Positions 1-64,000 of a stretch of DNA of 64,000 nucleotides are shown piece by piece. This DNA is from Candidatus Gastranaerophilales bacterium (GTDB lineage Bacteria; Cyanobacteriota; Vampirovibrionia; Gastranaerophilales; Gastranaerophilaceae). Positions within the stretch are counted from its first letter, which is position 1. The number at the start of each line of letters is the position of its first letter. The translations under genes and the position numbers were made by a program. The notes under the pieces are model-generated. The model ran no database searches, was not told the origin of the DNA, and saw only the letters and a program-made list of their open reading frames with translations. The stretch spans positions 1 through 64,000 of the forward strand of contig CALUPO010000008.1 in NCBI GenBank assembly GCA_944322675.1, written 5' to 3'.

Positions 1-250
1 GCTCCTGTTGATTGCTCCAGCGGTAAAACAACAAGAAAAAGAAACAACAAAGGTGGTAACCATCTCTTTAGTGTGAGTGCTGGGGTGAGAGTCTTTTCCT
101 ATCTCCCTCTCCCTTTTGAGCGTGAGGGCAGGGGTGAGGGTGGTTCTAATGTAGCTTCGTTTCACATTTTTTTCAAAAATTATTAAAAATTATTTTTGGA
201 TTTATATATCAATTTACACTAAGCTTTGTGTAAAGTTGTATATAAATCCC
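1..250 (-). repeat. Right-hand part of a dispersed MITE-like repeat, cut by the window edge
   Basis: No gene is visible here. Read on the minus strand from 250 downward, the first 29 bases (250-222) match the left end of the element at 50341 with only two differences, sharing the core TTATATACAA and TTTACACAAAGCT. About 80 nt further in, both copies carry the same C-rich block (140-119 here, 50426-50447 there), ending CCCTCACGCT and followed by a purine-rich run. Positions 199-249 also fold into an imperfect hairpin. The other end of the element lies outside the window. A non-autonomous mobile element is inferred; the match between the two copies is seen directly. Confidence 0.7.
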
Positions 251-600
251 TAAACAAGAATAACTAATGTCACATTTACATGCTTTGTCAGAAAAAGTAA
301 TAGATAAAACTAATCCATGCATTTTTTAATGATTTAATTTGGATGTGCTTGAATTTATCAATTACTTTTTATAGTTTTATATTTGATTTTGTAAAATGTT
401 GAATACTTAACATAAAATTTACTTTTATATTTTTTCCTTTTACTATATTAAAATTAAAATATCTAGATGTTAAAATATATTATCCATCTTATTTTCCCCC
501 ACCCATAAGCACAATTTGTTAAGATAAAAAAATACTCCTTTTAAAAAGAAGTATTTAAAAATAAAAAATAAATTATTAAATAACAATATTACATAACTTT
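251..600. other. AT-rich intergenic stretch
   Basis: I see no credible coding frame or RNA gene here. The only structured part is the hairpin at 531-555, annotated separately as the terminator of the minus-strand gene that ends at 601. Confidence 0.6.
525..556 (-). terminator. Rho-independent terminator of the 601-1062 gene
   Basis: On the minus strand positions 555-531 form a hairpin (AAUACUUCUUUU pairing with AAAAGGAGUAUU, one G-U pair) followed by a run of U. It lies about 45 nt beyond the stop codon of the minus-strand gene. Confidence 0.6.
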
Positions 601-1062
601 TTAATGCTTAAATCTTTTACCTGTATTTTGTATAATATCATTTGAAATTGGTTGTAAATTTTGCTTTCTAATATTATTACCAACAGATTTTTCTAATCTT
701 GATGCCATACTTAATAGAACATCATATGGTATTTTTTTTGCTTCTTTTTTTGTTACAGGTAATGATTGTCCAAGAATAGTTTTTGTAGTTATTACTTGTG
801 TATATAATCCCATATTTCCCTTATTTTCTCTTGTTTTACCAATAATTTGAGCATATTCTGAAAAATCTTCATCTAAAAAAGGATGATAACTAACTTTTCT
901 TTTTATATTAGCAACTCCATTTTTTGGATTCCATAAATCTCCTTCTTCTTTTATAACTTCCTCAATACCTTTAAAAGACACCTTATTTTTATTAGAAAAT
1001 TTATTAACGTTTGAATAAGGCATGTTAAATCCAACTGAATGTACTTTCATATACTTTCTCAT
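601..1062 (-). CDS. Small hypothetical protein with N-terminal VSFKG motif
   Basis: I do not recognise this 153-residue protein. It is lysine-rich with no membrane segment or signal peptide. Residues 28-32 read VSFKG, a short motif near the N terminus that recurs in related form ([NST]-F-[GK]) in other hypothetical proteins of this window. The frame is supported by a terminator just downstream. The start is uncertain: a purine-rich AGAAAGGG touches the first ATG, leaving no spacer, so the ATG at 1050 (residue 5) is also possible. It stands alone, divergent from rpsB. A lineage-specific protein is inferred. Confidence 0.6.
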   Translation of the reverse strand: MRKYMKVHSVGFNMPYSNVNKFSNKNKVSFKGIEEVIKEEGDLWNPKNGVANIKRKVSYHPFLDEDFSEYAQIIGKTRENKGNMGLYTQVITTKTILGQSLPVTKKEAKKIPYDVLLSMASRLEKSVGNNIRKQNLQPISNDIIQNTGKRFKH

Positions 1063-1147
1063 CCCTTTCTCTAACTCATAAAATAACGTATACTAATTTT
1101 ATCAAAAAAAAATAAAAAGTTAAATATTTTCTTTTTTTCATATTTAT

Positions 1148-1157
1148 TATAAAATAA
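1148..1157 (+). promoter_or_regulatory. -10 element (TATAAAATAA) of rpsB-tsf
   Basis: TATAAAATAA at 1148-1157 is the same extended -10 type seen before rqcH and fabI in this window. It would give an rpsB leader of about 115 nt. That leader holds a possible small hairpin around AAGC...GCTT at 1171-1196. Many bacteria autoregulate S2 through such leaders, but no known leader fold was confirmed here. Confidence 0.45.
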
Positions 1158-1278
1158 GAATACGAAGTTTAATAAGCTGATAGGCAATTATGCTTAGTTA
1201 TAACATTATTTGTGTGTTGTAATGAGTAATTAAATTTCAAGTGTTAGAAATAAAAAATAAAAGTAAAAGGAGAAAAAA

Positions 1279-2079
1279 ATGACAAGTGAACAACAAGCAA
1301 CACAAGTGCGTGAATTATTTGAAGCAGGTGTGCATTTTGGGCATCAAACACAAAAATGGAATCCAAAAATGAAGCCATATATATTTTCAGCACGAAATGG
1401 CATTTATATAATTGATTTACGTAAAACATCTGAAAAATTAGATGAAGCATGTGCTCAAGCACGTGAATTTGCTTCACGAGGAAAAAATATTGTATTTGTA
1501 GGCACAAAAAAATCAGCCGTCGATATTATGAAAAATGAATCACAACGTTGCGGTATGTATTATATAAATCGTCGTTGGCTTGGTGGTATGTTAACAAATT
1601 TTGAAACCATAAGAACTAGAATTAACAAATTACGTGAACTTGAAGAGTTTATTAATTCAGGTCACATTGACAAACTTCCAAAAAAAGAAGTTGCACAAAT
1701 TATGAGAAAATTATCAAAACTTTCAAAAACTTTAGGTGGTATAAAAGAAATGCGTGGCATGCCTGATATGTTATTTATAGTTGACCAACAAATGGAAGAT
1801 ATTGCAATTAAAGAAGCTAATAAATTAAATATTCCAGTATTATGCTTGGCTGATACAAATGCTGATCCTGATGGTATTGATTATATTATACCTGGAAATG
1901 ATGATGCCATTCGCTCAATAGAATATATAACCTCTAAAGTAGCAGATGCTATATTAGAAGGTAAAGCTCTTCGTGAAAATAAAGCAACAAGTGCTGTTGG
2001 CAATAATAATTCAAAAACAATTAGTGCTCAGGATGCCAATGTTCAAACAAATGAAGATAATCAAGTTGAAAAAGAATAA
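1279..2079 (+). CDS. rpsB: 30S ribosomal protein S2
   Basis: This is ribosomal protein S2, a head protein of the small subunit. The N-terminal [15 protein letters not shown] signature, the IDLRKT segment and the [13 protein letters not shown] block are all typical of the family. At 266 residues it is normal in length, with a low-complexity acidic C-terminal tail from about residue 235. A strong ribosome binding site (AAAAGGAG) precedes the ATG. It is followed after 62 nt by tsf, the classic rpsB-tsf pairing, and both probably run from the promoter near 1150 to the terminator at 3039-3076. Confidence 0.98.
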
Positions 2080-2141
2080 AATATAAGTCAAAATATTTAT
2101 TAATAAATAAGTTAATTTAAATAAAGAGAAAGGATTATATT

Positions 2142-3008
2142 ATGACAATTACCGCTCAAATGGTTAAGGAACTTCGTGAAAAAACAGGTGCCGGTATTTT
2201 AGATGCTAAAAAAGCTCTTGTTGAAAATGATGGTAATATGGAAAAAGCTATGGAATTTTTACGTCAAAAAGGAATTGCATCAGCTGATAAAAAAATGGGT
2301 AGGATCGCTGCAGAAGGCATTGTCTGTGCATCTATTGAAGATAATAAAGGCGTTCTTGTTGAGGTTAATTGTGAAACAGACTTTGTTGCAAAAAATGAAG
2401 AATTTAAAAATTTCGTTAGTTGTATAGCAAATACAATACTAAAAACACAACCTAAAGATATTGAAACTTTACTTTCTTCAAATGCTTGTTGCGATGAGTC
2501 AAAAACAGTTGAAGATAAAATAAAAGAAAAAATTGCAACAATTGGTGAAAAAATTACATTACGTCGTTTTGAAATATATGAAGGAAATCTTGCTTCTTAT
2601 GTACATAATGGAAAAATTGGCGTTATGATTCAAACTAGTGCTAAAGACGATGCTCTTGCAAAAGATATATGCCTTCATATAGCATCTTGTGCTCCACAAT
2701 TTATTACTCGTGATGAAATTCCTCAAGATATTATTGATGAAGAAACTCGTATTGAAATGGGCAAAGAAGACTTGGCTAAAAAACCTGAAAACATTCGTGC
2801 TAAAATAGTTGAAGGTCGCGTTAATAAGCTAATGGCACAAAAATGTCTTCTTGAACAAGCTTTTGTGAAAGATCCTAATCAAACTATTGCTCAGTTAATC
2901 GAAGGTAAATTTGATATTATTAAATTTACGCGTTTTGAACTTGGTGAAGGACTTGAAAAGAAACAAGAAAACTTTGCTCAAGAAGTTATGGAACAAATGA
3001 AAAAATAA
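2142..3008 (+). CDS. tsf: Elongation factor Ts
   Basis: This is the guanine-nucleotide exchange factor of EF-Tu. The N-terminal UBA-like region (LREKTGAGILDAKKAL) is followed by the TDFVAKNEEF signature that contacts EF-Tu, and then the two-lobed core. The 288-residue length is normal. The ribosome binding site is AGAAAGGA. It lies directly after rpsB on the same strand and ends in a strong hairpin terminator shared with the convergent pgi gene. Confidence 0.98.
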   Translation: MTITAQMVKELREKTGAGILDAKKALVENDGNMEKAMEFLRQKGIASADKKMGRIAAEGIVCASIEDNKGVLVEVNCETDFVAKNEEFKNFVSCIANTILKTQPKDIETLLSSNACCDESKTVEDKIKEKIATIGEKITLRRFEIYEGNLASYVHNGKIGVMIQTSAKDDALAKDICLHIASCAPQFITRDEIPQDIIDEETRIEMGKEDLAKKPENIRAKIVEGRVNKLMAQKCLLEQAFVKDPNQTIAQLIEGKFDIIKFTRFELGEGLEKKQENFAQEVMEQMKK

Positions 3009-3038
3009 TTTAAAATAATTATTTATTAAATTTAAAAT

Positions 3039-3076
3039 AAAGGCGGGATTTAAATTTTAATTTAAATCCCGCCTTT
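3039..3076. terminator. Bidirectional terminator between tsf and pgi
   Basis: A perfect 16-bp stem (3039-3054 with 3061-3076; AAAGGCGGGATTTAAA and its complement) encloses a 6-nt loop. AT-rich tails lie on both sides. It lies between two convergent genes and can serve both strands. Confidence 0.9.
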
Positions 3077-3115
3077 AAAATAATAATAATTATTATAATT
3101 ATATAAATATTGAAT

Positions 3116-4336
3116 TTACTGTGCTAAAGCTTTTTTAACTTCTTTCTTATAAATTTCAACATTTGGTTGCAAAACTTCGCTTAAAGCAACATCGCTAGGT
3201 GTCACATCACCTTTAAGTTGTCTTAATATATTACCTGTATACAATGTTTCAAAGTGTTTAAGCTCAATAAATTTTGCAATAGAAGATAATGATAAATCGC
3301 TTAACTCAATTGTTGAAACAGGATGTTGTTTAGAATATGCACTAACAACACCCTTTAAAACCGCATTTGCATATTTATCATCTTGTTTTACGGAAACAAA
3401 AGTAAAGAAAGAATCTTTATTGTTTTCATCCAAATCTGATTCAGCATTATAATGCAAATACCCTGGTCCAATATTTGTATCTGTTGAAATATTAGCTTTT
3501 AAAGATTCATTTTTTAATTGTTTTTCCCATAAAGTAGTGCCAGCAAAAGCATCACCAAAATATTCAACAAAATGTTTAATTTTTCCATCTTGACGTGCGT
3601 TTACATTAAATATAGCCAATTTTAAAGCATCATTTTTATTTACATCTTCGTTCAAAAATTCTTCTTGAGTTTTTAAAGAAGATTCCAACATCTTGATTGT
3701 GTCTTCTTTTTTCACACCTACAAAAGCAAGGGTAAAAATAGTAGCATCATCAAAAATTGAAAAACGACCGCCAACATCATCATGAACATAACCTGATAAT
3801 TTTATTTCACCATTTTCAACAAGTTTTCTTAAATTACTTTTTTCTGGATTTTTATCGGTCATAGCCACAAAAGCTTCCTCAAGCTTGCGATTAGGAGTCT
3901 TTGTTTTAACAAGTTCTTTAGCATTTTGATATGCAACAGTAGTTTCTAATGTTCCGCCTGATTTTGACACAACTAAAAATTTAACTTTACTTTCTTTACC
4001 TTCAATTTTTTTAGCAAATTTATTAAAACTTATAGGATCAACTGAAGAATAAAAATGCACTTTATCTTCCATGCCTATCATATTCATTAAAGCTTCAGTT
4101 GTATGTCTTGAACCGCCAATACCCAAAATAGCAAGTTCATTTGAACCGTCTTTTTTAGCTTCCTGAGCCAAATTGTAAATATTATCAATATTTTCAATTT
4201 GATTTTTAGGCAAAAAGCCTATCCAATTCAAAAATTGCCCCGGTTTTTGAATACGAGACTTAACATCTTCAACTGCTTTTTTTGCTTCACATTCATAATC
4301 ATTTTTAAAACTGGTTAAAACTTTAACATTTAACAT
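3116..4336 (-). CDS. pgi: Glucose-6-phosphate isomerase
   Basis: This enzyme interconverts glucose-6-phosphate and fructose-6-phosphate in glycolysis. The sugar-phosphate isomerase motifs are clear: LGIGGSRHTTEAL near residue 92, VVSKSGGTLETT, the DDVGGRFS segment and a C-terminal KHFETLYTGNILRQLK region. At 406 residues it is at the short end of bacterial PGI, which usually has 430-550. A good ribosome binding site (AGGAGA) lies 9 nt before the ATG. It is a single gene, convergent with tsf. Confidence 0.95.
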   Translation of the reverse strand: MLNVKVLTSFKNDYECEAKKAVEDVKSRIQKPGQFLNWIGFLPKNQIENIDNIYNLAQEAKKDGSNELAILGIGGSRHTTEALMNMIGMEDKVHFYSSVDPISFNKFAKKIEGKESKVKFLVVSKSGGTLETTVAYQNAKELVKTKTPNRKLEEAFVAMTDKNPEKSNLRKLVENGEIKLSGYVHDDVGGRFSIFDDATIFTLAFVGVKKEDTIKMLESSLKTQEEFLNEDVNKNDALKLAIFNVNARQDGKIKHFVEYFGDAFAGTTLWEKQLKNESLKANISTDTNIGPGYLHYNAESDLDENNKDSFFTFVSVKQDDKYANAVLKGVVSAYSKQHPVSTIELSDLSLSSIAKFIELKHFETLYTGNILRQLKGDVTPSDVALSEVLQPNVEIYKKEVKKALAQ

Positions 4337-4610
4337 TTTAAAACTCTCCTATAATCAAAATATTTAACATACATTTTCATACTAGCATAAATATTTAAGA
4401 TTATAAATAATATAATAAGTTTTTTACTACATAAAAAGTATAGTTATAGAAAAACAAAAAATTAAAAGTTTAATCAAAAAGTTCAATGTTTAAAAACAAA
4501 AAAACATATATTATAAAAGTACAATAAATCCTCGACTCTTCTGATTGCTTATGCTACTGTTTCTACCTCATTTAATCTTTAAATGAGGTTTTTTTTAATA
4601 TATTTATCCG
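4337..4610 (+). other. Intergenic region with possible small RNA ending at an orphan terminator
   Basis: Both flanking genes run on the minus strand. Even so, the region ends with a plus-oriented terminator at 4565-4596 that no plus-strand gene explains. A TATA-like stretch (ATATTATAAA, 4508-4517) could start a transcript of about 75 nt ending there. I did not recognise the RNA. An alternative is a relic terminator. Confidence 0.35.
4565..4596 (+). terminator. Orphan Rho-independent terminator
   Basis: A perfect 10-bp stem (ACCTCATTTA, 4565-4574, with 4580-4589) and a 5-nt loop are followed by seven T. On the opposite strand the hairpin is not followed by U, so it acts in the plus direction, where no gene precedes it. 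Confidence 0.75.
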
Positions 4611-5981
4611 CTATTGATTTAAATGTTGTTCCTCATCTATATTCAAAGCTTCTTCATCCGAAGAAACTTGTTTTCTTTGTATTTTTAGCTTTAAAATCCT
4701 TGCACAATCAATTTCAAGAACCTCAAAACATAAATTTTTATACTCAGCTTTATCACCTATTTCAGCTATACGACCAAGCTCTTTAACAACAAGACCGCCA
4801 ATTGTTTCAACATCTTCAACATCTTCTTCAAGATTTAAGTCAAAATATTTATACAACTCATCAATACGCATCATAGCATTAGCAATATATTCATTTTCAT
4901 TAATTTGCTTTATATTAGTTTCATCTTCATCATCAAATTCGTCTTGCACTTCACCTACAATTTCTTCAATAACATCCTCCAAAGTAACAAGCCCTGATGT
5001 GCCGCCAAATTCATCAACAATTATTGCAATTTGTGCATGATTTTTTCTAAATTCAAGAACAAGATTATCAATAGTAACAGTTTCGGGCACCAGCATAGCC
5101 GGTCTTATAATTTTCGAAATATCAACATATTGATTGTTTGCTAAAAAGCTATAAAAATCCTTAATATGCACAATACCTAAAATATGGTCTAAATCATCTT
5201 TATAGACAGGATAACGTGTATATTGATTTTCAAGACTAATACGTTTAAATTCTTCATCACTTGCATCAACAGGAATACATACCATATCAGTTCGTGGTAC
5301 CATAACTTGTTTAGCTGTCAAATCAGAAAATTTAAATACATTTTGAAGTAAATCCTTTTCTGTTTCATTTAGGACACCTTCTTGATAACTTGCATCAATT
5401 AACATATTTAATTCTTCAGTTGAATGCACAAACTGTGATGAATTTGAATGTGGAATATGAAAAAGCTTTAATAATGCAAAACCAAAACCGTTTAAAATAA
5501 AAATTAGAGGATTAAATATCTTAGTCACAAGCATCATAGGTTTTGCAACAAATAACGCTATTTTAACGGGGAATTGAAGGGCAATTGCTTTAGGCATAAG
5601 TTCACCAATTACAACATGCAAAATTGTAATTATCGAAAAAGCTATTGCGACAGATATTGAATGTGTTGCCAATGATTTTGAAATACCCGGCAGAAAAATA
5701 AATAAAGGCTCTATTATACGTGCAATAGTTGCTTCACCAACCCAACCTAAACCAATACTTGCAATTGTTATTCCAAGTTGTGTGGCTGCTATATATCTAT
5801 CTAAATCATCTAAAGCATCACAAACTATGGAGGCATCTTTATTTCCTTCATCTTTTAACTGTAATATTTTTGTTTTACGTGAGCTTACAAGAGCAAACTC
5901 AGATGCTACAAAAAAACCGTTCGCCAGTAATAAACAAATGATAATTAAAAGATTAAAAATAATACTCGTCTCAGATTCCAT
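4611..5981 (-). CDS. CorC/HlyC (TlyC) family membrane protein with CBS domains
   Basis: This is a membrane protein of the hemolysin-C/CorC family, implicated in divalent-cation export. It has an N-terminal DUF21 region with about four membrane segments (residues 1-170), then a pair of CBS domains (about 200-330, with VMVPRTDMVCIP and VEIVGEVQDE-type motifs), and a C-terminal CorC/transporter-associated domain ending in an acidic tail. The 456-residue length fits the family. The TSGLVTLEDVIEEIVGE segment is characteristic. A good ribosome binding site (AGGAGAA) precedes the ATG. Next upstream on the same strand is mnmE, 63 nt away. The exact substrate cannot be told from sequence. Confidence 0.93.
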   Translation of the reverse strand: MESETSIIFNLLIIICLLLANGFFVASEFALVSSRKTKILQLKDEGNKDASIVCDALDDLDRYIAATQLGITIASIGLGWVGEATIARIIEPLFIFLPGISKSLATHSISVAIAFSIITILHVVIGELMPKAIALQFPVKIALFVAKPMMLVTKIFNPLIFILNGFGFALLKLFHIPHSNSSQFVHSTEELNMLIDASYQEGVLNETEKDLLQNVFKFSDLTAKQVMVPRTDMVCIPVDASDEEFKRISLENQYTRYPVYKDDLDHILGIVHIKDFYSFLANNQYVDISKIIRPAMLVPETVTIDNLVLEFRKNHAQIAIIVDEFGGTSGLVTLEDVIEEIVGEVQDEFDDEDETNIKQINENEYIANAMMRIDELYKYFDLNLEEDVEDVETIGGLVVKELGRIAEIGDKAEYKNLCFEVLEIDCARILKLKIQRKQVSSDEEALNIDEEQHLNQ

Positions 5982-6044
5982 ATTTTCTCCTACTAATTTT
6001 ATATTTTAGCAAAATTTATGATAATTTTCAATAATATATTTTTA

Positions 6045-7445
6045 CTATTTTCCAATGCAAAAATTTTCAAATATATTACTCAAAATATCTTCATTTATAC
6101 TCTCACCTGTTATTTCCTCAAGTTTAAGTATAGCTCCTTTTATGTCTATTGTTATTAAATCCTGAAGTATTTTCTTTCTTACACCTTCTATTGCCAGTTG
6201 AATTGATTTTTTTGCTTCATAAAAACAATTCTGTTGCCGAACATTTGTTATATATTCTATTTCTTTGTTTGAATTAAAAGAATATGCTGTTTTAGTAAAA
6301 ATCAAATCTTTTAATTTATCTATATTTTTTTCAGTTTTCGAAGAAATTAAAATATAATTTTCTTTATCCTCATTTTCAAAATATACTAACTTTTTCTTAA
6401 GTAAAGAATCTATATCTTTATCTAAAATTAAATCAAGCTTTGAAAAAACAATAATATGAGGTTTATCTTTTATTTTTTGATATAACTCAATTTCATCATC
6501 TAAAATTGGAGAAGCTAAATCACAAACAAATAGAATTAAATCAGCATTTTGAACTTCTTCATGTGTTAAACTTATACCTATTTTTTCAACTTCATTAACA
6601 CATTTAATATCTCTTAAACCAGCAGTGTCTGAAATATTTATATTTAGACCATTAATAACTATATTTTCATTTATAATATCACGTGTTGTACCAGGTATAT
6701 TAGTAACAATAGCACGTTGTATATTTAAAAGTTTATTAAACAATGAAGACTTTCCAACATTAACTGTTCCCAATAAAGTAACTTTTATTCCCTGTCTTAA
6801 AATATTACTTTCACTTGCAAAAGATAATATCTTATCAATTTTAGAAACTACATTTTCTAGAACACATTCAATTTCATTATAATCAACCTCACATACATCC
6901 TCAGGGAAATCTATTGAGGCCACAATTTTTGATAGCAAATCAATCAATTCACTTTTTATATTTTTAACTTCAATAGCAAGTTTTCCACGCAGATTAGAAA
7001 CACTTTTTCGTGCAAAAGATGAAGTATTTGATTCTATTATATCCAAAACAGACTCAACTTGGGTTAAATCAAGTTTCTTATTAAAGAAAGCTCTTTTTGT
7101 AAACTCACCACGTTTTGCATACCTCGCTCCAAATTGAAAAACAAGATCAAGTATATTTTTAATATTATTTACTCCTCCATGACAGTTAATTTCAATAACA
7201 TCTTCACCTGTATAACTTTTTGGAGCTTTAAATGGTAAAATTATAACTTCATCAATATAATTTTTATTCTGGTCAATAATCCAACTATGATAAATTTTAT
7301 TTGCTTCTTTTATATTAACACTTGATATTTTATTTATTATATCAAATGCTTTACTTCCTGATATACGTATTACCCCTATTGAGCCAATTCCAAAAGGAGT
7401 TGCTATCGCTGCTATTGTATCAAATTCTAATTCATTAACTAACAT
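6045..7445 (-). CDS. mnmE: tRNA uridine-5-carboxymethylaminomethyl modification GTPase
   Basis: With MnmG this GTPase modifies U34 in tRNAs reading split codon boxes. The N-terminal folate-binding domain (FDTIAAIATPFGIGSIGVIR) is followed by an inserted G domain with P-loop GTVNVGKSS, the TTRD switch, DTAGLR and SKLD, and the C terminus carries the catalytic FCIGK with its cysteine. The 466 residues are normal. A -10 box (TAAAAT, 7455-7460) ends 9 nt before the start, so the leader would be only 1-3 nt, although a weak AAGG is present. Confidence 0.97.
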   Translation of the reverse strand: MLVNELEFDTIAAIATPFGIGSIGVIRISGSKAFDIINKISSVNIKEANKIYHSWIIDQNKNYIDEVIILPFKAPKSYTGEDVIEINCHGGVNNIKNILDLVFQFGARYAKRGEFTKRAFFNKKLDLTQVESVLDIIESNTSSFARKSVSNLRGKLAIEVKNIKSELIDLLSKIVASIDFPEDVCEVDYNEIECVLENVVSKIDKILSFASESNILRQGIKVTLLGTVNVGKSSLFNKLLNIQRAIVTNIPGTTRDIINENIVINGLNINISDTAGLRDIKCVNEVEKIGISLTHEEVQNADLILFVCDLASPILDDEIELYQKIKDKPHIIVFSKLDLILDKDIDSLLKKKLVYFENEDKENYILISSKTEKNIDKLKDLIFTKTAYSFNSNKEIEYITNVRQQNCFYEAKKSIQLAIEGVRKKILQDLITIDIKGAILKLEEITGESINEDILSNIFENFCIGK

Positions 7446-7509
7446 ATACCTTATATTTTACAATCAACACCTACTTAATACAAGCAACAAATAAATCTAT
7501 AAAAAAATA

Positions 7510-7542
7510 AATGAAAGTAATTAAATTTAAATTACTTTCATT
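7510..7542. terminator. Terminator downstream of the ferritin-like gene
   Basis: A perfect 13-bp stem (AATGAAAGTAATT, 7510-7522, with 7530-7542) and a 7-nt loop have T-rich runs on both sides. It lies about 40 nt past the stop of the minus-strand gene that starts at 7890. Confidence 0.8.
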
Positions 7543-7581
7543 TTTTATAAATAATTTTAATTAATAATTTAAAATTTTCAA

Positions 7582-7890
7582 TTAATCATGTTTATTATTT
7601 TCAATAATTTCACAGGCTTCTTCATACCCTTGTTCATAAAATTTACTTTCATCAGGATCAAGAATTTTTAAAAGTTTTAAAAAATTACCAGCATGTACTT
7701 TTTCATCATCAGCAATTTCTCTTAACAACTTTATAGCATCTTTATCATCAATGGATTCAGCAAGTTGATCATATAACTGTATAGCTTCATATTCTGATGC
7801 TATATTAAAGCGTATTGCACGGATTAATTCTTCCTTAGTTAACTTTCTTTCACATTTATTTCCATTAAATGGACTACTAAATTCAGGCAT
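7582..7890 (-). CDS. Ferritin-like / rubrerythrin-type diiron protein (demiferritin-like)
   Basis: This 102-residue protein is a short ferritin-like di-iron protein. The order RKLTKEELIRAIRFNIASEYEAI, then EIADDEKVHAGNFLKLL, gives the E...ExxH-type iron ligands on two helices; larger ferritins have four. Such half-size ferritins must dimerise to complete the metal site, and some homologues are associated with encapsulin shells; no encapsulin is seen here. A role in iron handling or peroxide defence is inferred. It lies divergent from superoxide dismutase, which fits an oxidative-stress role. The ribosome binding site AAAGGAG is strong. Confidence 0.85.
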   Translation of the reverse strand: MPEFSSPFNGNKCERKLTKEELIRAIRFNIASEYEAIQLYDQLAESIDDKDAIKLLREIADDEKVHAGNFLKLLKILDPDESKFYEQGYEEACEIIENNKHD

Positions 7891-8101
7891 ATTTACTTCT
7901 CCTTTTTAGTTATTACATTTTAATTATTTTAAATTCTATAAAATAAATCATTACCTGAGAGAATTAATAACGGCTAATCATTCAATAATATCCTTTATAC
8001 TATTTTATTAACCAACTATTTATAGACAAATTTCATAAATCTATTTTAAATAAATACATAAAAAGTTAGATAAATAAAAAAATATTAAAAGAGGTAGAAT
8101 T

Positions 8102-8716
8102 ATGACACATCAAATCGTTGAAGCTAAAGATTATAGTTATTTGCTTGGCACTTTGGAAGGATTTAGTGATGAACTTCTAAAACAACATTTTGAACTATAT
8201 AATGGATATGTTAAAAGTGTAAATGAAATAAATGAAAAAATTTCAAGTTTAACGCAAAAAAAAGGAAACCCATCATATTCGCAATACCGTAGTTTATTAA
8301 GTTTTAAATCTTTTCCACAAAATGGTGTGGTGTTGCATGAATTTTATTTTTCAAATTTAAATTCCCAAAAAACTTCACCTTCTCAAAAACTTTTGGAGTT
8401 TATTAATCACGAATTTAATTCATTTGATGAATTTATATTAGATTTAAAAGAAGCCGGAAAAAGTGCACGTTCAGGCTGGGTAATTTTAAGTTATGATGAA
8501 AGGCAAGTAAAAATACAAAATTCAGTTATTGATCTTCATGATGAACATTTACCTTTATTAAACATCCCTTTGCTTGTTCTTGATGTATGGGAGCATGCTT
8601 ACACGGTTGACTATGGCATAAACAAAGCAGATTATTTAGATGCTTTTGTTAAAAATATAGATTGGGAAACTGTCTCAAAAAGGTTTGATAACGTTTGCAA
8701 GCACGATATTTGTTAG
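8102..8716 (+). CDS. Superoxide dismutase, Fe/Mn type
   Basis: This enzyme dismutates superoxide. Metal ligands are visible: H29 in the first helix, the histidine of VVLHEFYF, and D and H of the LDVWEHAY signature. The helix histidine that normally follows the first ligand (HHxxYV) is replaced, the region reading ELYNGYVKSVN, so this is a divergent member. The last tyrosine of DVWEHAYY is a threonine here (HAYTVDY). The 204 residues are normal. I cannot tell Fe from Mn preference. It is divergent from the ferritin-like gene and convergent with mnmA, whose stop codon lies 2 nt away. Confidence 0.93.
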   Translation: MTHQIVEAKDYSYLLGTLEGFSDELLKQHFELYNGYVKSVNEINEKISSLTQKKGNPSYSQYRSLLSFKSFPQNGVVLHEFYFSNLNSQKTSPSQKLLEFINHEFNSFDEFILDLKEAGKSARSGWVILSYDERQVKIQNSVIDLHDEHLPLLNIPLLVLDVWEHAYTVDYGINKADYLDAFVKNIDWETVSKRFDNVCKHDIC

Positions 8717-8718
8717 AA

Positions 8719-9780
8719 TTATTTTTCAATCCAACCGCCGCCTATTAAAGATTTATCCTTAAGATCATAAAAAACAGCTGCTTGTCCATTTGTAACAGAT
8801 GAGACAGGCTCCTCAAAAGCAACATGAGCTTCATGATTTTTTGTAAGACATATCTTAGCTTTAAAATAGTTCATATTATATCTTATTTTTACAAATGCAT
8901 CGAATTCTTGATGGTTATAATTTGGATTTTGAATAAAAACATTTTTTAAGTTAACAAAATATTCATCAAGTTCATGTCTTTCACCCAAGTAAACAATATT
9001 ATTGGCACTATCAATATTCAAAACATATAAAGGGACCTCATAAGATAATCCAATACCTTTTCTTTGACCCACGGTATAAAAATAACATCCTTCATGTTTT
9101 CCAACCACTTTATTTTCACTTTTTAAAATAAAATCACCCTCATTCACTCCAAATTTTCTAAGGAGATATTTTTTAGTAGTGCAAGGTTTTTTTATAAAAC
9201 AAATATCCTGACTTTCTTTTAAAGATTTTGAAGGTAAATTATTCTTACGTGCAATAGTTTTAACCTCATCTTTTGTTAAATCACAAAGAGGAAATAATGT
9301 TTTTGATAGTTGATGTTGATTCAATTCAAATAAATAATAAAGCTGATCTTTTTTGCTATCCGAAGCAGCTTTTAAAGAATAAACACCATTTTCAACTTCA
9401 ATTCGTGCATAATGACCTGTTGCAACATAATCACAATTTTGAACATTTATTGCAAAATCAAATAATTTTCCCCATTTTATAGTCTTATTACATACAATGC
9501 AAGGGTTTGGAGTTCTACCGTTTTTATAATCATTTTCAAAATATTCAACAACATTATTCTTAAAATCTGAAGATAAATCGACAACATAATGTTCAATATT
9601 TAAAGCATCAGCAACTTTTTTTGCATTATGAACAATGACATCAAAATTTTCATCATCCAACATTTTAGCAGTAAGTCCAATAACGTTATATCCTAATTTT
9701 TTAAGTAAAAATGCACTAACAGAACTATCAACTCCACCGCTTAACAATACCCCCGCTTTAGGAGATAACGTCGTTTTCAT
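8719..9780 (-). CDS. mnmA: tRNA-specific 2-thiouridylase
   Basis: MnmA adds sulfur to C2 of U34 in tRNA for Lys, Glu and Gln. The N-terminal PP-loop LLSGGVDSSV, the first catalytic cysteine in TPNPCIVCN, the second in the SQDICF segment and the CYFYTVGQRKGIGL motif are all present. The 353-residue length is standard. It overlaps the gene upstream (ending 9758) by 23 nt, so the two are co-transcribed and probably translationally coupled. With mnmE at 6045-7445 it belongs to the wobble-uridine pathway. Confidence 0.97.
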   Translation of the reverse strand: MKTTLSPKAGVLLSGGVDSSVSAFLLKKLGYNVIGLTAKMLDDENFDVIVHNAKKVADALNIEHYVVDLSSDFKNNVVEYFENDYKNGRTPNPCIVCNKTIKWGKLFDFAINVQNCDYVATGHYARIEVENGVYSLKAASDSKKDQLYYLFELNQHQLSKTLFPLCDLTKDEVKTIARKNNLPSKSLKESQDICFIKKPCTTKKYLLRKFGVNEGDFILKSENKVVGKHEGCYFYTVGQRKGIGLSYEVPLYVLNIDSANNIVYLGERHELDEYFVNLKNVFIQNPNYNHQEFDAFVKIRYNMNYFKAKICLTKNHEAHVAFEEPVSSVTNGQAAVFYDLKDKSLIGGGWIEK

Positions 9781-10312
9781 AATAATTTATTCCCTCCTGA
9801 GTTAATATATAATGTTTTAAGGAATTTACATTTTCACTTTCATCAAGTTTTATATACCCGTTTGCCATTGCCTCCTCCAATACAGGATGATCAATAGGAA
9901 AGTTGGTTAAAGGATATATTTTATTATTTATTTGCTTTAAAGTAAAACTTTTTAAATTTTCAATAGTATTTAAATAATAAGCACAAAGTATAAATCTTTT
10001 AATATTACTTTGAGGATTTTTTTCAAAATAAAATGTTTTAAAAGCATCCTCTTCGAATTGTTTTTCAATTACCTGAGTTTTAGGATTTTCCATAGCTTCA
10101 TTTAACTTATCTTCAAAAGTAATTTGTTTAGATTCACTTGATTGGGATATATCATTTTGAGCGGGCAAATTTGTTTCATCTTCATCTAGTTTATTTTTTT
10201 CAAAAATTTTTTTTAAATAATATTCTGATTTATTATTAAAAACTTCTAAATTATCAGTTGAAAACTCAAATTCTAAGTTATCCTTTTTTACTTTAAAATA
10301 ATAATTATACAT
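9758..10312 (-). CDS. Hypothetical protein, possible winged-helix C-terminal domain
   Basis: I do not recognise this 184-residue protein. The middle (about 45-95) is acidic and low in complexity. The C-terminal 90 residues (FILCAYYLNTIENLKSFTL to HYILTQEGINYYEN) look like a compact alpha/beta fold, with a final YxLTxEGxxYYxN segment typical of winged-helix wings; this is a weak fold guess. I start at the ATG at 10312 because a -10 box (TAAAAT, 10332-10337) lies just upstream of it. A GTG at 10357 would add 15 residues but lies before that box. It overlaps mnmA by 23 nt. Confidence 0.65.
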   Translation of the reverse strand: MYNYYFKVKKDNLEFEFSTDNLEVFNNKSEYYLKKIFEKNKLDEDETNLPAQNDISQSSESKQITFEDKLNEAMENPKTQVIEKQFEEDAFKTFYFEKNPQSNIKRFILCAYYLNTIENLKSFTLKQINNKIYPLTNFPIDHPVLEEAMANGYIKLDESENVNSLKHYILTQEGINYYENDVIS

Positions 10313-10459
10313 AACTAACCCTAAACCACTTATTTTATTTAAAATATATTTTAACACTTATAAATGTTAAATTTTGTAAAATTTTATATAAAAAAAGTTA
10401 ATTTTTTTACATAAAATAACTTTATTTATATATAAAGTAAGTGATTAGGAGATTTAAGT

Positions 10460-10930
10460 ATGAATTTAAGTGGAATCAATTTTGGCATGCAACCTTTTGG
10501 TAGTCAATATCAAAACATAAACAATCAAAACATGCCGGGTCAAACAATACCAGGACAAATGAGCAATAATAATCCTAATATAAATGGTAATCAGTACACA
10601 CAACTTCCCGGCAATTATAGAGGATATTTTATACCGTATCCTCAAGCCTATAATGGAGTTTCAATGCCTAATTTAACAAAAAGCTTTGGTCAGCAACAAA
10701 TTCAACAACCGCAGCAATTAACACAACCACAGTTGCAGCAGCAGCAAATACAACAATATAAAAATATAATAAATAACACAAATACTCCACAAAGTTTTGG
10801 AAACACAACACCTCAACAAACAAATATCTCTCAAGCTCAGCCATTACAGCTAAATAAGAATAATGTTATGATGAACAATTATCCACCTTTATATGAACAA
10901 AATGCAAATCCTAATCAGATGCAAACATAA
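10460..10930 (+). CDS. Glutamine/asparagine/proline-rich low-complexity protein
   Basis: This 156-residue protein is very rich in Q, N and P, with runs such as QPQLQQQQIQQ. It has no signal peptide or membrane segment and is probably disordered. It begins MNLSGINFGMQPFG, so INFG at residues 6-9 fits the [NST]-F-[GK] motif seen near the N terminus of other hypothetical proteins here; KSFG recurs at about 74. A ribosome binding site (TTAGGAG) precedes the ATG and a terminator follows, so the frame is real. The function is unknown. Confidence 0.7.
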   Translation: MNLSGINFGMQPFGSQYQNINNQNMPGQTIPGQMSNNNPNINGNQYTQLPGNYRGYFIPYPQAYNGVSMPNLTKSFGQQQIQQPQQLTQPQLQQQQIQQYKNIINNTNTPQSFGNTTPQQTNISQAQPLQLNKNNVMMNNYPPLYEQNANPNQMQT

Positions 10931-10961
10931 CATTTAAAATGAAAAAAAGTTAAAAAAATAT

Positions 10962-10996
10962 AAAAACTCCTTAATTTTATTTGACAAGGAGTTTTT
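10962..10996 (+). terminator. Terminator after the Q/N-rich gene
   Basis: An 11-bp stem (AAAAACTCCTT, 10962-10972, with 10986-10996) ends in a T run. Its loop and 3' arm hold the -35 box of the following rplU promoter. Confidence 0.85.
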
Positions 10997-11009
10997 TCAT
11001 TGTTATATT
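10981..11009 (+). promoter_or_regulatory. Promoter of rplU-rpmA overlapping the upstream terminator
   Basis: A consensus -35 box TTGACA (10981-10986) is separated by exactly 17 nt from TATATT (11004-11009). Transcription would start near 11016 and leave a leader of about 80 nt before rplU. That leader holds the GC-richer stretch GACTGCGGCACC. L21 operons often carry autoregulatory leaders, but I could not match this one to a known fold. Confidence 0.7.
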
Positions 11010-11098
11010 TATATAGTAATAATGTATTAAGAGGTATGCTGTATTAAATGTCAAAAAATGACTGCGGCACCTAAAAATAGAGAGGAACGGTAATAAAA

Positions 11099-11455
11099 AT
11101 GTACGCAATTATTGAAGCTTCAGGAAAACAATACAAAGTTGAAGAAGGTCGTTATGTTGATTTTGAACTTTTAGGTAAGTCTGTTGATGAAAAAGTAACT
11201 TTTGATAAAGTTATTATGCTTGTAAACGGAAAAAAATCAAAAGTTGGACAACCTTATGTTGCTAATGCACAAGTTGAAGGTAAGGTTATAAAAATAGATA
11301 AAAACAAAAAAGTTATTGTTTTTAAACAACGTCCTAAAAAAGGATACCGTCGTAAGCAAGGTCATAGACAAGGTTTTTGCCGTGTTATGATAAATAAAAT
11401 AAAAACTAAGGCTACTGGCGAAAAGACACAAAATAGTTCAAGTGAAGAAGTTTAA
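11099..11455 (+). CDS. rplU: 50S ribosomal protein L21
   Basis: L21 is a large-subunit protein that binds 23S rRNA. MYAIIEASGKQYKVEEGR at the start and the KRRPKKGYRRKQGHRQ-like basic segment (here FKQRPKKGYRRKQGHRQGF) near residue 80 are diagnostic. At 118 residues it has a short serine-rich tail compared with the usual 100-105. It forms the standard rplU-rpmA pair with L27, 28 nt downstream. Confidence 0.97.
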   Translation: MYAIIEASGKQYKVEEGRYVDFELLGKSVDEKVTFDKVIMLVNGKKSKVGQPYVANAQVEGKVIKIDKNKKVIVFKQRPKKGYRRKQGHRQGFCRVMINKIKTKATGEKTQNSSSEEV

Positions 11456-11483
11456 TTAATAATTATAGATAGGAGAAATAAAA

Positions 11484-11741
11484 ATGGCACATAAGAAAGG
11501 TGTTGGGTCTTCCAAAAATGGTCGTGATTCGGAAAGTAAGCGACTTGGTGTAAAAAAATATGGCGGTGAATCTGTTTTAGCAGGAAATATAATTGTTCGT
11601 CAAAGAGGTACAAAAATTCATCCAGGTGTTAATGTTGGAATAGGTTCAGATGATACTTTATATGCTTTAATTGATGGGCAGGTAAAATATGAGCCTTATC
11701 GACGCACACGCAAACAGGTTAGTGTTTACGCTTCAAATTAA
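11484..11741 (+). CDS. rpmA: 50S ribosomal protein L27
   Basis: L27 reaches the peptidyl-transferase centre with its N terminus. [16 protein letters not shown] is the mature form directly, without the cleavable N-terminal extension found in Firmicutes, so no Prp-type processing is needed. At 85 residues it is full length. A good AGGAG ribosome binding site precedes it. It ends the rplU-rpmA transcript at the terminator at 11767-11796. Confidence 0.97.
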
Positions 11742-11766
11742 GTTATAATAAATTTTATAATTAAAT

Positions 11767-11796
11767 AAAAAGAACAGTTTTAAAACTGTTCTTTTT
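11767..11796 (+). terminator. Terminator of rplU-rpmA
   Basis: A 30-nt perfect palindrome (two 15-nt arms, AAAAAGAACAGTTTT and its complement) ends in a T-rich run. Confidence 0.88.
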
Positions 11797-11859
11797 TGTT
11801 TTTCTTATAATGTATCTATGCTACAATAAAAATTATAATATAAAAGATAAAGGATATTT

Positions 11860-12939
11860 ATGACTAAGGAAGGTATCTTAGAATTCCAAACAATAGATTT
11901 TGACTATGAATTGCCGCATAATTTAATAGCTCAAGTTCCTGCTTTAAAACGTGATGAATCTAAAATGATGACATTAAACAGGTTTAATGGTGAAATACAA
12001 CATTTGAAATTCTATCAAATTATAGATTTGTTAAACGAAAATGATGTTTTAGTTTTAAATAACACAAAAGTTATTGGAGCACGTATTTTTGGAACAAAAA
12101 AATCCACGGGTGCTAAAATTGAAATATTTTTATTAAAAAAATATAAAAAAGAAAATAACATCTGGGAATGTTTAATAAAACCTTCAAAAAGAGTTAAAGT
12201 TGGTAATAATATTGAAATTTCTCCGGATTTCAACATTATTGTTCTTGAAAAATGTGAACATGATGGCAAATGGATAGTAAAGTTAAATTATAAAAATAAC
12301 AATATTGAAGAAGCAATAAAATTGTATGGTAACATGCCTTTACCTCCATATATTGAACGTAAAATGACAACAAATGAAATAAAAAACCTTGACAAAGAAA
12401 GATATCAAACAGTTTATGCCAAAAATTCAGGTTCAGTGGCAGCACCAACAGCAGGTTTACATTTTAGTAAAGAAGTTCTTGAAAAATTAAGTCAAAAAAA
12501 TATCCAAATTTGTTACATAACCTTAAATGTAGGACTTGGTACTTTTCGTCCTGTAAAAACAAATAATATTTTAGAACATAAAATGGACTATGAAAGTTAC
12601 TTTATTGATGAGAATACAGCAAAAATATTAAATCAAGCAATAGAAACAAAAAAAAATATTGTAGCTTGTGGAACAACAACCGTAAGAACATTAGAAAGTG
12701 TCTATGCCAAACATAATAAAATCGTTGCTGGAGATGGAGAAACAAATCTTTTTATATACCCTGGTTATAAATTTAAAATAGTTAATAAACTTATAACAAA
12801 TTTTCATCTTCCAAAATCAACATTACTTATGCTTGTAAGTGCATTTTCTCAACGAGAATACATATTAAATGCCTATAAAATTGCTATAAATGAAAACTAT
12901 CGCTTTTATAGTTATGGTGATTGCATGTTTTTATATTAG
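11860..12939 (+). CDS. queA: S-adenosylmethionine:tRNA ribosyltransferase-isomerase
   Basis: QueA makes epoxyqueuosine in tRNA by transferring a ribosyl group from SAM to preQ1. The sequence opens with FDYELPHNLIAQVPALKRDESKMM, followed by NNTKVIGARIFG, the AAPTAGLHF motif, the TLNVGLGTFRPV motif and the ITNFHLPKSTLLMLVSAF block near the C terminus; all are hallmarks of the family. At 359 residues it is slightly longer than the usual 340-355. AAAGGA lies before the ATG. No preQ1 riboswitch was recognised upstream. Confidence 0.97.
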   Translation: MTKEGILEFQTIDFDYELPHNLIAQVPALKRDESKMMTLNRFNGEIQHLKFYQIIDLLNENDVLVLNNTKVIGARIFGTKKSTGAKIEIFLLKKYKKENNIWECLIKPSKRVKVGNNIEISPDFNIIVLEKCEHDGKWIVKLNYKNNNIEEAIKLYGNMPLPPYIERKMTTNEIKNLDKERYQTVYAKNSGSVAAPTAGLHFSKEVLEKLSQKNIQICYITLNVGLGTFRPVKTNNILEHKMDYESYFIDENTAKILNQAIETKKNIVACGTTTVRTLESVYAKHNKIVAGDGETNLFIYPGYKFKIVNKLITNFHLPKSTLLMLVSAFSQREYILNAYKIAINENYRFYSYGDCMFLY

Positions 12940-13132
12940 GTTAAGTAAAAAATTAGTATTTATCATAATTTAGATATTTTTGTTAATTTTTGTAACAATT
13001 TTCACAAAAAGTGAAATATTACATCAGTAATATACTTTATATATCTATCAGATGTATTACGGATATAATATTTGTTCATATTTTTATACTTATTCACACT
13101 TTATACTTATACTTAATTCACACTTTATGCTT

Positions 13133-13158
13133 GGAACATATTATGTTCCTTTTTTTTT
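13133..13158 (+). terminator. Rho-independent terminator downstream of queA
   Basis: A 7-bp stem (GGAACAT with ATGTTCC) and a 3-nt loop are followed by about nine T. Confidence 0.8.
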
Positions 13159-13250
13159 GATATTTATATAAAGTTTACTCTAAAAATAGCAAGAATTTTC
13201 ACTTTAAATATTTTTTAATGCTATAAACTAGGTTTTATTTTTATATTTGC

Positions 13251-13258
13251 TATAAAAT
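13251..13258 (+). promoter_or_regulatory. -10 box (TATAAAAT) placed for a leaderless rqcH mRNA
   Basis: The hexamer TAAAAT ends 7 nt before the rqcH ATG at 13266, so transcription should start at or next to the start codon. No ribosome binding site is present. Confidence 0.6.
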
Positions 13259-13265
13259 AAAATAT

Positions 13266-14957
13266 ATGATTCATATTGATAGTTTGACTTTAAAAGCATT
13301 TTTAAATGAAAATAGTCATATTTTTACAAATGCATATGTTCAAAAAGTGAAACAACCAAGCCGCAAAGAGCTTTTACTTGTGTTGAGAAATTATAGCAAA
13401 AGTTTTAGATTTTATATTAATATTGATGCTTTTTATTATCATATTGCTTTTTTGAGCCTTGAAGACATTGAAAAACGACAAATTGAAACGCCAAAACAAG
13501 CTTTAATGTTCTGTATGCTTTTGAGAAAATATATTGAAAATAGCAAAATTATAAAAATAAACCAGCCAAAACACGAACGAATTGTTGAACTCTTTTTTGA
13601 AACAATAAATGATAACTTTAAAACTGAAAGACTTGTTTTGGCTATTGAATTAATGGGTAAACATAGCAACATTATTCTTTATAACTACGATACAAAAATT
13701 ATTTTAGGCTCTATTCATAATGTTGGAAAAGAAAAAAGCCAATATCGGGAAGTTTTTGGTAATTTACCTTATATTTACCCAAATAAAAAAGAAAAAATTG
13801 ACATAAACAAGATATCATTTGAAGATTTTTTTGACAAAATATCATCCTCACAAATACCAATAAAAAATTTTTTAAACGAAAATTTTTATGATATTACAAA
13901 CGATTTTGCAGCAAAACTTTTATCAACATTTGACCAATTTAACAAGGATTCTAAGAAAAATGTTGAATATTTGTACAATGAATTAATTGATTATACTAAT
14001 TTAAAAAATATCAAACCAGGTTATGATGATAGTTATAAAGCATTTTCAATTTTTGGATTTTGTAATAAAAAAGTTTTAACAGTAAATGAAATGTTGAATG
14101 ATTACTATCAATTTTATATTTTAGAGAACAAATTTAATAGTTTAAAACAAAAAATTATAACTAACTTAAATAAAGAAACAAAAAAATTAGAAACAAATAT
14201 ACTAAGTGTACAAATTGAATTAAATGATACAAAAAAAAGTGACATATACAAACAATATGCGGATTTATTAATGATGAATATATACGATTTAAAAGACATA
14301 AAAAATCAAAAAGAAGTAGTTTTAGAAGATTTTAATACAAATGAAAAAATAAAAATAAAACTTGATGACACATTAAGTATTACAGATAACGCAAATAAAT
14401 ATTATAAAAAATATAGCAAGTTAAAGAAGTCAAAAGATTTTTTAAACGAACGTTTGGATTTATTAAATAATAGATTAGAAAAGATAAGAGAAATCAATCA
14501 TTATGTCAATATTGCAAATGATGTTTGTGATTTGGAACAAATTTTAGAAACAATTGATTCAAAAAATAATCAAATTTCTCCCAAAAAACAGGATAAAAAC
14601 AAAAAAAATAAAATAAACATTGAAACAATGGAAATATCTGGATACACTTTATTTATTGGTAAAAATGACAAGCAAAATGATTATATTCTATCAAAATTAT
14701 CAAATGCAAATGACTTCTGGTTTCATATTAAAGATGCTCCAAGTGCTCATATTATTGTTAAAAATAGTAATAAATTAGAAATGTTGCCTGATGCTATAAT
14801 TTTAAATGTTGCAAAAATTTTAAAAAATATTTCCTATGGACAAAAAGCAAGTAAAGTTTCTATTATATATACAATGAAAAAACATGTAAATAAAGGAACT
14901 TCAAAAGGTTTAGCGTTTGTTACGTATAGTAATGAAAAAGAAATAGTTATAGATTAA
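13266..14957 (+). CDS. rqcH: NFACT family ribosome quality-control protein RqcH
   Basis: RqcH (bacterial Rqc2, formerly called fibronectin-binding protein) binds stalled 50S-nascent chain complexes and adds alanine tails. NFACT-N covers residues 1-180 with ELMGKHSNIILYN, a long coiled coil lies at about 270-420, and the NFACT-R domain lies at about 455-555 with DFWFHIKDAPSAHIIV. The 563 residues match the family. The ATG has no ribosome binding site and lies 7 nt after a -10 box, so the mRNA is probably leaderless. RqcH in an LPS-bearing bacterium fits a cyanobacteria-related lineage. Confidence 0.94.
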   Translation: MIHIDSLTLKAFLNENSHIFTNAYVQKVKQPSRKELLLVLRNYSKSFRFYINIDAFYYHIAFLSLEDIEKRQIETPKQALMFCMLLRKYIENSKIIKINQPKHERIVELFFETINDNFKTERLVLAIELMGKHSNIILYNYDTKIILGSIHNVGKEKSQYREVFGNLPYIYPNKKEKIDINKISFEDFFDKISSSQIPIKNFLNENFYDITNDFAAKLLSTFDQFNKDSKKNVEYLYNELIDYTNLKNIKPGYDDSYKAFSIFGFCNKKVLTVNEMLNDYYQFYILENKFNSLKQKIITNLNKETKKLETNILSVQIELNDTKKSDIYKQYADLLMMNIYDLKDIKNQKEVVLEDFNTNEKIKIKLDDTLSITDNANKYYKKYSKLKKSKDFLNERLDLLNNRLEKIREINHYVNIANDVCDLEQILETIDSKNNQISPKKQDKNKKNKINIETMEISGYTLFIGKNDKQNDYILSKLSNANDFWFHIKDAPSAHIIVKNSNKLEMLPDAIILNVAKILKNISYGQKASKVSIIYTMKKHVNKGTSKGLAFVTYSNEKEIVID

Positions 14958-15042
14958 TAATATAAAAAAACTTTGTCAAAATAAAAAAAATGTAGTATAA
15001 TATATGCAAATAAAAATATAAAATATTAAAGAGGAGATGTCT

Positions 15043-16401
15043 ATGAAATTACATATGCAGGTGTTTATTGCTTTAGGTTTAGGGATAAAGCGTAACTGGC
15101 ATATATTTTTAGGTCTTATTCTGGGTATAATACTGGGGATATTTTTAAATGCCAAAAAGGGTTATTTTGAACTAACCAATCCTCTTGTTTATAGTGGTGT
15201 TATAGCAACATTAAATTTTGTTGGTCAAGCCTTTATTCGTTTGATACAAATGGTTGTTATTCCTTTGATTTTTAGTGCTATAGTAATTGGCATAACAAGT
15301 ATAGGCGATAGTAAACAACTTAGTAAACTTGGCATTAGAATGTTATTGTATTATGGAATTATAACTGTCTTAGCTGTTATTGTAGGTACTTTTTTATCTT
15401 TACTGGTTAAACCCGGTATTGGTGTTCAGTCATTAATAAGTGCACAAAGTGCTTCAGATATTCAGGGATTTGTAAATAGTGCACTTGAAGCTCAATCAGG
15501 AAATTTGTCAAATATATTTTTAAATTTAATTCCTCAAAATCCAATAGCAGCTTTTGCACAGGCTGATATGATACCTATTATAATATTTATAGTAATTTTT
15601 AGTATTGCATTATCAAAAGTTGGTGAAATAAATCGACCTGTAATTTCGTTTTTTGAAAGTATTTTTGCTTCAACAATGAAAGTTACTGATTGGATTATGT
15701 ATCTTGCTGCTCCAGGTGTTTTTGCATTAACAGCAAGTGCTATAGCCAGTTATGGAATAACTATTTTTGATAGTATTGCCAAACTTGCTATTGTTTTATT
15801 AGTAGGGTTTGGTATTCAGTTCTTTATAATTTATCCTTTGCTTATGAAAGTATTCAGTAAAGTACCCGTTATGTTATATTATAGTGCAATAGCAGAAGCT
15901 ATGATGGTAGCTTTTGGAACAGCAAGTTCATCAGCAACTTTGCCTTTGACCATTGCATGTTGCGAAAAACGTGGTATATCAAATAAAGTAGCTAGTTTTG
16001 TACTTCCTTTGGGTGCCACTTTAAATATGGACGGCTCAGCATTATTTCAAGTTGTTTGTGTATTTTTTCTTATGCAAGCATATGGTGTAGCTTTAGAACC
16101 TGTTCAAATAATTTTAATTGCAGCACTAGCTATAGTTTCATCAAGCACCTGTGCAGGAATTCCTGGAGCCGGTCTAATTACCATTGCTTTAATACTAAAT
16201 GGACTTGGATTAACTCCAAATCAGCTTGTTGAAGGTTTTGCTTTCTTGTTTGCCTTTGAACGTATTTTTGATATGTTTAGAACATTAAATAATGTTACAA
16301 GTGATGCCATTATTGCAGGTATAATTGCAGATAATGAAAACGAATTTAACTATGATTTGCTATTAAATGCTAAAGATGATAGTGAAGACGACGAGTTCTA
16401 A
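15043..16401 (+). CDS. Sodium/proton:dicarboxylate (glutamate/aspartate) symporter, DAACS family
   Basis: This is an inner-membrane carrier of the GltP/GltPh type. About eight membrane segments are visible; the ASSSATLP serine-rich loop (HP1), the NMDGSALFQ motif and the SSTCAGIPGAG HP2 segment are classical for the family. The 452 residues are normal. I choose the second ATG (15043): AGGAG lies 6 nt before it but directly abuts the first ATG at 15037. Substrate (glutamate, aspartate, succinate) cannot be fixed. It stands 85 nt after rqcH and 9 nt before the next gene, with which it may be co-transcribed. Confidence 0.93.
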   Translation: MKLHMQVFIALGLGIKRNWHIFLGLILGIILGIFLNAKKGYFELTNPLVYSGVIATLNFVGQAFIRLIQMVVIPLIFSAIVIGITSIGDSKQLSKLGIRMLLYYGIITVLAVIVGTFLSLLVKPGIGVQSLISAQSASDIQGFVNSALEAQSGNLSNIFLNLIPQNPIAAFAQADMIPIIIFIVIFSIALSKVGEINRPVISFFESIFASTMKVTDWIMYLAAPGVFALTASAIASYGITIFDSIAKLAIVLLVGFGIQFFIIYPLLMKVFSKVPVMLYYSAIAEAMMVAFGTASSSATLPLTIACCEKRGISNKVASFVLPLGATLNMDGSALFQVVCVFFLMQAYGVALEPVQIILIAALAIVSSSTCAGIPGAGLITIALILNGLGLTPNQLVEGFAFLFAFERIFDMFRTLNNVTSDAIIAGIIADNENEFNYDLLLNAKDDSEDDEF

Positions 16402-16410
16402 TTTTACCTT

Positions 16411-17142
16411 ATGTGTAAGTCCATTATAGGGTTTTGTGGATATCCCGACCCTTATATAATAAATAAATTAAAAGTTCAATATCCAAATGCCTGTTGGCTT
16501 GATTTGGATGTTGAGCTTTCTTTTGTTAGTGACTATAAAATTTTGCCTCAAGTTTATTGTAAGATTATCAAAAATATTGTTAATAACGCTATTTATTATA
16601 AAAATAAATTAATTACAATTGTTATGGCAATAGGGCGTGAAAAATGTGATAGTGCCGCTTTTGCTTCAATGATTTTAAAAGATATGGGTTTTAATGTTAT
16701 TGAGACAAAATATGAAGATGTTGGAATTGAAAAAAAAGAACCAATAATTTCAACATCAAACTTGCCATTAATTGAAAAGATAAACCTTATAACAAAAGAA
16801 ATTATTGAGCCTGTTGATAAAACTAAATTAAAATTCGTTAAGCCAAGATTTGGATTTTGGGGAGTGCCGCCTAATGATTTGTCAATTTTAAATCTCTTTC
16901 CAGATGACACCCATGTTTATGGCTGGACAAGATGTGTTGAAATGGGAATACCTTTTCATTATGAAACTGAAATAATGATTGATAAGGATGTTCCTACTAT
17001 TTTTTATGCTCAAGCTTTTTGTGCAAAAGCATCACTTGCAAAGTATTTAAGTTTTAAATATAATGGGCTTTACGTTGATATTGATGATATCGCTACAAAT
17101 TCTATTGTTGCAAAAATTGAGGCTTTTATTAATTTAAGATGA
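16411..17142 (+). CDS. Unassigned protein coupled to a CoA-dehydratase-type activase
   Basis: I do not firmly recognise this 243-residue protein. Seven cysteines (2, 9, 28, 50, 79, 175, 204) and a C-terminal segment (DVPTIFYA... DIDDIATNSIVAKIEAFINL) resemble the end of HgdB/YjiM-type 2-hydroxyacyl-CoA dehydratase subunits, which end in a similar RxRIEAF pattern. It is much shorter than those (380-430 residues). The stop overlaps the start of the activase gene as ATGA, so the two proteins are translationally coupled and probably work together. A small iron-sulfur partner of the activase is inferred. Confidence 0.55.
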   Translation: MCKSIIGFCGYPDPYIINKLKVQYPNACWLDLDVELSFVSDYKILPQVYCKIIKNIVNNAIYYKNKLITIVMAIGREKCDSAAFASMILKDMGFNVIETKYEDVGIEKKEPIISTSNLPLIEKINLITKEIIEPVDKTKLKFVKPRFGFWGVPPNDLSILNLFPDDTHVYGWTRCVEMGIPFHYETEIMIDKDVPTIFYAQAFCAKASLAKYLSFKYNGLYVDIDDIATNSIVAKIEAFINLR

Positions 17143-17867
17143 AAAAAATGTTTTTTATTGATGCTGGAACAACCTGGTCAAAAATTGTTGTTTTAAATGA
17201 TAATAAAGAATTTTATAATGAATACAAAAATTATTTTGTAAAAAGTACTGGTATTAAGTCATATTATATATTGCCTTCTAATTTGATAAAACAAATGGAT
17301 ATAGCATTTGACTGCACAACTACCGGTCATATGGCAAAACTAAAAAATATAGATTATAATAACCATTATAATGAAATTATAGCACTTGCAAACGGGGTTA
17401 GAGAAAAGATTAAAAATGAAAAAAATGCTATAATTCTGGATTTGGGAAGTCGTGATTCAAAATGGATACGTTTTATTGATGGTAAATTTTCTGATTTAGA
17501 CTGGAATGCAAGCTGTGGAAGTTCAACAGGTGCCACAATTGAAATGCTGCTTAAATTCTATGACTTGAAGTCTTGTGATATAAAATATCAAAATGAAAAA
17601 TATAATGTCACCTGTGGGATTTTTGCATTTGAAAAAATAATGGATGATATTTCAAATGGTTTAACTTCAGATGTTGCAATAGGACGTCTTATTCATGGAA
17701 TAGCTTATAATAGTTTTTGTTTTGCAAATAAACCTAAAAAAATATATCTCTCAGGCGGATTTTGTAATTTTGATGCTTATTTAACAAGTCTTAAAAAGTA
17801 TTGTGAAGTTGAGTCTTTAGGTAGATTTATTTTATGTGAAGGTTTAATTAATATGCAAAACATTTAA
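17139..17867 (+). CDS. BadF/BadG/BcrA/BcrD (HgdC)-type ATPase, acyl-CoA dehydratase activase family
   Basis: Proteins of this family use ATP hydrolysis to inject an electron at low potential into a partner iron-sulfur enzyme. The ASKHA-fold motifs are present: IDAGTTWSK (7-15), LDLGSRDSK (100-108) and LSGGF (204-208). C126 (NASCGSSTG) and C159 (VTCGIFAFE) align with the two cysteines that bind the [4Fe-4S] cluster between the subunits of HgdC. The CAAGTG motif is altered to CGSSTG. At 242 residues it is slightly short (usual about 255-270). It forms a two-gene unit with the gene before it. The substrate is unknown. Confidence 0.82.
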   Translation: MKKMFFIDAGTTWSKIVVLNDNKEFYNEYKNYFVKSTGIKSYYILPSNLIKQMDIAFDCTTTGHMAKLKNIDYNNHYNEIIALANGVREKIKNEKNAIILDLGSRDSKWIRFIDGKFSDLDWNASCGSSTGATIEMLLKFYDLKSCDIKYQNEKYNVTCGIFAFEKIMDDISNGLTSDVAIGRLIHGIAYNSFCFANKPKKIYLSGGFCNFDAYLTSLKKYCEVESLGRFILCEGLINMQNI

Positions 17868-17893
17868 AAAATTTGCCATATTTATATTTTAAT

Positions 17894-17901
17894 TATAAAA
17901 T
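17894..17901 (+). promoter_or_regulatory. -10 element (TATAAAAT) of fabI
   Basis: TATAAAAT followed by AA is the recurrent -10 form of this window. It gives fabI a leader of about 33 nt, which includes a strong AAGGAG. Confidence 0.5.
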
Positions 17902-17940
17902 AAAAAATAATAGAGAATATTTTTTGTAAGGAGAAAAATT

Positions 17941-18738
17941 ATGGGCATAATGGATGGTAAAAAGGGGTTAATTTTTGGTGTAAGCAATAAACATGGAATA
18001 GCTTATGGTATTGCAAATGAATTATATAAACAAGGGGCTCAAATTGCGTTTACATATGCAAATGAGGCTATGGAAAAACGTGTTAAGCCAATAGCTGATG
18101 AAATGAACTCCAAAATGTGTATTGAATGTGATGTCACAAATGAAGATAATTTGAAAAACACATTTTCAACTTATGAAAAAACTTATGGAAAACTTGATTT
18201 TATGCTTCATGCCGTTGCTTTTGCAAATAAAGAAGACTTATCAGGTGAATTTATTGAAACATCAAAATCAGGATGGGATCTTGCATTGGGCGTTAGTGCT
18301 TATTCGCTTGTAAGTATGTGCCGAAATGCACGTCATTTATTTAATGAAGGTGCCTCTGTTTTGGCTTTAACATATTTAGGTTCTACAAAAATGGTTGCAA
18401 ATTATAATGTTATGGGTGTAGCCAAAGCTGCTTTAGAATCTTCAGCAAGGTATCTTGCTACTGATTTGGGTAAAAATGGTGTTCGTGTAAACTGTCTTTC
18501 AGCCGGTGCCGTTAAAACACTTGCTGCAAAAGGTATATCAGGCTTTGATAAAATGCTTAAAGCCGGTGTTTTAAGATCTCCTTTAAGTAAAAATATTACT
18601 TTAGAAGATGTTGGTAAATCAGGTCTTTATCTTCTTTCTGATTTATCCTCAGGTGTCACAGGCGAAACTATTTTTGTTGATGCGGGATGTCATAGTGTTT
18701 ATTCTTCACTTGATGAAATGGAAGCTATGCTTGGATAA
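17941..18738 (+). CDS. fabI: Enoyl-[acyl-carrier-protein] reductase (NADH)
   Basis: FabI catalyses the last reduction in each round of fatty-acid elongation. It is a short-chain dehydrogenase variant: the N-terminal GKKGLIFGVSNKHGIAYGIA nucleotide-binding segment, the HAVAFA segment, the catalytic Tyr...Lys (YNVMGVAKAAL) and the C-terminal VTGETIFVDAGCH segment are all typical. The 265 residues are normal. The AAGGAG site lies 7 nt before the first ATG. It is a single gene between the activase pair and nadE, with its own terminator. Confidence 0.96.
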   Translation: MGIMDGKKGLIFGVSNKHGIAYGIANELYKQGAQIAFTYANEAMEKRVKPIADEMNSKMCIECDVTNEDNLKNTFSTYEKTYGKLDFMLHAVAFANKEDLSGEFIETSKSGWDLALGVSAYSLVSMCRNARHLFNEGASVLALTYLGSTKMVANYNVMGVAKAALESSARYLATDLGKNGVRVNCLSAGAVKTLAAKGISGFDKMLKAGVLRSPLSKNITLEDVGKSGLYLLSDLSSGVTGETIFVDAGCHSVYSSLDEMEAMLG

Positions 18739-18759
18739 TTTATAAGAAAAAATATTTAA

Positions 18760-18790
18760 AATGACTAAAACAAAATATGTTTTAGTCATT
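18760..18790 (+). terminator. Terminator of fabI
   Basis: A 12-bp stem (AATGACTAAAAC, 18760-18771, with 18779-18790) is followed by a T run. Confidence 0.85.
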
Positions 18791-18850
18791 TTTTATGCCT
18801 GCTAATTTTTGTTATATAATAATTAAGTCAAAATATTATGGTATAAGATT

Positions 18851-20986
18851 ATGAAAGAATATTTAACATTAGCGTTTAATCAATTTGTAAATGAAGTTGA
18901 AAAGAATTTAAATAAACAAAATGATAAGCTATCATATTTATGTGAAATACTTGATATTTTTTTGGATGAAAATAATTATTCTATAAATGAAGTTAATGTT
19001 CAAAAACGTTTATATATTGAAAATAAAATCAATAATTTAAAAAATAAAAAAGCAAATTCAATAGTTCTAGCCCAAATAAATCCACAAGCCGGAAATATCT
19101 CGTATAACGCTAAAAAAATAATAAACTATATAAAAAGTGCAAAAAATATAAATGCTCAAATGATTGTTTTTCCAGAACTTGCACTAATGGGATACCCGAT
19201 ACATGATACAATTGATAGATTTCCATTTATAGTTGATGAAAATATTCGTTATTTAAAGCAAATAACAAAATTTACAAATGATATAACTGCAATAATAGGT
19301 TTTGTTGAAAAACGTGAAAATGTAGACCAAAATTGCGGCAAAATGTATTATAATTCCCTTGCAGTAATTAAAAACGGTAAAATTGAATCAGTTGTTAGAA
19401 AATGTCTTTTGCCCAATTATAGCGAATTTAATGACTATCGTTATATTGAACCTTCAACTTTAGCAGGTTGTCAATATCAAACGAATTTAATATCAGATGA
19501 AACTAAATTATCTAACAAAAGACTTTTAAACATAAACAATGTTGATTATGCATTATCAATATGTGAAGATTGTTGGAATGATAATGAGTTTTTTGAAAAT
19601 AATTTATATAATTTTGACCCTATATATGAATTATCAAAATTAAATCCCGATATATTTATAAATATTTCAGCTTCACCAACAAGAACAAAAAAAGAACAGC
19701 TAAAGCACAATATGCTTTCATTTGTTTCTAAGAAATATAAAAAACCTTTTATATATGTAAACCAAACAGGCTCAACAGATGAAGTTACATTTGATGGTGC
19801 AAGTCGAATTTATGATGAAAATGGTAATTTAATTGTTCGTCTAAAATCATTTAGCGAACAATTTTATTTATTTGAATTTATTAAAGACGAAAATAATAAA
19901 TTAAAATATGACAAAACTCGAAAAGTATATCCGCTTGCCGCCGGGCTTGATAAAACATTAAATGATGAAAAAAAATTTACATTGGATTATGAAAATGATT
20001 TAATGCGAACATATTTAACAATAAAGTGTGCTATTTATGAATATTTTAAAAAGAATAATTTAAAACATGCAGTTTTAGGCTTATCAGGCGGCTTGGATTC
20101 ATCAGTTTGTGCTTGTTTAGTTGCTGATGCAATAGGAAAAGAAAATGTTTACGGGGTAAGTATGCCATCAAAAATTACAAGTGATGAGTCAAAAAACGAT
20201 GCAAAAATTCTAGCTCAAAATCTTGGAATAAATTTTATTGAAGTGCCAATAAAGTCAATGGTTGATGAAATTGATTCGACATTTAAACCTTTATTTAATG
20301 AAATTGAAAATAAATGGAATTTTAGATACAAAAAATCATATACAATGGATAATATTCAGGCTCGAAGCAGGGCTATAATTTTGTGGGGTATTGCAAATGA
20401 ATTTGAAGCTTGTATACCAATTGCAACATCGGATAAATCTGAATTATATATGGGATATGCAACAATAAATGGTGACATGTCAGGCGGGTTTGCTCCTATT
20501 GCTGATGTACCTAAAACAAAAGTTTTTGCATTGGCTAGATTTTTAAATAAAAATAGAGAAGAAAAAAATGCAATACCTGTTGAAATTATAAACAAAAAAC
20601 CCGGTGCTGAACTTGCAATTGATGAAAAAACAGGCAAACCGCTTATAGCCGAAGATGCTTTAATGCCTTATGAATTTCTTGATGAAGTCATATGGAGAAT
20701 TGAAAATAAACGTGAAAGCTATTTTGATATGATTAATTCAACATTTTTTTATGAAACAAAAAATAATATTACAAAAGAACAAAAACAAAAATGGCTTGAA
20801 AAATTTTTCACAAGAATGTCAAAGGCTTTATATAAATGGACAATAATGCCGCCATCTTGTATTGTTGAATCACGTTCTATAAACAAAAATGATTATCGTC
20901 AAAGTGTAATTTCAAACAAAATAAATTTTTGTAATTTTAGAACTGATGATGAAATTTTTAATGAACTAGAAAGTTACTTTGTGTGA
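18851..20986 (+). CDS. nadE: Glutamine-dependent NAD+ synthetase
   Basis: This enzyme amidates nicotinate adenine dinucleotide to NAD. The N-terminal glutaminase (carbon-nitrogen hydrolase) domain has its triad in FPELALMGYP, RKCLLPNYSEF and SICEDCW; the C-terminal synthetase has the PP-loop LGLSGGLDSSV. At 711 residues it is longer than most: the hydrolase fold begins only at about residue 69 (SIVLAQINPQAG), leaving a 68-residue helical, lysine-rich N-terminal extension. No Shine-Dalgarno is visible before the ATG. It is convergent with rel and overlaps it by 13 nt. Confidence 0.95.
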   Translation: MKEYLTLAFNQFVNEVEKNLNKQNDKLSYLCEILDIFLDENNYSINEVNVQKRLYIENKINNLKNKKANSIVLAQINPQAGNISYNAKKIINYIKSAKNINAQMIVFPELALMGYPIHDTIDRFPFIVDENIRYLKQITKFTNDITAIIGFVEKRENVDQNCGKMYYNSLAVIKNGKIESVVRKCLLPNYSEFNDYRYIEPSTLAGCQYQTNLISDETKLSNKRLLNINNVDYALSICEDCWNDNEFFENNLYNFDPIYELSKLNPDIFINISASPTRTKKEQLKHNMLSFVSKKYKKPFIYVNQTGSTDEVTFDGASRIYDENGNLIVRLKSFSEQFYLFEFIKDENNKLKYDKTRKVYPLAAGLDKTLNDEKKFTLDYENDLMRTYLTIKCAIYEYFKKNNLKHAVLGLSGGLDSSVCACLVADAIGKENVYGVSMPSKITSDESKNDAKILAQNLGINFIEVPIKSMVDEIDSTFKPLFNEIENKWNFRYKKSYTMDNIQARSRAIILWGIANEFEACIPIATSDKSELYMGYATINGDMSGGFAPIADVPKTKVFALARFLNKNREEKNAIPVEIINKKPGAELAIDEKTGKPLIAEDALMPYEFLDEVIWRIENKRESYFDMINSTFFYETKNNITKEQKQKWLEKFFTRMSKALYKWTIMPPSCIVESRSINKNDYRQSVISNKINFCNFRTDDEIFNELESYFV

Positions 20987-23205
20987 GTCTTACGTTTTGA
21001 ACCAGAATTTTGACTTTTATTAACTTTACCATTATTTTTTATACAATTATTCACAGAAACACGTTTAACCGAATAAACTTCAGGAATACTTTGAAGAGAA
21101 GTTATAACTCTCCTTAATCTATCAACATTATCAACTTCAATACCCAGATAAAGAATACCTATATTCTTTGCTTTATTGGATTTAATATTTGCATAACTTA
21201 CATTTGCATTACATTCAGTTAGAGTTGTAAGAATTTCCTTTAACATACCTAATTTATCCTGAACATCAACACGTATTGAAGTTATATAGGTTTTATTTGA
21301 TGAATTTTCAGCCCAGGCAATGTTCATTAATCTTTCCTGAGGCACATTATATAAAGAATTACAATCTTTTCTGTGAATGGAAACACCTTTTGAGCAAGTG
21401 ACAACACCAACAATTTCTTCACCACGAACAGGGGAACAGCATTTTGCAAAAGTATAAAGCATACCCTCAAGTCCCACAATGTCATCTTGATTTTTACGTT
21501 TTTTCCTTGTTTGAATAAAACTTGGGTTATCTTTTAATTCTTTTTCAATTTCTTCATCCTTTTTAAGACGATTAATAATTTTAACAACGGTAGTTTCACC
21601 ATATCCTAAAGCTGCAAGCAAATCTTCAGCGGTTCTATAATTCATTTCCAATGCAACTTTATTTAATTCATCATTTTTAATTTTTTCATCAAATACATTT
21701 TTAGTTAACTCCGCTTCAAGAAGGTTTCTTCCAATAACAATATGTTCTTCACGTTTATTTTTCTTGAACCACTGTTTAATTTTGCTTTGAGCAGCTTTTG
21801 ATTTTGCAAAATTTAACCAATCAAGCCGTGGGGTTGCATTTTTTGATGTAAGAATTTCAACAATATCACCATTAACAAGCGGAGTATCAAGTTGAGCAAT
21901 ACGTCCATTTATAAGTGCACCAACAGTTTTACTTCCAACATCAGAGTGAATACGGAATGCAAAATCAATAGCTGTGGCTCCCTGCGGCAAATCAAAAACA
22001 TCTCCCATAGGAGTAAATACAAAAACTTCATTTTCAAAAAAATACGATTTCACTTCATCAACAAATTCATTTGTGTTGTTGGCTTCTTTATCAAGTTCAA
22101 TAAATTTTCTCATCCAACTAAATTTGATATCTTCATCTTTATTGTTTACAGCAGAATACCCTGCTTCTTTATATTTCCAATGAGCTGCGACACCATATTC
22201 AGCCACTTCATGCATTTGTCGTGTTCTTATTTGGACCTCCAATGGTTTTGAACGCGGGCCTAAAACTGATGTATGCAGCGAACGATACATGTTTGCTTTT
22301 GGCATAGCTATATAATCTTTAAACCTGCCTGCTATCGGTTTAAATTGAGAGTGAATAATGCCTAAAACTTCATAGCATTCACGTTCTGATTCAACAATAA
22401 CACGAACTGCAGTAATATCATATAAATCATGAAATGCCATATTGGTACGTTTCATTTTATTATATATACTATAATAATGTTTTGCACGACCTTGAATTTG
22501 TGCATTTATTCCATTTAATTTTAATGTTTTTGAAATACTTTCAATGAGCATTTGGACTGTTTGCTCCCGTTCTTGTTTTTTTTGTGAAACAAGCTGGGCT
22601 ATTTCAAAATATTTATCAGGATGTAAATAACGCAATGATAAATCTTCTAATTCGGCTTTTATTTTACCAATACCTAATCTATGTGCAAGCGGTGCAAAAA
22701 TATCCAAAGTCTCCTGTGCTATTTTTTGTTGTTTTGCCTGTGCCATATAATTAAGTGTTCGCATATTATGAAGTCTATCAGCAAGTTTTAAAAATATAAC
22801 ACGGACATCATTTGCCATTGCTATTATCATACGGCGAAAGTTTTCAGCCTGTCGTTGTTCTTTTGATTTAAACTGATATTTTCCTAATTTTGTTACACCT
22901 AAAACTAAATTTAAAACGTCATCGCCAAAACGTTCTTTAATTTCCTCGGGTTTTGTATCTGTATCTTCCAATACATCATGAAGCAATGCGGCAATTATGG
23001 TTGATTTATCAACAAGCAAATCAGCAAGTATTTTGGCTACAACAAGCGGATGTACTATATAAGGTTCTTCACTTACCCGATATTGTCCTTCATGCACTTT
23101 TTTTGCATAAAAATATGCTTGTTCTATTTCTTCTATATCTTTTTTATCACGATTTTGAGAAATTAAGATTTCTTTTAATTCTTCATAAGAATGTATTTGC
23201 TGCAT
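20974..23205 (-). CDS. Bifunctional (p)ppGpp synthetase/hydrolase (Rel/SpoT)
   Basis: This is the long RelA-SpoT homologue that makes and degrades the stringent-response alarmone. Order: HD hydrolase domain (about 25-180; IAALLHDVLEDTD and LKLADRLHNMRTL), synthetase domain (about 230-350; RFKDYIAMPKANMYRSLHT), TGS (about 395-455; FVFTPMGDVFDLPQGATAIDF), a zinc-finger-like CCSPVRG...HRKDC region (about 590-625) and a C-terminal ACT domain. The intact HDxxED supports hydrolase activity. 743 residues is standard. A -10 box (TAGAAT) ends 8 nt before the ATG and no ribosome binding site is seen. Confidence 0.95.
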   Translation of the reverse strand: MQQIHSYEELKEILISQNRDKKDIEEIEQAYFYAKKVHEGQYRVSEEPYIVHPLVVAKILADLLVDKSTIIAALLHDVLEDTDTKPEEIKERFGDDVLNLVLGVTKLGKYQFKSKEQRQAENFRRMIIAMANDVRVIFLKLADRLHNMRTLNYMAQAKQQKIAQETLDIFAPLAHRLGIGKIKAELEDLSLRYLHPDKYFEIAQLVSQKKQEREQTVQMLIESISKTLKLNGINAQIQGRAKHYYSIYNKMKRTNMAFHDLYDITAVRVIVESERECYEVLGIIHSQFKPIAGRFKDYIAMPKANMYRSLHTSVLGPRSKPLEVQIRTRQMHEVAEYGVAAHWKYKEAGYSAVNNKDEDIKFSWMRKFIELDKEANNTNEFVDEVKSYFFENEVFVFTPMGDVFDLPQGATAIDFAFRIHSDVGSKTVGALINGRIAQLDTPLVNGDIVEILTSKNATPRLDWLNFAKSKAAQSKIKQWFKKNKREEHIVIGRNLLEAELTKNVFDEKIKNDELNKVALEMNYRTAEDLLAALGYGETTVVKIINRLKKDEEIEKELKDNPSFIQTRKKRKNQDDIVGLEGMLYTFAKCCSPVRGEEIVGVVTCSKGVSIHRKDCNSLYNVPQERLMNIAWAENSSNKTYITSIRVDVQDKLGMLKEILTTLTECNANVSYANIKSNKAKNIGILYLGIEVDNVDRLRRVITSLQSIPEVYSVKRVSVNNCIKNNGKVNKSQNSGSKRKTHTK

Positions 23206-23213
23206 TTTTATTT

Positions 23214-23219
23214 ATTCTA
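23214..23219 (-). promoter_or_regulatory. -10 box placed for a leaderless rel mRNA
   Basis: On the minus strand TAGAAT ends 8 nt before the rel start codon (23205), and the gap (AAATAAAA type) has no ribosome binding site. Confidence 0.5.
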
Positions 23220-23293
23220 TCCATTATGTTTATCTTTTATTTTATTTTACTATTTTTTTATCCAATTTACCAGTCTTTTTAATATCCTTATAT

Positions 23294-23299
23294 TATAAT
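23294..23299 (+). promoter_or_regulatory. -10 box (TATAAT) placed for a leaderless mRNA
   Basis: A consensus TATAAT ends exactly 7 nt before the ATG at 23307. The intervening bases are T/A only and hold no ribosome binding site. No good -35 box is seen. Confidence 0.6.
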
Positions 23300-23306
23300 T
23301 TTTTAT

Positions 23307-25076
23307 ATGAAATTAAGAAAGATAATATTTAATATTTTTATTTTAATAATTATTTTTATATTTATTTTGTTTATTGCGTTAAAAAATGAAACAAAACTCG
23401 GTGTTGTATATCAAATATTATCACCTAACAAATTGTGTATTTATTTTAACAATAATAAAACAAACTGCGAAGTTGTTTATATTGATGGCATACTGGATTT
23501 TAAACAAAATAAAGCAAATCTTGGATTTAATAAACTTTATTATTTAGCACTTGAATATAACATTTTAGATTATTTAAATAAAAATATTAAAAATAAAACT
23601 ATTATTTTAAAAAATTATAAGAAAACAAAAGATTCAAATTGTTATGGAGATATTTATATTGATAATCAAAATTTAGCTATAATTTTACTTCAAAATGGGC
23701 TTGGAATTATAGACCCAAATTCTGATAAAAAATATGATTATGAAAAATATCAAAACATTTATAAAGTTAAAAATAACTTTTATATTTTAAAACGGGATAA
23801 CTATTATATTCTAAATATGAAAAACAATATTTACCATAAATTTGATTGTGAGTATGTTTTTAAAATTAAAAAACCAAAATTTATTAAAGATGCTAAAAAC
23901 TATAAACCATGCCATAATTGTATTTTACATGAGTATTCTAAAAAATATAAATATAAGTTTATTGATGAAAAATGTTATAATGATATTTGTTTATATTTTT
24001 CTGATTTTATAAATAAGAAAAGTCCAACATCAAAATGTGATACAAAAATGTGTAAAGTTGTTTTAAATGCTATAAATAATGCATCATCAACAGTTGATAT
24101 TGCCATTTTTGGTTATGAAAATGTACCTGATATTGAAAAAGCAATTTTAAATGCTCAAAATAAAAGAAATGTTAAAGTGAGAATTGTATATGATTTAAAT
24201 TCAAAGAATGAAAGCTATTATAAAGATACTTTAAAGTTAATTTCAAAAATTAAATATTCTAAAGCTGATAGCATAAATTCAAAAGATGATAAATTAATGC
24301 ACAATAAATTTTTAATTATAGATAATAAAGAAATACTAACGGGTTCAACAAATTTGACAGATAGTTGTATAAATGGTTTTAACTCAAATATTTTAGTAAA
24401 AATAAAAAATAAAGAAGTCGCTTCTGCATTCCAAAAAGAATTTGAGCAAATGTATGAGGGTAAATTTCATAATAAAAAAGGACTTCATATTTATGAAAAT
24501 ATAAAAATGAATAATTTTAATATAAATATTTATTTTTCACCAAAATATGATGTAATTATAAATAAAATTATACCCTTAGTTAAGAATAGTAAGAAAAATA
24601 TCTATATTCCAATTTTTTATTTAACACATAAAGAATTAATAAATGCATTAATTGAAGCAAAAAAAAGAAATGTAGATATATTTATATTAATGGATGCCAC
24701 AAGTGCAAACCATAGAAGTTCAAAGGTTGATTTGTTGAGAAAAAATAAAATAAAAGTAAAAGTTGAAAATATGGCAGGTAAAATGCATACAAAAGCTATG
24801 GTTATAGATGAAAAGTATGTAATTTTAGGTTCAATGAATTATAGTTATTCTGGTGTCAATAAAAATGACGAAAATACACTAATTTTAAAAGATGAAAGGA
24901 TAGCAAAAGATATAATAAATTATTTTATGTATAATTGGGAACGTATTGATGAAAAATGGCTATATAAAATTCCAAAACCGGAATCTTTGGATAGTATAAA
25001 TTCTTGTTTTGATGGAGTTGACAATAATTATGACGGGTTCATCGATAAAGATGACAAATTTTGTAAGGTTAAATAA
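23307..25076 (+). CDS. Membrane-anchored phospholipase D-family protein with thermonuclease-like N terminus and calcium-binding-like tail
   Basis: This 589-residue protein has an N-terminal membrane anchor (5-25), a nuclease-like beta region (about 30-140) reminiscent of staphylococcal nuclease but without clear catalytic residues, a small cysteine motif (HKFDC...CHNC, 177-205) like metal-binding modules of Ada or competence nucleases, and two full HKD motifs: HNKFLIID (332-339) and HTKAMVID (494-501). Two HKD motifs make a complete PLD-fold active site; bacterial members act on DNA or phospholipid. The tail (567-586) has CxDGxDNxxDGxxDxxDxxC, like MopE-type calcium-binding repeats. An extracytoplasmic nuclease, perhaps for DNA uptake or scavenging, is inferred. 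Confidence 0.82.
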   Translation: MKLRKIIFNIFILIIIFIFILFIALKNETKLGVVYQILSPNKLCIYFNNNKTNCEVVYIDGILDFKQNKANLGFNKLYYLALEYNILDYLNKNIKNKTIILKNYKKTKDSNCYGDIYIDNQNLAIILLQNGLGIIDPNSDKKYDYEKYQNIYKVKNNFYILKRDNYYILNMKNNIYHKFDCEYVFKIKKPKFIKDAKNYKPCHNCILHEYSKKYKYKFIDEKCYNDICLYFSDFINKKSPTSKCDTKMCKVVLNAINNASSTVDIAIFGYENVPDIEKAILNAQNKRNVKVRIVYDLNSKNESYYKDTLKLISKIKYSKADSINSKDDKLMHNKFLIIDNKEILTGSTNLTDSCINGFNSNILVKIKNKEVASAFQKEFEQMYEGKFHNKKGLHIYENIKMNNFNINIYFSPKYDVIINKIIPLVKNSKKNIYIPIFYLTHKELINALIEAKKRNVDIFILMDATSANHRSSKVDLLRKNKIKVKVENMAGKMHTKAMVIDEKYVILGSMNYSYSGVNKNDENTLILKDERIAKDIINYFMYNWERIDEKWLYKIPKPESLDSINSCFDGVDNNYDGFIDKDDKFCKVK

Positions 25077-25086
25077 TTAAAAACTA

Positions 25087-26244
25087 TTATTTTTTTAGTT
25101 TATCATACATTTTAAAAGCTTCTTCTAACTGAACGTGATATGCTTCTTGTTCAATTAAACTTTGAAAGTAAAGCCGCTTTTGTTCTTTATTTGCAAGATC
25201 TAACACATGTGATGAATAAATAATACTATAATAATATTTTTTTGCAAGTTGTCTTTCTTCTTCTGTTACTTCTTGACCTTTAAAGCTTTCTTCAAGTTTA
25301 ACGTAAAAATCTTTGTTAAAATATTCCGATATGCTATTTTTATAATTTTCTACAAATTGCATTTTTTGATCTTTTGGATTATTGTTTGTTGAAAATCCTT
25401 CGTTTTCATCATTAATAAGTTCATTCAATGTTTTTATTTTTTCCTTAATTGTAGCTTTATGATTTCTGGGTATTTCATAATTATCATATATTGTATCAAG
25501 GTCATAATTTAAACCTTTTAAAGCCAATAATTTTAAAATTTCATCACTTCCATAAACCTTTACAATCAAAGACAATTGTTTAAAATGTTGTAATTCGTGT
25601 GCAAGTATTGCATTTTGAAAGCATTTATAAAATTTTAAAAATTCTTTATCAGATAAACTACTAACTTTATTTTTTAATTCTTTATCTTCTAAAACATTAA
25701 TAATATTATTTATAAATTTCTTATGCTCATTAATAGAATCTAAAGTATGTTTTTCCAAATTATCTTCTGGTATAAGTATTTTACCTGAAACAGGATTAAA
25801 CATTGCATTTGATACTTGAGAAAATTCTTGATTTTTGTCAAATAATTCAAGTTCGGGATGAATTTTAATATTTTTCGTTTCTACGTAATTTTTATATATT
25901 TCTTTTAATTCAACACTTGAAGGTGAAACAAAATAAGCAAGAGCTTCATTTTTTATTTCCTCTTTTAATTGTTTGTATCTTTGAGGAGCTTTTTGTTTTA
26001 ACATTTTACATACATTCTCATAAATACTTTTAAAATCATTCCAATCATATATTTTATACTGGTCTAAATCTTTAAGTAGTAATGTCTGATGTTTTGAGGG
26101 TGTGTTAGTTACTTGTTTATTTTCTATTAGCCCAAAAGTAGCATCATGGTTTACAAATTTATTTAATCTAACTTTTGAAAAGTTTTGATGATTTTTTTTA
26201 ATATAACTATTATTTAAATTATTAAAACTTATTATTTGTCTCAT
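25087..26244 (-). CDS. Hypothetical protein with HExxH zincin-like motif
   Basis: I do not recognise the family. This 385-residue, mostly helical protein contains AILAHELQHFKQ, a textbook HExxH zinc-protease motif (216-220), and further on EQEAYH (365-370), whose glutamate could be the third zinc ligand as in gluzincins. A metallopeptidase is inferred; HExxH alone can occur by chance. There is no signal peptide. Residues 35-38 read ATFG, another case of the [NST]-F-[GK] N-terminal motif. The ribosome binding site GAGGA is good. It stands alone between the PLD gene (convergent) and ychF. Confidence 0.62.
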   Translation of the reverse strand: MRQIISFNNLNNSYIKKNHQNFSKVRLNKFVNHDATFGLIENKQVTNTPSKHQTLLLKDLDQYKIYDWNDFKSIYENVCKMLKQKAPQRYKQLKEEIKNEALAYFVSPSSVELKEIYKNYVETKNIKIHPELELFDKNQEFSQVSNAMFNPVSGKILIPEDNLEKHTLDSINEHKKFINNIINVLEDKELKNKVSSLSDKEFLKFYKCFQNAILAHELQHFKQLSLIVKVYGSDEILKLLALKGLNYDLDTIYDNYEIPRNHKATIKEKIKTLNELINDENEGFSTNNNPKDQKMQFVENYKNSISEYFNKDFYVKLEESFKGQEVTEEERQLAKKYYYSIIYSSHVLDLANKEQKRLYFQSLIEQEAYHVQLEEAFKMYDKLKK

Positions 26245-26338
26245 TATAAATTCCTCAACTATTATATATAGTATTATAATAGTAATATAATTAAAAATAA
26301 ATAATATATTAACTTATGTTAAAAAGAATTATAATTAA

Positions 26339-27436
26339 TTAAACATTAAATCTAAAGTGCATAATATCACCGTCTTGAACAATATAATCTTTTCCTTCAA
26401 GTCGAACAAGTCCTTTTTCTTTGGCTGCATTTAGTGAACCACAAGAAACAAAATCATTATAAGAAACAACCTCAGCTCGAATAAACCCACGTTCAAAATC
26501 AGTATGAATTACGCCTGCAGCTTTTGGTGCTGTGTCGCCTGAGTGTATAGTCCAAGCACGAACTTCTTTTTCACCTGCTGTTATATAGGTTCTTAAATTA
26601 AGTAAATGATAAACAGACTTTATCATACGCTCAATACCTGAAGATTTTACTCCAAGTTCATTTAAATATTCTTTTGCTTCTTTTTCATCAAGTTGAGATA
26701 ATTCAGCCTCAATGGCAGCAGATATAATAACAACATCAGCATTATGAGTTTTTGCATATTCTTTGACTTTATTAACATAATCATTACCATTTTTCAAATC
26801 AGTTTCAGAAACATTTGCAGCATAAATAACAGGTTTTGTTGTCAAAAATTGCATTTTTTTAATAGCTTCAAGTTCATCACCTTCAAAATTATCGTAAATA
26901 TTAATAAATTTTCCATCTTCAAGCAGCTTTACCATTTTTTGAAGTACATTATTTTCAATTATTGCATCTTTGTCTTTTGACTTAACATTTTTAGCAATTC
27001 TTGCAATTCTTTTTTCAACGGATGCTAAATCTGCTAATGCAAGTTCAAGATTTATAGTTTCAATATCTGAAATAGGGTCAATTTTTCCGTTAACATGAAT
27101 TGTATCAGGATCATCAAAGCAACGAACGACTTCAATAATAGCATCAACTTCACGAATATTTGCAAGAAACTGATTGCCAAGACCTTCACCTTTACTTGCC
27201 CCTTTTACAAGTCCGGCAATATCCACAAATTCAATTGCTGTTGGAATAACGGTTTGTGTTTTAACTAAATCTTGCAAAATATATAGTCTTTCATCGGGAA
27301 CAGTAACAACTCCAACATTAGGTTCAATAGTACAAAAAGGATAATTAGCACTTTGAGCATTAACACTTTGAGTTAATGCATTAAATAAAGTCGATTTACC
27401 AACATTTGGGAGTCCAACAATACCCGCTCTTAACAT
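26339..27436 (-). CDS. ychF: Ribosome-binding ATPase YchF (Obg family)
   Basis: YchF is an Obg-family P-loop protein that prefers ATP and binds the 70S ribosome. The P-loop [15 protein letters not shown], the [19 protein letters not shown] segment, the NVSE motif that replaces the GTP-specific NKxD, and the C-terminal TGS-like domain ([15 protein letters not shown]) are all present. The 365 residues are standard. It is a single gene; the previous gene on this strand starts about 95 nt downstream of its stop. Confidence 0.97.
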
Positions 27437-27625
27437 ATTTTTTCCTCATTTCAATATAATCTTTATTATGTTATTGAGAATAATACAAAATAATAAAATA
27501 TTCAATTATTGTAAAATATTTCTATTTATGTAACAATTTGTAAATTATATATGATTTTTTGAAATAATTAATTTTTATAAGTTTTAATTAATATATATAA
27601 GAAAAGAAGATAAAGGGCAAAAGAT

Positions 27626-28246
27626 ATGAGTGGCATTGGTAAAATCGTTCAAACTGCTATAAAACAGATAGATGCAAGTGATATATCAAAAATTGCTAAT
27701 TCAAATCAGGTAAAAAATGCAGTGAGTGACACAGCATGTGATATAGGTGAAGCTCTTGCAAATGGAGTTTCAAAAAAAAGTACAGATATTGCATCAACCA
27801 TAGTAGAAGAGACAACACAAGCTGCACAAACCAAAACAGCATCATCAAGTGGTTTCTTTTCAAAAATGTGGAATAAATTATTTCATTCATCAAAAAATAA
27901 AACAGCTTCAAGTTTGGCAGCTGCAAATGTATCATCTAAAAATACGTCTTCTATGCAACTTTCAGCTGAGGAACTCCAAGAACAAATAGCAAAATGTGAA
28001 AAACAAATTAAATCATTAACAAAAGAAAATAAAAGTTTGAAGTCATCTGTAAAATCAGTAAAAAAAGAAAATAAAAATTTAAAATCATCTATAAAATCAA
28101 CAACAAAAGAAAATAATGCATATAAACAAAATGTAACTCCAGAACAGCAAAAACAGGTTGATGTCGATTGTATGAACTGGTTCCAGAAGCTTTTTAGTTC
28201 AAAATGTAAATTTAACTGGAATAATTTTAAGTGGGAAGCTTCATAA
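27626..28246 (+). CDS. Hypothetical coiled-coil protein A
   Basis: This 206-residue protein is unrecognised. Residues 115-175 contain a strongly repetitive coiled coil with units of the form KENKxLKSSxKSxxKENK. The end (DCMNWFQKLFSSKCKFNWNNFKWEAS) is rich in aromatic residues and cysteine. No signal peptide is seen. The gene lies 23 nt before a second 206-residue coiled-coil gene, and both share an upstream site with weak AAAGGG and a terminator at 28923-28956, so they form a small operon. Secreted or cell-surface accessory function is possible but not shown. Confidence 0.6.
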   Translation: MSGIGKIVQTAIKQIDASDISKIANSNQVKNAVSDTACDIGEALANGVSKKSTDIASTIVEETTQAAQTKTASSSGFFSKMWNKLFHSSKNKTASSLAAANVSSKNTSSMQLSAEELQEQIAKCEKQIKSLTKENKSLKSSVKSVKKENKNLKSSIKSTTKENNAYKQNVTPEQQKQVDVDCMNWFQKLFSSKCKFNWNNFKWEAS

Positions 28247-28269
28247 TAACTAAAAAGTAGGAAAAATAT

Positions 28270-28890
28270 ATGAATATAAATTCATTAAATTTAACGTCTA
28301 TACAAAATAAAAATATTGAATCTCAATCATTGTCATCCGGTGAAGAAAATCAATATCAAATAGCTTTACTAAATTCAAATAAGGCTGATAGTGTTGAATT
28401 AAATTCACAATCAAATGAAAAAGAAAAAGTACAAGAAGCTAAAAAAGATTTAAATAGTGCAATGCTAGAAGCACAAAATGCAAAAAAACACGTTAAACAA
28501 ACAAAAAAGCAAGCAATGAAAGATGCTAAAGCCGTTAATAAAACTCAAAAACAAATAAATGAACTTAAAATAAAAAATATAGAAAATAAATTTGATGCAA
28601 AAATAAAAGCTTTACAAACTGAATTAGATGCTAAGATAAAACAAGCTCAGGTGTCTTCTTCTGGTTTAGAAAATGCACGGGCAAAAGAAAAGGAATGCAA
28701 TAAAAAAGTTAGAACAGCAAATATAAATATGGCAAAAGCATGCTGGAATAATTTAAAAAGTGATTTTAAGCAAGAAATAAAAAAAGGATGGCCAATAATA
28801 GTGCGTCAAACTAAACAAGATATAGCTTGGATTCAAAACAAAGCAAACAATATAATGTCCTGGGCTTCAAATTTTATTAATAAAGTTTAA
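28270..28890 (+). CDS. Hypothetical coiled-coil protein B
   Basis: This 206-residue protein is unrecognised, highly lysine- and alanine-rich and almost wholly helical from residue 50 to 170 (KKDLNSAMLEAQNAKKHVK and so on). It ends with an amphipathic segment (IAWIQNKANNIMSWASNFINKV). It follows coiled-coil protein A after 23 nt with an AGGA site and no promoter between, and ends at a strong terminator. The two are not obvious paralogues despite equal length. They may form a complex; this is inferred only from co-transcription. Confidence 0.6.
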   Translation: MNINSLNLTSIQNKNIESQSLSSGEENQYQIALLNSNKADSVELNSQSNEKEKVQEAKKDLNSAMLEAQNAKKHVKQTKKQAMKDAKAVNKTQKQINELKIKNIENKFDAKIKALQTELDAKIKQAQVSSSGLENARAKEKECNKKVRTANINMAKACWNNLKSDFKQEIKKGWPIIVRQTKQDIAWIQNKANNIMSWASNFINKV

Positions 28891-28922
28891 AGAAAATATA
28901 AAAATTGAAACAATAAAAATAA

Positions 28923-28956
28923 AAAACAAAGAGGAACAATATATCCTCTTTGTTTT
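28923..28956. terminator. Bidirectional terminator between the coiled-coil operon and fusA
   Basis: A 13-bp stem (AAAACAAAGAGGA, 28923-28935, with 28944-28956) and an 8-nt loop lie between convergent genes, with T runs suitable for both strands. Confidence 0.88.
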
Positions 28957-28978
28957 CTTTCTTTTTTATAAAATATAC

Positions 28979-31063
28979 TTAAGCGTTTGCTCCAGCTTTT
29001 GCAATAATTTCAGCTTCAATATTTGCAGGCACTTGTTCATAACACTTAAATTCCATTGAGAAAGTACCACGTCCTTGAGTTTTTGAACGTATATCAGTTG
29101 CATAACCAAACATTTCAGCTAATGGAACGATAGCATTAATTTTTTGGATACCTGTTCCTTCAATAATTTCCATACCTTCAATTCTTCCACGACGCGATGA
29201 AATATCACCAATAATATCACCTGTATTTTCTTCAGGTACTTCAATTTCAACTTTCATCATAGGTTCAAGGATGCAAGGTTTTGCTTTTTTAGTACCTTCT
29301 TTCATCGCCATAGAACCTGCTATTTTAAATGCCATTTCTGAAGAGTCAACATCGTGATATGTTCCATCATATAATGTCACTTTAACATCAATCATCGGGA
29401 ATCCTGCAAGAATACCACCCTCTAAAGCTTCTTCCATACCTTTGCGAGCTGGTTCAATGTATTCTTTTGGTATAGCTCCACCAACAATTTTATTTTCAAA
29501 TACAAATCCTGCATTTTCTTCAGCCGGTTCAATTTTAACCTTAACATGACCATATTGACCACGACCACCTGATTGACGAATGAATTTTGAATCTTGATCT
29601 GCCGTACCACGAATTGTTTCACGATAAGCAACTTGCGGTTTACCAACATTTGCATCAACTTTAAATTCACGCATCAAACGGTCAACAATAATTTCCAAGT
29701 GAAGTTCTCCCATACCTGAAATAATAGTTTGTCCTGTTTCTGGGTCACTTTTAACCTGAAATGATGGATCTTCCTCAGCAAGCTTTTGTAAAGCTATGCC
29801 CATTTTATCCTGGTCAGCTTTTGTTTTTGGTTCAATAGCAACAGAAATTACAGGTGTTGGGAATGTCATTTTTTCTAATATTATATGTGCTTTTTCATCA
29901 CATAATGTGTCACCTGTTGTTGTATCTTTTAAACCAACGGCAGCACAAATATCACCGGCTGCTATTTCATTTATTTCGTTTCTCTGGTCTGCATACATTT
30001 GAACTAAACGTGAAATACGTTCTTTTTTGCCGTTTGTTGCGTTAAGTACATAAGAACCAGATGTTAAAGTTCCTGAATAAACACGCATAAAGGTTAAACG
30101 ACCTACATATGGGTCTGTCATAACTTTAAACGCAAGTGCAGCAAAAGGTTCGTCATCTGATGAGTGTCTTTCAACAACTGTTCCGTCTTCTAACTCTCCT
30201 TGTATAGCTTTTACGTCAGTTGGAGCAGGCATATAATCAACAATTGCGTCAAGAAGCAACTGAACACCTTTATTCTTAAATGCTGTACCACAGGTAACAG
30301 GAACTATTTTATTTTCACAAACAGCTTTTCTCAAAACTTTTTTAAGTTCTTCAACTGTAGGTGTTTCACCTTCTAAATATTTCATCATTAAATCATCATC
30401 TTGTTCTGAGATAGCTTCAACAAGTGCATCGTGATATTGTTGTGCTTTTTCTTTCATATCTTCAGGTATTTCTTCAACTTTTATATCCGTACCTAAATCG
30501 TTTGTATAGATATAGGCTTTCATTTCCATAAGGTCAATAATACCTTTCATTTGGTCTTCTGCTCCTATTGGAAGTTGGATAGGATGAGCATTTGCCCCAA
30601 GACGATTCCTTACTTGTTCAACTACACGATAAAAATTTGCCCCAGTTCTATCCATCTTGTTTACAAATACCATACGAGGCACTTCATAACGATTTGCTTG
30701 TCTCCATACTGTTTCAGATTGTGATTGAACACCACCTACTGCACAAAATACAGCAACAACACCATCTAATACACGCAACGAACGTTCAACTTCAATCGTA
30801 AAATCAACGTGTCCAGGGGTATCAATAATGTTTATTTGATGATTTTTCCAATATGATGTAACAGCAGCACTTTGTATTGTAATTCCACGTTCACGTTCTT
30901 GTTCCATAAAATCCGTTACAGCAGCTCCATCGTGAACTTCACCAAGTTTGTGAGTCTTACCTGTATAAAAAAGTATACGCTCTGTTGTTGTGGTTTTGCC
31001 AGCATCAATGTGGGCTGCAATACCAATGTTTCTAATTTTTGATAATGGTGTTTTCCTTGCCAT
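28979..31063 (-). CDS. fusA: Elongation factor G
   Basis: EF-G drives translocation of tRNA and mRNA on the ribosome. The G domain has [15 protein letters not shown], the ERGITI switch, DTPGHVDFT and NKMDRTGA; domains II to V follow, with the catalytic-loop region [11 protein letters not shown] of domain IV. The 694 residues are normal. It stands alone rather than in the str operon with rpsL, rpsG and tuf, at least within this window. Confidence 0.98.
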
Positions 31064-31187
31064 TTTTTTATCCTCTTTTTATTCACTCTACTTTATATAA
31101 TAAAAATATTCTTAGTTAATATTGTTGCATAAAAATATTTTTTTTTAAAGTAGGTATTAAAAAAATTATAACTATTCTTTTTTTAAA

Positions 31188-32189
31188 TTATAAATTATGT
31201 TGTGAAAATTTTTTATTGAGTGTAATGATTGTGTGTTTGAAAACTTCAAAATTTTTATAAATTGGTCGTGAACTTCCTCGGGTATCATTTTCTACAACAA
31301 ATTTATGAAATTCTGTTAGTGTTTTTTTATCAGTTGGTTGTTTTATAAAAATTTGATAATATGTAGGTAGTTTGTTAATTGCGTGTATATAATTCCCCAA
31401 TGTTGATGGTGAACAGTCTATGCCCAAATTGTTTTTAAGATATTCGTGTGCTTTATCCACAACAGAATAACTAATCATACAAAATCCCTTCTTTTTTCCT
31501 AATTCTATACAGCTTGACACCATCTTGCACAGCTGCTCAGTATTATATTTATGTGCATGGCGCAGCCTGGTTTTGGGATGCTTTATCGGCTTTATCCCCA
31601 ATTCGCTAAGATCGTTTTTCAAATTTGTATCTGAGGACAAGTTTCCTTTGTCCAAATCACAGCTTTCTGATACTGGACTTTGAGCCTGTTGTTGCGTTTC
31701 TGTTTGTTCAATACTGCTTCCTTTTTTGAGCATGGTGACAAAATCAAACTTTCCCAAAGCGGAAATTGGTACACCTCCTGGTAATTCAGGTTCCATCATA
31801 AAAAAATCATCTTCATTTTCTTGTTTATCATTATCAATAGGAGAATTCTTATCGGTCAATTGCACGTCAAAAATCTTATCACATGTTTCAACAAAGAGCT
31901 GATGTATAGAGCGGTCAGTCTTAGCAAATGCTCTTCGTAATAAATCATCCATACCCATACCAACGGTAATCACAAGTTCATATAAAACCGATGACAAAGT
32001 TCTTTTCCGGTCAAACCCTTCAATTACCTTTGACATAAGCACCTCTTCTGGTTTTGCATTTGATAGTCTGCTTGCTTTATTTGCAATATTATCACTTAAT
32101 TCCCCAACGGTTGTGCCCAAAAATGGTTTTCGCACTCCAAATGTTTGTGTTGAATTATAGCTTCTTCCCTGTAATGTAGCCACTTTCAC
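31188..32189 (-). CDS. Hypothetical protein, larger member of a tandem paralogous pair
   Basis: This unrecognised protein is a clear paralogue of the next gene upstream (32279-33043). Shared blocks are TFGVRKP near the N terminus, VGMGMDDLLRRA, ETCDKIFDVQL, GIDCSPSTLGNYI and the C-terminal TLTEFHKFVVENDTR segment. A linker of about 70 residues (roughly 115-185) is extra here. I place the start at GTG 32189: AGGAGG lies about 10 nt before it but only 1 nt before the ATG at 32198, and the GTG start aligns best with the paralogue. Its GC content looks higher than its surroundings, suggesting transfer or different codon use. The C-terminal half may be a helical DNA-binding fold; this is a guess. 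Confidence 0.62.
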   Translation of the reverse strand: MKVATLQGRSYNSTQTFGVRKPFLGTTVGELSDNIANKASRLSNAKPEEVLMSKVIEGFDRKRTLSSVLYELVITVGMGMDDLLRRAFAKTDRSIHQLFVETCDKIFDVQLTDKNSPIDNDKQENEDDFFMMEPELPGGVPISALGKFDFVTMLKKGSSIEQTETQQQAQSPVSESCDLDKGNLSSDTNLKNDLSELGIKPIKHPKTRLRHAHKYNTEQLCKMVSSCIELGKKKGFCMISYSVVDKAHEYLKNNLGIDCSPSTLGNYIHAINKLPTYYQIFIKQPTDKKTLTEFHKFVVENDTRGSSRPIYKNFEVFKHTIITLNKKFSQHNL

Positions 32190-32224
32190 TGTTATCATTC
32201 CTCCTTTTTATTATTACATTCTAA

Positions 32225-32252
32225 ATTGCAATAAAAAAGATAACCTTGTCAA
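32225..32252 (-). promoter_or_regulatory. Promoter of the larger paralogue
   Basis: On the minus strand TTGACA (32252-32247), a 16-nt spacer and TGCAAT (32230-32225) lie before the gene. The flanking sequence (TTTCTTGACAAG and CAATTTAGA) is the same as in front of the sister gene, so promoter and gene were duplicated together. Confidence 0.72.
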
Positions 32253-32278
32253 GAAATATACTAAGTAGGTAACAAAAA

Positions 32279-33043
32279 TTATTTTTCTTCTTCAAATTTT
32301 AAAGCAGAATGTGGATGTTTTTCATTAAACTTATCTATAACAAATTTAAATATTTCAAAATTGCCAAAAACCGGTTTAGTATATGAACGTTCATCATTAT
32401 CTTGTACATAGTTATGAAACATTGTTAATGTTTTTTTATTGTTATTTGGTAAACTTTTAAAATCTTTATAATGTTTAAGCATAGCAGTAATACTGCTTGA
32501 ATAATTTCCTATTGTATGAACCGAACAGTCAATGTTTAAATCTTTCTCAAGGTGTTTTTGAACAGCCTTATGACAATCCATACCTATAAACTTATCACTC
32601 ATTTCTATGTAACTGGCTATAATCGCTTTTTTTTGTGAAGTTGTAAAATGAGCTGTACGCCTAATTCTTTTCCTCGCACCATCTACAAGGTCAGGATTTG
32701 TTTTTTCATCATACAATTGCACATCAAACAATTTATCACATGTTTCACAAAAAGCTTGCTTTACAGATTTACCACTTTTCGTCACAGCCTTCATTAAAGA
32801 TTCACTTACACCCATGCCTACATCAGTAATCATTTGACCTAACAAACCCAATATAGTATAGCTGTCATCAGTCTTCTTTATTTTATCAGCCATCAGCATG
32901 TGGACTTCTTCACACGCAACAAGACTCTGTGCCATTCGAGCTCCTTGAGTCTTCACATCATGCACAGTTGCTTCACACAAAGGCATCCTAACTCCAAACG
33001 ATAAAGCCTTATTGTAACCATGATTAACCATATTTAATTTCAT
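32279..33043 (-). CDS. Hypothetical protein, smaller member of the paralogous pair
   Basis: This 254-residue protein is unrecognised. It shares with its downstream neighbour the LSFGVRMP segment near residue 15, DVGMGVSESLMKA, FCETCDKLFDVQL, LNIDCSVHTIGNYS and TLTMFHNYVQDNDER. No membrane segment or signal peptide is seen. A good AAAGGA site precedes the ATG. It has its own consensus promoter at 33074-33101, whose -35 box overlaps the murT stop codon. The [NST]-F-[GK] motif (SFG, 15-17) places it with the other lineage-type hypotheticals of this window. Confidence 0.65.
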   Translation of the reverse strand: MKLNMVNHGYNKALSFGVRMPLCEATVHDVKTQGARMAQSLVACEEVHMLMADKIKKTDDSYTILGLLGQMITDVGMGVSESLMKAVTKSGKSVKQAFCETCDKLFDVQLYDEKTNPDLVDGARKRIRRTAHFTTSQKKAIIASYIEMSDKFIGMDCHKAVQKHLEKDLNIDCSVHTIGNYSSSITAMLKHYKDFKSLPNNNKKTLTMFHNYVQDNDERSYTKPVFGNFEIFKFVIDKFNEKHPHSALKFEEEK

Positions 33044-33073
33044 ATATCACTTCCTTTAACTTCTACAATCTAA

Positions 33074-33101
33074 ATTGTAGCAAATAAAATCATCTTGTCA
33101 A
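33074..33101 (-). promoter_or_regulatory. Promoter of the smaller paralogue
   Basis: On the minus strand TTGACA (33101-33096), a 16-nt spacer and TACAAT (33079-33074) form a near-consensus promoter. It overlaps the last codon of murT. Confidence 0.75.
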
Positions 33102-34429
33102 GAAATGTACTTTTTAAGTTCAAGTAGTGCTGTATATGTAGGAAGTATATTAAGTTCATGTTTATTGTCACATATTTTTGTACTAATTTTAATGGCTTTT
33201 TTCATATTTGGCTCAATATGAATTAAATTTGTGTCAATATTGGCATATTTTAACCTTAATGCCATATCATAAGCACGTTTTCCTGATACATATATATCAT
33301 TTTTAAAGTTACTTAAAAGCTCAAAATTTGTATCCCAAATCCAGGATACGTCACGTCCATCTGCATAATTATCATTTAAAATAAGTAATAATTTTGCATT
33401 TTCTTTATCTTTAATGTAATTTAAAACCTCACTTGCTCCTGTGGGATTTTTTATTAAATTTATATTTACACTAGTATCATTGATTTTTATTTTTTCATTT
33501 CTCCCAAACACAGCATTATAATTATCTAAAGCTTTTTGTATTGTTTTTTCATTAATATTAAGCTCAAGACAAAGACAAATTGCTGAAAGCAAATTGTAAG
33601 CATTATAAGTACCTGTAAGATCACTTTTAAACGTTTTACTATTGACAGTTATTAATATACCACTATTATCAATTTTACATTCTGCTTCATATTTTACTTT
33701 TGGTCTTATATTCTGACAATTTGGGCAATAATAATGACCTAAATGAGAATAAAAAGTTTTATTATATTCATATTCGCTGCCACAATTACAATTTATTGAT
33801 TCCTTTGGACTTAAATTTTTATCATTTTGGTTATTATTAATAATAATATCTTTAAACCCATAATATACTACATCATTTTCTTTGTTATCACCAAGTTTGG
33901 CAACCATTGGGTCATCAGCATTTAGTAATAATTTTAAGTTTTTATTTTTTAATATTGCTTCATTGATTTTTTTATAGGTACTATTAAGTTCTCCATATCT
34001 ATCAAGTTGGTCACGAAACAAATTTGTAACAAGCAAATAATTGGCCTTTATGTTGTCATATAATTTTGTTAAGTATGCTTCATCAGATTCAAAAACAAAA
34101 TAATCGGCTTTTTTAGATAAAGGTAAATCTTTGCCTATTGCCGTAGCTATACCTGTTAACATATTTGCACCTAAAAAATTTGATACAACTTTTTCTTTAT
34201 TTTCTTTTAATATTCCTGATATTAAATTTGATGTTGTTGTTTTTCCATTTGTGCCTGTTATATTTATTATTTCTTTTTTTACAAAATGTTGAGATGTTTT
34301 TAGAAAATTTTTGTTAATTTTTAATACTATTTTACCGGATAATGATGTTGCATTATATTTAAATAGCTTTAACATTTGACTTAATACTTTTATAAATATC
34401 AAGTTTAAGTAAAAATTTATATAGTCCAT
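33098..34429 (-). CDS. murT: MurT-like lipid II isoglutaminyl synthase subunit (Mur ligase family)
   Basis: MurT with the glutaminase GatD amidates the alpha-carboxyl of D-Glu in lipid II. The Mur-ligase P-loop INITGTNGKTTTSNL lies near residue 57; an inserted four-cysteine zinc ribbon (CNCG...CPNC, about 212-235) and a C-terminal DUF1727 domain (LLILNDNYADGRDVSWIWD) distinguish MurT from MurE/MurF. The 443 residues are normal. GatD normally lies next to murT but no GatD-like gene is found in this window. The murT family is best known from Gram-positives and some cyanobacteria. Confidence 0.9.
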   Translation of the reverse strand: MDYINFYLNLIFIKVLSQMLKLFKYNATSLSGKIVLKINKNFLKTSQHFVKKEIINITGTNGKTTTSNLISGILKENKEKVVSNFLGANMLTGIATAIGKDLPLSKKADYFVFESDEAYLTKLYDNIKANYLLVTNLFRDQLDRYGELNSTYKKINEAILKNKNLKLLLNADDPMVAKLGDNKENDVVYYGFKDIIINNNQNDKNLSPKESINCNCGSEYEYNKTFYSHLGHYYCPNCQNIRPKVKYEAECKIDNSGILITVNSKTFKSDLTGTYNAYNLLSAICLCLELNINEKTIQKALDNYNAVFGRNEKIKINDTSVNINLIKNPTGASEVLNYIKDKENAKLLLILNDNYADGRDVSWIWDTNFELLSNFKNDIYVSGKRAYDMALRLKYANIDTNLIHIEPNMKKAIKISTKICDNKHELNILPTYTALLELKKYIS

Positions 34430-34473
34430 TTTTATTAATCCATTACTATGATTTAAAATTTTATAGCTTAAAT

Positions 34474-34479
34474 TATAAT
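34474..34479 (+). promoter_or_regulatory. -10 box (TATAAT) 6 nt before a start codon
   Basis: A consensus TATAAT ends 6 nt before the ATG at 34486, and there is no ribosome binding site, pointing to a leaderless transcript for the small membrane protein and possibly the flagellar genes after it. Confidence 0.55.
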
Positions 34480-34485
34480 ATATAA

Positions 34486-34707
34486 ATGGTTGAAATAATA
34501 GTTTTATTTTTTATAATCTTTTTACTAATGTTAGTAGCTATAGCAGCAATTAATATTATGATTTTAATTTGTAAAATAAATTGTTTAAATATTATTTTGA
34601 ATAGTAAAATAAATACAATAAAAAATTATACACATGATTTACTAATAAGTGTAAAAACTTTTAATGAGTGCACTTTTAAAAATAAAAATTTTAAAAGAGA
34701 TATATAA
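34486..34707 (+). CDS. Small membrane protein upstream of flagellar genes
   Basis: This 73-residue protein has one long hydrophobic N-terminal segment (residues 2-31, VEIIVLFFIIFLLMLVAIAA onward) and a basic soluble tail, so it is a type I or II single-pass protein. I do not recognise it. Its length is small, but a perfect -10 box lies correctly for a leaderless start and it precedes fliJ by 77 nt on the same strand, which suggests a flagellar or export-related role. It could also be a chance frame. Confidence 0.5.
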   Translation: MVEIIVLFFIIFLLMLVAIAAINIMILICKINCLNIILNSKINTIKNYTHDLLISVKTFNECTFKNKNFKRDI

Positions 34708-34784
34708 AATCATATAAATAGCGGATAAAATAACTTGACTAATTTAAAATAATAATTAAAAGTAAATTGTGAAAGTCTTATAAT

Positions 34785-35294
34785 ATGCCGTTTCGTTACC
34801 GTTTACAAAAAGTTATTGATTTTCGTATTCGAAAAAAAGAAGAACAACTTCAGGTTGTTCAAAAAGCTCAAGAAGCGGTAGATATAGCTCAAGCAAATAT
34901 TGATAAAAATAATGAAGAAATAAAGAACACAAAATATGCAATGTATACCTCTCCACTTATAATGCGTGAAGGTTTTGATTTATTTCTCAAACATTTGTAT
35001 GAGAAAGGAGAAATATTAGAAAAGGAAAAAGAAAAAGCTGTCGATATATTAAACCAGGAGAAAAAAAAACTTCAAGAACTTGAACAAGCTGTTAAAGTTT
35101 TGGAAAAACATAAGGAAAAATCACGTGAAGCATATATTGAAGAAGAAAAAAAAGCTGAATTAAAAAATTTGTCGGAAATTGCCGTGCAAAAACATTTTAT
35201 TAATACACGCAATAAAAAAGAAGAACTTGAATATGAAGAAATGCTAAAGGAAATTAATTTGGATAATCAAAATGACTATGGATATTATGAATAA
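34785..35294 (+). CDS. fliJ: Flagellar export protein FliJ-like
   Basis: FliJ is a coiled-coil stalk-like component of the flagellar type III export ATPase complex. This 169-residue protein is helical throughout, beginning MPFRYRLQKVIDFRIRKKEE, the typical F+YRLQKVLD opening of FliJ, and carries the central and C-terminal coiled coils with repeating EKEKEKA patterns. It overlaps the next gene by 23 nt. The neighbours (FliK-like and a hook/rod protein) support the call. GAAAG at 34771 is the only ribosome binding site candidate. Confidence 0.85.
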   Translation: MPFRYRLQKVIDFRIRKKEEQLQVVQKAQEAVDIAQANIDKNNEEIKNTKYAMYTSPLIMREGFDLFLKHLYEKGEILEKEKEKAVDILNQEKKKLQELEQAVKVLEKHKEKSREAYIEEEKKAELKNLSEIAVQKHFINTRNKKEELEYEEMLKEINLDNQNDYGYYE

Positions 35295-36324
35295 TACTAA
35301 TACATCAAATACTATAACGAATACAAATAAAAATTCATCAAATGTAAATACGGTAAAACCTACCGATAGTTTTTTAAATGATGATTTTCATAATGTTTTA
35401 AAACAAGAAGAAAGTGAAAAATCTTTTGATAATATTATTAAAGAAACTTATGATAAGAATGAGAATAATAAAAATCAAAATAACAATCAAAATGATATAA
35501 ACAAAAGTATTCTACAAAATAAAGATAATAAAGTTAGCAATTTTGAATATGAACATATAAATCAAAAACAAACATCACAAGACAATTTCAAAGCTGATTT
35601 GACAAAATACCAAAATATTATGGATACAAATAACATCAACAATAACAAGAATAATAGTATATTTAATAAAAGTAACATAAATAAAAAAGATAATACAATA
35701 ACAAAGGATAATATACATGATGATTTTGAATTAGTATCCGAAGTTGAAAATGAATTTATAAACAAGACACATTATTTTATGAATAATTTTGAATCTTTAC
35801 CTCAATTTAATAAAGATAATATAAATCTAAATGAGATAAAAAAAGAAAGTAAAGTTTCGCCTTTATATATTCAAGCATTCTATAAAGATACCGAAAACAA
35901 CATTAAACAAATAAATATGTCAATGGATGATGTTAAATTTTTTGCAAATGTTGTCGATATGAACATAAAAAACAATAATATAGATTTTGAAATTAATGAA
36001 ACGAATTTAAGATCCGCAAAAGTTTCAAATGAACTTCTTGAAATGTTAAATGATTCTAAAAATACAGGTCGTCCGGTTCGGGTAGACTTTGATAATAATA
36101 TTTCAGTTGTTATGCAAATTACAAAAGATGGCAAATTGAATGCAAGGTTTTATCCTGGAGATAAAGCTGCTGAAGAATATTTAAAACAAAATATACAAAA
36201 TTTAAAAGCCAATCTTGATTCAAATGATGTTGATTATAATGAAATAAGTTATAAAGAACATAAAAATCAAAGTAATAAAGGCAATAAACGTAATAATAGT
36301 AATAACGGTAAGGAGTCCGAATAA
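35272..36324 (+). CDS. fliK: FliK-like flagellar hook-length control protein
   Basis: This 350-residue protein has an N-terminal half that is almost pure N/K/D/S low complexity (residues 1-150), as expected of the disordered ruler part of FliK. The C-terminal domain (about 245-325; GRPVRVDFDNNISVVMQITKDG, then ARFYPGDKAAEEYLKQNIQNLKANL) has the pattern of the FliK substrate-switch domain, where a beta strand precedes an ARF...VRxxLxxxLxxLxxxL helix. It overlaps fliJ by 23 nt and is followed after 5 nt by a hook/rod gene, the usual fliJ-fliK-flg order. The family call rests on the C-terminal pattern and context. Confidence 0.72.
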   Translation: MTMDIMNNTNTSNTITNTNKNSSNVNTVKPTDSFLNDDFHNVLKQEESEKSFDNIIKETYDKNENNKNQNNNQNDINKSILQNKDNKVSNFEYEHINQKQTSQDNFKADLTKYQNIMDTNNINNNKNNSIFNKSNINKKDNTITKDNIHDDFELVSEVENEFINKTHYFMNNFESLPQFNKDNINLNEIKKESKVSPLYIQAFYKDTENNIKQINMSMDDVKFFANVVDMNIKNNNIDFEINETNLRSAKVSNELLEMLNDSKNTGRPVRVDFDNNISVVMQITKDGKLNARFYPGDKAAEEYLKQNIQNLKANLDSNDVDYNEISYKEHKNQSNKGNKRNNSNNGKESE

Positions 36325-36329
36325 AATTT

Positions 36330-37166
36330 ATGAATGATTCTTTTATTAATGCTATGAACTGTCAAAAATCTACCAGGGAATGGATGAATGCCATTGCTGA
36401 AAATATGATTAACACGTATACACCGGGTTATCGTGAAAATAAAGTAACATTTAAAACTTTTTTAAATAGTGCAATTATTGACACTGTTGATAAAAAAAAC
36501 GGGCAGGGCAAATCGTTACCCGGCACTTCAAATGAAAATGTATACTTAGAAGGTCAGGGTTATTTTTTACTTCGTCGTGATGATGGTAAACGACTATATA
36601 CACGCTTAGGTGAATTTAAATTTGATAAAGAGGGTGTTTATAAAAACCCAAACGGTTATGATGTTCAAGGCTATATATTAAATGATAAAGGTGAGATAAT
36701 GCAGGGTACAAAACCTGTTGATGCTGATATATACAACGAAACCGCATTAAATGGCGGAACTGTTGATTTACCCACCACTAATATTAAATTATGGATTGAC
36801 CCTAATAATGGTAAATATTTAGGAAAATATGACGAATTTGAAATAAAAGAGGATGGTATTTTATATGGCAAAGCTGATGGTGGAAAAGTTACAACACCTC
36901 TATATAAAATAGCTATCTTTAACTTCAATAACCCCGGAGGATTAAAGGAAGTTAAAGATAACGTATTTATTGAAACCGAAGATTCAGGACTTCCTGTTAT
37001 TGGTCGTGGTTCTATTAGATCCGGCTTAATTGAACAATCAAACGTTATTATGGGTGATAATATTTCAATTTTCCAACAGGCTAAAGTTCAAATTGAATTA
37101 ACAAATAAACTTATATCAACCAACAAACAACTGCTTGAAGAAGCTTTAAGACTTGTTGGAAATTGA
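36330..37166 (+). CDS. Flagellar hook/basal-body rod protein (FlgE/FlgF/FlgG family)
   Basis: This 278-residue protein belongs to the axial family of flagellar rod and hook proteins. The N-terminal helix (FINAMNCQKSTREWMNAIAENMINTYTPGY) corresponds to the A...Q...LDVIANNIANxxTPGY motif, the ENVYLEGQGYFLLR and YTRLGEFKFDKEGVYKNPNG segments match the central FlgG-type core, and the C-terminal helix (GLIEQSNVIMGDNISIFQQA) is the partner helix. It is about as long as FlgG/FlgF; FlgE is usually longer, so rod is more likely than hook. It is the last gene of the small cluster. Confidence 0.85.
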   Translation: MNDSFINAMNCQKSTREWMNAIAENMINTYTPGYRENKVTFKTFLNSAIIDTVDKKNGQGKSLPGTSNENVYLEGQGYFLLRRDDGKRLYTRLGEFKFDKEGVYKNPNGYDVQGYILNDKGEIMQGTKPVDADIYNETALNGGTVDLPTTNIKLWIDPNNGKYLGKYDEFEIKEDGILYGKADGGKVTTPLYKIAIFNFNNPGGLKEVKDNVFIETEDSGLPVIGRGSIRSGLIEQSNVIMGDNISIFQQAKVQIELTNKLISTNKQLLEEALRLVGN

Positions 37167-37178
37167 TGTTTATTGTGA

Positions 37179-40076
37179 TTATAATTTATTTGTTAATTCA
37201 CTAGCTGCCTCGAAAAATTTGTTATATATTTCACTACCATAATTTAGAATTTCAGAAATATTATTCATAAGTGTACTAAATGTTTCGGTTTTTTCTTCAT
37301 TATTTTGAATTTGTGCTAAATATTTTTCTATTTGCTTAATTAATTTAGATATATGTTCTTTGCCAATGTCACTATTCTCATAACCTTCTCTATTATTACA
37401 TAGATTTTTTATTGATTCAATATTTTGGTTTATTTCTGATAGTCCTAAAGTTTCTTCACTTGATAATGATTCTGTAACCTTATTTTCAGTTTCATTATAC
37501 AAAACGTCGCCAATATCACTTTTTATTTTAGCTATGCAACTATTTAAAATATCTTTATAAGTAGGGGTATTTTCTGCAATTTCTCCAAACATCCATGATC
37601 GTTTAATTTCTTCAGATGTTTTTGATGTTTCTAATTTATTTAAGCCTTGGATTGTATAGAAAACAACAGAAGCTTGAGCATTTTCAGTCCAAGAAGTTTC
37701 ATTTATTATTTTTTCTAATTGCTCTAAGCATTTTCTTTTAAATTCTTCCAATCCGGGCAATTCAGATTTATCTTTCCTCTTTTCTCCTCTTAGCAATTTA
37801 GATAAATCTGCTATTTTTGATTCTGGATTATTCTCAGCTATTTGGTTTATTGTATTTAAATCTATGTGAATAACTTTAGATAATAATTTTAACAAGCCAT
37901 TAACATCTTTTATATCTTCAGGTTTTTTTTCAAATAACTTCTCATAGTATTCTATAAGAGATTCTGAAGCCTTAGAGCCCAAACCATTAAAATTAAATAT
38001 ATATGAAGGCATTGCTATAATTTTGCTATCTTGTCCTTCTTCCATTTTTTCAACGAATCCTATAAGATTTTTTACATCATTTTCATCATTTATATAATTT
38101 ATGGAGTTCATGACTTTGTCGTGATGATTCTCTTTATCAGTTACACTATTAATTGTTATAAGGTTTCCTTTTGTTTCAGTTTGTATTCTCATAATGCGTT
38201 CACCTTCTTTAACTTCGACTTGAGGTATAATTAAATAAGAATCACCTGAGCCTAAATGACTCAAACAACTTGTTTTATATTTTGTACACCAACCATTAGG
38301 AACTAAGTTTTGTAAGCTTCTTATCATCCTATTATCATGTTCTTTATTTCCATTAATTTTTTCTATGATATACATTTTATTATTACCAAATTCTATACAC
38401 TGAAGACCATTTTTAAAGTCATTGGTTAGGTTTTCCTTATATTGCCCAAGAAAATTCATATTATATGCTTCGTATGTTCGATTAGCAATGTCTTCATTAA
38501 AGAAATAATGTCTGTTATCTCTAGCTTTTTTATCAATGTTGTTGCATTCATTATAAAGTCTATATAGGTGCAAAGATAAAGTTAATTTTTTGTTAAATTT
38601 ATCTTCCAATTTAATATCTTCTTTATCTATATCTTTACTTAGTTTATAAAAATAATCCGCCCATTCTTCCTTGTCTTCAAAATTATCAACATCATAGTTC
38701 CCATTATCTCTAGGTTCAATCATTCTTAATTGTGTTATGCCATTGTTAATACAATTGTTCAATTCAGTCATATTTTCTTGACTTACACAAAAATTTCTTT
38801 CAAATGCTTTATCTATTATTTTTGGATGTTCTTTATTTTTTATTAAATTAAACAAATTTTCCCTCATTGTAGCAGTGTCTTGATTAGTACTTCCAGACTT
38901 ATTTACTTCGTTAGAATTAACACCTTTACTCACAGTTTCTGCTTGAGCAGTATTTTTAGACTCATTTACTTCGTTAGAATTAACGCCTTCATTCACAGTT
39001 TTAGTTTTAGTATTTTTTTGAAACTTACCATTAAGTATCCCAAGTGCTGTCTTTTTTTGTTTAATTGCTTTTGATATAGAATCTTCTTTTTCTTTAATTG
39101 ATTTATTGGCTTCTTCTAATTTCTTTTTTTGATTTTCAAGTACTTCCATTTCTTTTTTCTTATCTTCAATTTCTTTGCCCTTTGCATTTATATTATTTTC
39201 AAGAAACGTAGTTATCCTTTTTATATCATTATTAATTTTATTAATCTCGATTTGATTTTGTTTATAATTATTACCAGTTTCCTCTTTGAACGCTTTTCTT
39301 TCTTTAATAAGTTCGTCTATTTCTTTCTTAAGTTTTTCTTTATCACTTTCTTTTTCTATTGCTTTATCAACTCTTTCTTCACCTCCTGTTGATCCTGAAA
39401 TAGATTTGTCCGAGTCAGTCGACACATTTGAAAGTGATGTTTGATTGCCTTTATCAGAACTTTTCACTTCTATTTCATCTCCAGCTTGAGTCGCTGAAGA
39501 ATTACCAGTTTCCTCTTTGAACGCTTCTCTTTCTTCAATAAGTTCGTCTATTTCTTTCTTAAGTTTTTCTTTATCACTTTCTTTTTCTATTGCTTTATCA
39601 ACTCTTTCTTCACCTCCTGTTGATCCTGAAATAGATTTGTCCGAGTCAGTCGACACATTTGAAAGTGATGTTTGATTGCCTTTATCAGAACTTTTCACTT
39701 CTATTTCATCTCCAGCTTGAGTTGCTGAAGAAGACTTTTTCGATACAGGCGGTAAAGGTGGAGTTGGCAATTTTATATCTTCATCAAATCTTTTAACCTC
39801 TGTTTTATCTCCAGCTTGAATTGTTGAAGAAGACTTTTTCGATACAGGTGGCATAGATGATTTTGGAGGTGGTGGAGGTGGTATTTTCTTATCTTTATGA
39901 GAATTGTTAATATGTGACTTAAAATTACCCCACATATTAGAGGATATATCTCTTACTGATACATCTATTTCTTGAGTTTCTGTATTTTTTACTTCCTGGG
40001 ATGATTGATTTGCTGGTGAGTTTTGTCTAATTTGTTGAATTGAAACATTTCTAGACATTTTTACTTCATTACCCAT
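37179..40076 (-). CDS. Large hypothetical protein with proline-rich and recently duplicated segments
   Basis: I do not recognise this 965-residue protein. The N-terminal 110 residues are disordered, with a PPPPPPKSS tract followed by repeats of PPVSKKSSS-QAGD. A 77-residue unit is then present twice, nearly identical in DNA (231 bp, 39271-39501 and 39502-39732). A long coiled coil follows (about 265-350), then short EVN repeats (VNSNEVNKS), then an apparently folded C-terminal half (about 395-965), which includes NLVPNGWCTKYKTS. There is no signal peptide. Polyproline plus coiled coil recalls secreted effectors or cytoskeletal adaptors; that is a guess only. The ribosome binding site AAAGGAG is good. 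Confidence 0.65.
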   Translation of the reverse strand: MGNEVKMSRNVSIQQIRQNSPANQSSQEVKNTETQEIDVSVRDISSNMWGNFKSHINNSHKDKKIPPPPPPKSSMPPVSKKSSSTIQAGDKTEVKRFDEDIKLPTPPLPPVSKKSSSATQAGDEIEVKSSDKGNQTSLSNVSTDSDKSISGSTGGEERVDKAIEKESDKEKLKKEIDELIEEREAFKEETGNSSATQAGDEIEVKSSDKGNQTSLSNVSTDSDKSISGSTGGEERVDKAIEKESDKEKLKKEIDELIKERKAFKEETGNNYKQNQIEINKINNDIKRITTFLENNINAKGKEIEDKKKEMEVLENQKKKLEEANKSIKEKEDSISKAIKQKKTALGILNGKFQKNTKTKTVNEGVNSNEVNESKNTAQAETVSKGVNSNEVNKSGSTNQDTATMRENLFNLIKNKEHPKIIDKAFERNFCVSQENMTELNNCINNGITQLRMIEPRDNGNYDVDNFEDKEEWADYFYKLSKDIDKEDIKLEDKFNKKLTLSLHLYRLYNECNNIDKKARDNRHYFFNEDIANRTYEAYNMNFLGQYKENLTNDFKNGLQCIEFGNNKMYIIEKINGNKEHDNRMIRSLQNLVPNGWCTKYKTSCLSHLGSGDSYLIIPQVEVKEGERIMRIQTETKGNLITINSVTDKENHHDKVMNSINYINDENDVKNLIGFVEKMEEGQDSKIIAMPSYIFNFNGLGSKASESLIEYYEKLFEKKPEDIKDVNGLLKLLSKVIHIDLNTINQIAENNPESKIADLSKLLRGEKRKDKSELPGLEEFKRKCLEQLEKIINETSWTENAQASVVFYTIQGLNKLETSKTSEEIKRSWMFGEIAENTPTYKDILNSCIAKIKSDIGDVLYNETENKVTESLSSEETLGLSEINQNIESIKNLCNNREGYENSDIGKEHISKLIKQIEKYLAQIQNNEEKTETFSTLMNNISEILNYGSEIYNKFFEAASELTNKL
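39271..39732 (-). repeat. Tandem 231-bp duplication inside the 965-residue gene
   Basis: Copies lie at 39271-39501 and 39502-39732, in register (77 codons) and differing at only a few bases by eye. A shorter related unit (about 50 bp, encoding QAGDxxEVKxxDxx and PPVSKKSSS) recurs at about 39735-39850. The near-identity suggests a recent duplication or gene conversion, or strain-variable copy number. Confidence 0.9.
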
Positions 40077-40170
40077 AATTTCTCCTTTACATAAAATTAC
40101 ATTTATAATAAAATTATAGTAGTCTTATTTGATAAAAACTTAAATAATTGTTACAAATCTTAATTTTTGG

Positions 40171-40178
40171 TGTAAAAT
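40171..40178 (+). promoter_or_regulatory. Extended -10 (TGTAAAAT) placed for a leaderless mlaE mRNA
   Basis: TGTAAAAT ends 7 nt before the GTG start at 40186. The same TGTAAAATAAA string lies before mlaF and mlaD. Confidence 0.6.
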
Positions 40179-40185
40179 AAATAAT

Positions 40186-40992
40186 GTGATAAGAATTGAT
40201 TTTAAAAATACACTAACTTACAAATTGTCTCGAATTTTTGTAAATCAAATTTTTGATTTTGTTGAGACACTTGGTATAATAAGCATACAATTTATTGATG
40301 CTTTAAAATACATATTCACTTTAAATCTTAAATTTAAACAAATATTAAAATCGGCATCAATTTTTGCTTTTGATTCTTTACCAATAACATTAACAATAGT
40401 TGGTATGACCACAATTATAATAACAATGCAGGTTGCACCTGAGCTTGTAAAACAAGGTGGAGGAAAGTATATAGGCATGCTTGTTGCACTTGTTATGATT
40501 CGAGAATTATCAAATGTTATGGCAGGATTTGCAATAATATCAATGATTGGTTCAGCTTATGCATCAGAAGTGGCAACAATGAAAGTTACCGACCAAATAG
40601 ATGCCATGAAAGCTTTAAAGGTTGACCCGATTAAATATCTTTTCGCACCACGTCTTGTGTCCGGTTTTATTATGATGCCTATGGTGTTTATTATAACTTC
40701 ATTTGTCGGACTTATTTGCGGTTGGGCCACTACAATGCTTACAACTCATGGTGTAAGTACACTTGGATTTATTGAATCTGTTTGGGAAGGACTTGAATTA
40801 AGGGATATTTTTATTGCTCTATTAAAAGCATCAGTATTTGGGTTTTCGATTGTTCTTGTAAGTTTGAGCTGTGGAATAATGGCAAATGGTGGAGCAAAAG
40901 GAGTTGGTATTGCCACAACAAAAGCTGTTGTGTGGTCATTTATTACCATTGCGGTTATTGATTATTTATTTGCTTTGATTTTTTATTTTTAA
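40186..40992 (+). CDS. mlaE: MlaE-type ABC transporter permease (phospholipid transport)
   Basis: MlaE is the inner-membrane permease of the Mla-type lipid transporter, moving phospholipid between membranes. This 268-residue protein has about five membrane segments and the family motifs ALTITxxxxxMIITMQ-like (LTIVGMTTIIITMQ), the RELSNVMAG segment and MKVTDQIDAMKALKVDP, plus the LISVP-like GFIMMPMVFI part. It starts with GTG at 40186; the ATG 2 nt earlier runs straight into a stop. It is followed by mlaF and mlaD on the same strand, each with its own -10 box. Confidence 0.93.
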   Translation: MIRIDFKNTLTYKLSRIFVNQIFDFVETLGIISIQFIDALKYIFTLNLKFKQILKSASIFAFDSLPITLTIVGMTTIIITMQVAPELVKQGGGKYIGMLVALVMIRELSNVMAGFAIISMIGSAYASEVATMKVTDQIDAMKALKVDPIKYLFAPRLVSGFIMMPMVFIITSFVGLICGWATTMLTTHGVSTLGFIESVWEGLELRDIFIALLKASVFGFSIVLVSLSCGIMANGGAKGVGIATTKAVVWSFITIAVIDYLFALIFYF

Positions 40993-41072
40993 ATATAAAT
41001 ATTTTACTCTTTTTGGATATTTTTCTTTTTAAGCTTTTAAATTATTTTATAATTATCGTTACAAGTTTTTAT

Positions 41073-41080
41073 TGTAAAAT
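41073..41080 (+). promoter_or_regulatory. Extended -10 (TGTAAAAT) before mlaF
   Basis: Same TTATTGTAAAATAAA string as before mlaD; start 26 nt further on, with a leader that includes TAGGAT. Confidence 0.5.
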
Positions 41081-41106
41081 AAATAATATAAGTTAGGATT
41101 TAATTA

Positions 41107-41826
41107 ATGAGTGTAAAGATAAATAATTTAACTAAAATATATGATAAAAAAAAGGTATTAAATGAAATATCATTTGAAGTTAAAGATGGTGAAATTTTGT
41201 CAGTTGTTGGTTTTTCAGGTTCAGGAAAAAGCACACTGCTTAAAATTATTTCAGGCTTAATTGAACCTGATGGCGGCAATTATGAAATATCAGAAGGTGA
41301 TGTTGCAATGGTATTTCAATATAGTGCTTTATTTGATTCTTTAAATGTCTATGACAATATTACATTTGCTTTAACTGAACGCAAAGAATATCGAAAAAAA
41401 TATAATAAAGAAAAACTAAATGAAATAGTTAAAGAAAAACTTAAACAAGTTGGTTTAGAGGGTATTGAAAATAAATTTCCCCATGAATTATCAGGCGGTA
41501 TGCAAAAACGCGTAAGTTTTGCTCGAGCTATTGTAACAAATCCTAAAACAATATTATATGATGAACCGACTTCAGGTCTTGATCCTGTTTCTTCAACCGT
41601 TATTGAGGATTATATTTTAAAATTAAGAGAACAATTAAATTCAGCATCCATTGTAGTAACTCACCAAATGTCAACTATAAAAAGATGTTCTGATTATGTA
41701 GTTATGCTTTATGATGGGAAAATGGTTTTTAAAGGAACTGTTAACGAGCTTTTATCAAAAGAAAATCCATATGCTAAACAATTTGTTGAGGCAAGTACAA
41801 ATGGACCTATGAAATTAAATATTTAA
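41107..41826 (+). CDS. mlaF: MlaF-type ABC transporter ATP-binding protein
   Basis: This is the ATPase of the Mla-type lipid transporter. Walker A is GFSGSGKSTLL (about 38-47), the Q-loop FQYSALFDSLNVYDN is of the Mla/Mkl subfamily, the signature is LSGGMQKRVSFARAI, and Walker B is ILYDEPTSGLDP. At 239 residues it is normal. It lies 114 nt after mlaE and 57 nt before mlaD. Confidence 0.96.
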   Translation: MSVKINNLTKIYDKKKVLNEISFEVKDGEILSVVGFSGSGKSTLLKIISGLIEPDGGNYEISEGDVAMVFQYSALFDSLNVYDNITFALTERKEYRKKYNKEKLNEIVKEKLKQVGLEGIENKFPHELSGGMQKRVSFARAIVTNPKTILYDEPTSGLDPVSSTVIEDYILKLREQLNSASIVVTHQMSTIKRCSDYVVMLYDGKMVFKGTVNELLSKENPYAKQFVEASTNGPMKLNI

Positions 41827-41846
41827 AGTAATAAAGTTATTTTTAT

Positions 41847-41854
41847 TGTAAAAT
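41847..41854 (+). promoter_or_regulatory. Extended -10 (TGTAAAAT) before mlaD
   Basis: The TTATTGTAAAATAAA string is repeated here, giving a leader of about 25 nt with AAAAAGGAA. Confidence 0.5.
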
Positions 41855-41883
41855 AAAATTAGGGTAAATAAAAAAGGAAATTT

Positions 41884-43251
41884 ATGCGGTTTTCATCATC
41901 ATTTAAAGTTGGTTTATTGACAATAATATCAGTTGTTATACTTGTATTTAGTATTTTATGGGTAAAAGGACGGGCATTAAGTACGGCAACCCGTATAACC
42001 GTAAATTTTAAAGATGCAAATGGTATGCGTCCTGGCAATGGTGTTCAACTTATGGGGCTTCGTGTTGGTCAGGTTGAAGAAGTTACACCTTACATTGACA
42101 ATGAAAATAGTTATGTAAAGATTAAGTTTGTTATAACAGAAAAAAATGTTTCAATACCTATGGCTTCAAGTATCTCTATACAACAATCGGGCTTAATTGG
42201 TGAACAATTTTTGGAAATAACTCCTCCTCAGATTAAAACTATATATATAAGTGCTAATAATTCAAAAGATCTGATTCATTCCAAAAGTGATGTCGTTATG
42301 GATTTAAGTGATGAAAAAAATGTCAAAGTAGGGCATATTGAAAATGTTGAGTTTATGAAATCAAAATTGCTTCCAAATGATATAAAGGAAACTATTAAAA
42401 CTAATTATGCTTATAAAGTTAATTACATAATTACACTTCCGGGGCTTGTTCTTCCATTTGATGAAATGGCTGGTAAAATTATAAGTGATAATGAACATAA
42501 AAAATTAAAGTTGTTTAGTTTAAATAACGAACACTTTAATAAACCACAAGAATGTTTAAAATATACCGTTATTGAACCTTTAAGATTATCTGATTTTATG
42601 GATTTACAGTATAAAAGTGCTAAGGCTTTTACTGAAACAAATACAAGACTTGCACAATTATTGTCAGATGATGTTATTATTCAACTTAAAGAATCTGTTG
42701 ATAATATAAGAATTTTAACTAAAACTGCAAATACAACTATGGAAAAAGCACAGCTTCTTCTTGATAATTCAAGACAGGATTTAAACGAACTTATGGTTAT
42801 GGCAAATCGCGTAAGTGATAAGATAATACTTTTAACTGATAATTTAAATGAAGTTGTTGGAGATGAAACTTTTAAAACAACTTTAACCACAACAGCCCAA
42901 AGTGTCAATAAGCTTTCTAACAATTTAAACACTCTTCTTGAAGATCCTTCATCAAAACAAACTATTGAAAATATAAAAATCATAAGTTCTAATTTGGCTC
43001 AAATTTCAACTTATGTTAATGATGCAACAGCCGACCCTCAGTTGAAAGCAAATGTCAATAAGACTGTCGCAAAATTGAATACAGCATTGGATGAACTTGC
43101 TATTACTTTAAATACCGTTAATAGTTTAACAGCAAATGATAAATGTATGATTCAAAGGACTTTAAATGATGTTTCACAAACGGCATCAAACTTAAAGAAA
43201 TTTTCAACAAAATTAAATAAAAGATTTTTACTTTTTAGGTTAATGTTTTAA
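41884..43251 (+). CDS. mlaD: MlaD-type MCE domain protein
   Basis: This periplasmic protein, anchored by one N-terminal membrane segment (residues 8-27), carries an MCE domain (about 38-120; VNFKDANGMRPGNGVQLMGLRVGQVEEV). MCE proteins form hexameric rings or tubes that bridge the periplasm for lipid transfer. Behind the domain is an unusually long part, about 330 residues, with no second MCE and a helical region from about 275 on (NIRILTKTANTTMEKAQLLLDN) such as forms a coiled-coil needle in PqiB-type proteins. The stop is 5 nt before lpxK, so the two are probably co-transcribed. Confidence 0.93.
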   Translation: MRFSSSFKVGLLTIISVVILVFSILWVKGRALSTATRITVNFKDANGMRPGNGVQLMGLRVGQVEEVTPYIDNENSYVKIKFVITEKNVSIPMASSISIQQSGLIGEQFLEITPPQIKTIYISANNSKDLIHSKSDVVMDLSDEKNVKVGHIENVEFMKSKLLPNDIKETIKTNYAYKVNYIITLPGLVLPFDEMAGKIISDNEHKKLKLFSLNNEHFNKPQECLKYTVIEPLRLSDFMDLQYKSAKAFTETNTRLAQLLSDDVIIQLKESVDNIRILTKTANTTMEKAQLLLDNSRQDLNELMVMANRVSDKIILLTDNLNEVVGDETFKTTLTTTAQSVNKLSNNLNTLLEDPSSKQTIENIKIISSNLAQISTYVNDATADPQLKANVNKTVAKLNTALDELAITLNTVNSLTANDKCMIQRTLNDVSQTASNLKKFSTKLNKRFLLFRLMF

Positions 43252-43256
43252 GATTT

Positions 43257-44330
43257 ATGAAGGTATTTTTAACTAAATTCCACTATCAAAAAAAAATCAA
43301 CTTAATAAGTGTTGTATTATTTATCTTGTTATGTTTACCAACTTTATTTTATTTTATTATAATTTGTATTCGAAATTTTTTATATGATATAAATGTAATA
43401 AAAAGTTATAAAGGTAAAAAATCTTTTATAGTTTCAGTTGGCAATATTACAACAGGCGGAACAGGAAAAACACCTTTTGTTATAAAACTTGCTAATTATT
43501 TTCTTGACACTAAAAATGAAAAAACAGCTGTTATTTTGCGTGGTTATGGCGGAAAATTGAATAATAAGAATGTAAATATAGTAAAAAATAATGGTAATAT
43601 TTTTTTTAATGCCAATATTTGTGGTGATGAAGCATTTTTGATAGCTAAAAATACACCAAACAATTGTATTGTATTAACTTCAAAAAATAGAGTTAATGGT
43701 ATCAACTATGCTATCAACGTTTTGGGTTGTAAAAATATAATACTTGATGATTGTTTTCAACATCGCAAAGTATCACCTGATTTAAATTTAGTTTTGATAG
43801 ATAGTAAAAAACTATTTGGTAATGGTTTCGTTTTACCGTTTGGACCTTTAAGGGAAGCAAAATTTTCTATAAAAAAAAGAGCTAGTAAAATTATTCTTGT
43901 TAATAAAGAAAATGATGATTATATTAATACTAATAACCTTATAAATAAATTAAATAAACAATATAAAAAACCTGTTTATGAATGCAAAATGAATTTTTCT
44001 AAAATATATCTACTTGAAGATAAAGAACAATTACACGATTTAAAAAATATAAAAAATGTTTATGCTTTTTCTGCCATAGCATCCCCAAAACAATTTTATA
44101 AAATTCTTAAAAAATATAATTTAATGGGGACAAAAACTTATCCTGATCATTATATCTATACACAAAGTGACATTGATTATATGAATAAAAAAGCCAAATT
44201 ATACAATGCAAGCATACTTATAACAACAGAAAAAGATGCTGTTAAGCTTGATGGTTTTAAATCAGATTTAAAAATTGCAATTTTAAAAATGGAACCAGAT
44301 TTTGATATTAAAGATGTAGTTGGCTATTAG
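43257..44330 (+). CDS. lpxK: Tetraacyldisaccharide 4'-kinase
   Basis: LpxK adds the 4'-phosphate in lipid A synthesis at the inner membrane. An N-terminal membrane segment (about 16-40), the Walker A SVGNITTGGTGKTPFV, the GYGGK segment, the DDCFQHRKV motif and the FxxPxPLREA-like VLPFGPLREAKFS are all present. The 357 residues are normal. It follows mlaD by 5 nt, so lipid A synthesis and lipid transport are linked. Its presence is direct evidence for lipid A-based outer membrane. Confidence 0.95.
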   Translation: MKVFLTKFHYQKKINLISVVLFILLCLPTLFYFIIICIRNFLYDINVIKSYKGKKSFIVSVGNITTGGTGKTPFVIKLANYFLDTKNEKTAVILRGYGGKLNNKNVNIVKNNGNIFFNANICGDEAFLIAKNTPNNCIVLTSKNRVNGINYAINVLGCKNIILDDCFQHRKVSPDLNLVLIDSKKLFGNGFVLPFGPLREAKFSIKKRASKIILVNKENDDYINTNNLINKLNKQYKKPVYECKMNFSKIYLLEDKEQLHDLKNIKNVYAFSAIASPKQFYKILKKYNLMGTKTYPDHYIYTQSDIDYMNKKAKLYNASILITTEKDAVKLDGFKSDLKIAILKMEPDFDIKDVVGY

Positions 44331-45185
44331 TTATTTTTTAATAACCGGTATTACATCATTTAAATAAGCAAAGTTTAAAGCATTTGTTATTACATCACTT
44401 GGATTTATTATACTGCATTTCACATTATTTTGTGAGCATAGTTTAAAAATATCAACAAAGATATTTACATTTTCATTATCAAAAAGAAATACTTTTGATA
44501 AATCTAAAAATATTTCATTATACTTTGATAACACTGTTAAATTTATATCCTTAACAAGTTCATTAATAGAATAAGTTGATGCCATATTATAAACTGTATA
44601 ATATATAGAATTATTTTCTATTATATTTTTTGAAAATATTTCCTGTTGATTTCGTTCTATTGTTTCACCAATAAAGTTTAATATTTCATTGTGCCAGTTT
44701 TTAGATTTAACAATAAATTTATCGGCTCCCATTTCAAGAGCTTTTGCAATAATTTGTTTATCATGTGAGCCGGAAATAGCAACTATTTTTAAATTTTCAT
44801 TTTGTTTCTGTTTATAATTCAATAAACTTTTTATCAATCTAAATCCATCTTCACAATCAGGCAAATAAATATCCGTTAAAACGTAGTCAAAAGTGTGTTT
44901 TTTTAAAAGGTCATTTGCTTCTTCAACATTTCTTGCTATTAAAGGATTTATACCTATTTTATTAAAAAGTTTTGTAAGTTGGTATAAAGAAAGTTCTAAA
45001 TCATCAGCTATCATAATTTTAGTTTGTACACGCTGTTTTGAAGAAGGGCCCAATTCAAAAAAATTAATCTTACGTTCAATTTCTATTAATGCTTTTGAAA
45101 TAAATTCAGGTGTTATATAGAGTTCTTTATACTCCATACCTGCAAGTTCAAAAAGTTTTATTAATTGTTCTTTTGATATTTCCAT
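44331..45185 (-). CDS. REC-STAS-like regulatory protein
   Basis: This 284-residue protein has an N-terminal helical segment (1-45), a CheY-like receiver (about 55-170; acidic pair D61/D62, phosphoacceptor D105 in YVLTDIYLPD, S138 and K160), and a C-terminal domain of about 90 residues resembling STAS (anti-anti-sigma) folds (YNEIFLDLSKVFLFDNENVNIFVDIF). STAS domains join partner-switching with SpoIIE-type phosphatases; one is encoded at 62489, though far off. The usual phosphorylatable serine of anti-anti-sigma factors is not evident. There is no adjacent kinase. It is convergent with lpxK, with stop codons abutting. Confidence 0.7.
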   Translation of the reverse strand: MEISKEQLIKLFELAGMEYKELYITPEFISKALIEIERKINFFELGPSSKQRVQTKIMIADDLELSLYQLTKLFNKIGINPLIARNVEEANDLLKKHTFDYVLTDIYLPDCEDGFRLIKSLLNYKQKQNENLKIVAISGSHDKQIIAKALEMGADKFIVKSKNWHNEILNFIGETIERNQQEIFSKNIIENNSIYYTVYNMASTYSINELVKDINLTVLSKYNEIFLDLSKVFLFDNENVNIFVDIFKLCSQNNVKCSIINPSDVITNALNFAYLNDVIPVIKK

Positions 45186-45220
45186 TCTTTCTACACCCTT
45201 TATTTTTTATAATTTTATTA

Positions 45221-45226
45221 TACAAT
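45221..45226 (+). promoter_or_regulatory. -10 box (TACAAT) placed for a leaderless dut mRNA
   Basis: TACAAT ends 7 nt before the dut ATG (45234); no ribosome binding site precedes the start. Confidence 0.6.
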
Positions 45227-45233
45227 ATATGGT

Positions 45234-45680
45234 ATGAAATGTGTAGAGTTAAAAATAAAGAAAGTTAATATAAAAGCTAAACTTCCGGAATTTAAAACCC
45301 TAGGTTCTGCAGGTTGCGATTTATGTGCAATTTTAGAAAATGATACGATTATACATCCTTTCGAGCGTAAACTTATTCCCACAGGTCTTTCAATTGAAAT
45401 TCCAATTGGATATGAAGCTCAAATAAGACCACGATCAGGCTTAAGTTTAAAGCATGGAATAACCCTGGTTAATGCTGTTGGAACTATTGATTCTGATTAT
45501 CGTGGAGAAATTTTAGTTCCTCTTATTAATTTATCAAACGAATCCTACACTATTAAACCATATGAACGCATTTGCCAAATGATTATTAATAAAATTGAAA
45601 CACCTAAAATTATTATTGTCAACGAATTAAATGAAACACTTAGAAATTCAGGCGGTTTTGGTTCTACAGGTATGGTTTAA
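45234..45680 (+). CDS. dut: Deoxyuridine 5'-triphosphate nucleotidohydrolase
   Basis: dUTPase hydrolyses dUTP to dUMP. The five trimeric dUTPase motifs are present: GSAGCDLCA (I), RPRSGLSLKHG (II), GTIDSDYRGE (III), RICQMI (IV) and GGFGSTG (V, at the C terminus). The 148 residues are standard. The ATG has no ribosome binding site and lies 7 nt behind a -10 box. It overlaps the 3' end of the convergent mpaA-like gene by 4 nt. Confidence 0.97.
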   Translation: MKCVELKIKKVNIKAKLPEFKTLGSAGCDLCAILENDTIIHPFERKLIPTGLSIEIPIGYEAQIRPRSGLSLKHGITLVNAVGTIDSDYRGEILVPLINLSNESYTIKPYERICQMIINKIETPKIIIVNELNETLRNSGGFGSTGMV

Positions 45681-46288
45681 TATTCATTTGCAAAAAATTC
45701 AAAAATATTTTTATTATCATCCCATAAAGTATTTTTATCTTCATTTTGAGGTAATTCTAATGTTATTGTCGGTATATTTAATTCAATACCACAATATGTT
45801 CCAAAGCTGCCGGGTGTAGGGTAACCAATATTTTCCTCAATTTTATACCCGTTAAATTTAGATATAATTTTTGCTATTTTTAATGTTTCAAAACGTGGCC
45901 CATCAAAATTTATACACCGGTATGGTTCATGAAATGTCAAAATACAATCAGGACGGTATAGTTTTATAATTGAAATTAATTCCTTTGTTTCCTCTTCACT
46001 AGCAGGGGTTTCACCACTATAGTAATTATCTTTTATCTTTGATAATGTCCAGTTTTCTGTTGGAAAATTACGATTTAAATCTACACCATTTATATTTGTA
46101 CGCGTATTATTTTCTTTACCTTTTTTATTTACAACAGGTATAAACACAAGTCTATTTTTTTTTACATCAGGTTTTAAACCTATATATTTCCGAATTAAAA
46201 ACTCACCATCTTGTTCATCACCATGAAAAACCCCTAAAATAAGGATAGTTTTTTTATAATTATTTTCGTTAAATTTTATTATTTCCAT
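45677..46288 (-). CDS. MpaA-like M14 zinc carboxypeptidase (murein peptide amidase)
   Basis: This short M14 peptidase probably cleaves gamma-D-Glu-Dap bonds in recycled murein peptides. Zinc ligands are visible: GVFHGDEQDGE (H and E of HxxE), and the later histidine in LTFHEPY; NGVDLNRNFP carries substrate-binding residues; the catalytic glutamate is in TLELP. At 203 residues it is close to E. coli MpaA (about 240), shorter than most carboxypeptidases. Succinylglutamate desuccinylase relatives are an alternative. It is the last gene of the pilT-recO-deoC-mpaA run and overlaps dut by 4 nt at the 3' ends. Confidence 0.85.
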   Translation of the reverse strand: MEIIKFNENNYKKTILILGVFHGDEQDGEFLIRKYIGLKPDVKKNRLVFIPVVNKKGKENNTRTNINGVDLNRNFPTENWTLSKIKDNYYSGETPASEEETKELISIIKLYRPDCILTFHEPYRCINFDGPRFETLKIAKIISKFNGYKIEENIGYPTPGSFGTYCGIELNIPTITLELPQNEDKNTLWDDNKNIFEFFANEY

Positions 46289-46298
46289 AACTTACTGC

Positions 46299-46946
46299 TT
46301 ATTTTACTATTTCACATCCTGAGGAAGTTCCCAAAGTATTAGCACCAGCCTCAATAAGATTCAAAGCATCATCTTTTGTTCTTATACCACCTGAAGCTTT
46401 AACCTTTAAACCCTCTGGTTTTACGATGTGAGACAATAATTTTATTTTTTCAATTGTCGCCCCCAAACCATCTTTTACAAAACCTGTTGATGTTTTGACA
46501 TAATCAACTTTCAATTTTATACAAATTTCACAAGCTTTTTTTATTTCATCATCATTTAAATAATCAGTTTCAAGAATTACTTTTAAAACTTTGTTAAAGC
46601 AAATACTACGAACCTGTTTTATATCTTCTTCAACATAATCCCACTTTTTGGATTTTATAAAACCTATATTTATAACCATATCTATTTCATCTGCTCCATT
46701 TTCAATTGCATTTGCGGCTTCAAAAGCTTTAACGCTTGTTGTATTTGAGCCAAGAGGAAAACCAATAACTGTCACAAGTTTTATATTCGTGTTTTTTAAT
46801 TTTTCACATGCATACTTAACGTAACATGGCGGTATACATATCCCTAAAAAATTATTTTTAATGGCTTCATTAATAATATTATCAATATCAGAAAATGAAG
46901 CTGTGGATTTTAAAAGTGTGTGTTCTATATAATTATTTAAATCCAT
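46299..46946 (-). CDS. deoC: Deoxyribose-phosphate aldolase
   Basis: DeoC splits 2-deoxyribose-5-phosphate into glyceraldehyde-3-phosphate and acetaldehyde, in deoxynucleoside breakdown. The class I aldolase pattern is clear: NYIEHTLLKSTAS at the start, VIGFPLGSN, the Schiff-base lysine in VDYVKTSTGF, and the KASGGIRTKDDAL proton-relay segment. The 215 residues are normal. It starts 1 nt into the recO stop codon, so translation is coupled. Confidence 0.96.
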   Translation of the reverse strand: MDLNNYIEHTLLKSTASFSDIDNIINEAIKNNFLGICIPPCYVKYACEKLKNTNIKLVTVIGFPLGSNTTSVKAFEAANAIENGADEIDMVINIGFIKSKKWDYVEEDIKQVRSICFNKVLKVILETDYLNDDEIKKACEICIKLKVDYVKTSTGFVKDGLGATIEKIKLLSHIVKPEGLKVKASGGIRTKDDALNLIEAGANTLGTSSGCEIVK

Positions 46947-47731
46947 TATAAAATCTCCTCTAGTGTTTGTATTGTTTTAAAGTTTCTTGATGAATAAAAT
47001 TCAATATATTTATATAGGAATAAAAAACAATTTTTACATAATTTTTCATTCGCCATTTTATCATAATATGTATTTTCGTCAAATTCGGATTTTTTTAAAG
47101 TATCTAAAAATTTGACAATTTTTCTATTAATTACCATTGTCTTAGATAGGTTAGTTATTTTACAATTATTACATATTATTCCATTTTGATTATAAGAAAA
47201 ATAAAAAATATCTTCTTTTTCAATTAATTTACCACAATTTGTGCAACAATAAAAATTAAGGGCAAAACCTGATATTTCCATAATTTTCAATTGAAATCTT
47301 ATAATTGCCAGGTATAATTCAATTTTTGTTCTGGAGGATGCTATTTTTGCTAATGCATTGTAAAATAAGTTGTATACTTCAGAAGAATTTGGATCTTTCT
47401 CAACTCCAAAATTAATTATAATTTCTGATAAATACATAGAGAAAATAAGTTTAACAACATCTTTTCTTATATTTTTAAAAGATTCAATACTTGAAGCTTG
47501 ACTAATAATATCAAGTGTTCTTCCTTTTTTACAAAATAATTTATTTGCAGTTAATAATTCAATATAAGAAGCAAGTTTACTTTTTGTCTTTTTAACACCC
47601 TTCGCAACAAGTCTTCTTAAACCGGTTTCTTTTGAATAAGTAAGTATTATTTTATCATTTTCATTTAAAGGATATGTTTTTAAATTAATAGCTTCCTCTA
47701 TATAATCTTTAGTTTTTAAATCATTTAACAT
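46946..47731 (-). CDS. recO: DNA repair protein RecO
   Basis: RecO helps RecR load RecA during gap repair. This 261-residue protein has an N-terminal OB-fold (ILTYSKETGLRRLVAKGVKKTKSKL) and a C-terminal helical part with the four-cysteine zinc site CTNCGK...CNNC, as in Deinococcus RecO. It overlaps deoC by 1 nt and starts directly after the pilT stop codon, and the three are almost certainly one transcript. Confidence 0.93.
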   Translation of the reverse strand: MLNDLKTKDYIEEAINLKTYPLNENDKIILTYSKETGLRRLVAKGVKKTKSKLASYIELLTANKLFCKKGRTLDIISQASSIESFKNIRKDVVKLIFSMYLSEIIINFGVEKDPNSSEVYNLFYNALAKIASSRTKIELYLAIIRFQLKIMEISGFALNFYCCTNCGKLIEKEDIFYFSYNQNGIICNNCKITNLSKTMVINRKIVKFLDTLKKSEFDENTYYDKMANEKLCKNCFLFLYKYIEFYSSRNFKTIQTLEEIL

Positions 47732-48805
47732 CTATAATTTTAAATTACCTCGAAGCATTTGTTTTAACTGATTTTTATCGTTTGTAGCATTCAAAGCTTC
47801 TTCAACTGATATAATATTATTTTTTATTAAATAAACAAGCGATGTATTGAAAGATAACATTTCACCAAAGGAGCCTTGATTTACAAGATTATATATTTCC
47901 ATTGTATTATTTTTAATAATAAAATCAGCAACAGTTGATGTTACAAATAAAACTTCACAAACTGGAAGTCTTTCATTATTTTGAGAATTTTTAATTTTTA
48001 CAAGTTGTTGAGCAACAGAAACACGTAAAGTTTCAGCAAGTTGTTTAAGAACCTGTTCATGTTCATTTGGACTATAAAATGATAAAATTCTATTTATTGT
48101 GTGATGTGCATCTGTTGTATGTAATGAAGCAAACACAAGATGACCTGTTTGAGCAGCCATAAAAGCTGTGTCCATTGTTTCTTTGTCACGTATTTCCCCA
48201 ATTAATATAATATCAGGATCTTGCCTTAATGCATATTTTAAACCACTTGCAAAAGATTCCGTATCAAAACCCACCTGTCTTTGAGTTATTAAACATTTAT
48301 TACTTTTATGTAAATATTCAATAGGATCTTCAATTGTAATTATATGTTTTTCTTCTTCATTATTTATTTTTCCAAGAATTGACGCAAGAGTTGTACTTTT
48401 ACCACATCCCGTTGGACCAGTAACTAAAATTAAACCTGTTTTTATAGTACATAAACGATTTATCATTTTAGGTAACCTGAGTTCTTCAATTGTTGGGATT
48501 TCTGATGGAATATTTCGAAAAACAAGTGCAAAAGTTCCAAGTTGTTTGCTTACATTAACGCGAAAACGTGCTTTATCTTTTAACTCATAAGAAAAATCAA
48601 GTTCATTTAAAATGCGACATGTATCTTTTGATTCAGGAGGAACAATATCACTAAGTATATGTGTTATCGTTATATCATTTAAAATATTATCATTTGCTCG
48701 TTTTATTATACCAGCAATTCTATAAAAAACAGGCAATCCAGCTTGTAGATGGATATCCGAAGCATTATTTTTGACTGCATCTTCCAAAATTTCATTTATG
48801 TTCAC
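47732..48805 (-). CDS. pilT: Twitching motility ATPase PilT
   Basis: PilT powers retraction of type IV pili. The N-terminal PAS-like domain (ASDIHLQAGLPVFYRIAG) precedes a RecA-like ATPase with GPTGCGKSTTLAS (Walker A), the Asp box EDPIEYLH, LIGEIRD (matching the AIRAGE-type region) and the His box HLVFASLHTTDAHHT. The 357 residues are normal. The start is GTG at 48805 behind GGGG-type purines; no ATG is nearby. It leads the recO-deoC-mpaA run on the minus strand. Confidence 0.95.
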   Translation of the reverse strand: MNINEILEDAVKNNASDIHLQAGLPVFYRIAGIIKRANDNILNDITITHILSDIVPPESKDTCRILNELDFSYELKDKARFRVNVSKQLGTFALVFRNIPSEIPTIEELRLPKMINRLCTIKTGLILVTGPTGCGKSTTLASILGKINNEEEKHIITIEDPIEYLHKSNKCLITQRQVGFDTESFASGLKYALRQDPDIILIGEIRDKETMDTAFMAAQTGHLVFASLHTTDAHHTINRILSFYSPNEHEQVLKQLAETLRVSVAQQLVKIKNSQNNERLPVCEVLFVTSTVADFIIKNNTMEIYNLVNQGSFGEMLSFNTSLVYLIKNNIISVEEALNATNDKNQLKQMLRGNLKL

Positions 48806-48989
48806 TTTTCTACCCCGCCAAGAAATATATTAGTAAATATACAATATTTTCCTTTAAATGTAAATTTTTTAATATTTTTTATAAGTTTTATAATATAATA
48901 AAATAAATAAAATGTCATCAAATTGGACTATTGAAGTTTTTATTTCATTTTAATATTCTATTTATAAATAAATATAATTGGAGTCTTTA

Positions 48990-50312
48990 ATGTCAATAAT
49001 TGATAAAATTGAAAATATAGGAAGTCAGATTAATGATTTGTATTCTTTTATTAATACAAATGATGAAATAAAAGATGACTGGGAAGAATATAAAAAAACT
49101 TTATCCGTTAATAATAATGAAAACAAAGCGAAATCTTATTCTATACCCTATATTTTTGAAAGAAAACTTAAAAATGGAAAAGAAGATGTCATTTCTCTTT
49201 ATATTAAAAATCAAAACAAACTTTCAAGAATCAGAAAGAAAATATTAAGTTCCTTCCAAAATTTTCAAAATGCTATTTTTGAGGTAAAAAAAGTGGCAAA
49301 AAACGGTTTCGAACTTTATAATCTTATAAATGAAAAATTATATTTCGTTATTTCAATGGTAAAAATGACACATTTTAGACAAATAGGAAGTGGTGATTAT
49401 ATCATTGCACGTATTATTGAGTTTGAAAATGATTATTATTTAATTGAACTTTCAGATGCTATAAATGCAAGCCAAAAGGAAGTTTGTTATAAATATGCTG
49501 TTTCAAAAATAATGGAAAATCCTCAAAGTGCATATTTAGACAATAAAGATAAACAAAAAATGATTGAAAAAAATATATCTAAAATGTATTCTAAATTTTT
49601 AAAATTATTTCAAAAAGACGAAATAATAACAACAAGCCAGGTTGCAGATGATATTATTGAAATTTTTAACAATTATGAAGATGATGAAAAAAGTATTGAT
49701 AAAGACTATTTAGATAAGCTTTTAAGTATAAAACCTCAAAAAATGGAATTTTATAAAATTGATTATAATAGTATAGAATATAATAATTTTATTGAGAACT
49801 CTATGAATGGATTTAAAAGCAGCGATAGTATTTTTGATGTTGGTATAATTTTTGACAAAAATTCAGGTTTTTATGCTATTCCTTTTTGGGGTACATTTCT
49901 AAAAATTTTTGAAGATGAAAATTATGAAAATAATGATAAAACTAAAGAGTGTCTTTTGTCTTTTTTACAAAATGACAAAATTTCATATAGGTTATTCGAA
50001 AACTTAAATATAAAATATCCTAAAACATTTATTAAACGTATAAATGAAATATTAAAAACAAATTATACTTTTGATGAATTGCTAGAAAATTATTTTAAAG
50101 AACAACTTGGCAAAAAAATATTTTCGCCAACTTCTATATTATATGCCTCAAATGTATTTAATGAGGTTCTAAATTGTATTGAAAAAAAACAAATTGAAGA
50201 ACAACAAAGGCAAAAAATAAATACTTTAAATAAAGAAATAGGACGTAATGATTTGTGCCCTTGTGGAAGTGGTAAAAAATATAAAAATTGTTGCTTAAAA
50301 CTAAATGTTTAA
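48990..50312 (+). CDS. Hypothetical protein with C-terminal SEC-C zinc motif
   Basis: This 440-residue protein is unrecognised apart from its last 22 residues, [19 protein letters not shown], a SEC-C motif (CxCxGSxKKYKxCC). SEC-C is a zinc-binding tail of SecA that binds SecB and ribosomes, and is found in other, unrelated proteins. The rest is helical and acidic/lysine-rich, with no membrane segment. I place the start at ATG 48990, since TTGGAG is the ribosome binding site at 7 nt; a TTG at 48978 would include it. It stands alone, beside the MITE-like element. Confidence 0.75.
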
Positions 50313-50533
50313 TATAATTATTTTATGATTTATAATATTAGGGACTTATATACAAGTTTACACAAAGCTGCCCCGTCCGGAGGACATTAAAATAATTAAT
50401 TTGTTGAAATTTAACAATTTTGAGACCTTCACCCCAACCCTCACGCTAAAAAGGGGAAAGGGGAAAGGGGAAAATAAAAAAGTTAGAGAATGAGGTCAAC
50501 AATGGCAACCCATACGCAGATTGGAACAAGCAG

Positions 50534-50761
50534 CGAAACATTGTAAGACAGCAGTCTGTTTGAGTGCGAAGCACGAGTTAAGGCTGTTTGGGTTGAATTT
50601 AGCACAGCTGTGACAATCAAGTGGGTTGAAAGGTTTTAGTTACTTTTGGTTTCAAGCGGATTTCACTCTACCGAGTGCCCTCCCTTGTACGACTCAACTT
50701 GAGCCTCCTTAACTCATGCACTTCATGCACTCAAACAGAAGGAGGCCTTGACAATGTTTCG
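50534..50761. repeat. Ordered inner inverted repeat blocks of the MITE-like element
   Basis: Three exact blocks occur in inverted order: 50534-50544 with 50751-50761 (11 nt), 50555-50567 with 50727-50739 (13 nt) and 50575-50583 with 50707-50715 (9 nt). The spacing between blocks is nearly the same on both arms, so the whole middle is one large imperfect palindrome of about 50-nt arms. Confidence 0.85.
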
Positions 50762-50874
50762 TCTGTGACTATTACTCAAACCTGCATATAGTTTGTATAT
50801 TTTAATTCCACTTAACAACATTTAATTCAATACTTGTTTTTTTAAACTATTTAAAAAGTAATTTGAAAGCTTAT

Positions 50875-50916
50875 TATATACAAGTTTACACTAAGTTTTG
50901 TGTAAACTTGTATATA
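50875..50916. terminator. Hairpin at the element's right end, possible terminator of the LptD-like gene
   Basis: A perfect 17-bp stem (TATATACAAGTTTACAC) with an 8-nt loop lies 14 nt past the stop codon of the minus-strand gene. Both sides are AT-rich without a clean T run, so termination activity is uncertain. Confidence 0.45.
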
Positions 50917-50929
50917 AGCCCCTTATTTT

Positions 50930-53167
50930 TTATAATATCTCACCTTGATTTTTGCTTTTCTTACGTTTAAACCATTTAAATTTTTTATTTTTCTTTTGTT
51001 TTTCAATATCATTCATTTCTAAATACTCAAAATCAACACCTGATTTATCCGAACCAAGCAACATAGACATGTCAAAATATGTATTTTTTCTTACATAATC
51101 ATATCCAATACTAAATTTGGCATTAGGTGGACCAACTGATATATAAAATCTATTTTCCTGCATTTTGGTGTTATCATATGTTTCACCATCAAGAACATAA
51201 ACACCACGGTAAGCTATTGATAAATATTTACATATAGCAAGAGATTGAGTAAATTCAAGAGCTGATCTTCCATAACGATATTTATCAAATTCAAAAGGAG
51301 AGTCATCTTTACTTCCTGAAATATAATAACTTACTCTAGAATGCCAACGTTTAAATCTATGAGATAAAGTAGGTGCAAATCTCACTACAGCTTGCGTGTC
51401 ACCTGTTCCATATACACCAAGAGAAGTTTGACCTATTAAGCCTAATTGTATATCTATATCATCACTATAAACATAAGTAAACAATTCTTTATATAACTCA
51501 GCCTGCCATTTTGCACGGAATGTACTAAAATTCCTATCACTTGACTCATCCCAGTTGTAATCACGTGCAATACCTGCTTTTAATTCGTGTGAAAATCTTG
51601 CTGATAATTCAGGTACATCGTAATTTTTCTTATATCGTAATTCTCCAATTAATTCAGGCATTCTTGCTCCCATAAAACCATCATCTTTATATGCGTTTAT
51701 TCCATAATCAAATGACCAATCTCCATTTATTTTATATTTACCGTCTAAAATAATCTTATCTCTAGATGTACCATATCCAAATTCAACATGGTTGCGCTTG
51801 CTTAAAAATCTTGAAATAAACCCAAGTCCAAATTCACTTTTCTGTGTTATAATAGGTGCTACTTTTAACGTTGAACCATAAGGCATTTTAAAAACAAAAC
51901 CATAACCTAAAAACATACCTAATTGGTTTTCGCTTCCTAATTCAGGTCCTGAAAGCTCAACAAAGTTTTGCTCTTTATTTGTAATAAGCTCAATATCGCC
52001 AATACCGGTTAAGTGTTCACCATTTCTATAAATAGAAGCTTTTTTAAGCTTTGCAGTATCATGGTCTTTAAACCTATCTACAATAATTGTTCTTGCTTTT
52101 AATGTAAAAGAATTATTTGATAATGATTTGTCATCCTTATTTACCATATCCTGTTGAAATTCTTGTTCCAATGGGAAATATCTTCCAAAAGTTCTTGTTT
52201 GTAAAGCTATTGCTTGTTTATCATTAAACCTTATATTTCCCCAAAAACCTTTTATTTTATCTTCGGTTAAAGTGCCATATTGAGCATTTAAAGTAATTTT
52301 ATCATCTTTTGTTATAGGATTTTCAATTAATGAACTTCCAAAATTCATGTCAATAATTATATAATCACCATAAACCCACTTGCCATCTTTAACCATTCTA
52401 ACTTTACCTTTTGCTGTCATTTTATTATGTTCGGTGTCAAAAACTATTTTATTTGCATATAATGTAGCATCTTCTTTGGCAAAATAAACACGAGCATTGC
52501 CGCTTGCTATTATATTTTGGGTTTTGGGATCATAATCCATACGCTCACTTGTTATATCAACACTTGAGTTTTCCTTTTTATTTTTTTTCTTCTCATTTTT
52601 TTTATTGAAAAACCAACTTTTTTTCTTTTTACCGGCATTGTTTTGATTTTGCTCTTGATTATTATCTTCAACCTTTATAGCCGTTGCGTTAATAGTTTCA
52701 TTTGATTCATCTGTTAAGTTAAATTTCTTCTTTGTTTCATCACTAACGTTTAAAGGTTTCTTTTTACGTTTAAACCAGCTTTTTTTCTTTTCTTTTTTGA
52801 CAATATTGTTTTGGCTTTGATTTTGCTTTTGATTATTATTTTCAACCTTTATCGCCGTTGCATTAATGGTTTCATTTGATTCATCTGTTATGTTAAATTT
52901 CTTCTTTGTTTCATCATTAACTTTTAAAGGTTTCTGTTTACGTTTAAACCAGCTTTTTTTACTTTCTTTTTTAACATTATTCTTTTCTTTTTTATTTTGA
53001 TTTTTAGGAATTTTTATTTTCAAATTTTTACTAAAATCAACAACCGGAATAACTTTTGAATTTTCGTATTCTATATCACCAGCTTTTTGTGTTTGAGCCA
53101 AAACAAAATTAGCACTCAAAATAATTGTTGTTAATGATATTAAAATTAAGTTGTTTAAAAATTTCAT
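50930..53167 (-). CDS. OstA/LptA-LptD-like outer-membrane protein
   Basis: This 745-residue exported protein has a signal peptide (1-24, ending VLA), a basic, low-complexity linker (about 45-200) and then a LptA/OstA domain (about 200-330; VDITSERMDYDPKTQNIIASG) followed by a beta-barrel-like region (about 400-720) alternating hydrophobic and aromatic residues. The layout is that of LptD, which inserts LPS into the outer membrane; the barrel part is only loosely like proteobacterial LptD. The linker contains a tandem repeat of about 56 residues with WFKRK-PL-V-DETKKKFN, and WFKRK again at the C terminus. It follows the M23 gene in the same transcript. Confidence 0.82.
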   Translation of the reverse strand: MKFLNNLILISLTTIILSANFVLAQTQKAGDIEYENSKVIPVVDFSKNLKIKIPKNQNKKEKNNVKKESKKSWFKRKQKPLKVNDETKKKFNITDESNETINATAIKVENNNQKQNQSQNNIVKKEKKKSWFKRKKKPLNVSDETKKKFNLTDESNETINATAIKVEDNNQEQNQNNAGKKKKSWFFNKKNEKKKNKKENSSVDITSERMDYDPKTQNIIASGNARVYFAKEDATLYANKIVFDTEHNKMTAKGKVRMVKDGKWVYGDYIIIDMNFGSSLIENPITKDDKITLNAQYGTLTEDKIKGFWGNIRFNDKQAIALQTRTFGRYFPLEQEFQQDMVNKDDKSLSNNSFTLKARTIIVDRFKDHDTAKLKKASIYRNGEHLTGIGDIELITNKEQNFVELSGPELGSENQLGMFLGYGFVFKMPYGSTLKVAPIITQKSEFGLGFISRFLSKRNHVEFGYGTSRDKIILDGKYKINGDWSFDYGINAYKDDGFMGARMPELIGELRYKKNYDVPELSARFSHELKAGIARDYNWDESSDRNFSTFRAKWQAELYKELFTYVYSDDIDIQLGLIGQTSLGVYGTGDTQAVVRFAPTLSHRFKRWHSRVSYYISGSKDDSPFEFDKYRYGRSALEFTQSLAICKYLSIAYRGVYVLDGETYDNTKMQENRFYISVGPPNAKFSIGYDYVRKNTYFDMSMLLGSDKSGVDFEYLEMNDIEKQKKNKKFKWFKRKKSKNQGEIL

Positions 53168-53192
53168 TTAAAAAAGTTGTCCCTTAGTAGTT

Positions 53193-54314
53193 TTATATAT
53201 AATTAAGCGGATTTTGTACTTTACCTCGTACACGAACTTCAAAATGCAAATGCGGACCGGTTGAATATCCTGTTGAACCTGCATTTCCTATTTTTTGTCC
53301 TTGACTTACTTTTTGCCCAACACTTACATTATAACTTGATAAATGTGCATATAATGTTGAGATAGCTTTTCCATTATATTGACCGTGATCAATTATTACG
53401 ACTTTTCCATAACCTCCATACCAACCAACATAAATAACTTTTCCGGCATTTGAGGCTTTAACCGGCGTTCCCATAGGAACACCTATATCAATTCCACTAT
53501 GAAATATTCTTGTTTTGAATATTGGATGTATTCTATAACCAAACGGAGATGTAATAGGACCTCTAAGAGGCCATATAAAACCAGTTGCAACCTTAACATT
53601 TGATGTTTTTGAACCAGCAAGCATTTTTTGTAATTTTTCACTTTGATATGCAAGTTCCCTTTCAGCTTTTTCATAAGCTTTTCTGTCTGTTTTAAACTTG
53701 TGTATCATATTTTCATTGCGATTTATAGCTTTTGCAAGTGATTGCTTTTCTCTAGCTATTGAGTCAATTGTTTGGGCTAAATATTGCTTTTCTCTATCAA
53801 TTTGCATTTTAAGCTGATTTACACGTATTGCACTTTGCCTCAAATTTTCAAGTTGTTTTTGGTCTTGTTTTACAATTACTTTTTGAAAATATATTCTATC
53901 TAAAAAATCATTAAAATCATAAGATGATAGTAAAAACTCAAGCATACTTCCACGTTGATTTTTAAATATTTTAACAATTCTATTAGTAGCAAGTGCTTCA
54001 TATAAAGCATAATCTTCCATAAGAATATTATATTCATTTTGTGCTTTTTCAAGTCTTTTTACAACTTCATTATAACGTGCTTTGGATGTAGTTAAATTCT
54101 TTTGAGTTTTCTCAAGTTTTAATTGATTTTTATATAATTTATTTGTTTCACGTGATTCCAAAAATTTTAAAGTGCGAATCTTTGCTTTTGTTTCTTTATG
54201 TTTTTTTACAACTTGATTATAACTTGTCGCATTTGCACCAAAACTAAACCCTGTATATACTATGAACAGAAGTAAACTTATTATTTTAATTCCATTACTT
54301 TTTATTTTGGTCAT
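53193..54314 (-). CDS. EnvC-like M23 peptidase / murein hydrolase activator
   Basis: This 373-residue protein has an N-terminal signal or anchor (10-30), a long coiled coil (about 35-235) and a C-terminal M23 (LytM) domain. The LytM zinc ligands are present, with HSGIDIG (H and D) and GPHLHFEV (HxH), so the domain may be an active endopeptidase, unlike E. coli EnvC, where they are degenerate. The overall architecture is that of EnvC/NlpD-type division-linked hydrolases. It is preceded by a 37-residue membrane peptide gene (31 nt) and followed by the LptD-like gene (25 nt), so all three probably form an operon. Confidence 0.9.
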   Translation of the reverse strand: MTKIKSNGIKIISLLLFIVYTGFSFGANATSYNQVVKKHKETKAKIRTLKFLESRETNKLYKNQLKLEKTQKNLTTSKARYNEVVKRLEKAQNEYNILMEDYALYEALATNRIVKIFKNQRGSMLEFLLSSYDFNDFLDRIYFQKVIVKQDQKQLENLRQSAIRVNQLKMQIDREKQYLAQTIDSIAREKQSLAKAINRNENMIHKFKTDRKAYEKAERELAYQSEKLQKMLAGSKTSNVKVATGFIWPLRGPITSPFGYRIHPIFKTRIFHSGIDIGVPMGTPVKASNAGKVIYVGWYGGYGKVVIIDHGQYNGKAISTLYAHLSSYNVSVGQKVSQGQKIGNAGSTGYSTGPHLHFEVRVRGKVQNPLNYI

Positions 54315-54345
54315 GTTCTTACGTTTTTAACCGGCTTTTATCTTT

Positions 54346-54459
54346 TTAATTACTAAATTGGGAAATTAAAGCTATAGCAAGAGGAGCTACTGTCCAAAAA
54401 ATAAATGATAAAGCTAGTATTGATACAATTATTTTTTGATGTTTACGAAAAAATTCCAT
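54346..54459 (-). CDS. 37-residue membrane peptide
   Basis: A short frame reads MEFFRKHQKIIVSILALSF and continues to a stop after 37 codons. It is a basic head followed by a single hydrophobic segment (about 10-33). A clear ribosome binding site (AAGGGA, 6 nt before the ATG) supports translation. It lies 31 nt before the M23 peptidase gene on the same strand. A head of MEFFRKHQK-type followed by a membrane helix suits a small inner-membrane accessory of the divisome or LPS assembly; that is inferred from context only. Confidence 0.68.
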   Translation of the reverse strand: MEFFRKHQKIIVSILALSFIFWTVAPLAIALISQFSN

Positions 54460-54590
54460 AAAAAATCCCTTAAATTGAATACTACTTTACATTTTACTTC
54501 AAAAATTTGTCTTTGCAAATTATTACTATATAGTAATCTTATTATATTTTAACATTTGATTTATTTATTAGCTTTTGTTTTAATGTTGTT

Positions 54591-55322
54591 ATGATGATTC
54601 AAGTTGAGAATTTAAATAAGTCATATAATAAAAATATTTGTGTTTTGAAGAACATAAATATTAACATAAAAAAAGGAGAGATTGTAGGTATTGTTGGATC
54701 TTCAGGTTGTGGCAAAAGTACTTTTTTGAAAACATTAAATGCTCTTGAGCCTATAAATTCGGGGTCTATTTATATAGACGGAATAAAACTTGATTCTAAA
54801 AAGAATATTCGTGAAGCCAGAAAAAAAATAGGAATTGTTTTTCAAGGGTATAACCTTTTTGAAAATTATACTGTTATTGAAAATATTACTTTAGCTCCTA
54901 TAAAAGTTAAGAAAATGAATAAAGAAGATGCATATAATAAAGCACGTAAGCTCTTAAAGAAAATTGACCTTATGGATAGAGAAGATTTTTATCCCCATCA
55001 ACTTTCAGGTGGTCAAAAACAAAGAGTTGCTATTGCAAGATGTCTTGCTATGGAGCCTTTGGTGCTGCTTTTTGATGAACCTACCTCCGCTCTTGATCCT
55101 CAGATGACTCTTGAAGTTTTAAATGTTATGAGAGAACTTAAACATGATGGACTAACTATGGTAATTGTTTCACATGAACTTAGATTTTTATCTGAAATAG
55201 CTGATAAAATTGTTTTTATGTATAATAATACAATATGGGAAGAATCCTCTTCTTATGATTTTTTTAATAATCCTAAAACAAATGAAGCAAGCGAATTTTT
55301 AAGTCACGTTAAAAGTTTTTAG
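54591..55322 (+). CDS. Polar amino-acid ABC transporter, ATP-binding protein (GlnQ/HisP type)
   Basis: This 243-residue ATPase has Walker A GSSGCGKSTFLK, the Q-loop VFQGYNLFENYTVIENITLAP, signature LSGGQKQRVAIARCLAM and Walker B LLFDEPTSALDPQM, the standard set of the polar amino-acid uptake (PAAT) family. It is the first gene of a complete uptake operon (ATPase, lipoprotein, two permeases). A TTTAAT box ends 6 nt before the first ATG and there is no ribosome binding site, so a leaderless start is again possible. Substrate is unknown; glutamine, glutamate, histidine or arginine are likely. Confidence 0.95.
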   Translation: MMIQVENLNKSYNKNICVLKNININIKKGEIVGIVGSSGCGKSTFLKTLNALEPINSGSIYIDGIKLDSKKNIREARKKIGIVFQGYNLFENYTVIENITLAPIKVKKMNKEDAYNKARKLLKKIDLMDREDFYPHQLSGGQKQRVAIARCLAMEPLVLLFDEPTSALDPQMTLEVLNVMRELKHDGLTMVIVSHELRFLSEIADKIVFMYNNTIWEESSSYDFFNNPKTNEASEFLSHVKSF

Positions 55323-55353
55323 TATTTTACTTAAATTTGGAGAATTTATTGCT

Positions 55354-56139
55354 ATGAAAAATATTTTTATATGTTTATTAATGATTATAACCGGTCTTTT
55401 GCTTTCAGGTTGCGGAAATGAGCAAAAACAAGTGGTGGATATATATGATAAAATAAAAGCACGTGATAAATTGATTGTAGGTGTCAAATATGATACTAAG
55501 CCTTTTGGTTTTATTGACAAAAATCAGGAAGTTACCGGATTTGATGTTGATTTGGCTCGTATGATTGCAAAATATATTTTAAATGATCCAAATAAGGTTG
55601 AGTTTGTTCAAGTAACTCCACAAAATAGGATTCTGGCTTTAAACTCCGGACAAATTGATATGATTATTGCAACTATGACAGTTACTGAACAAAGAAAGCA
55701 AGTTGTAGAGTTTTCAAGACCTTATTATGTTGCCGGACAAGCTATTATGGTTAATAAAGATAGTTTGATAAAAAATATAAATGACTTAAGAAATAAAAAA
55801 ATAATTATAGTTTTAGGAACAACGGCCGATAGAAATATAAAAAATATTGCACCTGAATCTATGATACAGGGATATAGAACATATAATGATGCTTTTGCTG
55901 CTTTAAAAAATAATCGTGGCGATGCTTTAATAACAGATGATAGCATTTTGTTAGGTTTGATTTCAGATGACTCAAATTTTAAAATATTATCTAAAAGATA
56001 TACCAAAGAACCTTATGCAATTGCTTTAAAAAAAGGTCCTGAATCACATAAACTTCTTTTCTATATTGACAATGCTTTAAATTCTTTTGAACAGTCAGGT
56101 GAGTTAAATAATTTAAAACGAAAATGGATTAAAAATTAA
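55354..56139 (+). CDS. Polar amino-acid ABC transporter, substrate-binding lipoprotein
   Basis: This 261-residue protein has a lipoprotein signal peptide with lipobox LLSGC (cysteine 20) and the SBP family-3 fold: LIVGVKYDTKPFGFID, VTGFDVDLARMIAKYI, MIIATMTVTEQRKQVVEFS and a C-terminal helix. Second-lobe motif DALITDD is present. It binds a polar amino acid and delivers it to the two permeases. A ribosome binding site (TTGGAG) lies upstream, 31 nt after the ATPase stop. Confidence 0.95.
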   Translation: MKNIFICLLMIITGLLLSGCGNEQKQVVDIYDKIKARDKLIVGVKYDTKPFGFIDKNQEVTGFDVDLARMIAKYILNDPNKVEFVQVTPQNRILALNSGQIDMIIATMTVTEQRKQVVEFSRPYYVAGQAIMVNKDSLIKNINDLRNKKIIIVLGTTADRNIKNIAPESMIQGYRTYNDAFAALKNNRGDALITDDSILLGLISDDSNFKILSKRYTKEPYAIALKKGPESHKLLFYIDNALNSFEQSGELNNLKRKWIKN

Positions 56140-56141
56140 TT

Positions 56142-56822
56142 ATGTATAATGTTGATTTTTCAATTTTATATAAAAGTTTACCTCAAATTATTGAAGGTTT
56201 GACAACAACAATTTATGTTTGTCTAATATCATTTATTTTTGCTTTTATTTTATCAAGCTTTATTACTTATTTTCGTGTATTAAAAGGAATTAAGTTTATT
56301 GAAAATGCTCTTGCTTGTTTGGTTGAATTTATTCGTAATACTCCTTTATTACTTCAAATATATGTAGTTTTTAAGTTATTGCCGCAGGTGGGACTCACAT
56401 TTTCACCTGTTCTAAGCGGAATTTTAGCTTTGTCTTTATATCAAGGAGTGTATTTTTCGGAAGTAATGCGAAGCGGTATAGCACAAATTAAAGGCGAACA
56501 AAAAAATGCAGCTTATTCACTTGGTTTTTCATCATTTGAAACATTTATTTTTATTATATTTCCTCAAGGATTAAAAAATGTTATTTCACCTCTTGGTTCC
56601 CAAATTATTAATCTTATAAAAAATTCCTCTCTTTTAAGCTTTATTGCTGTTAGTGATATATTTTATATTAGTTATCAAAAAATTGCTGATGACTTTAGAA
56701 TTATTGAATATTTTACATTATGCCTTATTTTATACACAAGTTTAACCGGCATTGTTTTAATTTTTACTCATATATTAAATTTTTGTTTAAAAGTTAAATT
56801 TAAAGAGGTATCATTTGCATGA
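56142..56822 (+). CDS. Polar amino-acid ABC transporter permease 1
   Basis: This 226-residue permease has five or so membrane segments and the family EAA loop (KNAAYSLGFSSFETFIFIIFPQGLKN). The FIRNTPLLLQIYVVF segment is typical of HisQ/GlnP-type subunits. It starts 2 nt after the binding-protein stop and ends with a 4-nt overlap with the second permease (ATGA). Confidence 0.94.
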   Translation: MYNVDFSILYKSLPQIIEGLTTTIYVCLISFIFAFILSSFITYFRVLKGIKFIENALACLVEFIRNTPLLLQIYVVFKLLPQVGLTFSPVLSGILALSLYQGVYFSEVMRSGIAQIKGEQKNAAYSLGFSSFETFIFIIFPQGLKNVISPLGSQIINLIKNSSLLSFIAVSDIFYISYQKIADDFRIIEYFTLCLILYTSLTGIVLIFTHILNFCLKVKFKEVSFA

Positions 56823-57499
56823 ATGATTTGATTACTAATATGCCATATCTTTTAAACGGATTTAAAGTTACAATTATTTTGTCTTTTTATAGTATTATTT
56901 TTAGTCTTTTTCTTGGTGTAACATTTGGAGTTTTACGTTATTTTAAAATACCATTTGTAAGCTTTTTTTGTGCTTGTTTTATTGAACTAACCCGTTCAAT
57001 TCCTTTAATTTTATATATTGTATTTATTCATTATACAATATCACCTTATTTATTTAATACTTATAATTTTACTTCATATCTGGGTATAGATTCTGTTGAA
57101 ATGCAGACAGCATTAATTTCATTAACTTTATTTACAAGTGCTTATATTGCTGAAATAGTTAGAAGCGGGATGGAAAATATAGACCGTCAACAAATATGGG
57201 ATGCAAAATCTTTAGGTTTTTCAACTTTTCAAACAGTTAGATATATTATATTACCTGTTGTTTTGGCTAAGTCATTGCCTTCGTGGATCGCTCAATTTGC
57301 TTCATTGATTAAAGACACTTCACTTGTTTCTGTTATTGGTTTGGTTGAATTAACACGTGCTTCTGAAATAATATCTGAAATTACTGGAAAAGACTTTATA
57401 ATAATGTTTTTTACATTATTTACCTATTTTATTATATGTTTTCTTTTATCCAACTTGGCAAAATATTTAAATAAAAAGTATAATTATATGAATATTTAG
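56819..57499 (+). CDS. Polar amino-acid ABC transporter permease 2
   Basis: Also 226 residues and of the same family, with FIELTRSIPLILYIVF and the EAA-type loop (WDAKSLGFSTFQTVRYIILPV). The pair forms a heterodimeric channel. It overlaps permease 1 by 4 nt, so they are co-translated. No clear terminator follows; the HdeD-like gene begins 78 nt later. Confidence 0.94.
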   Translation: MNDLITNMPYLLNGFKVTIILSFYSIIFSLFLGVTFGVLRYFKIPFVSFFCACFIELTRSIPLILYIVFIHYTISPYLFNTYNFTSYLGIDSVEMQTALISLTLFTSAYIAEIVRSGMENIDRQQIWDAKSLGFSTFQTVRYIILPVVLAKSLPSWIAQFASLIKDTSLVSVIGLVELTRASEIISEITGKDFIIMFFTLFTYFIICFLLSNLAKYLNKKYNYMNI

Positions 57500-57577
57500 T
57501 TATAAAAATGTTAAACTTTTTATCAATGTTTTTGATAGAAAAATGTAATATTAATAAAATAACAGCCAAGATAATAA

Positions 57578-58144
57578 ATGAAAGGATTAATAAAAGTGTA
57601 TAAGAGTAACTATTCAAAATGTATAAGTTTTTTTGTTGCTGAGGGTATAATTTTTACAATACTTGGCCTTCTTATGTTATTTATGCCAATGATAACAAGT
57701 TATGCTGCAAGTTTAATTATTAGTATTTTACTGTTTATTGGAGGTTTGTATAAAATTATTAACTCAATAATTAACAGAAACTTTATGTCAAAACCTGTAT
57801 TATCTATAATAATTGGAATATTAATGGTGTCTGCAGGTATAATATTAACAATTCACCCTGTGATCAATATGTTCTTATTGACGATAATTTTAGCAGCGTA
57901 TTTTATACTTGAAGGTATAAATTCTTTAAATTTTGCTATTCATAATCGAAATTTGCTTACATATTGGTGGCTGGCAGCTGTTGTTTCATTAATACAATTT
58001 ATGTTGGCAGCTATAATTTTAGCAAGTTTACCATTTAGTGCTTTAATTACTGTTGGTTTACTTTTAAGTATTGATTTTATATTTTCAGGCTTGACTTTGC
58101 TTTCTTTATCATCAACATGCAAATATGTTGTTCCAGGGGATTAA
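57578..58144 (+). CDS. HdeD/DUF308 family membrane protein
   Basis: This 188-residue protein is almost entirely hydrophobic, with about six membrane segments in two similar halves (GIIFTILGLLMLFMPMITSYAASLII and PVLSIIIGILMVSAGIILTIHPV), the pattern of HdeD. E. coli HdeD is linked to acid resistance, but the general function is unknown. AATGAAAGGATTAATAAAAGTG lies at the start. It could be the last gene of the transporter transcript or stand alone. Confidence 0.85.
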   Translation: MKGLIKVYKSNYSKCISFFVAEGIIFTILGLLMLFMPMITSYAASLIISILLFIGGLYKIINSIINRNFMSKPVLSIIIGILMVSAGIILTIHPVINMFLLTIILAAYFILEGINSLNFAIHNRNLLTYWWLAAVVSLIQFMLAAIILASLPFSALITVGLLLSIDFIFSGLTLLSLSSTCKYVVPGD

Positions 58145-58246
58145 TAGCGTATTTAATATCTTTAGTTAAATACGCTGAATAAATTGAAATAGCTGTTAAT
58201 TTTATAATTGACAGTTATTTCTTTTATGTTTATTATTATATTACAA

Positions 58247-58320
58247 GCCTCGGTAGCTCAGCTGGATAGAGCGCTTCCGTCCTAAGGAAGGCGTCGCACG
58301 TTCGAATCGTGTCCGGGGTA
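58247..58320 (+). tRNA. tRNA-Arg (anticodon CCU)
   Basis: A 74-nt tRNA: acceptor GCCTCGG pairing with CCGGGGT (with G-U pairs at the first and fourth positions), D stem GCTC...GAGC, anticodon stem CTTCC/GGAAG around loop GTCCTAA (anticodon CCT, reading AGG), T arm with TTCGAAT, and discriminator A. CCA is not encoded. A terminator follows directly. Arg tRNA genes are frequent integration sites, and the next four genes look accessory. Confidence 0.95.
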
Positions 58321-58323
58321 AAT

Positions 58324-58354
58324 AAAAAAAGATGAGGTTATCTCATCTTTTTTT
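58324..58354 (+). terminator. Terminator of tRNA-Arg
   Basis: A 13-bp stem (AAAAAAAGATGAG, 58324-58336, with 58342-58354) and a 5-nt loop; the 3' arm ends in a T run, so it is a strong Rho-independent terminator. Confidence 0.9.
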
Positions 58355-58555
58355 ATTTGCTTTGGGACAAGATGAGAATGCCTTTTGCATTCAAGCGGAT
58401 TGCCATACAGACGACACTAGTGAAACCAAACAGCTTGGAATTAAAACCTCTATTTAGCAGTTCTTACTCTTTTATTATAAATGATGATTTAAATTTTAAT
58501 ATAAATATGTTATAATTAAGTTAAAACACTCAAACTTAACTAAGGATAATTTATA
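58355..58555 (+). other. Non-coding stretch after the tRNA with a short repeat relic
   Basis: No gene is seen. A small hairpin (GAATGC...GCATTC, 58376-58392) is followed by TTCAAGCGGATT (58390-58401), an exact 12-nt match to 50651-50662 inside the MITE-like element. It may be a worn relic of that family. A promoter for the Fic gene (TATAAT near 58510) may lie at the right end. Confidence 0.4.
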
Positions 58556-59680
58556 ATGAAGTCGTACAAAGCAGGAACTTATATTTTGCATAAAGGCTAC
58601 AAGCCATTTAATCCGTCATTTATTAACGACGATATCGATTGGAAACTTGAAGAACTTGCACCATTATTGCAAGACGCCAGCCTTTGGCTTGGGAAACTAA
58701 ATTCCTATGCTGATTTGATTCCTAATATAGAATTTTTCATTAAGATGTATGCAACTAAAGAAGCAACAAATTCTAATAGAATAGAAGGAACAAGAACAAC
58801 TTTTGAAGATGCTATTACGCCGATTGAACAAATTAAACCGGAATTACGTGATGATTGGCACGAAGTTCAAAATTACATTCAAGCTATAAACTATTCTATT
58901 GATAGATTGAATGATTTACCCCTTTCTATGAGATTAATTAAAGAAGCCCATAGAATCTTATTGCAAGGCGTTCGCGGCGAGCATAAGACACCCGGAGAAA
59001 TTCGTAAAACGCAAAACTGGATTGGCGGCTCATCACTTAAAGACGCGTTCTTTATCCCGCCTGAGCCTAATATGCTGCCGGATTTATTGAGTGATATTGA
59101 AAAGTTTTTACATAATGAAAACTTACACGTACCGGAAATAATCAAGGCTGGAATTATACACTATCAATTTGAGACAATTCACCCGTTCTTAGATGGAAAC
59201 GGAAGAACAGGACGTTTATTAATAATCCTTTATTTAATTAGTTCAGGCTTGCTTAATAAACCTGTGCTCTATATTTCAGATTTCTTTGAACGCAATAGAA
59301 TGTCATATTATGATTCACTTGCAATGGTTAAACAAACTGATAATATGACCCAATGGCTTAAATTTTTCTTAAATGGAATAATTGAAACATCAAAAAATAG
59401 TATTAAGACTTTTGATGAAATCCTTAAGCTCAAAAAAGAAGCTGAAACCAAGCTGACAAAGATAGGTAAAAAAGCTATCAATGGACAAAAGCTGTTAGAA
59501 TTATTATATTCACAGCCAAAAGTTAATGCACAAATTATATCTAAAGAGCTTGGGCTTTCAATTGTTTCTGTCAATAGTTTAGTAAAAACTTTTATTGAGA
59601 TTGGCATTTTAAAAGAAAAAACGGGTATGAGCCGTAACCGTTATTATATGTTTGAAGATTATATTAACATATTTAGATAG
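58556..59680 (+). CDS. Fic-domain protein (probable AMP-transferase), self-inhibited class
   Basis: Fic proteins transfer AMP or similar groups to hydroxyl side chains of target proteins. The core motif HPFLDGNGRTGR (209-220) has all canonical residues, so the enzyme should be active. An N-terminal inhibitory helix motif, SNRIEG (73-78, [ST]xxxE[GN]), puts the regulator in the same chain (class II). A C-terminal winged-helix-like region (about 305-372; ISKELGLSIVSVNSLVKTFIEIGILKEKTG) is usual for this class. The 374 residues are normal. It lies 236 nt after tRNA-Arg, and its codon use looks richer in G/C than its neighbours, hinting at transfer. The target is unknown. Confidence 0.93.
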   Translation: MKSYKAGTYILHKGYKPFNPSFINDDIDWKLEELAPLLQDASLWLGKLNSYADLIPNIEFFIKMYATKEATNSNRIEGTRTTFEDAITPIEQIKPELRDDWHEVQNYIQAINYSIDRLNDLPLSMRLIKEAHRILLQGVRGEHKTPGEIRKTQNWIGGSSLKDAFFIPPEPNMLPDLLSDIEKFLHNENLHVPEIIKAGIIHYQFETIHPFLDGNGRTGRLLIILYLISSGLLNKPVLYISDFFERNRMSYYDSLAMVKQTDNMTQWLKFFLNGIIETSKNSIKTFDEILKLKKEAETKLTKIGKKAINGQKLLELLYSQPKVNAQIISKELGLSIVSVNSLVKTFIEIGILKEKTGMSRNRYYMFEDYINIFR

Positions 59681-60148
59681 AAAATATCATCTTAATAAGA
59701 AAAAAGTTTGCTTAATATAAACATTCATTGTAACATATAAACCTGATGAACTTATGCCGTGTTTTCAATCAGCCAAGTTCTGAACTCGTAAATTCTGTGG
59801 TATTTTTATAAGTAAGGCTTTTCGTTTTTAATAAAGTTTATTAAATATTTCTTATGTCCGCTCTGTGTCCATTTTCGATTTTGAATTTTAAAGAACTTAT
59901 TTTCTGTAGAAGAAATTAGAAAATTATAAAGTATAAATGAGATTTACAGAAATAAAATCAAAGCTTTTTCTAATACCATATTAAAGAAAGAATAAGAAAG
60001 ATTGCTCATAGAATCAAGCTGGAAATTTTTACAAATTGAGGTGAATACTTATTCTTTACTTGATGCTATAATAAATACTATTTTTATTTTGTATAAATTG
60101 TAAATATGTATTTTTATGTTTTAATTAATATTTGTGTGAGGGTAATAA
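59681..60148 (+). other. Intergenic gap between Fic and methylase genes
   Basis: No intact gene is seen. On the minus strand a short frame (about 59765-59880) reads RKWTQSGHKKYLINFIK, stops, and then continues KYHRIYEFRTWLIENTA before another stop. It could be a decayed coding fragment, but I could not name it and it may be chance. The right 90 nt hold promoter-like AT-rich sequence for the methylase operon. Confidence 0.4.
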
Positions 60149-61285
60149 ATGGCTAATGATAATTTAAAAAAAGCGAAAAAGGCTAAGAATGATGAATTTT
60201 ATACTCAATGGGCAGATATTGAAAAGGAAATAATGGCATATATTGAATATAATCCTGATGTATTTAGAGATAAAACCATTCTTTTACCTTGTGATGATCC
60301 TGAGTGGAGCAATTTTACAAAGTTTTTTGCTCAAAATTTTGAAGCTTTTGGATTGAAGAAACTTATAAGTACCAGTTATGCCTATGAAAGTAAAAAAGCA
60401 AATATACCTTATCAAACCTCTTTATTTGAAAAGAAGGCTCGACATTTTAATCCGGATATAAATAAAACCAGAGGAAAAATATTTACCCTTGACCATGACA
60501 CAAATAAAAACGGAGTTATTGATATAGAAGATTTACAGTGGCAATACTTAGAAGGTGACGGTGATTTTAGAAGTGATGAAGTAAAGAAACTTCGAGATGA
60601 AGCGGATTTTATCATAACAAACCCGCCTTTTTCACTATTCAGGGAGTTTTTAGCTTGGATTATGGATGCTTATAAAAAATTCATAATAATAGGGCATCAA
60701 AATGCACTTACATATAAAGAAGTTTTTCAATTAATAAAAAATAATAAATGTTGGTTAGGTAATGGTTTTAAAGGTAACGCAGGACATTTTATTAGTAATT
60801 ATAAAGATTATGCTACTGCAAATAATCATATAGATGGAATGATAAGAGTTTCTGGAGTAAACTGGTTTACAAACATAGAACATGGAAGACGTCATCGACC
60901 GTTACAACTTATGACTATGGCTGATAATATCAAACACAGCAAACATAAAGAAGTTAGAGGACATGAATATCAAAAATATTTTAATTATAATGCAATTGAA
61001 GTTCCATTTACAGATGCAATACCAAGTGATTATGATGGTGCAATGGGGGTTCCTATAACCTTTATGGATAAATATTGTCCGGAACAGTTTGAAATAATTG
61101 GACTGGGTATTGCTACTTCAGGATTAGAATGTGGAGTTAAACCTTATACAGAGGAACATAGAAACTATAGAAAAAACATACAAAAAAGAGGGACAGTTGA
61201 TGGTGATTTGTATATGGTAGATAATAATAACCACCCAATTGTTCCATACGGTAGAATTCTTATTAAAAAGCGAGAAAACACATGA
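60149..61285 (+). CDS. EcoRI-type adenine-specific DNA methyltransferase
   Basis: This 378-residue protein belongs to the MTase_EcoRI family of N6-adenine methylases. [11 protein letters not shown] at 17 onward, the [12 protein letters not shown] segment (45-56, SAM-binding region), the catalytic NPPF (158-161) in DFIITNPPF and the [11 protein letters not shown] segment are seen. It is longer than M.EcoRI (326 residues). GAGGG lies 6 nt before the ATG. Its stop overlaps the start of the DUF262-HNH gene (ATGA), so they are co-translated as a pair. The sequence recognised is not known and need not be GAATTC. Confidence 0.92.
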
Positions 61286-62442
61286 AAACGGAACTGCACA
61301 CTGAATGGACAATAAAAGATATTTGCGAGGGGTTTGTTTACAATGAACTTGAGGGAAAAGGTTTGTTTGGAATGAATGGCAAACTTACAATTCAGCCGGA
61401 ATACCAACGTAATTATATCTATGCTGACGGCAAAAAAGATGTTGCGGTCATTGATTCGGTTATTAAAGGTTATCCTATAGGTCTTATATATTTTAACAGG
61501 CGGGAAGATGGACAACTTGAAGTTTTAGATGGACAGCAAAGAATTACAAGCCTCGGACGATTTGTAACAAGCAAGTTTGCCATTGTTGATAACGGAATCC
61601 CACAATATTTTAGAGGAATTGCAAAAGATAAACAGGATAAAATTCTTGCTACTAAACTGTTAATATATGTCTGTGAAGGAACGGAAACTGAAATAAAAGA
61701 ATGGTTTAAAACAATCAATATCGCAGGTATTCCACTTAACAAGCAAGAAGTTTTAAATGCAATATATTCAGGTTCGTTTGTTACGCTTGCAAAAGAAGAA
61801 TTTAGCAACTCTCAAAATTCAAATATAAGTAAATGGAGTTCATATATAAAAGCGTCGATCAATCGTCAAGAGTATCTTGAGTGTGCTTTAAACTGGGTTA
61901 GCAAAGGGCATATTGAAGATTATATGTCTTTGCACAGGTATGATACTAATATTAATGAACTAAAAACATATTTTAATTCTGTTATAGACTGGATTGATAG
62001 TATTTTTTTCAACACGTATCCTGAAATGCAAACTGTAGAATGGGGCAGATTATACGAAATTTATCATAGACAACCATACAATCCGCAAGAAATTAGCACA
62101 AAAGTGTCAGAATTATATGCCGATGAGTGTGTGAAAAATAAAAAAGGAATTTTTGAATATGTTTTAGGTGGATGTCAGGATAGCAAATTACTTGAAATAC
62201 GTATTTTTGAAGAACGTGATAAGAAAACAGTTTATGCACGTCAAACTCAAGAAGCTAAAGAAAAAGGAATTTCAAACTGTCCTTTGTGTGCATTAAGTAA
62301 TGATAATAACAAGAAAAGAATTTGGACACTTAAAGAAATGGACGCAGACCACGTTACAGCATGGTCAAAAGGCGGTGCAACAGATATACGAAATTGTCAG
62401 ATGTTGTGCAAAACACATAATCGAATTAAGGGAAATAAATAA
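61282..62442 (+). CDS. DUF262-HNH endonuclease coupled to the methylase
   Basis: This 386-residue protein has an N-terminal DUF262 (ParB/Srx-like) domain with motif LDGQQR (82-87; preceded by QPEYQRNY at 38-45), an intermediate helical domain, and a C-terminal HNH nuclease: CPLC (333-336), DADH (354-357), N371, and CKTHN (376-380), with H357, N371 and H379 as likely HNH residues and a zinc site. DUF262 proteins bearing nucleases include GmrD and SspE, which act against foreign or modified DNA. Here the nuclease follows an EcoRI-type methylase by a 4-nt overlap, so restriction is likely. Whether it acts on unmethylated DNA (type II) or on methylated DNA (type IV-like) cannot be told. Confidence 0.9.
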
Positions 62443-62488
62443 AATTTATTATTATATCTTAATTTCAATTTCCAATTTATTAACCTTT

Positions 62489-63652
62489 TTACATATACTG
62501 AATTGAAACACGTTTAAAAAATTTTTCTTCTAAAATTTTTGCTATTTTTTTAACAATATTTTTCCTAATTTCAATTTCAATAGGCAGATTTGGATCATAA
62601 TGAGCTTGATTAAGTTTAGCTCCAACCATAAAATTTATAACATCTGAATTTAAAAAAAACTTAACAAGTTTTCCAGCTGCATCATCACATACTTGAACAG
62701 GGTTGGCTTCAAGGTATTCACTTGTTTTTGTCAACGTCAAAATACCTTCAGTAACAAGATCAACTCCTTCCATATATGATTCTTTTGGCAATTTTCCTGA
62801 ATCAATTGTCAATTTTGTTTCAATTGGTATTTTTAATTCTCGAGATAATAAATTAGCTGTTGTGCCGCCTGATATTGCTTTTTTACCTTCAAAATTCTTA
62901 AAAACATTAGCATAATAGCTGTCTTTTTCACTATGATATGGTGGACCAGTAAACAAAAGTGAGCTTCTTGGTCTCCTAAAGTATATTGAACAAGCTGATA
63001 TATCATCTTTTGCAAGACGGTCAACTTCTATATTTTTTGCTTCATTCACAATATATTTTGTCAAATCACGACTTGATATTGTCGGATTTTGATTTAATTT
63101 GCTTAAAACTATATCAATTAAACCCTCACGACGAAGGCCGAGTTTTAAATGTTTTGTACCTAAACCTGATTGTGTTACGCCATCTGAACAAAATATAAGT
63201 CTATCATTTTCCTCTAAATTTATCTTGTATATGTGCATATGTCTATTTTTAAATGTTTTTGAGTTAATTACTTGATAATCAGGCTCCATAACATTATTAT
63301 TGTGTATCCATATAAATTGCGGGTTGCCTTCTTCAACGATTTTTGCAACTCCATCATCACTTATGTCAATAGCTGAAAATGTTGAATAGCTTATTTTGCG
63401 AACCTGACATACAGGAAGTGAATTCATAACAATTTCGCAAGCATTTTCAATACCCGATTGAGCTTCAATAAACTTAAGCAACATAGTTGCTGTCATACAA
63501 GACAAAATATTAGCCTTAATTCCGCTTCCAAGACCATCGGATAAAACAGCTATAAGCCGTCCGGTGTCGCAATAACGTTTTGATACAAAATAATCACCAT
63601 AGGCATTTTGATTATATTTCTTTTCTTGTGTGCAATCAATATCAATAAACAC
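62489..63652 (-). CDS. SpoIIE-family PP2C phosphatase of the hydrogenase-sensor type
   Basis: This 387-residue protein has a PP2C-like SpoIIE domain (1-235) with metal-binding aspartates in VLSDGLGSGIKANIL, LIFCSDGVTQSG and DDISACSIYF, followed by a C-terminal part (about 236-387; KAISGGTTANLLSRELK). In clostridia, proteins with this combination are found next to iron-hydrogenase-like PAS sensors, and the gene before it here ends like such a sensor. The start is GTG at 63652. It lies 8 nt after the upstream gene's stop, so the two are co-transcribed. The target of dephosphorylation is unknown. Confidence 0.85.
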   Translation of the reverse strand: MFIDIDCTQEKKYNQNAYGDYFVSKRYCDTGRLIAVLSDGLGSGIKANILSCMTATMLLKFIEAQSGIENACEIVMNSLPVCQVRKISYSTFSAIDISDDGVAKIVEEGNPQFIWIHNNNVMEPDYQVINSKTFKNRHMHIYKINLEENDRLIFCSDGVTQSGLGTKHLKLGLRREGLIDIVLSKLNQNPTISSRDLTKYIVNEAKNIEVDRLAKDDISACSIYFRRPRSSLLFTGPPYHSEKDSYYANVFKNFEGKKAISGGTTANLLSRELKIPIETKLTIDSGKLPKESYMEGVDLVTEGILTLTKTSEYLEANPVQVCDDAAGKLVKFFLNSDVINFMVGAKLNQAHYDPNLPIEIEIRKNIVKKIAKILEEKFFKRVSIQYM

Positions 63653-63660
63653 TATTTTTT

Positions 63661-64000
63661 CTAAGCCTCATCTTTTTGTGTTTCATTTTTAATATCATAG
63701 CCTTGTGCAATTGAATTTAAAAGTAACTCGGTTTCAACCATGTGTTCACCAAGCAAACAAGCAATATTTTGTACAATTGCTATATTTTTTGAAATAACTT
63801 CGTGTGCTTTTGTAGCTATTTTTTCCCGATTTGTTTCAGATTTTGTAACATCTGTTATTATTGCACCGACAAGTAATCCTTTTTCAACGGTAAAAGCTGA
63901 AATATCATAAATACGATTATTTATTATATGATGCTCCTTATGAATGTCCTTACCTGACTTTAATGCATCTTTAAATATATCGCCAAAATCCACAATCCTA
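63661..64000 (-). CDS. C-terminal end of an [FeFe]-hydrogenase-related PAS sensor (partial)
   Basis: The frame is open to the window's right edge, so this is only the last 113 or so codons of a longer gene. HHIINNRIYDISAFTVEKGLLVGAIITDVT is the end of a PAS-like domain, and the final helix NREKIATKAHEVISKNIAIVQNIACLLGEHMVETELLLNSI is characteristic of the C terminus of [Fe] hydrogenase large-subunit-like sensor proteins found next to SpoIIE phosphatases in clostridia. It is probably not a working hydrogenase itself but a redox or H2 sensor. The family call depends on the C-terminal tail alone. Confidence 0.7.
   Translation of the reverse strand, partial: RIVDFGDIFKDALKSGKDIHKEHHIINNRIYDISAFTVEKGLLVGAIITDVTKSETNREKIATKAHEVISKNIAIVQNIACLLGEHMVETELLLNSIAQGYDIKNETQKDEA

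Follow-up and report, generated by a model that had tools for sequence, protein, structure and literature searches.

Correia elements and other bacterial MITEs are short and gene-less, are bounded by terminal inverted repeats of about 26 bp, and occur in high copy number, mostly in intergenic regions (PMC10969869, PMC3049150). The BOX elements of Streptococcus pneumoniae are composite repeats in which the end modules are fixed and the number of internal modules varies; they are mostly gene-less and probably non-autonomous (PMC3049150). Passenger genes are known in the IS1595 family (PMC11891212, PMC5704250). Here we describe a MITE with IS1595-type ends, found in a window of 64,000 nucleotides (the whole stretch of DNA that was analyzed). 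The window belongs to contig C8 of a draft genome of Candidatus Gastranaerophilales (about 2.1 Mb in 41 contigs, 28% GC). In what follows, G000 is this genome, G001 is a sister species of the same genus, C-numbers are contigs, and L-numbers are sequence stretches.

An element with inverted ends and no coding frame

The element lies beside a 745-aa gene whose nearest named relative is found in the Candidatus Gastranaerophilales MAG CALUYS010000009.1 (79% identity). A sequence-only reading had labeled this gene LptD-like, which Pfam did not confirm. The features of the locus are as follows.

50341–50922, no strand: whole element, a putative chimera with a mosaic interior, 582 bp
50341–50367, + strand: left terminal inverted repeat, a left-type end, GGGACTTATATACAAGTTTACACAAAG
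50370–50390, + strand: spacer motif M, GCCCCGTCCGGAGGACATTAA, a separator of modules in arrays
50391–50663, + strand: left half, a forward-oriented module stretch that matches arrays in the array's own orientation
50664–50688, no strand: orientation-switch region
50689–50868, - strand: right half, an inverted module stretch that matches arrays in reversed orientation
50869–50922, - strand: 54-bp hairpin unit, both terminal repeats back to back, outermost arm left-type
50896–50922, - strand: right terminal inverted repeat, 25/27 against the left repeat
50333–50340, + strand: left flank 8-mer TAATATTA, identical to the flank of a right-type end on another contig (C9:81877/81824)
197–250, - strand: second hairpin copy in the window, 54-bp form

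Much of what the sequence-only reading had reported was confirmed. The two ends match at 25 of 27 positions in inverted orientation, TTA stands on both flanks, the right end is a hairpin (21-nt arms at 95% by repeat finding), the interior has no coding frame (the longest stop-to-stop frame is 53 codons), and the similar copy at the window start is the hairpin at 197-250. Since none of 20,000 inverted 27-mer pairs drawn at random from the window matched at more than 19 positions, the match between the ends is far beyond chance, and repeat finding extended their inverted pairing to 39 nt at 87%. The stop codon of the 745-aa gene, at 50930, is 8 nt away from the end of the right-end hairpin (folding z = -7.5/-5.6). 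The 582-bp copy thus combines the terminal inverted repeats of a MITE with a lack of transposase or other coding capacity; its flanks, TAATATTA and TTATTTTT, match at 5 of 8 positions and form no target duplication.

A multicopy family with 8-bp target duplications

Within its own genome, the 582-bp element gave more than 300 BLAST matches, and the 26-base end pattern (up to 3 mismatches) gave 106, with none for the reversed control. About 53 hairpins and 20 left ends were counted in about 326 kb of pooled stretches of the genome, all copy counts being approximate, as they come from searches and selected stretches. The family takes three forms: lone 54-bp palindromes, in which a left and a right terminal repeat are placed back to back; composites (493 to 1622 bp) in which a module array stands between a left end and a right-end hairpin; and module arrays in which no ends were recognized. 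All hairpins but one (52/53) lie outside long open frames. Multiple dispersed copies, as the sequence-only reading had anticipated, are therefore present, and its proposal of a MITE-like, non-autonomous DNA transposon holds at the level of the family, which is multicopy, lacks a transposase, and has terminal inverted repeats. Contigs C1, C2, C4, C9, C16, C17, C24, C26, C28, C32, C33, and others start or end inside module arrays, and these arrays probably limit the assembly of this genome.

An exact 8-bp direct repeat was found at the strict boundary of 7 of the 13 composites with pairable ends (1.1% for mispaired flanks), and 8 is the only duplication length above 2 that fits all 9 exact cases, two lone hairpins among them. 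Lone hairpins that keep a duplication are rare (2/16), and several further copies have no recognizable one. The TTA flanks had been taken for an insertion signature; the 8-bp duplication displaces them, along with TTA as a PIF/IS5-like target duplication. Some sites are element-free in the sister species: around C1:87716 and C31:8725, the orthologous sequences lie close together there with no element between them. There is no clean empty site beside the 745-aa gene in G001, because its neighbor in that species is a gene not found in this genome. By contrast with the two element-free sites, the insertion at C13:43447-43955 is shared with G001:C3. Around it, L134 and L075 (C13:42000-45411) share 93% identity over 3.4 kb, the other orthologous stretches between the two species being 70 to 82% identical, which hints at transfer or unusual conservation.

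A mosaic interior with oriented modules

Palindromic modules (M, B, K, C, S, P, D, and E) make up the mosaic interior and recur across arrays, where they are separated by CCCCGTCCGGAGGACATTAA. In the 43 arrays with an anchored end, the orientation of the module was that of the array in 319 of 323 module matches. The typical left junction is TTTACACAAAG followed by YTKCYCCGTCCGGAGG, and the typical right junction is ATTAAAATATT followed by the hairpin. These conserved junctions suggest one founding composite whose modules may have been shuffled later. Among the 59 relatives tested, the interior was present only in the two genomes of this genus, and a search of eight loci against Rfam returned tRNAs only, with nothing resembling the interior. 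A further GC-rich repeat, bounded by GAATTTCC and GGAAATTC, apparently lies within array modules (C22:25100-25388 and C9:33890-34000), forming nested repeats in a genome of low GC content.

Arrays of oriented modules could also be the product of a dedicated process, for instance one that captures modules in a set orientation at the CCGTCCGGAGGAC spacer and then spreads them on IS1595-type ends. If true, this would constitute a coding-free cassette system. We regard it as very improbable. An integron-like cassette array would call for recombination sites and a tyrosine integrase that acts on them; taken alone, the orientation bias of the modules is also explained by homologous shuffling.

Ends shared with IS1595-family transposons

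The element had been described as not obviously of any known family, but its ends match those of IS1595-family transposons. Matching ends were found in 63 of the 191 genomes of the bacterial family, representing 23 of 41 genera, and the control matched almost none. In these genomes, inverted end pairs with 8-bp duplications bound both short MITEs and long elements. The long transposons span 8 to 12 kb, and three of them (8.15, 8.7, and 11.7 kb) encode an IS1595-family transposase (matches to PF12762 and NF033547), revealing that the autonomous relative with similar ends proposed earlier exists in related genomes. The left end of the window element matches the left ends of those in L194 and L196 at 22 and 21 of 26 positions, respectively, and the 8-bp target duplication is common to the MITEs and the transposase-bearing elements. 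From these shared ends and duplications we infer mobilization in trans, in which an IS1595-family (ISXO2-like) DDE transposase would recognize the terminal repeats and make the 8-bp target duplications. This transposase is scarce (13 of the 191 family genomes) and was not found in the draft genome G000. The copies in this genome are thus non-autonomous, and the family there is currently without a helper, as far as the draft shows. The exact end pattern had no match in named GTDB genomes, in a search that may omit the records of this or a very near genome. Two other families were considered and set aside: neither IS256, prompted by the TTTACACAAA ends, nor ISL3 has a transposase in this or the sister genome.

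The three IS1595-family transposons (L194:880-9030, L196:920-9617, and L223:122-11793) have a common frame and differ in their middle genes. The frame consists of a DUF2130 gene at the left end and, at the right, the IS1595 transposase and a small unidentified gene. The cargo is alternatively an EcoRII-C-type restriction enzyme with a C5 methylase, a different type II restriction-modification set, or a type IIG enzyme accompanied by a PLD/SNF2 helicase and an integrase of phage type. These transposons look like interchangeable defense carriers. Other elements with the same kind of ends carry different contents: a 3.0-kb element (L190:999-3997; 8-bp duplication AAAACTTA) has no transposase and a 638-aa flagellin as its sole main gene, and a 1.85-kb element (L189:1037-2884; exact 8-bp duplication AAATCGTG) has two unidentified open frames (269 and 96 aa). 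The sister genome G001 has its own MITE of about 165 bp (L141, L142, and L151, near position 1500), with the same kind of ends, a different interior, and the 8-bp duplications TAATACAA, TAAATTAA, and TTAAATTT. Its only IS1595 transposase remnant (L133, G001:C10:15244-15417) is intergenic, in the region that corresponds by orthology to the insertion site C24:15531-16059.

An apparent head-to-head copy at a synteny break

The window copy has left-type ends on both sides, as does one other copy (C15:23687-24179), and its modules run forward up to 50663 and inverted from 50689. Its flanks are on different contigs in G001. There, the orthologue of window 48672-50312 directly adjoins the orthologue of C9:81792-80500, and the collinearity runs on for kilobases in both directions. 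Contig C9 of this genome terminates in an element, and the 8-mer beside the right end of that element is TAATATTA, as is the one preceding the window element. Among dozens of A+T-rich flanks this match alone could be chance, but the sister-species adjacency supports the link between C9 and the window independently of it. One element was probably once inserted between the gene at 48978-50312 and the C9 gene, and its halves are now apart. In this genome C2:10281 and C2:9327 are continuous, whereas in G001 their orthologues enclose the block 50930-58320, which here stands to the right of the element; the block has therefore moved in one lineage, and the element is one of its borders. What had been read as a simple insertion is better described as an inverted copy, lacking a target duplication, at a synteny break. 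The right flank TTATTTTT could also be paired, by flank match, with the hairpin at C2:14046, a pairing unsupported by sister synteny and expected by chance, since dozens of flanks were compared. Elsewhere, C5:99707-100726 and C5:11590-12615 are 90 kb apart, each beside an array, whereas their orthologues in G001 are neighbors, which is a possible second rearrangement at these repeats.

Origin of the window copy

We consider it probable that these repeats are a non-autonomous mosaic MITE family with IS1595-type ends and that the window copy is a head-to-head chimera at a rearrangement breakpoint. The basic unit would be the 54-bp palindrome, and in a composite this unit would have been split open by an array of palindromic modules that carry no genes and almost all face the same way. 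For the window copy, the simplest account is recombination between two copies of opposite orientation, which may have left a head-to-head chimera at the chromosomal breakpoint. The target duplication would be missing because the copy is a chimera and not because the family fails to transpose. It counts against this model that no helper transposase was found in this genome, that lone hairpins seldom keep a duplication, and that the reciprocal product is unidentifiable, contig C9 ending inside its element. The same draft contigs leave room for an assembly artefact, in which the family and the half-elements are real, two elements were misjoined at a shared repeat, and the 582-bp copy does not exist. 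Draft assemblies can misjoin at repeats, many contigs here begin or end inside arrays, the copy is internally inverted without a duplication, and the sequence that ancestrally adjoined its left flank is found on a different contig, which itself ends in an element. Nevertheless, the block 50930-58320 is absent here from its sister-species position, where C2:9327 and C2:10281 are continuous, which shows that the block really has moved between the species, with the element at one border. We thus infer real recombination and judge misassembly unlikely, if far from negligible.

The state of the flanks could alternatively reflect a single, ordinary MITE insertion that lost its target duplication through mutation, as several other copies also have no recognizable duplication. 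This reading is disfavored and has very little probability, given the left-type ends on both sides, the inverted right half, and the location of the two flanks on different contigs in G001. A separate question is whether the right-end hairpin was co-opted to terminate transcription of the 745-aa gene, as had been suggested. The hairpin is strong, lies 8 nt from the stop codon, and belongs to a set found almost entirely outside long open frames. However, the terminator scan calls nothing there, the stem is A+T rich where a GC-rich one would be expected, and no T-run follows it on the minus strand, the strand of the adjacent gene. The suggestion is therefore unsupported, and we hold such a role to be very unlikely.

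Comparison with known systems

New in this family are its mosaic, orientation-locked organization in Gastranaerophilales, a minimal form of only 54 bp, the partner family identified for it, and the position of one copy at a synteny break; no description of this mosaic family was found in the literature searched, the coverage of which was partial. An apparently orphan repeat of a little-studied gut lineage is thereby tied to a known transposase family. The family helps account for assembly breaks in this lineage, and our results suggest that MITEs of this kind mark places where the chromosomes of sister species have been rearranged, and may even cause such rearrangements. The restriction-modification genes of the transposase-bearing relatives are interchangeable, so ends of this kind also appear to move defense genes in the lineage.

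The window family resembles Correia elements and other bacterial MITEs in its short gene-less form, inverted ends, copy number, and intergenic placing, and differs from them in its 8-bp duplication, IS1595-type ends, mosaic interior, and 54-bp minimal form. With BOX elements, compared by description only, it shares the composite module repeat; its host and ends are different, and it combines several types of module with 8-bp duplications and ends of the IS1595 type. The IS1595 family (ISXO2-like, including the passenger-gene forms tISCpe8 and MTnSag1) is likewise bounded by terminal inverted repeats (about 25 bp) and produces target duplications. Its members with closely similar ends encode an IS1595-family transposase, whereas the window family has neither transposase nor gene, and its interior is instead a mosaic of palindromic modules.
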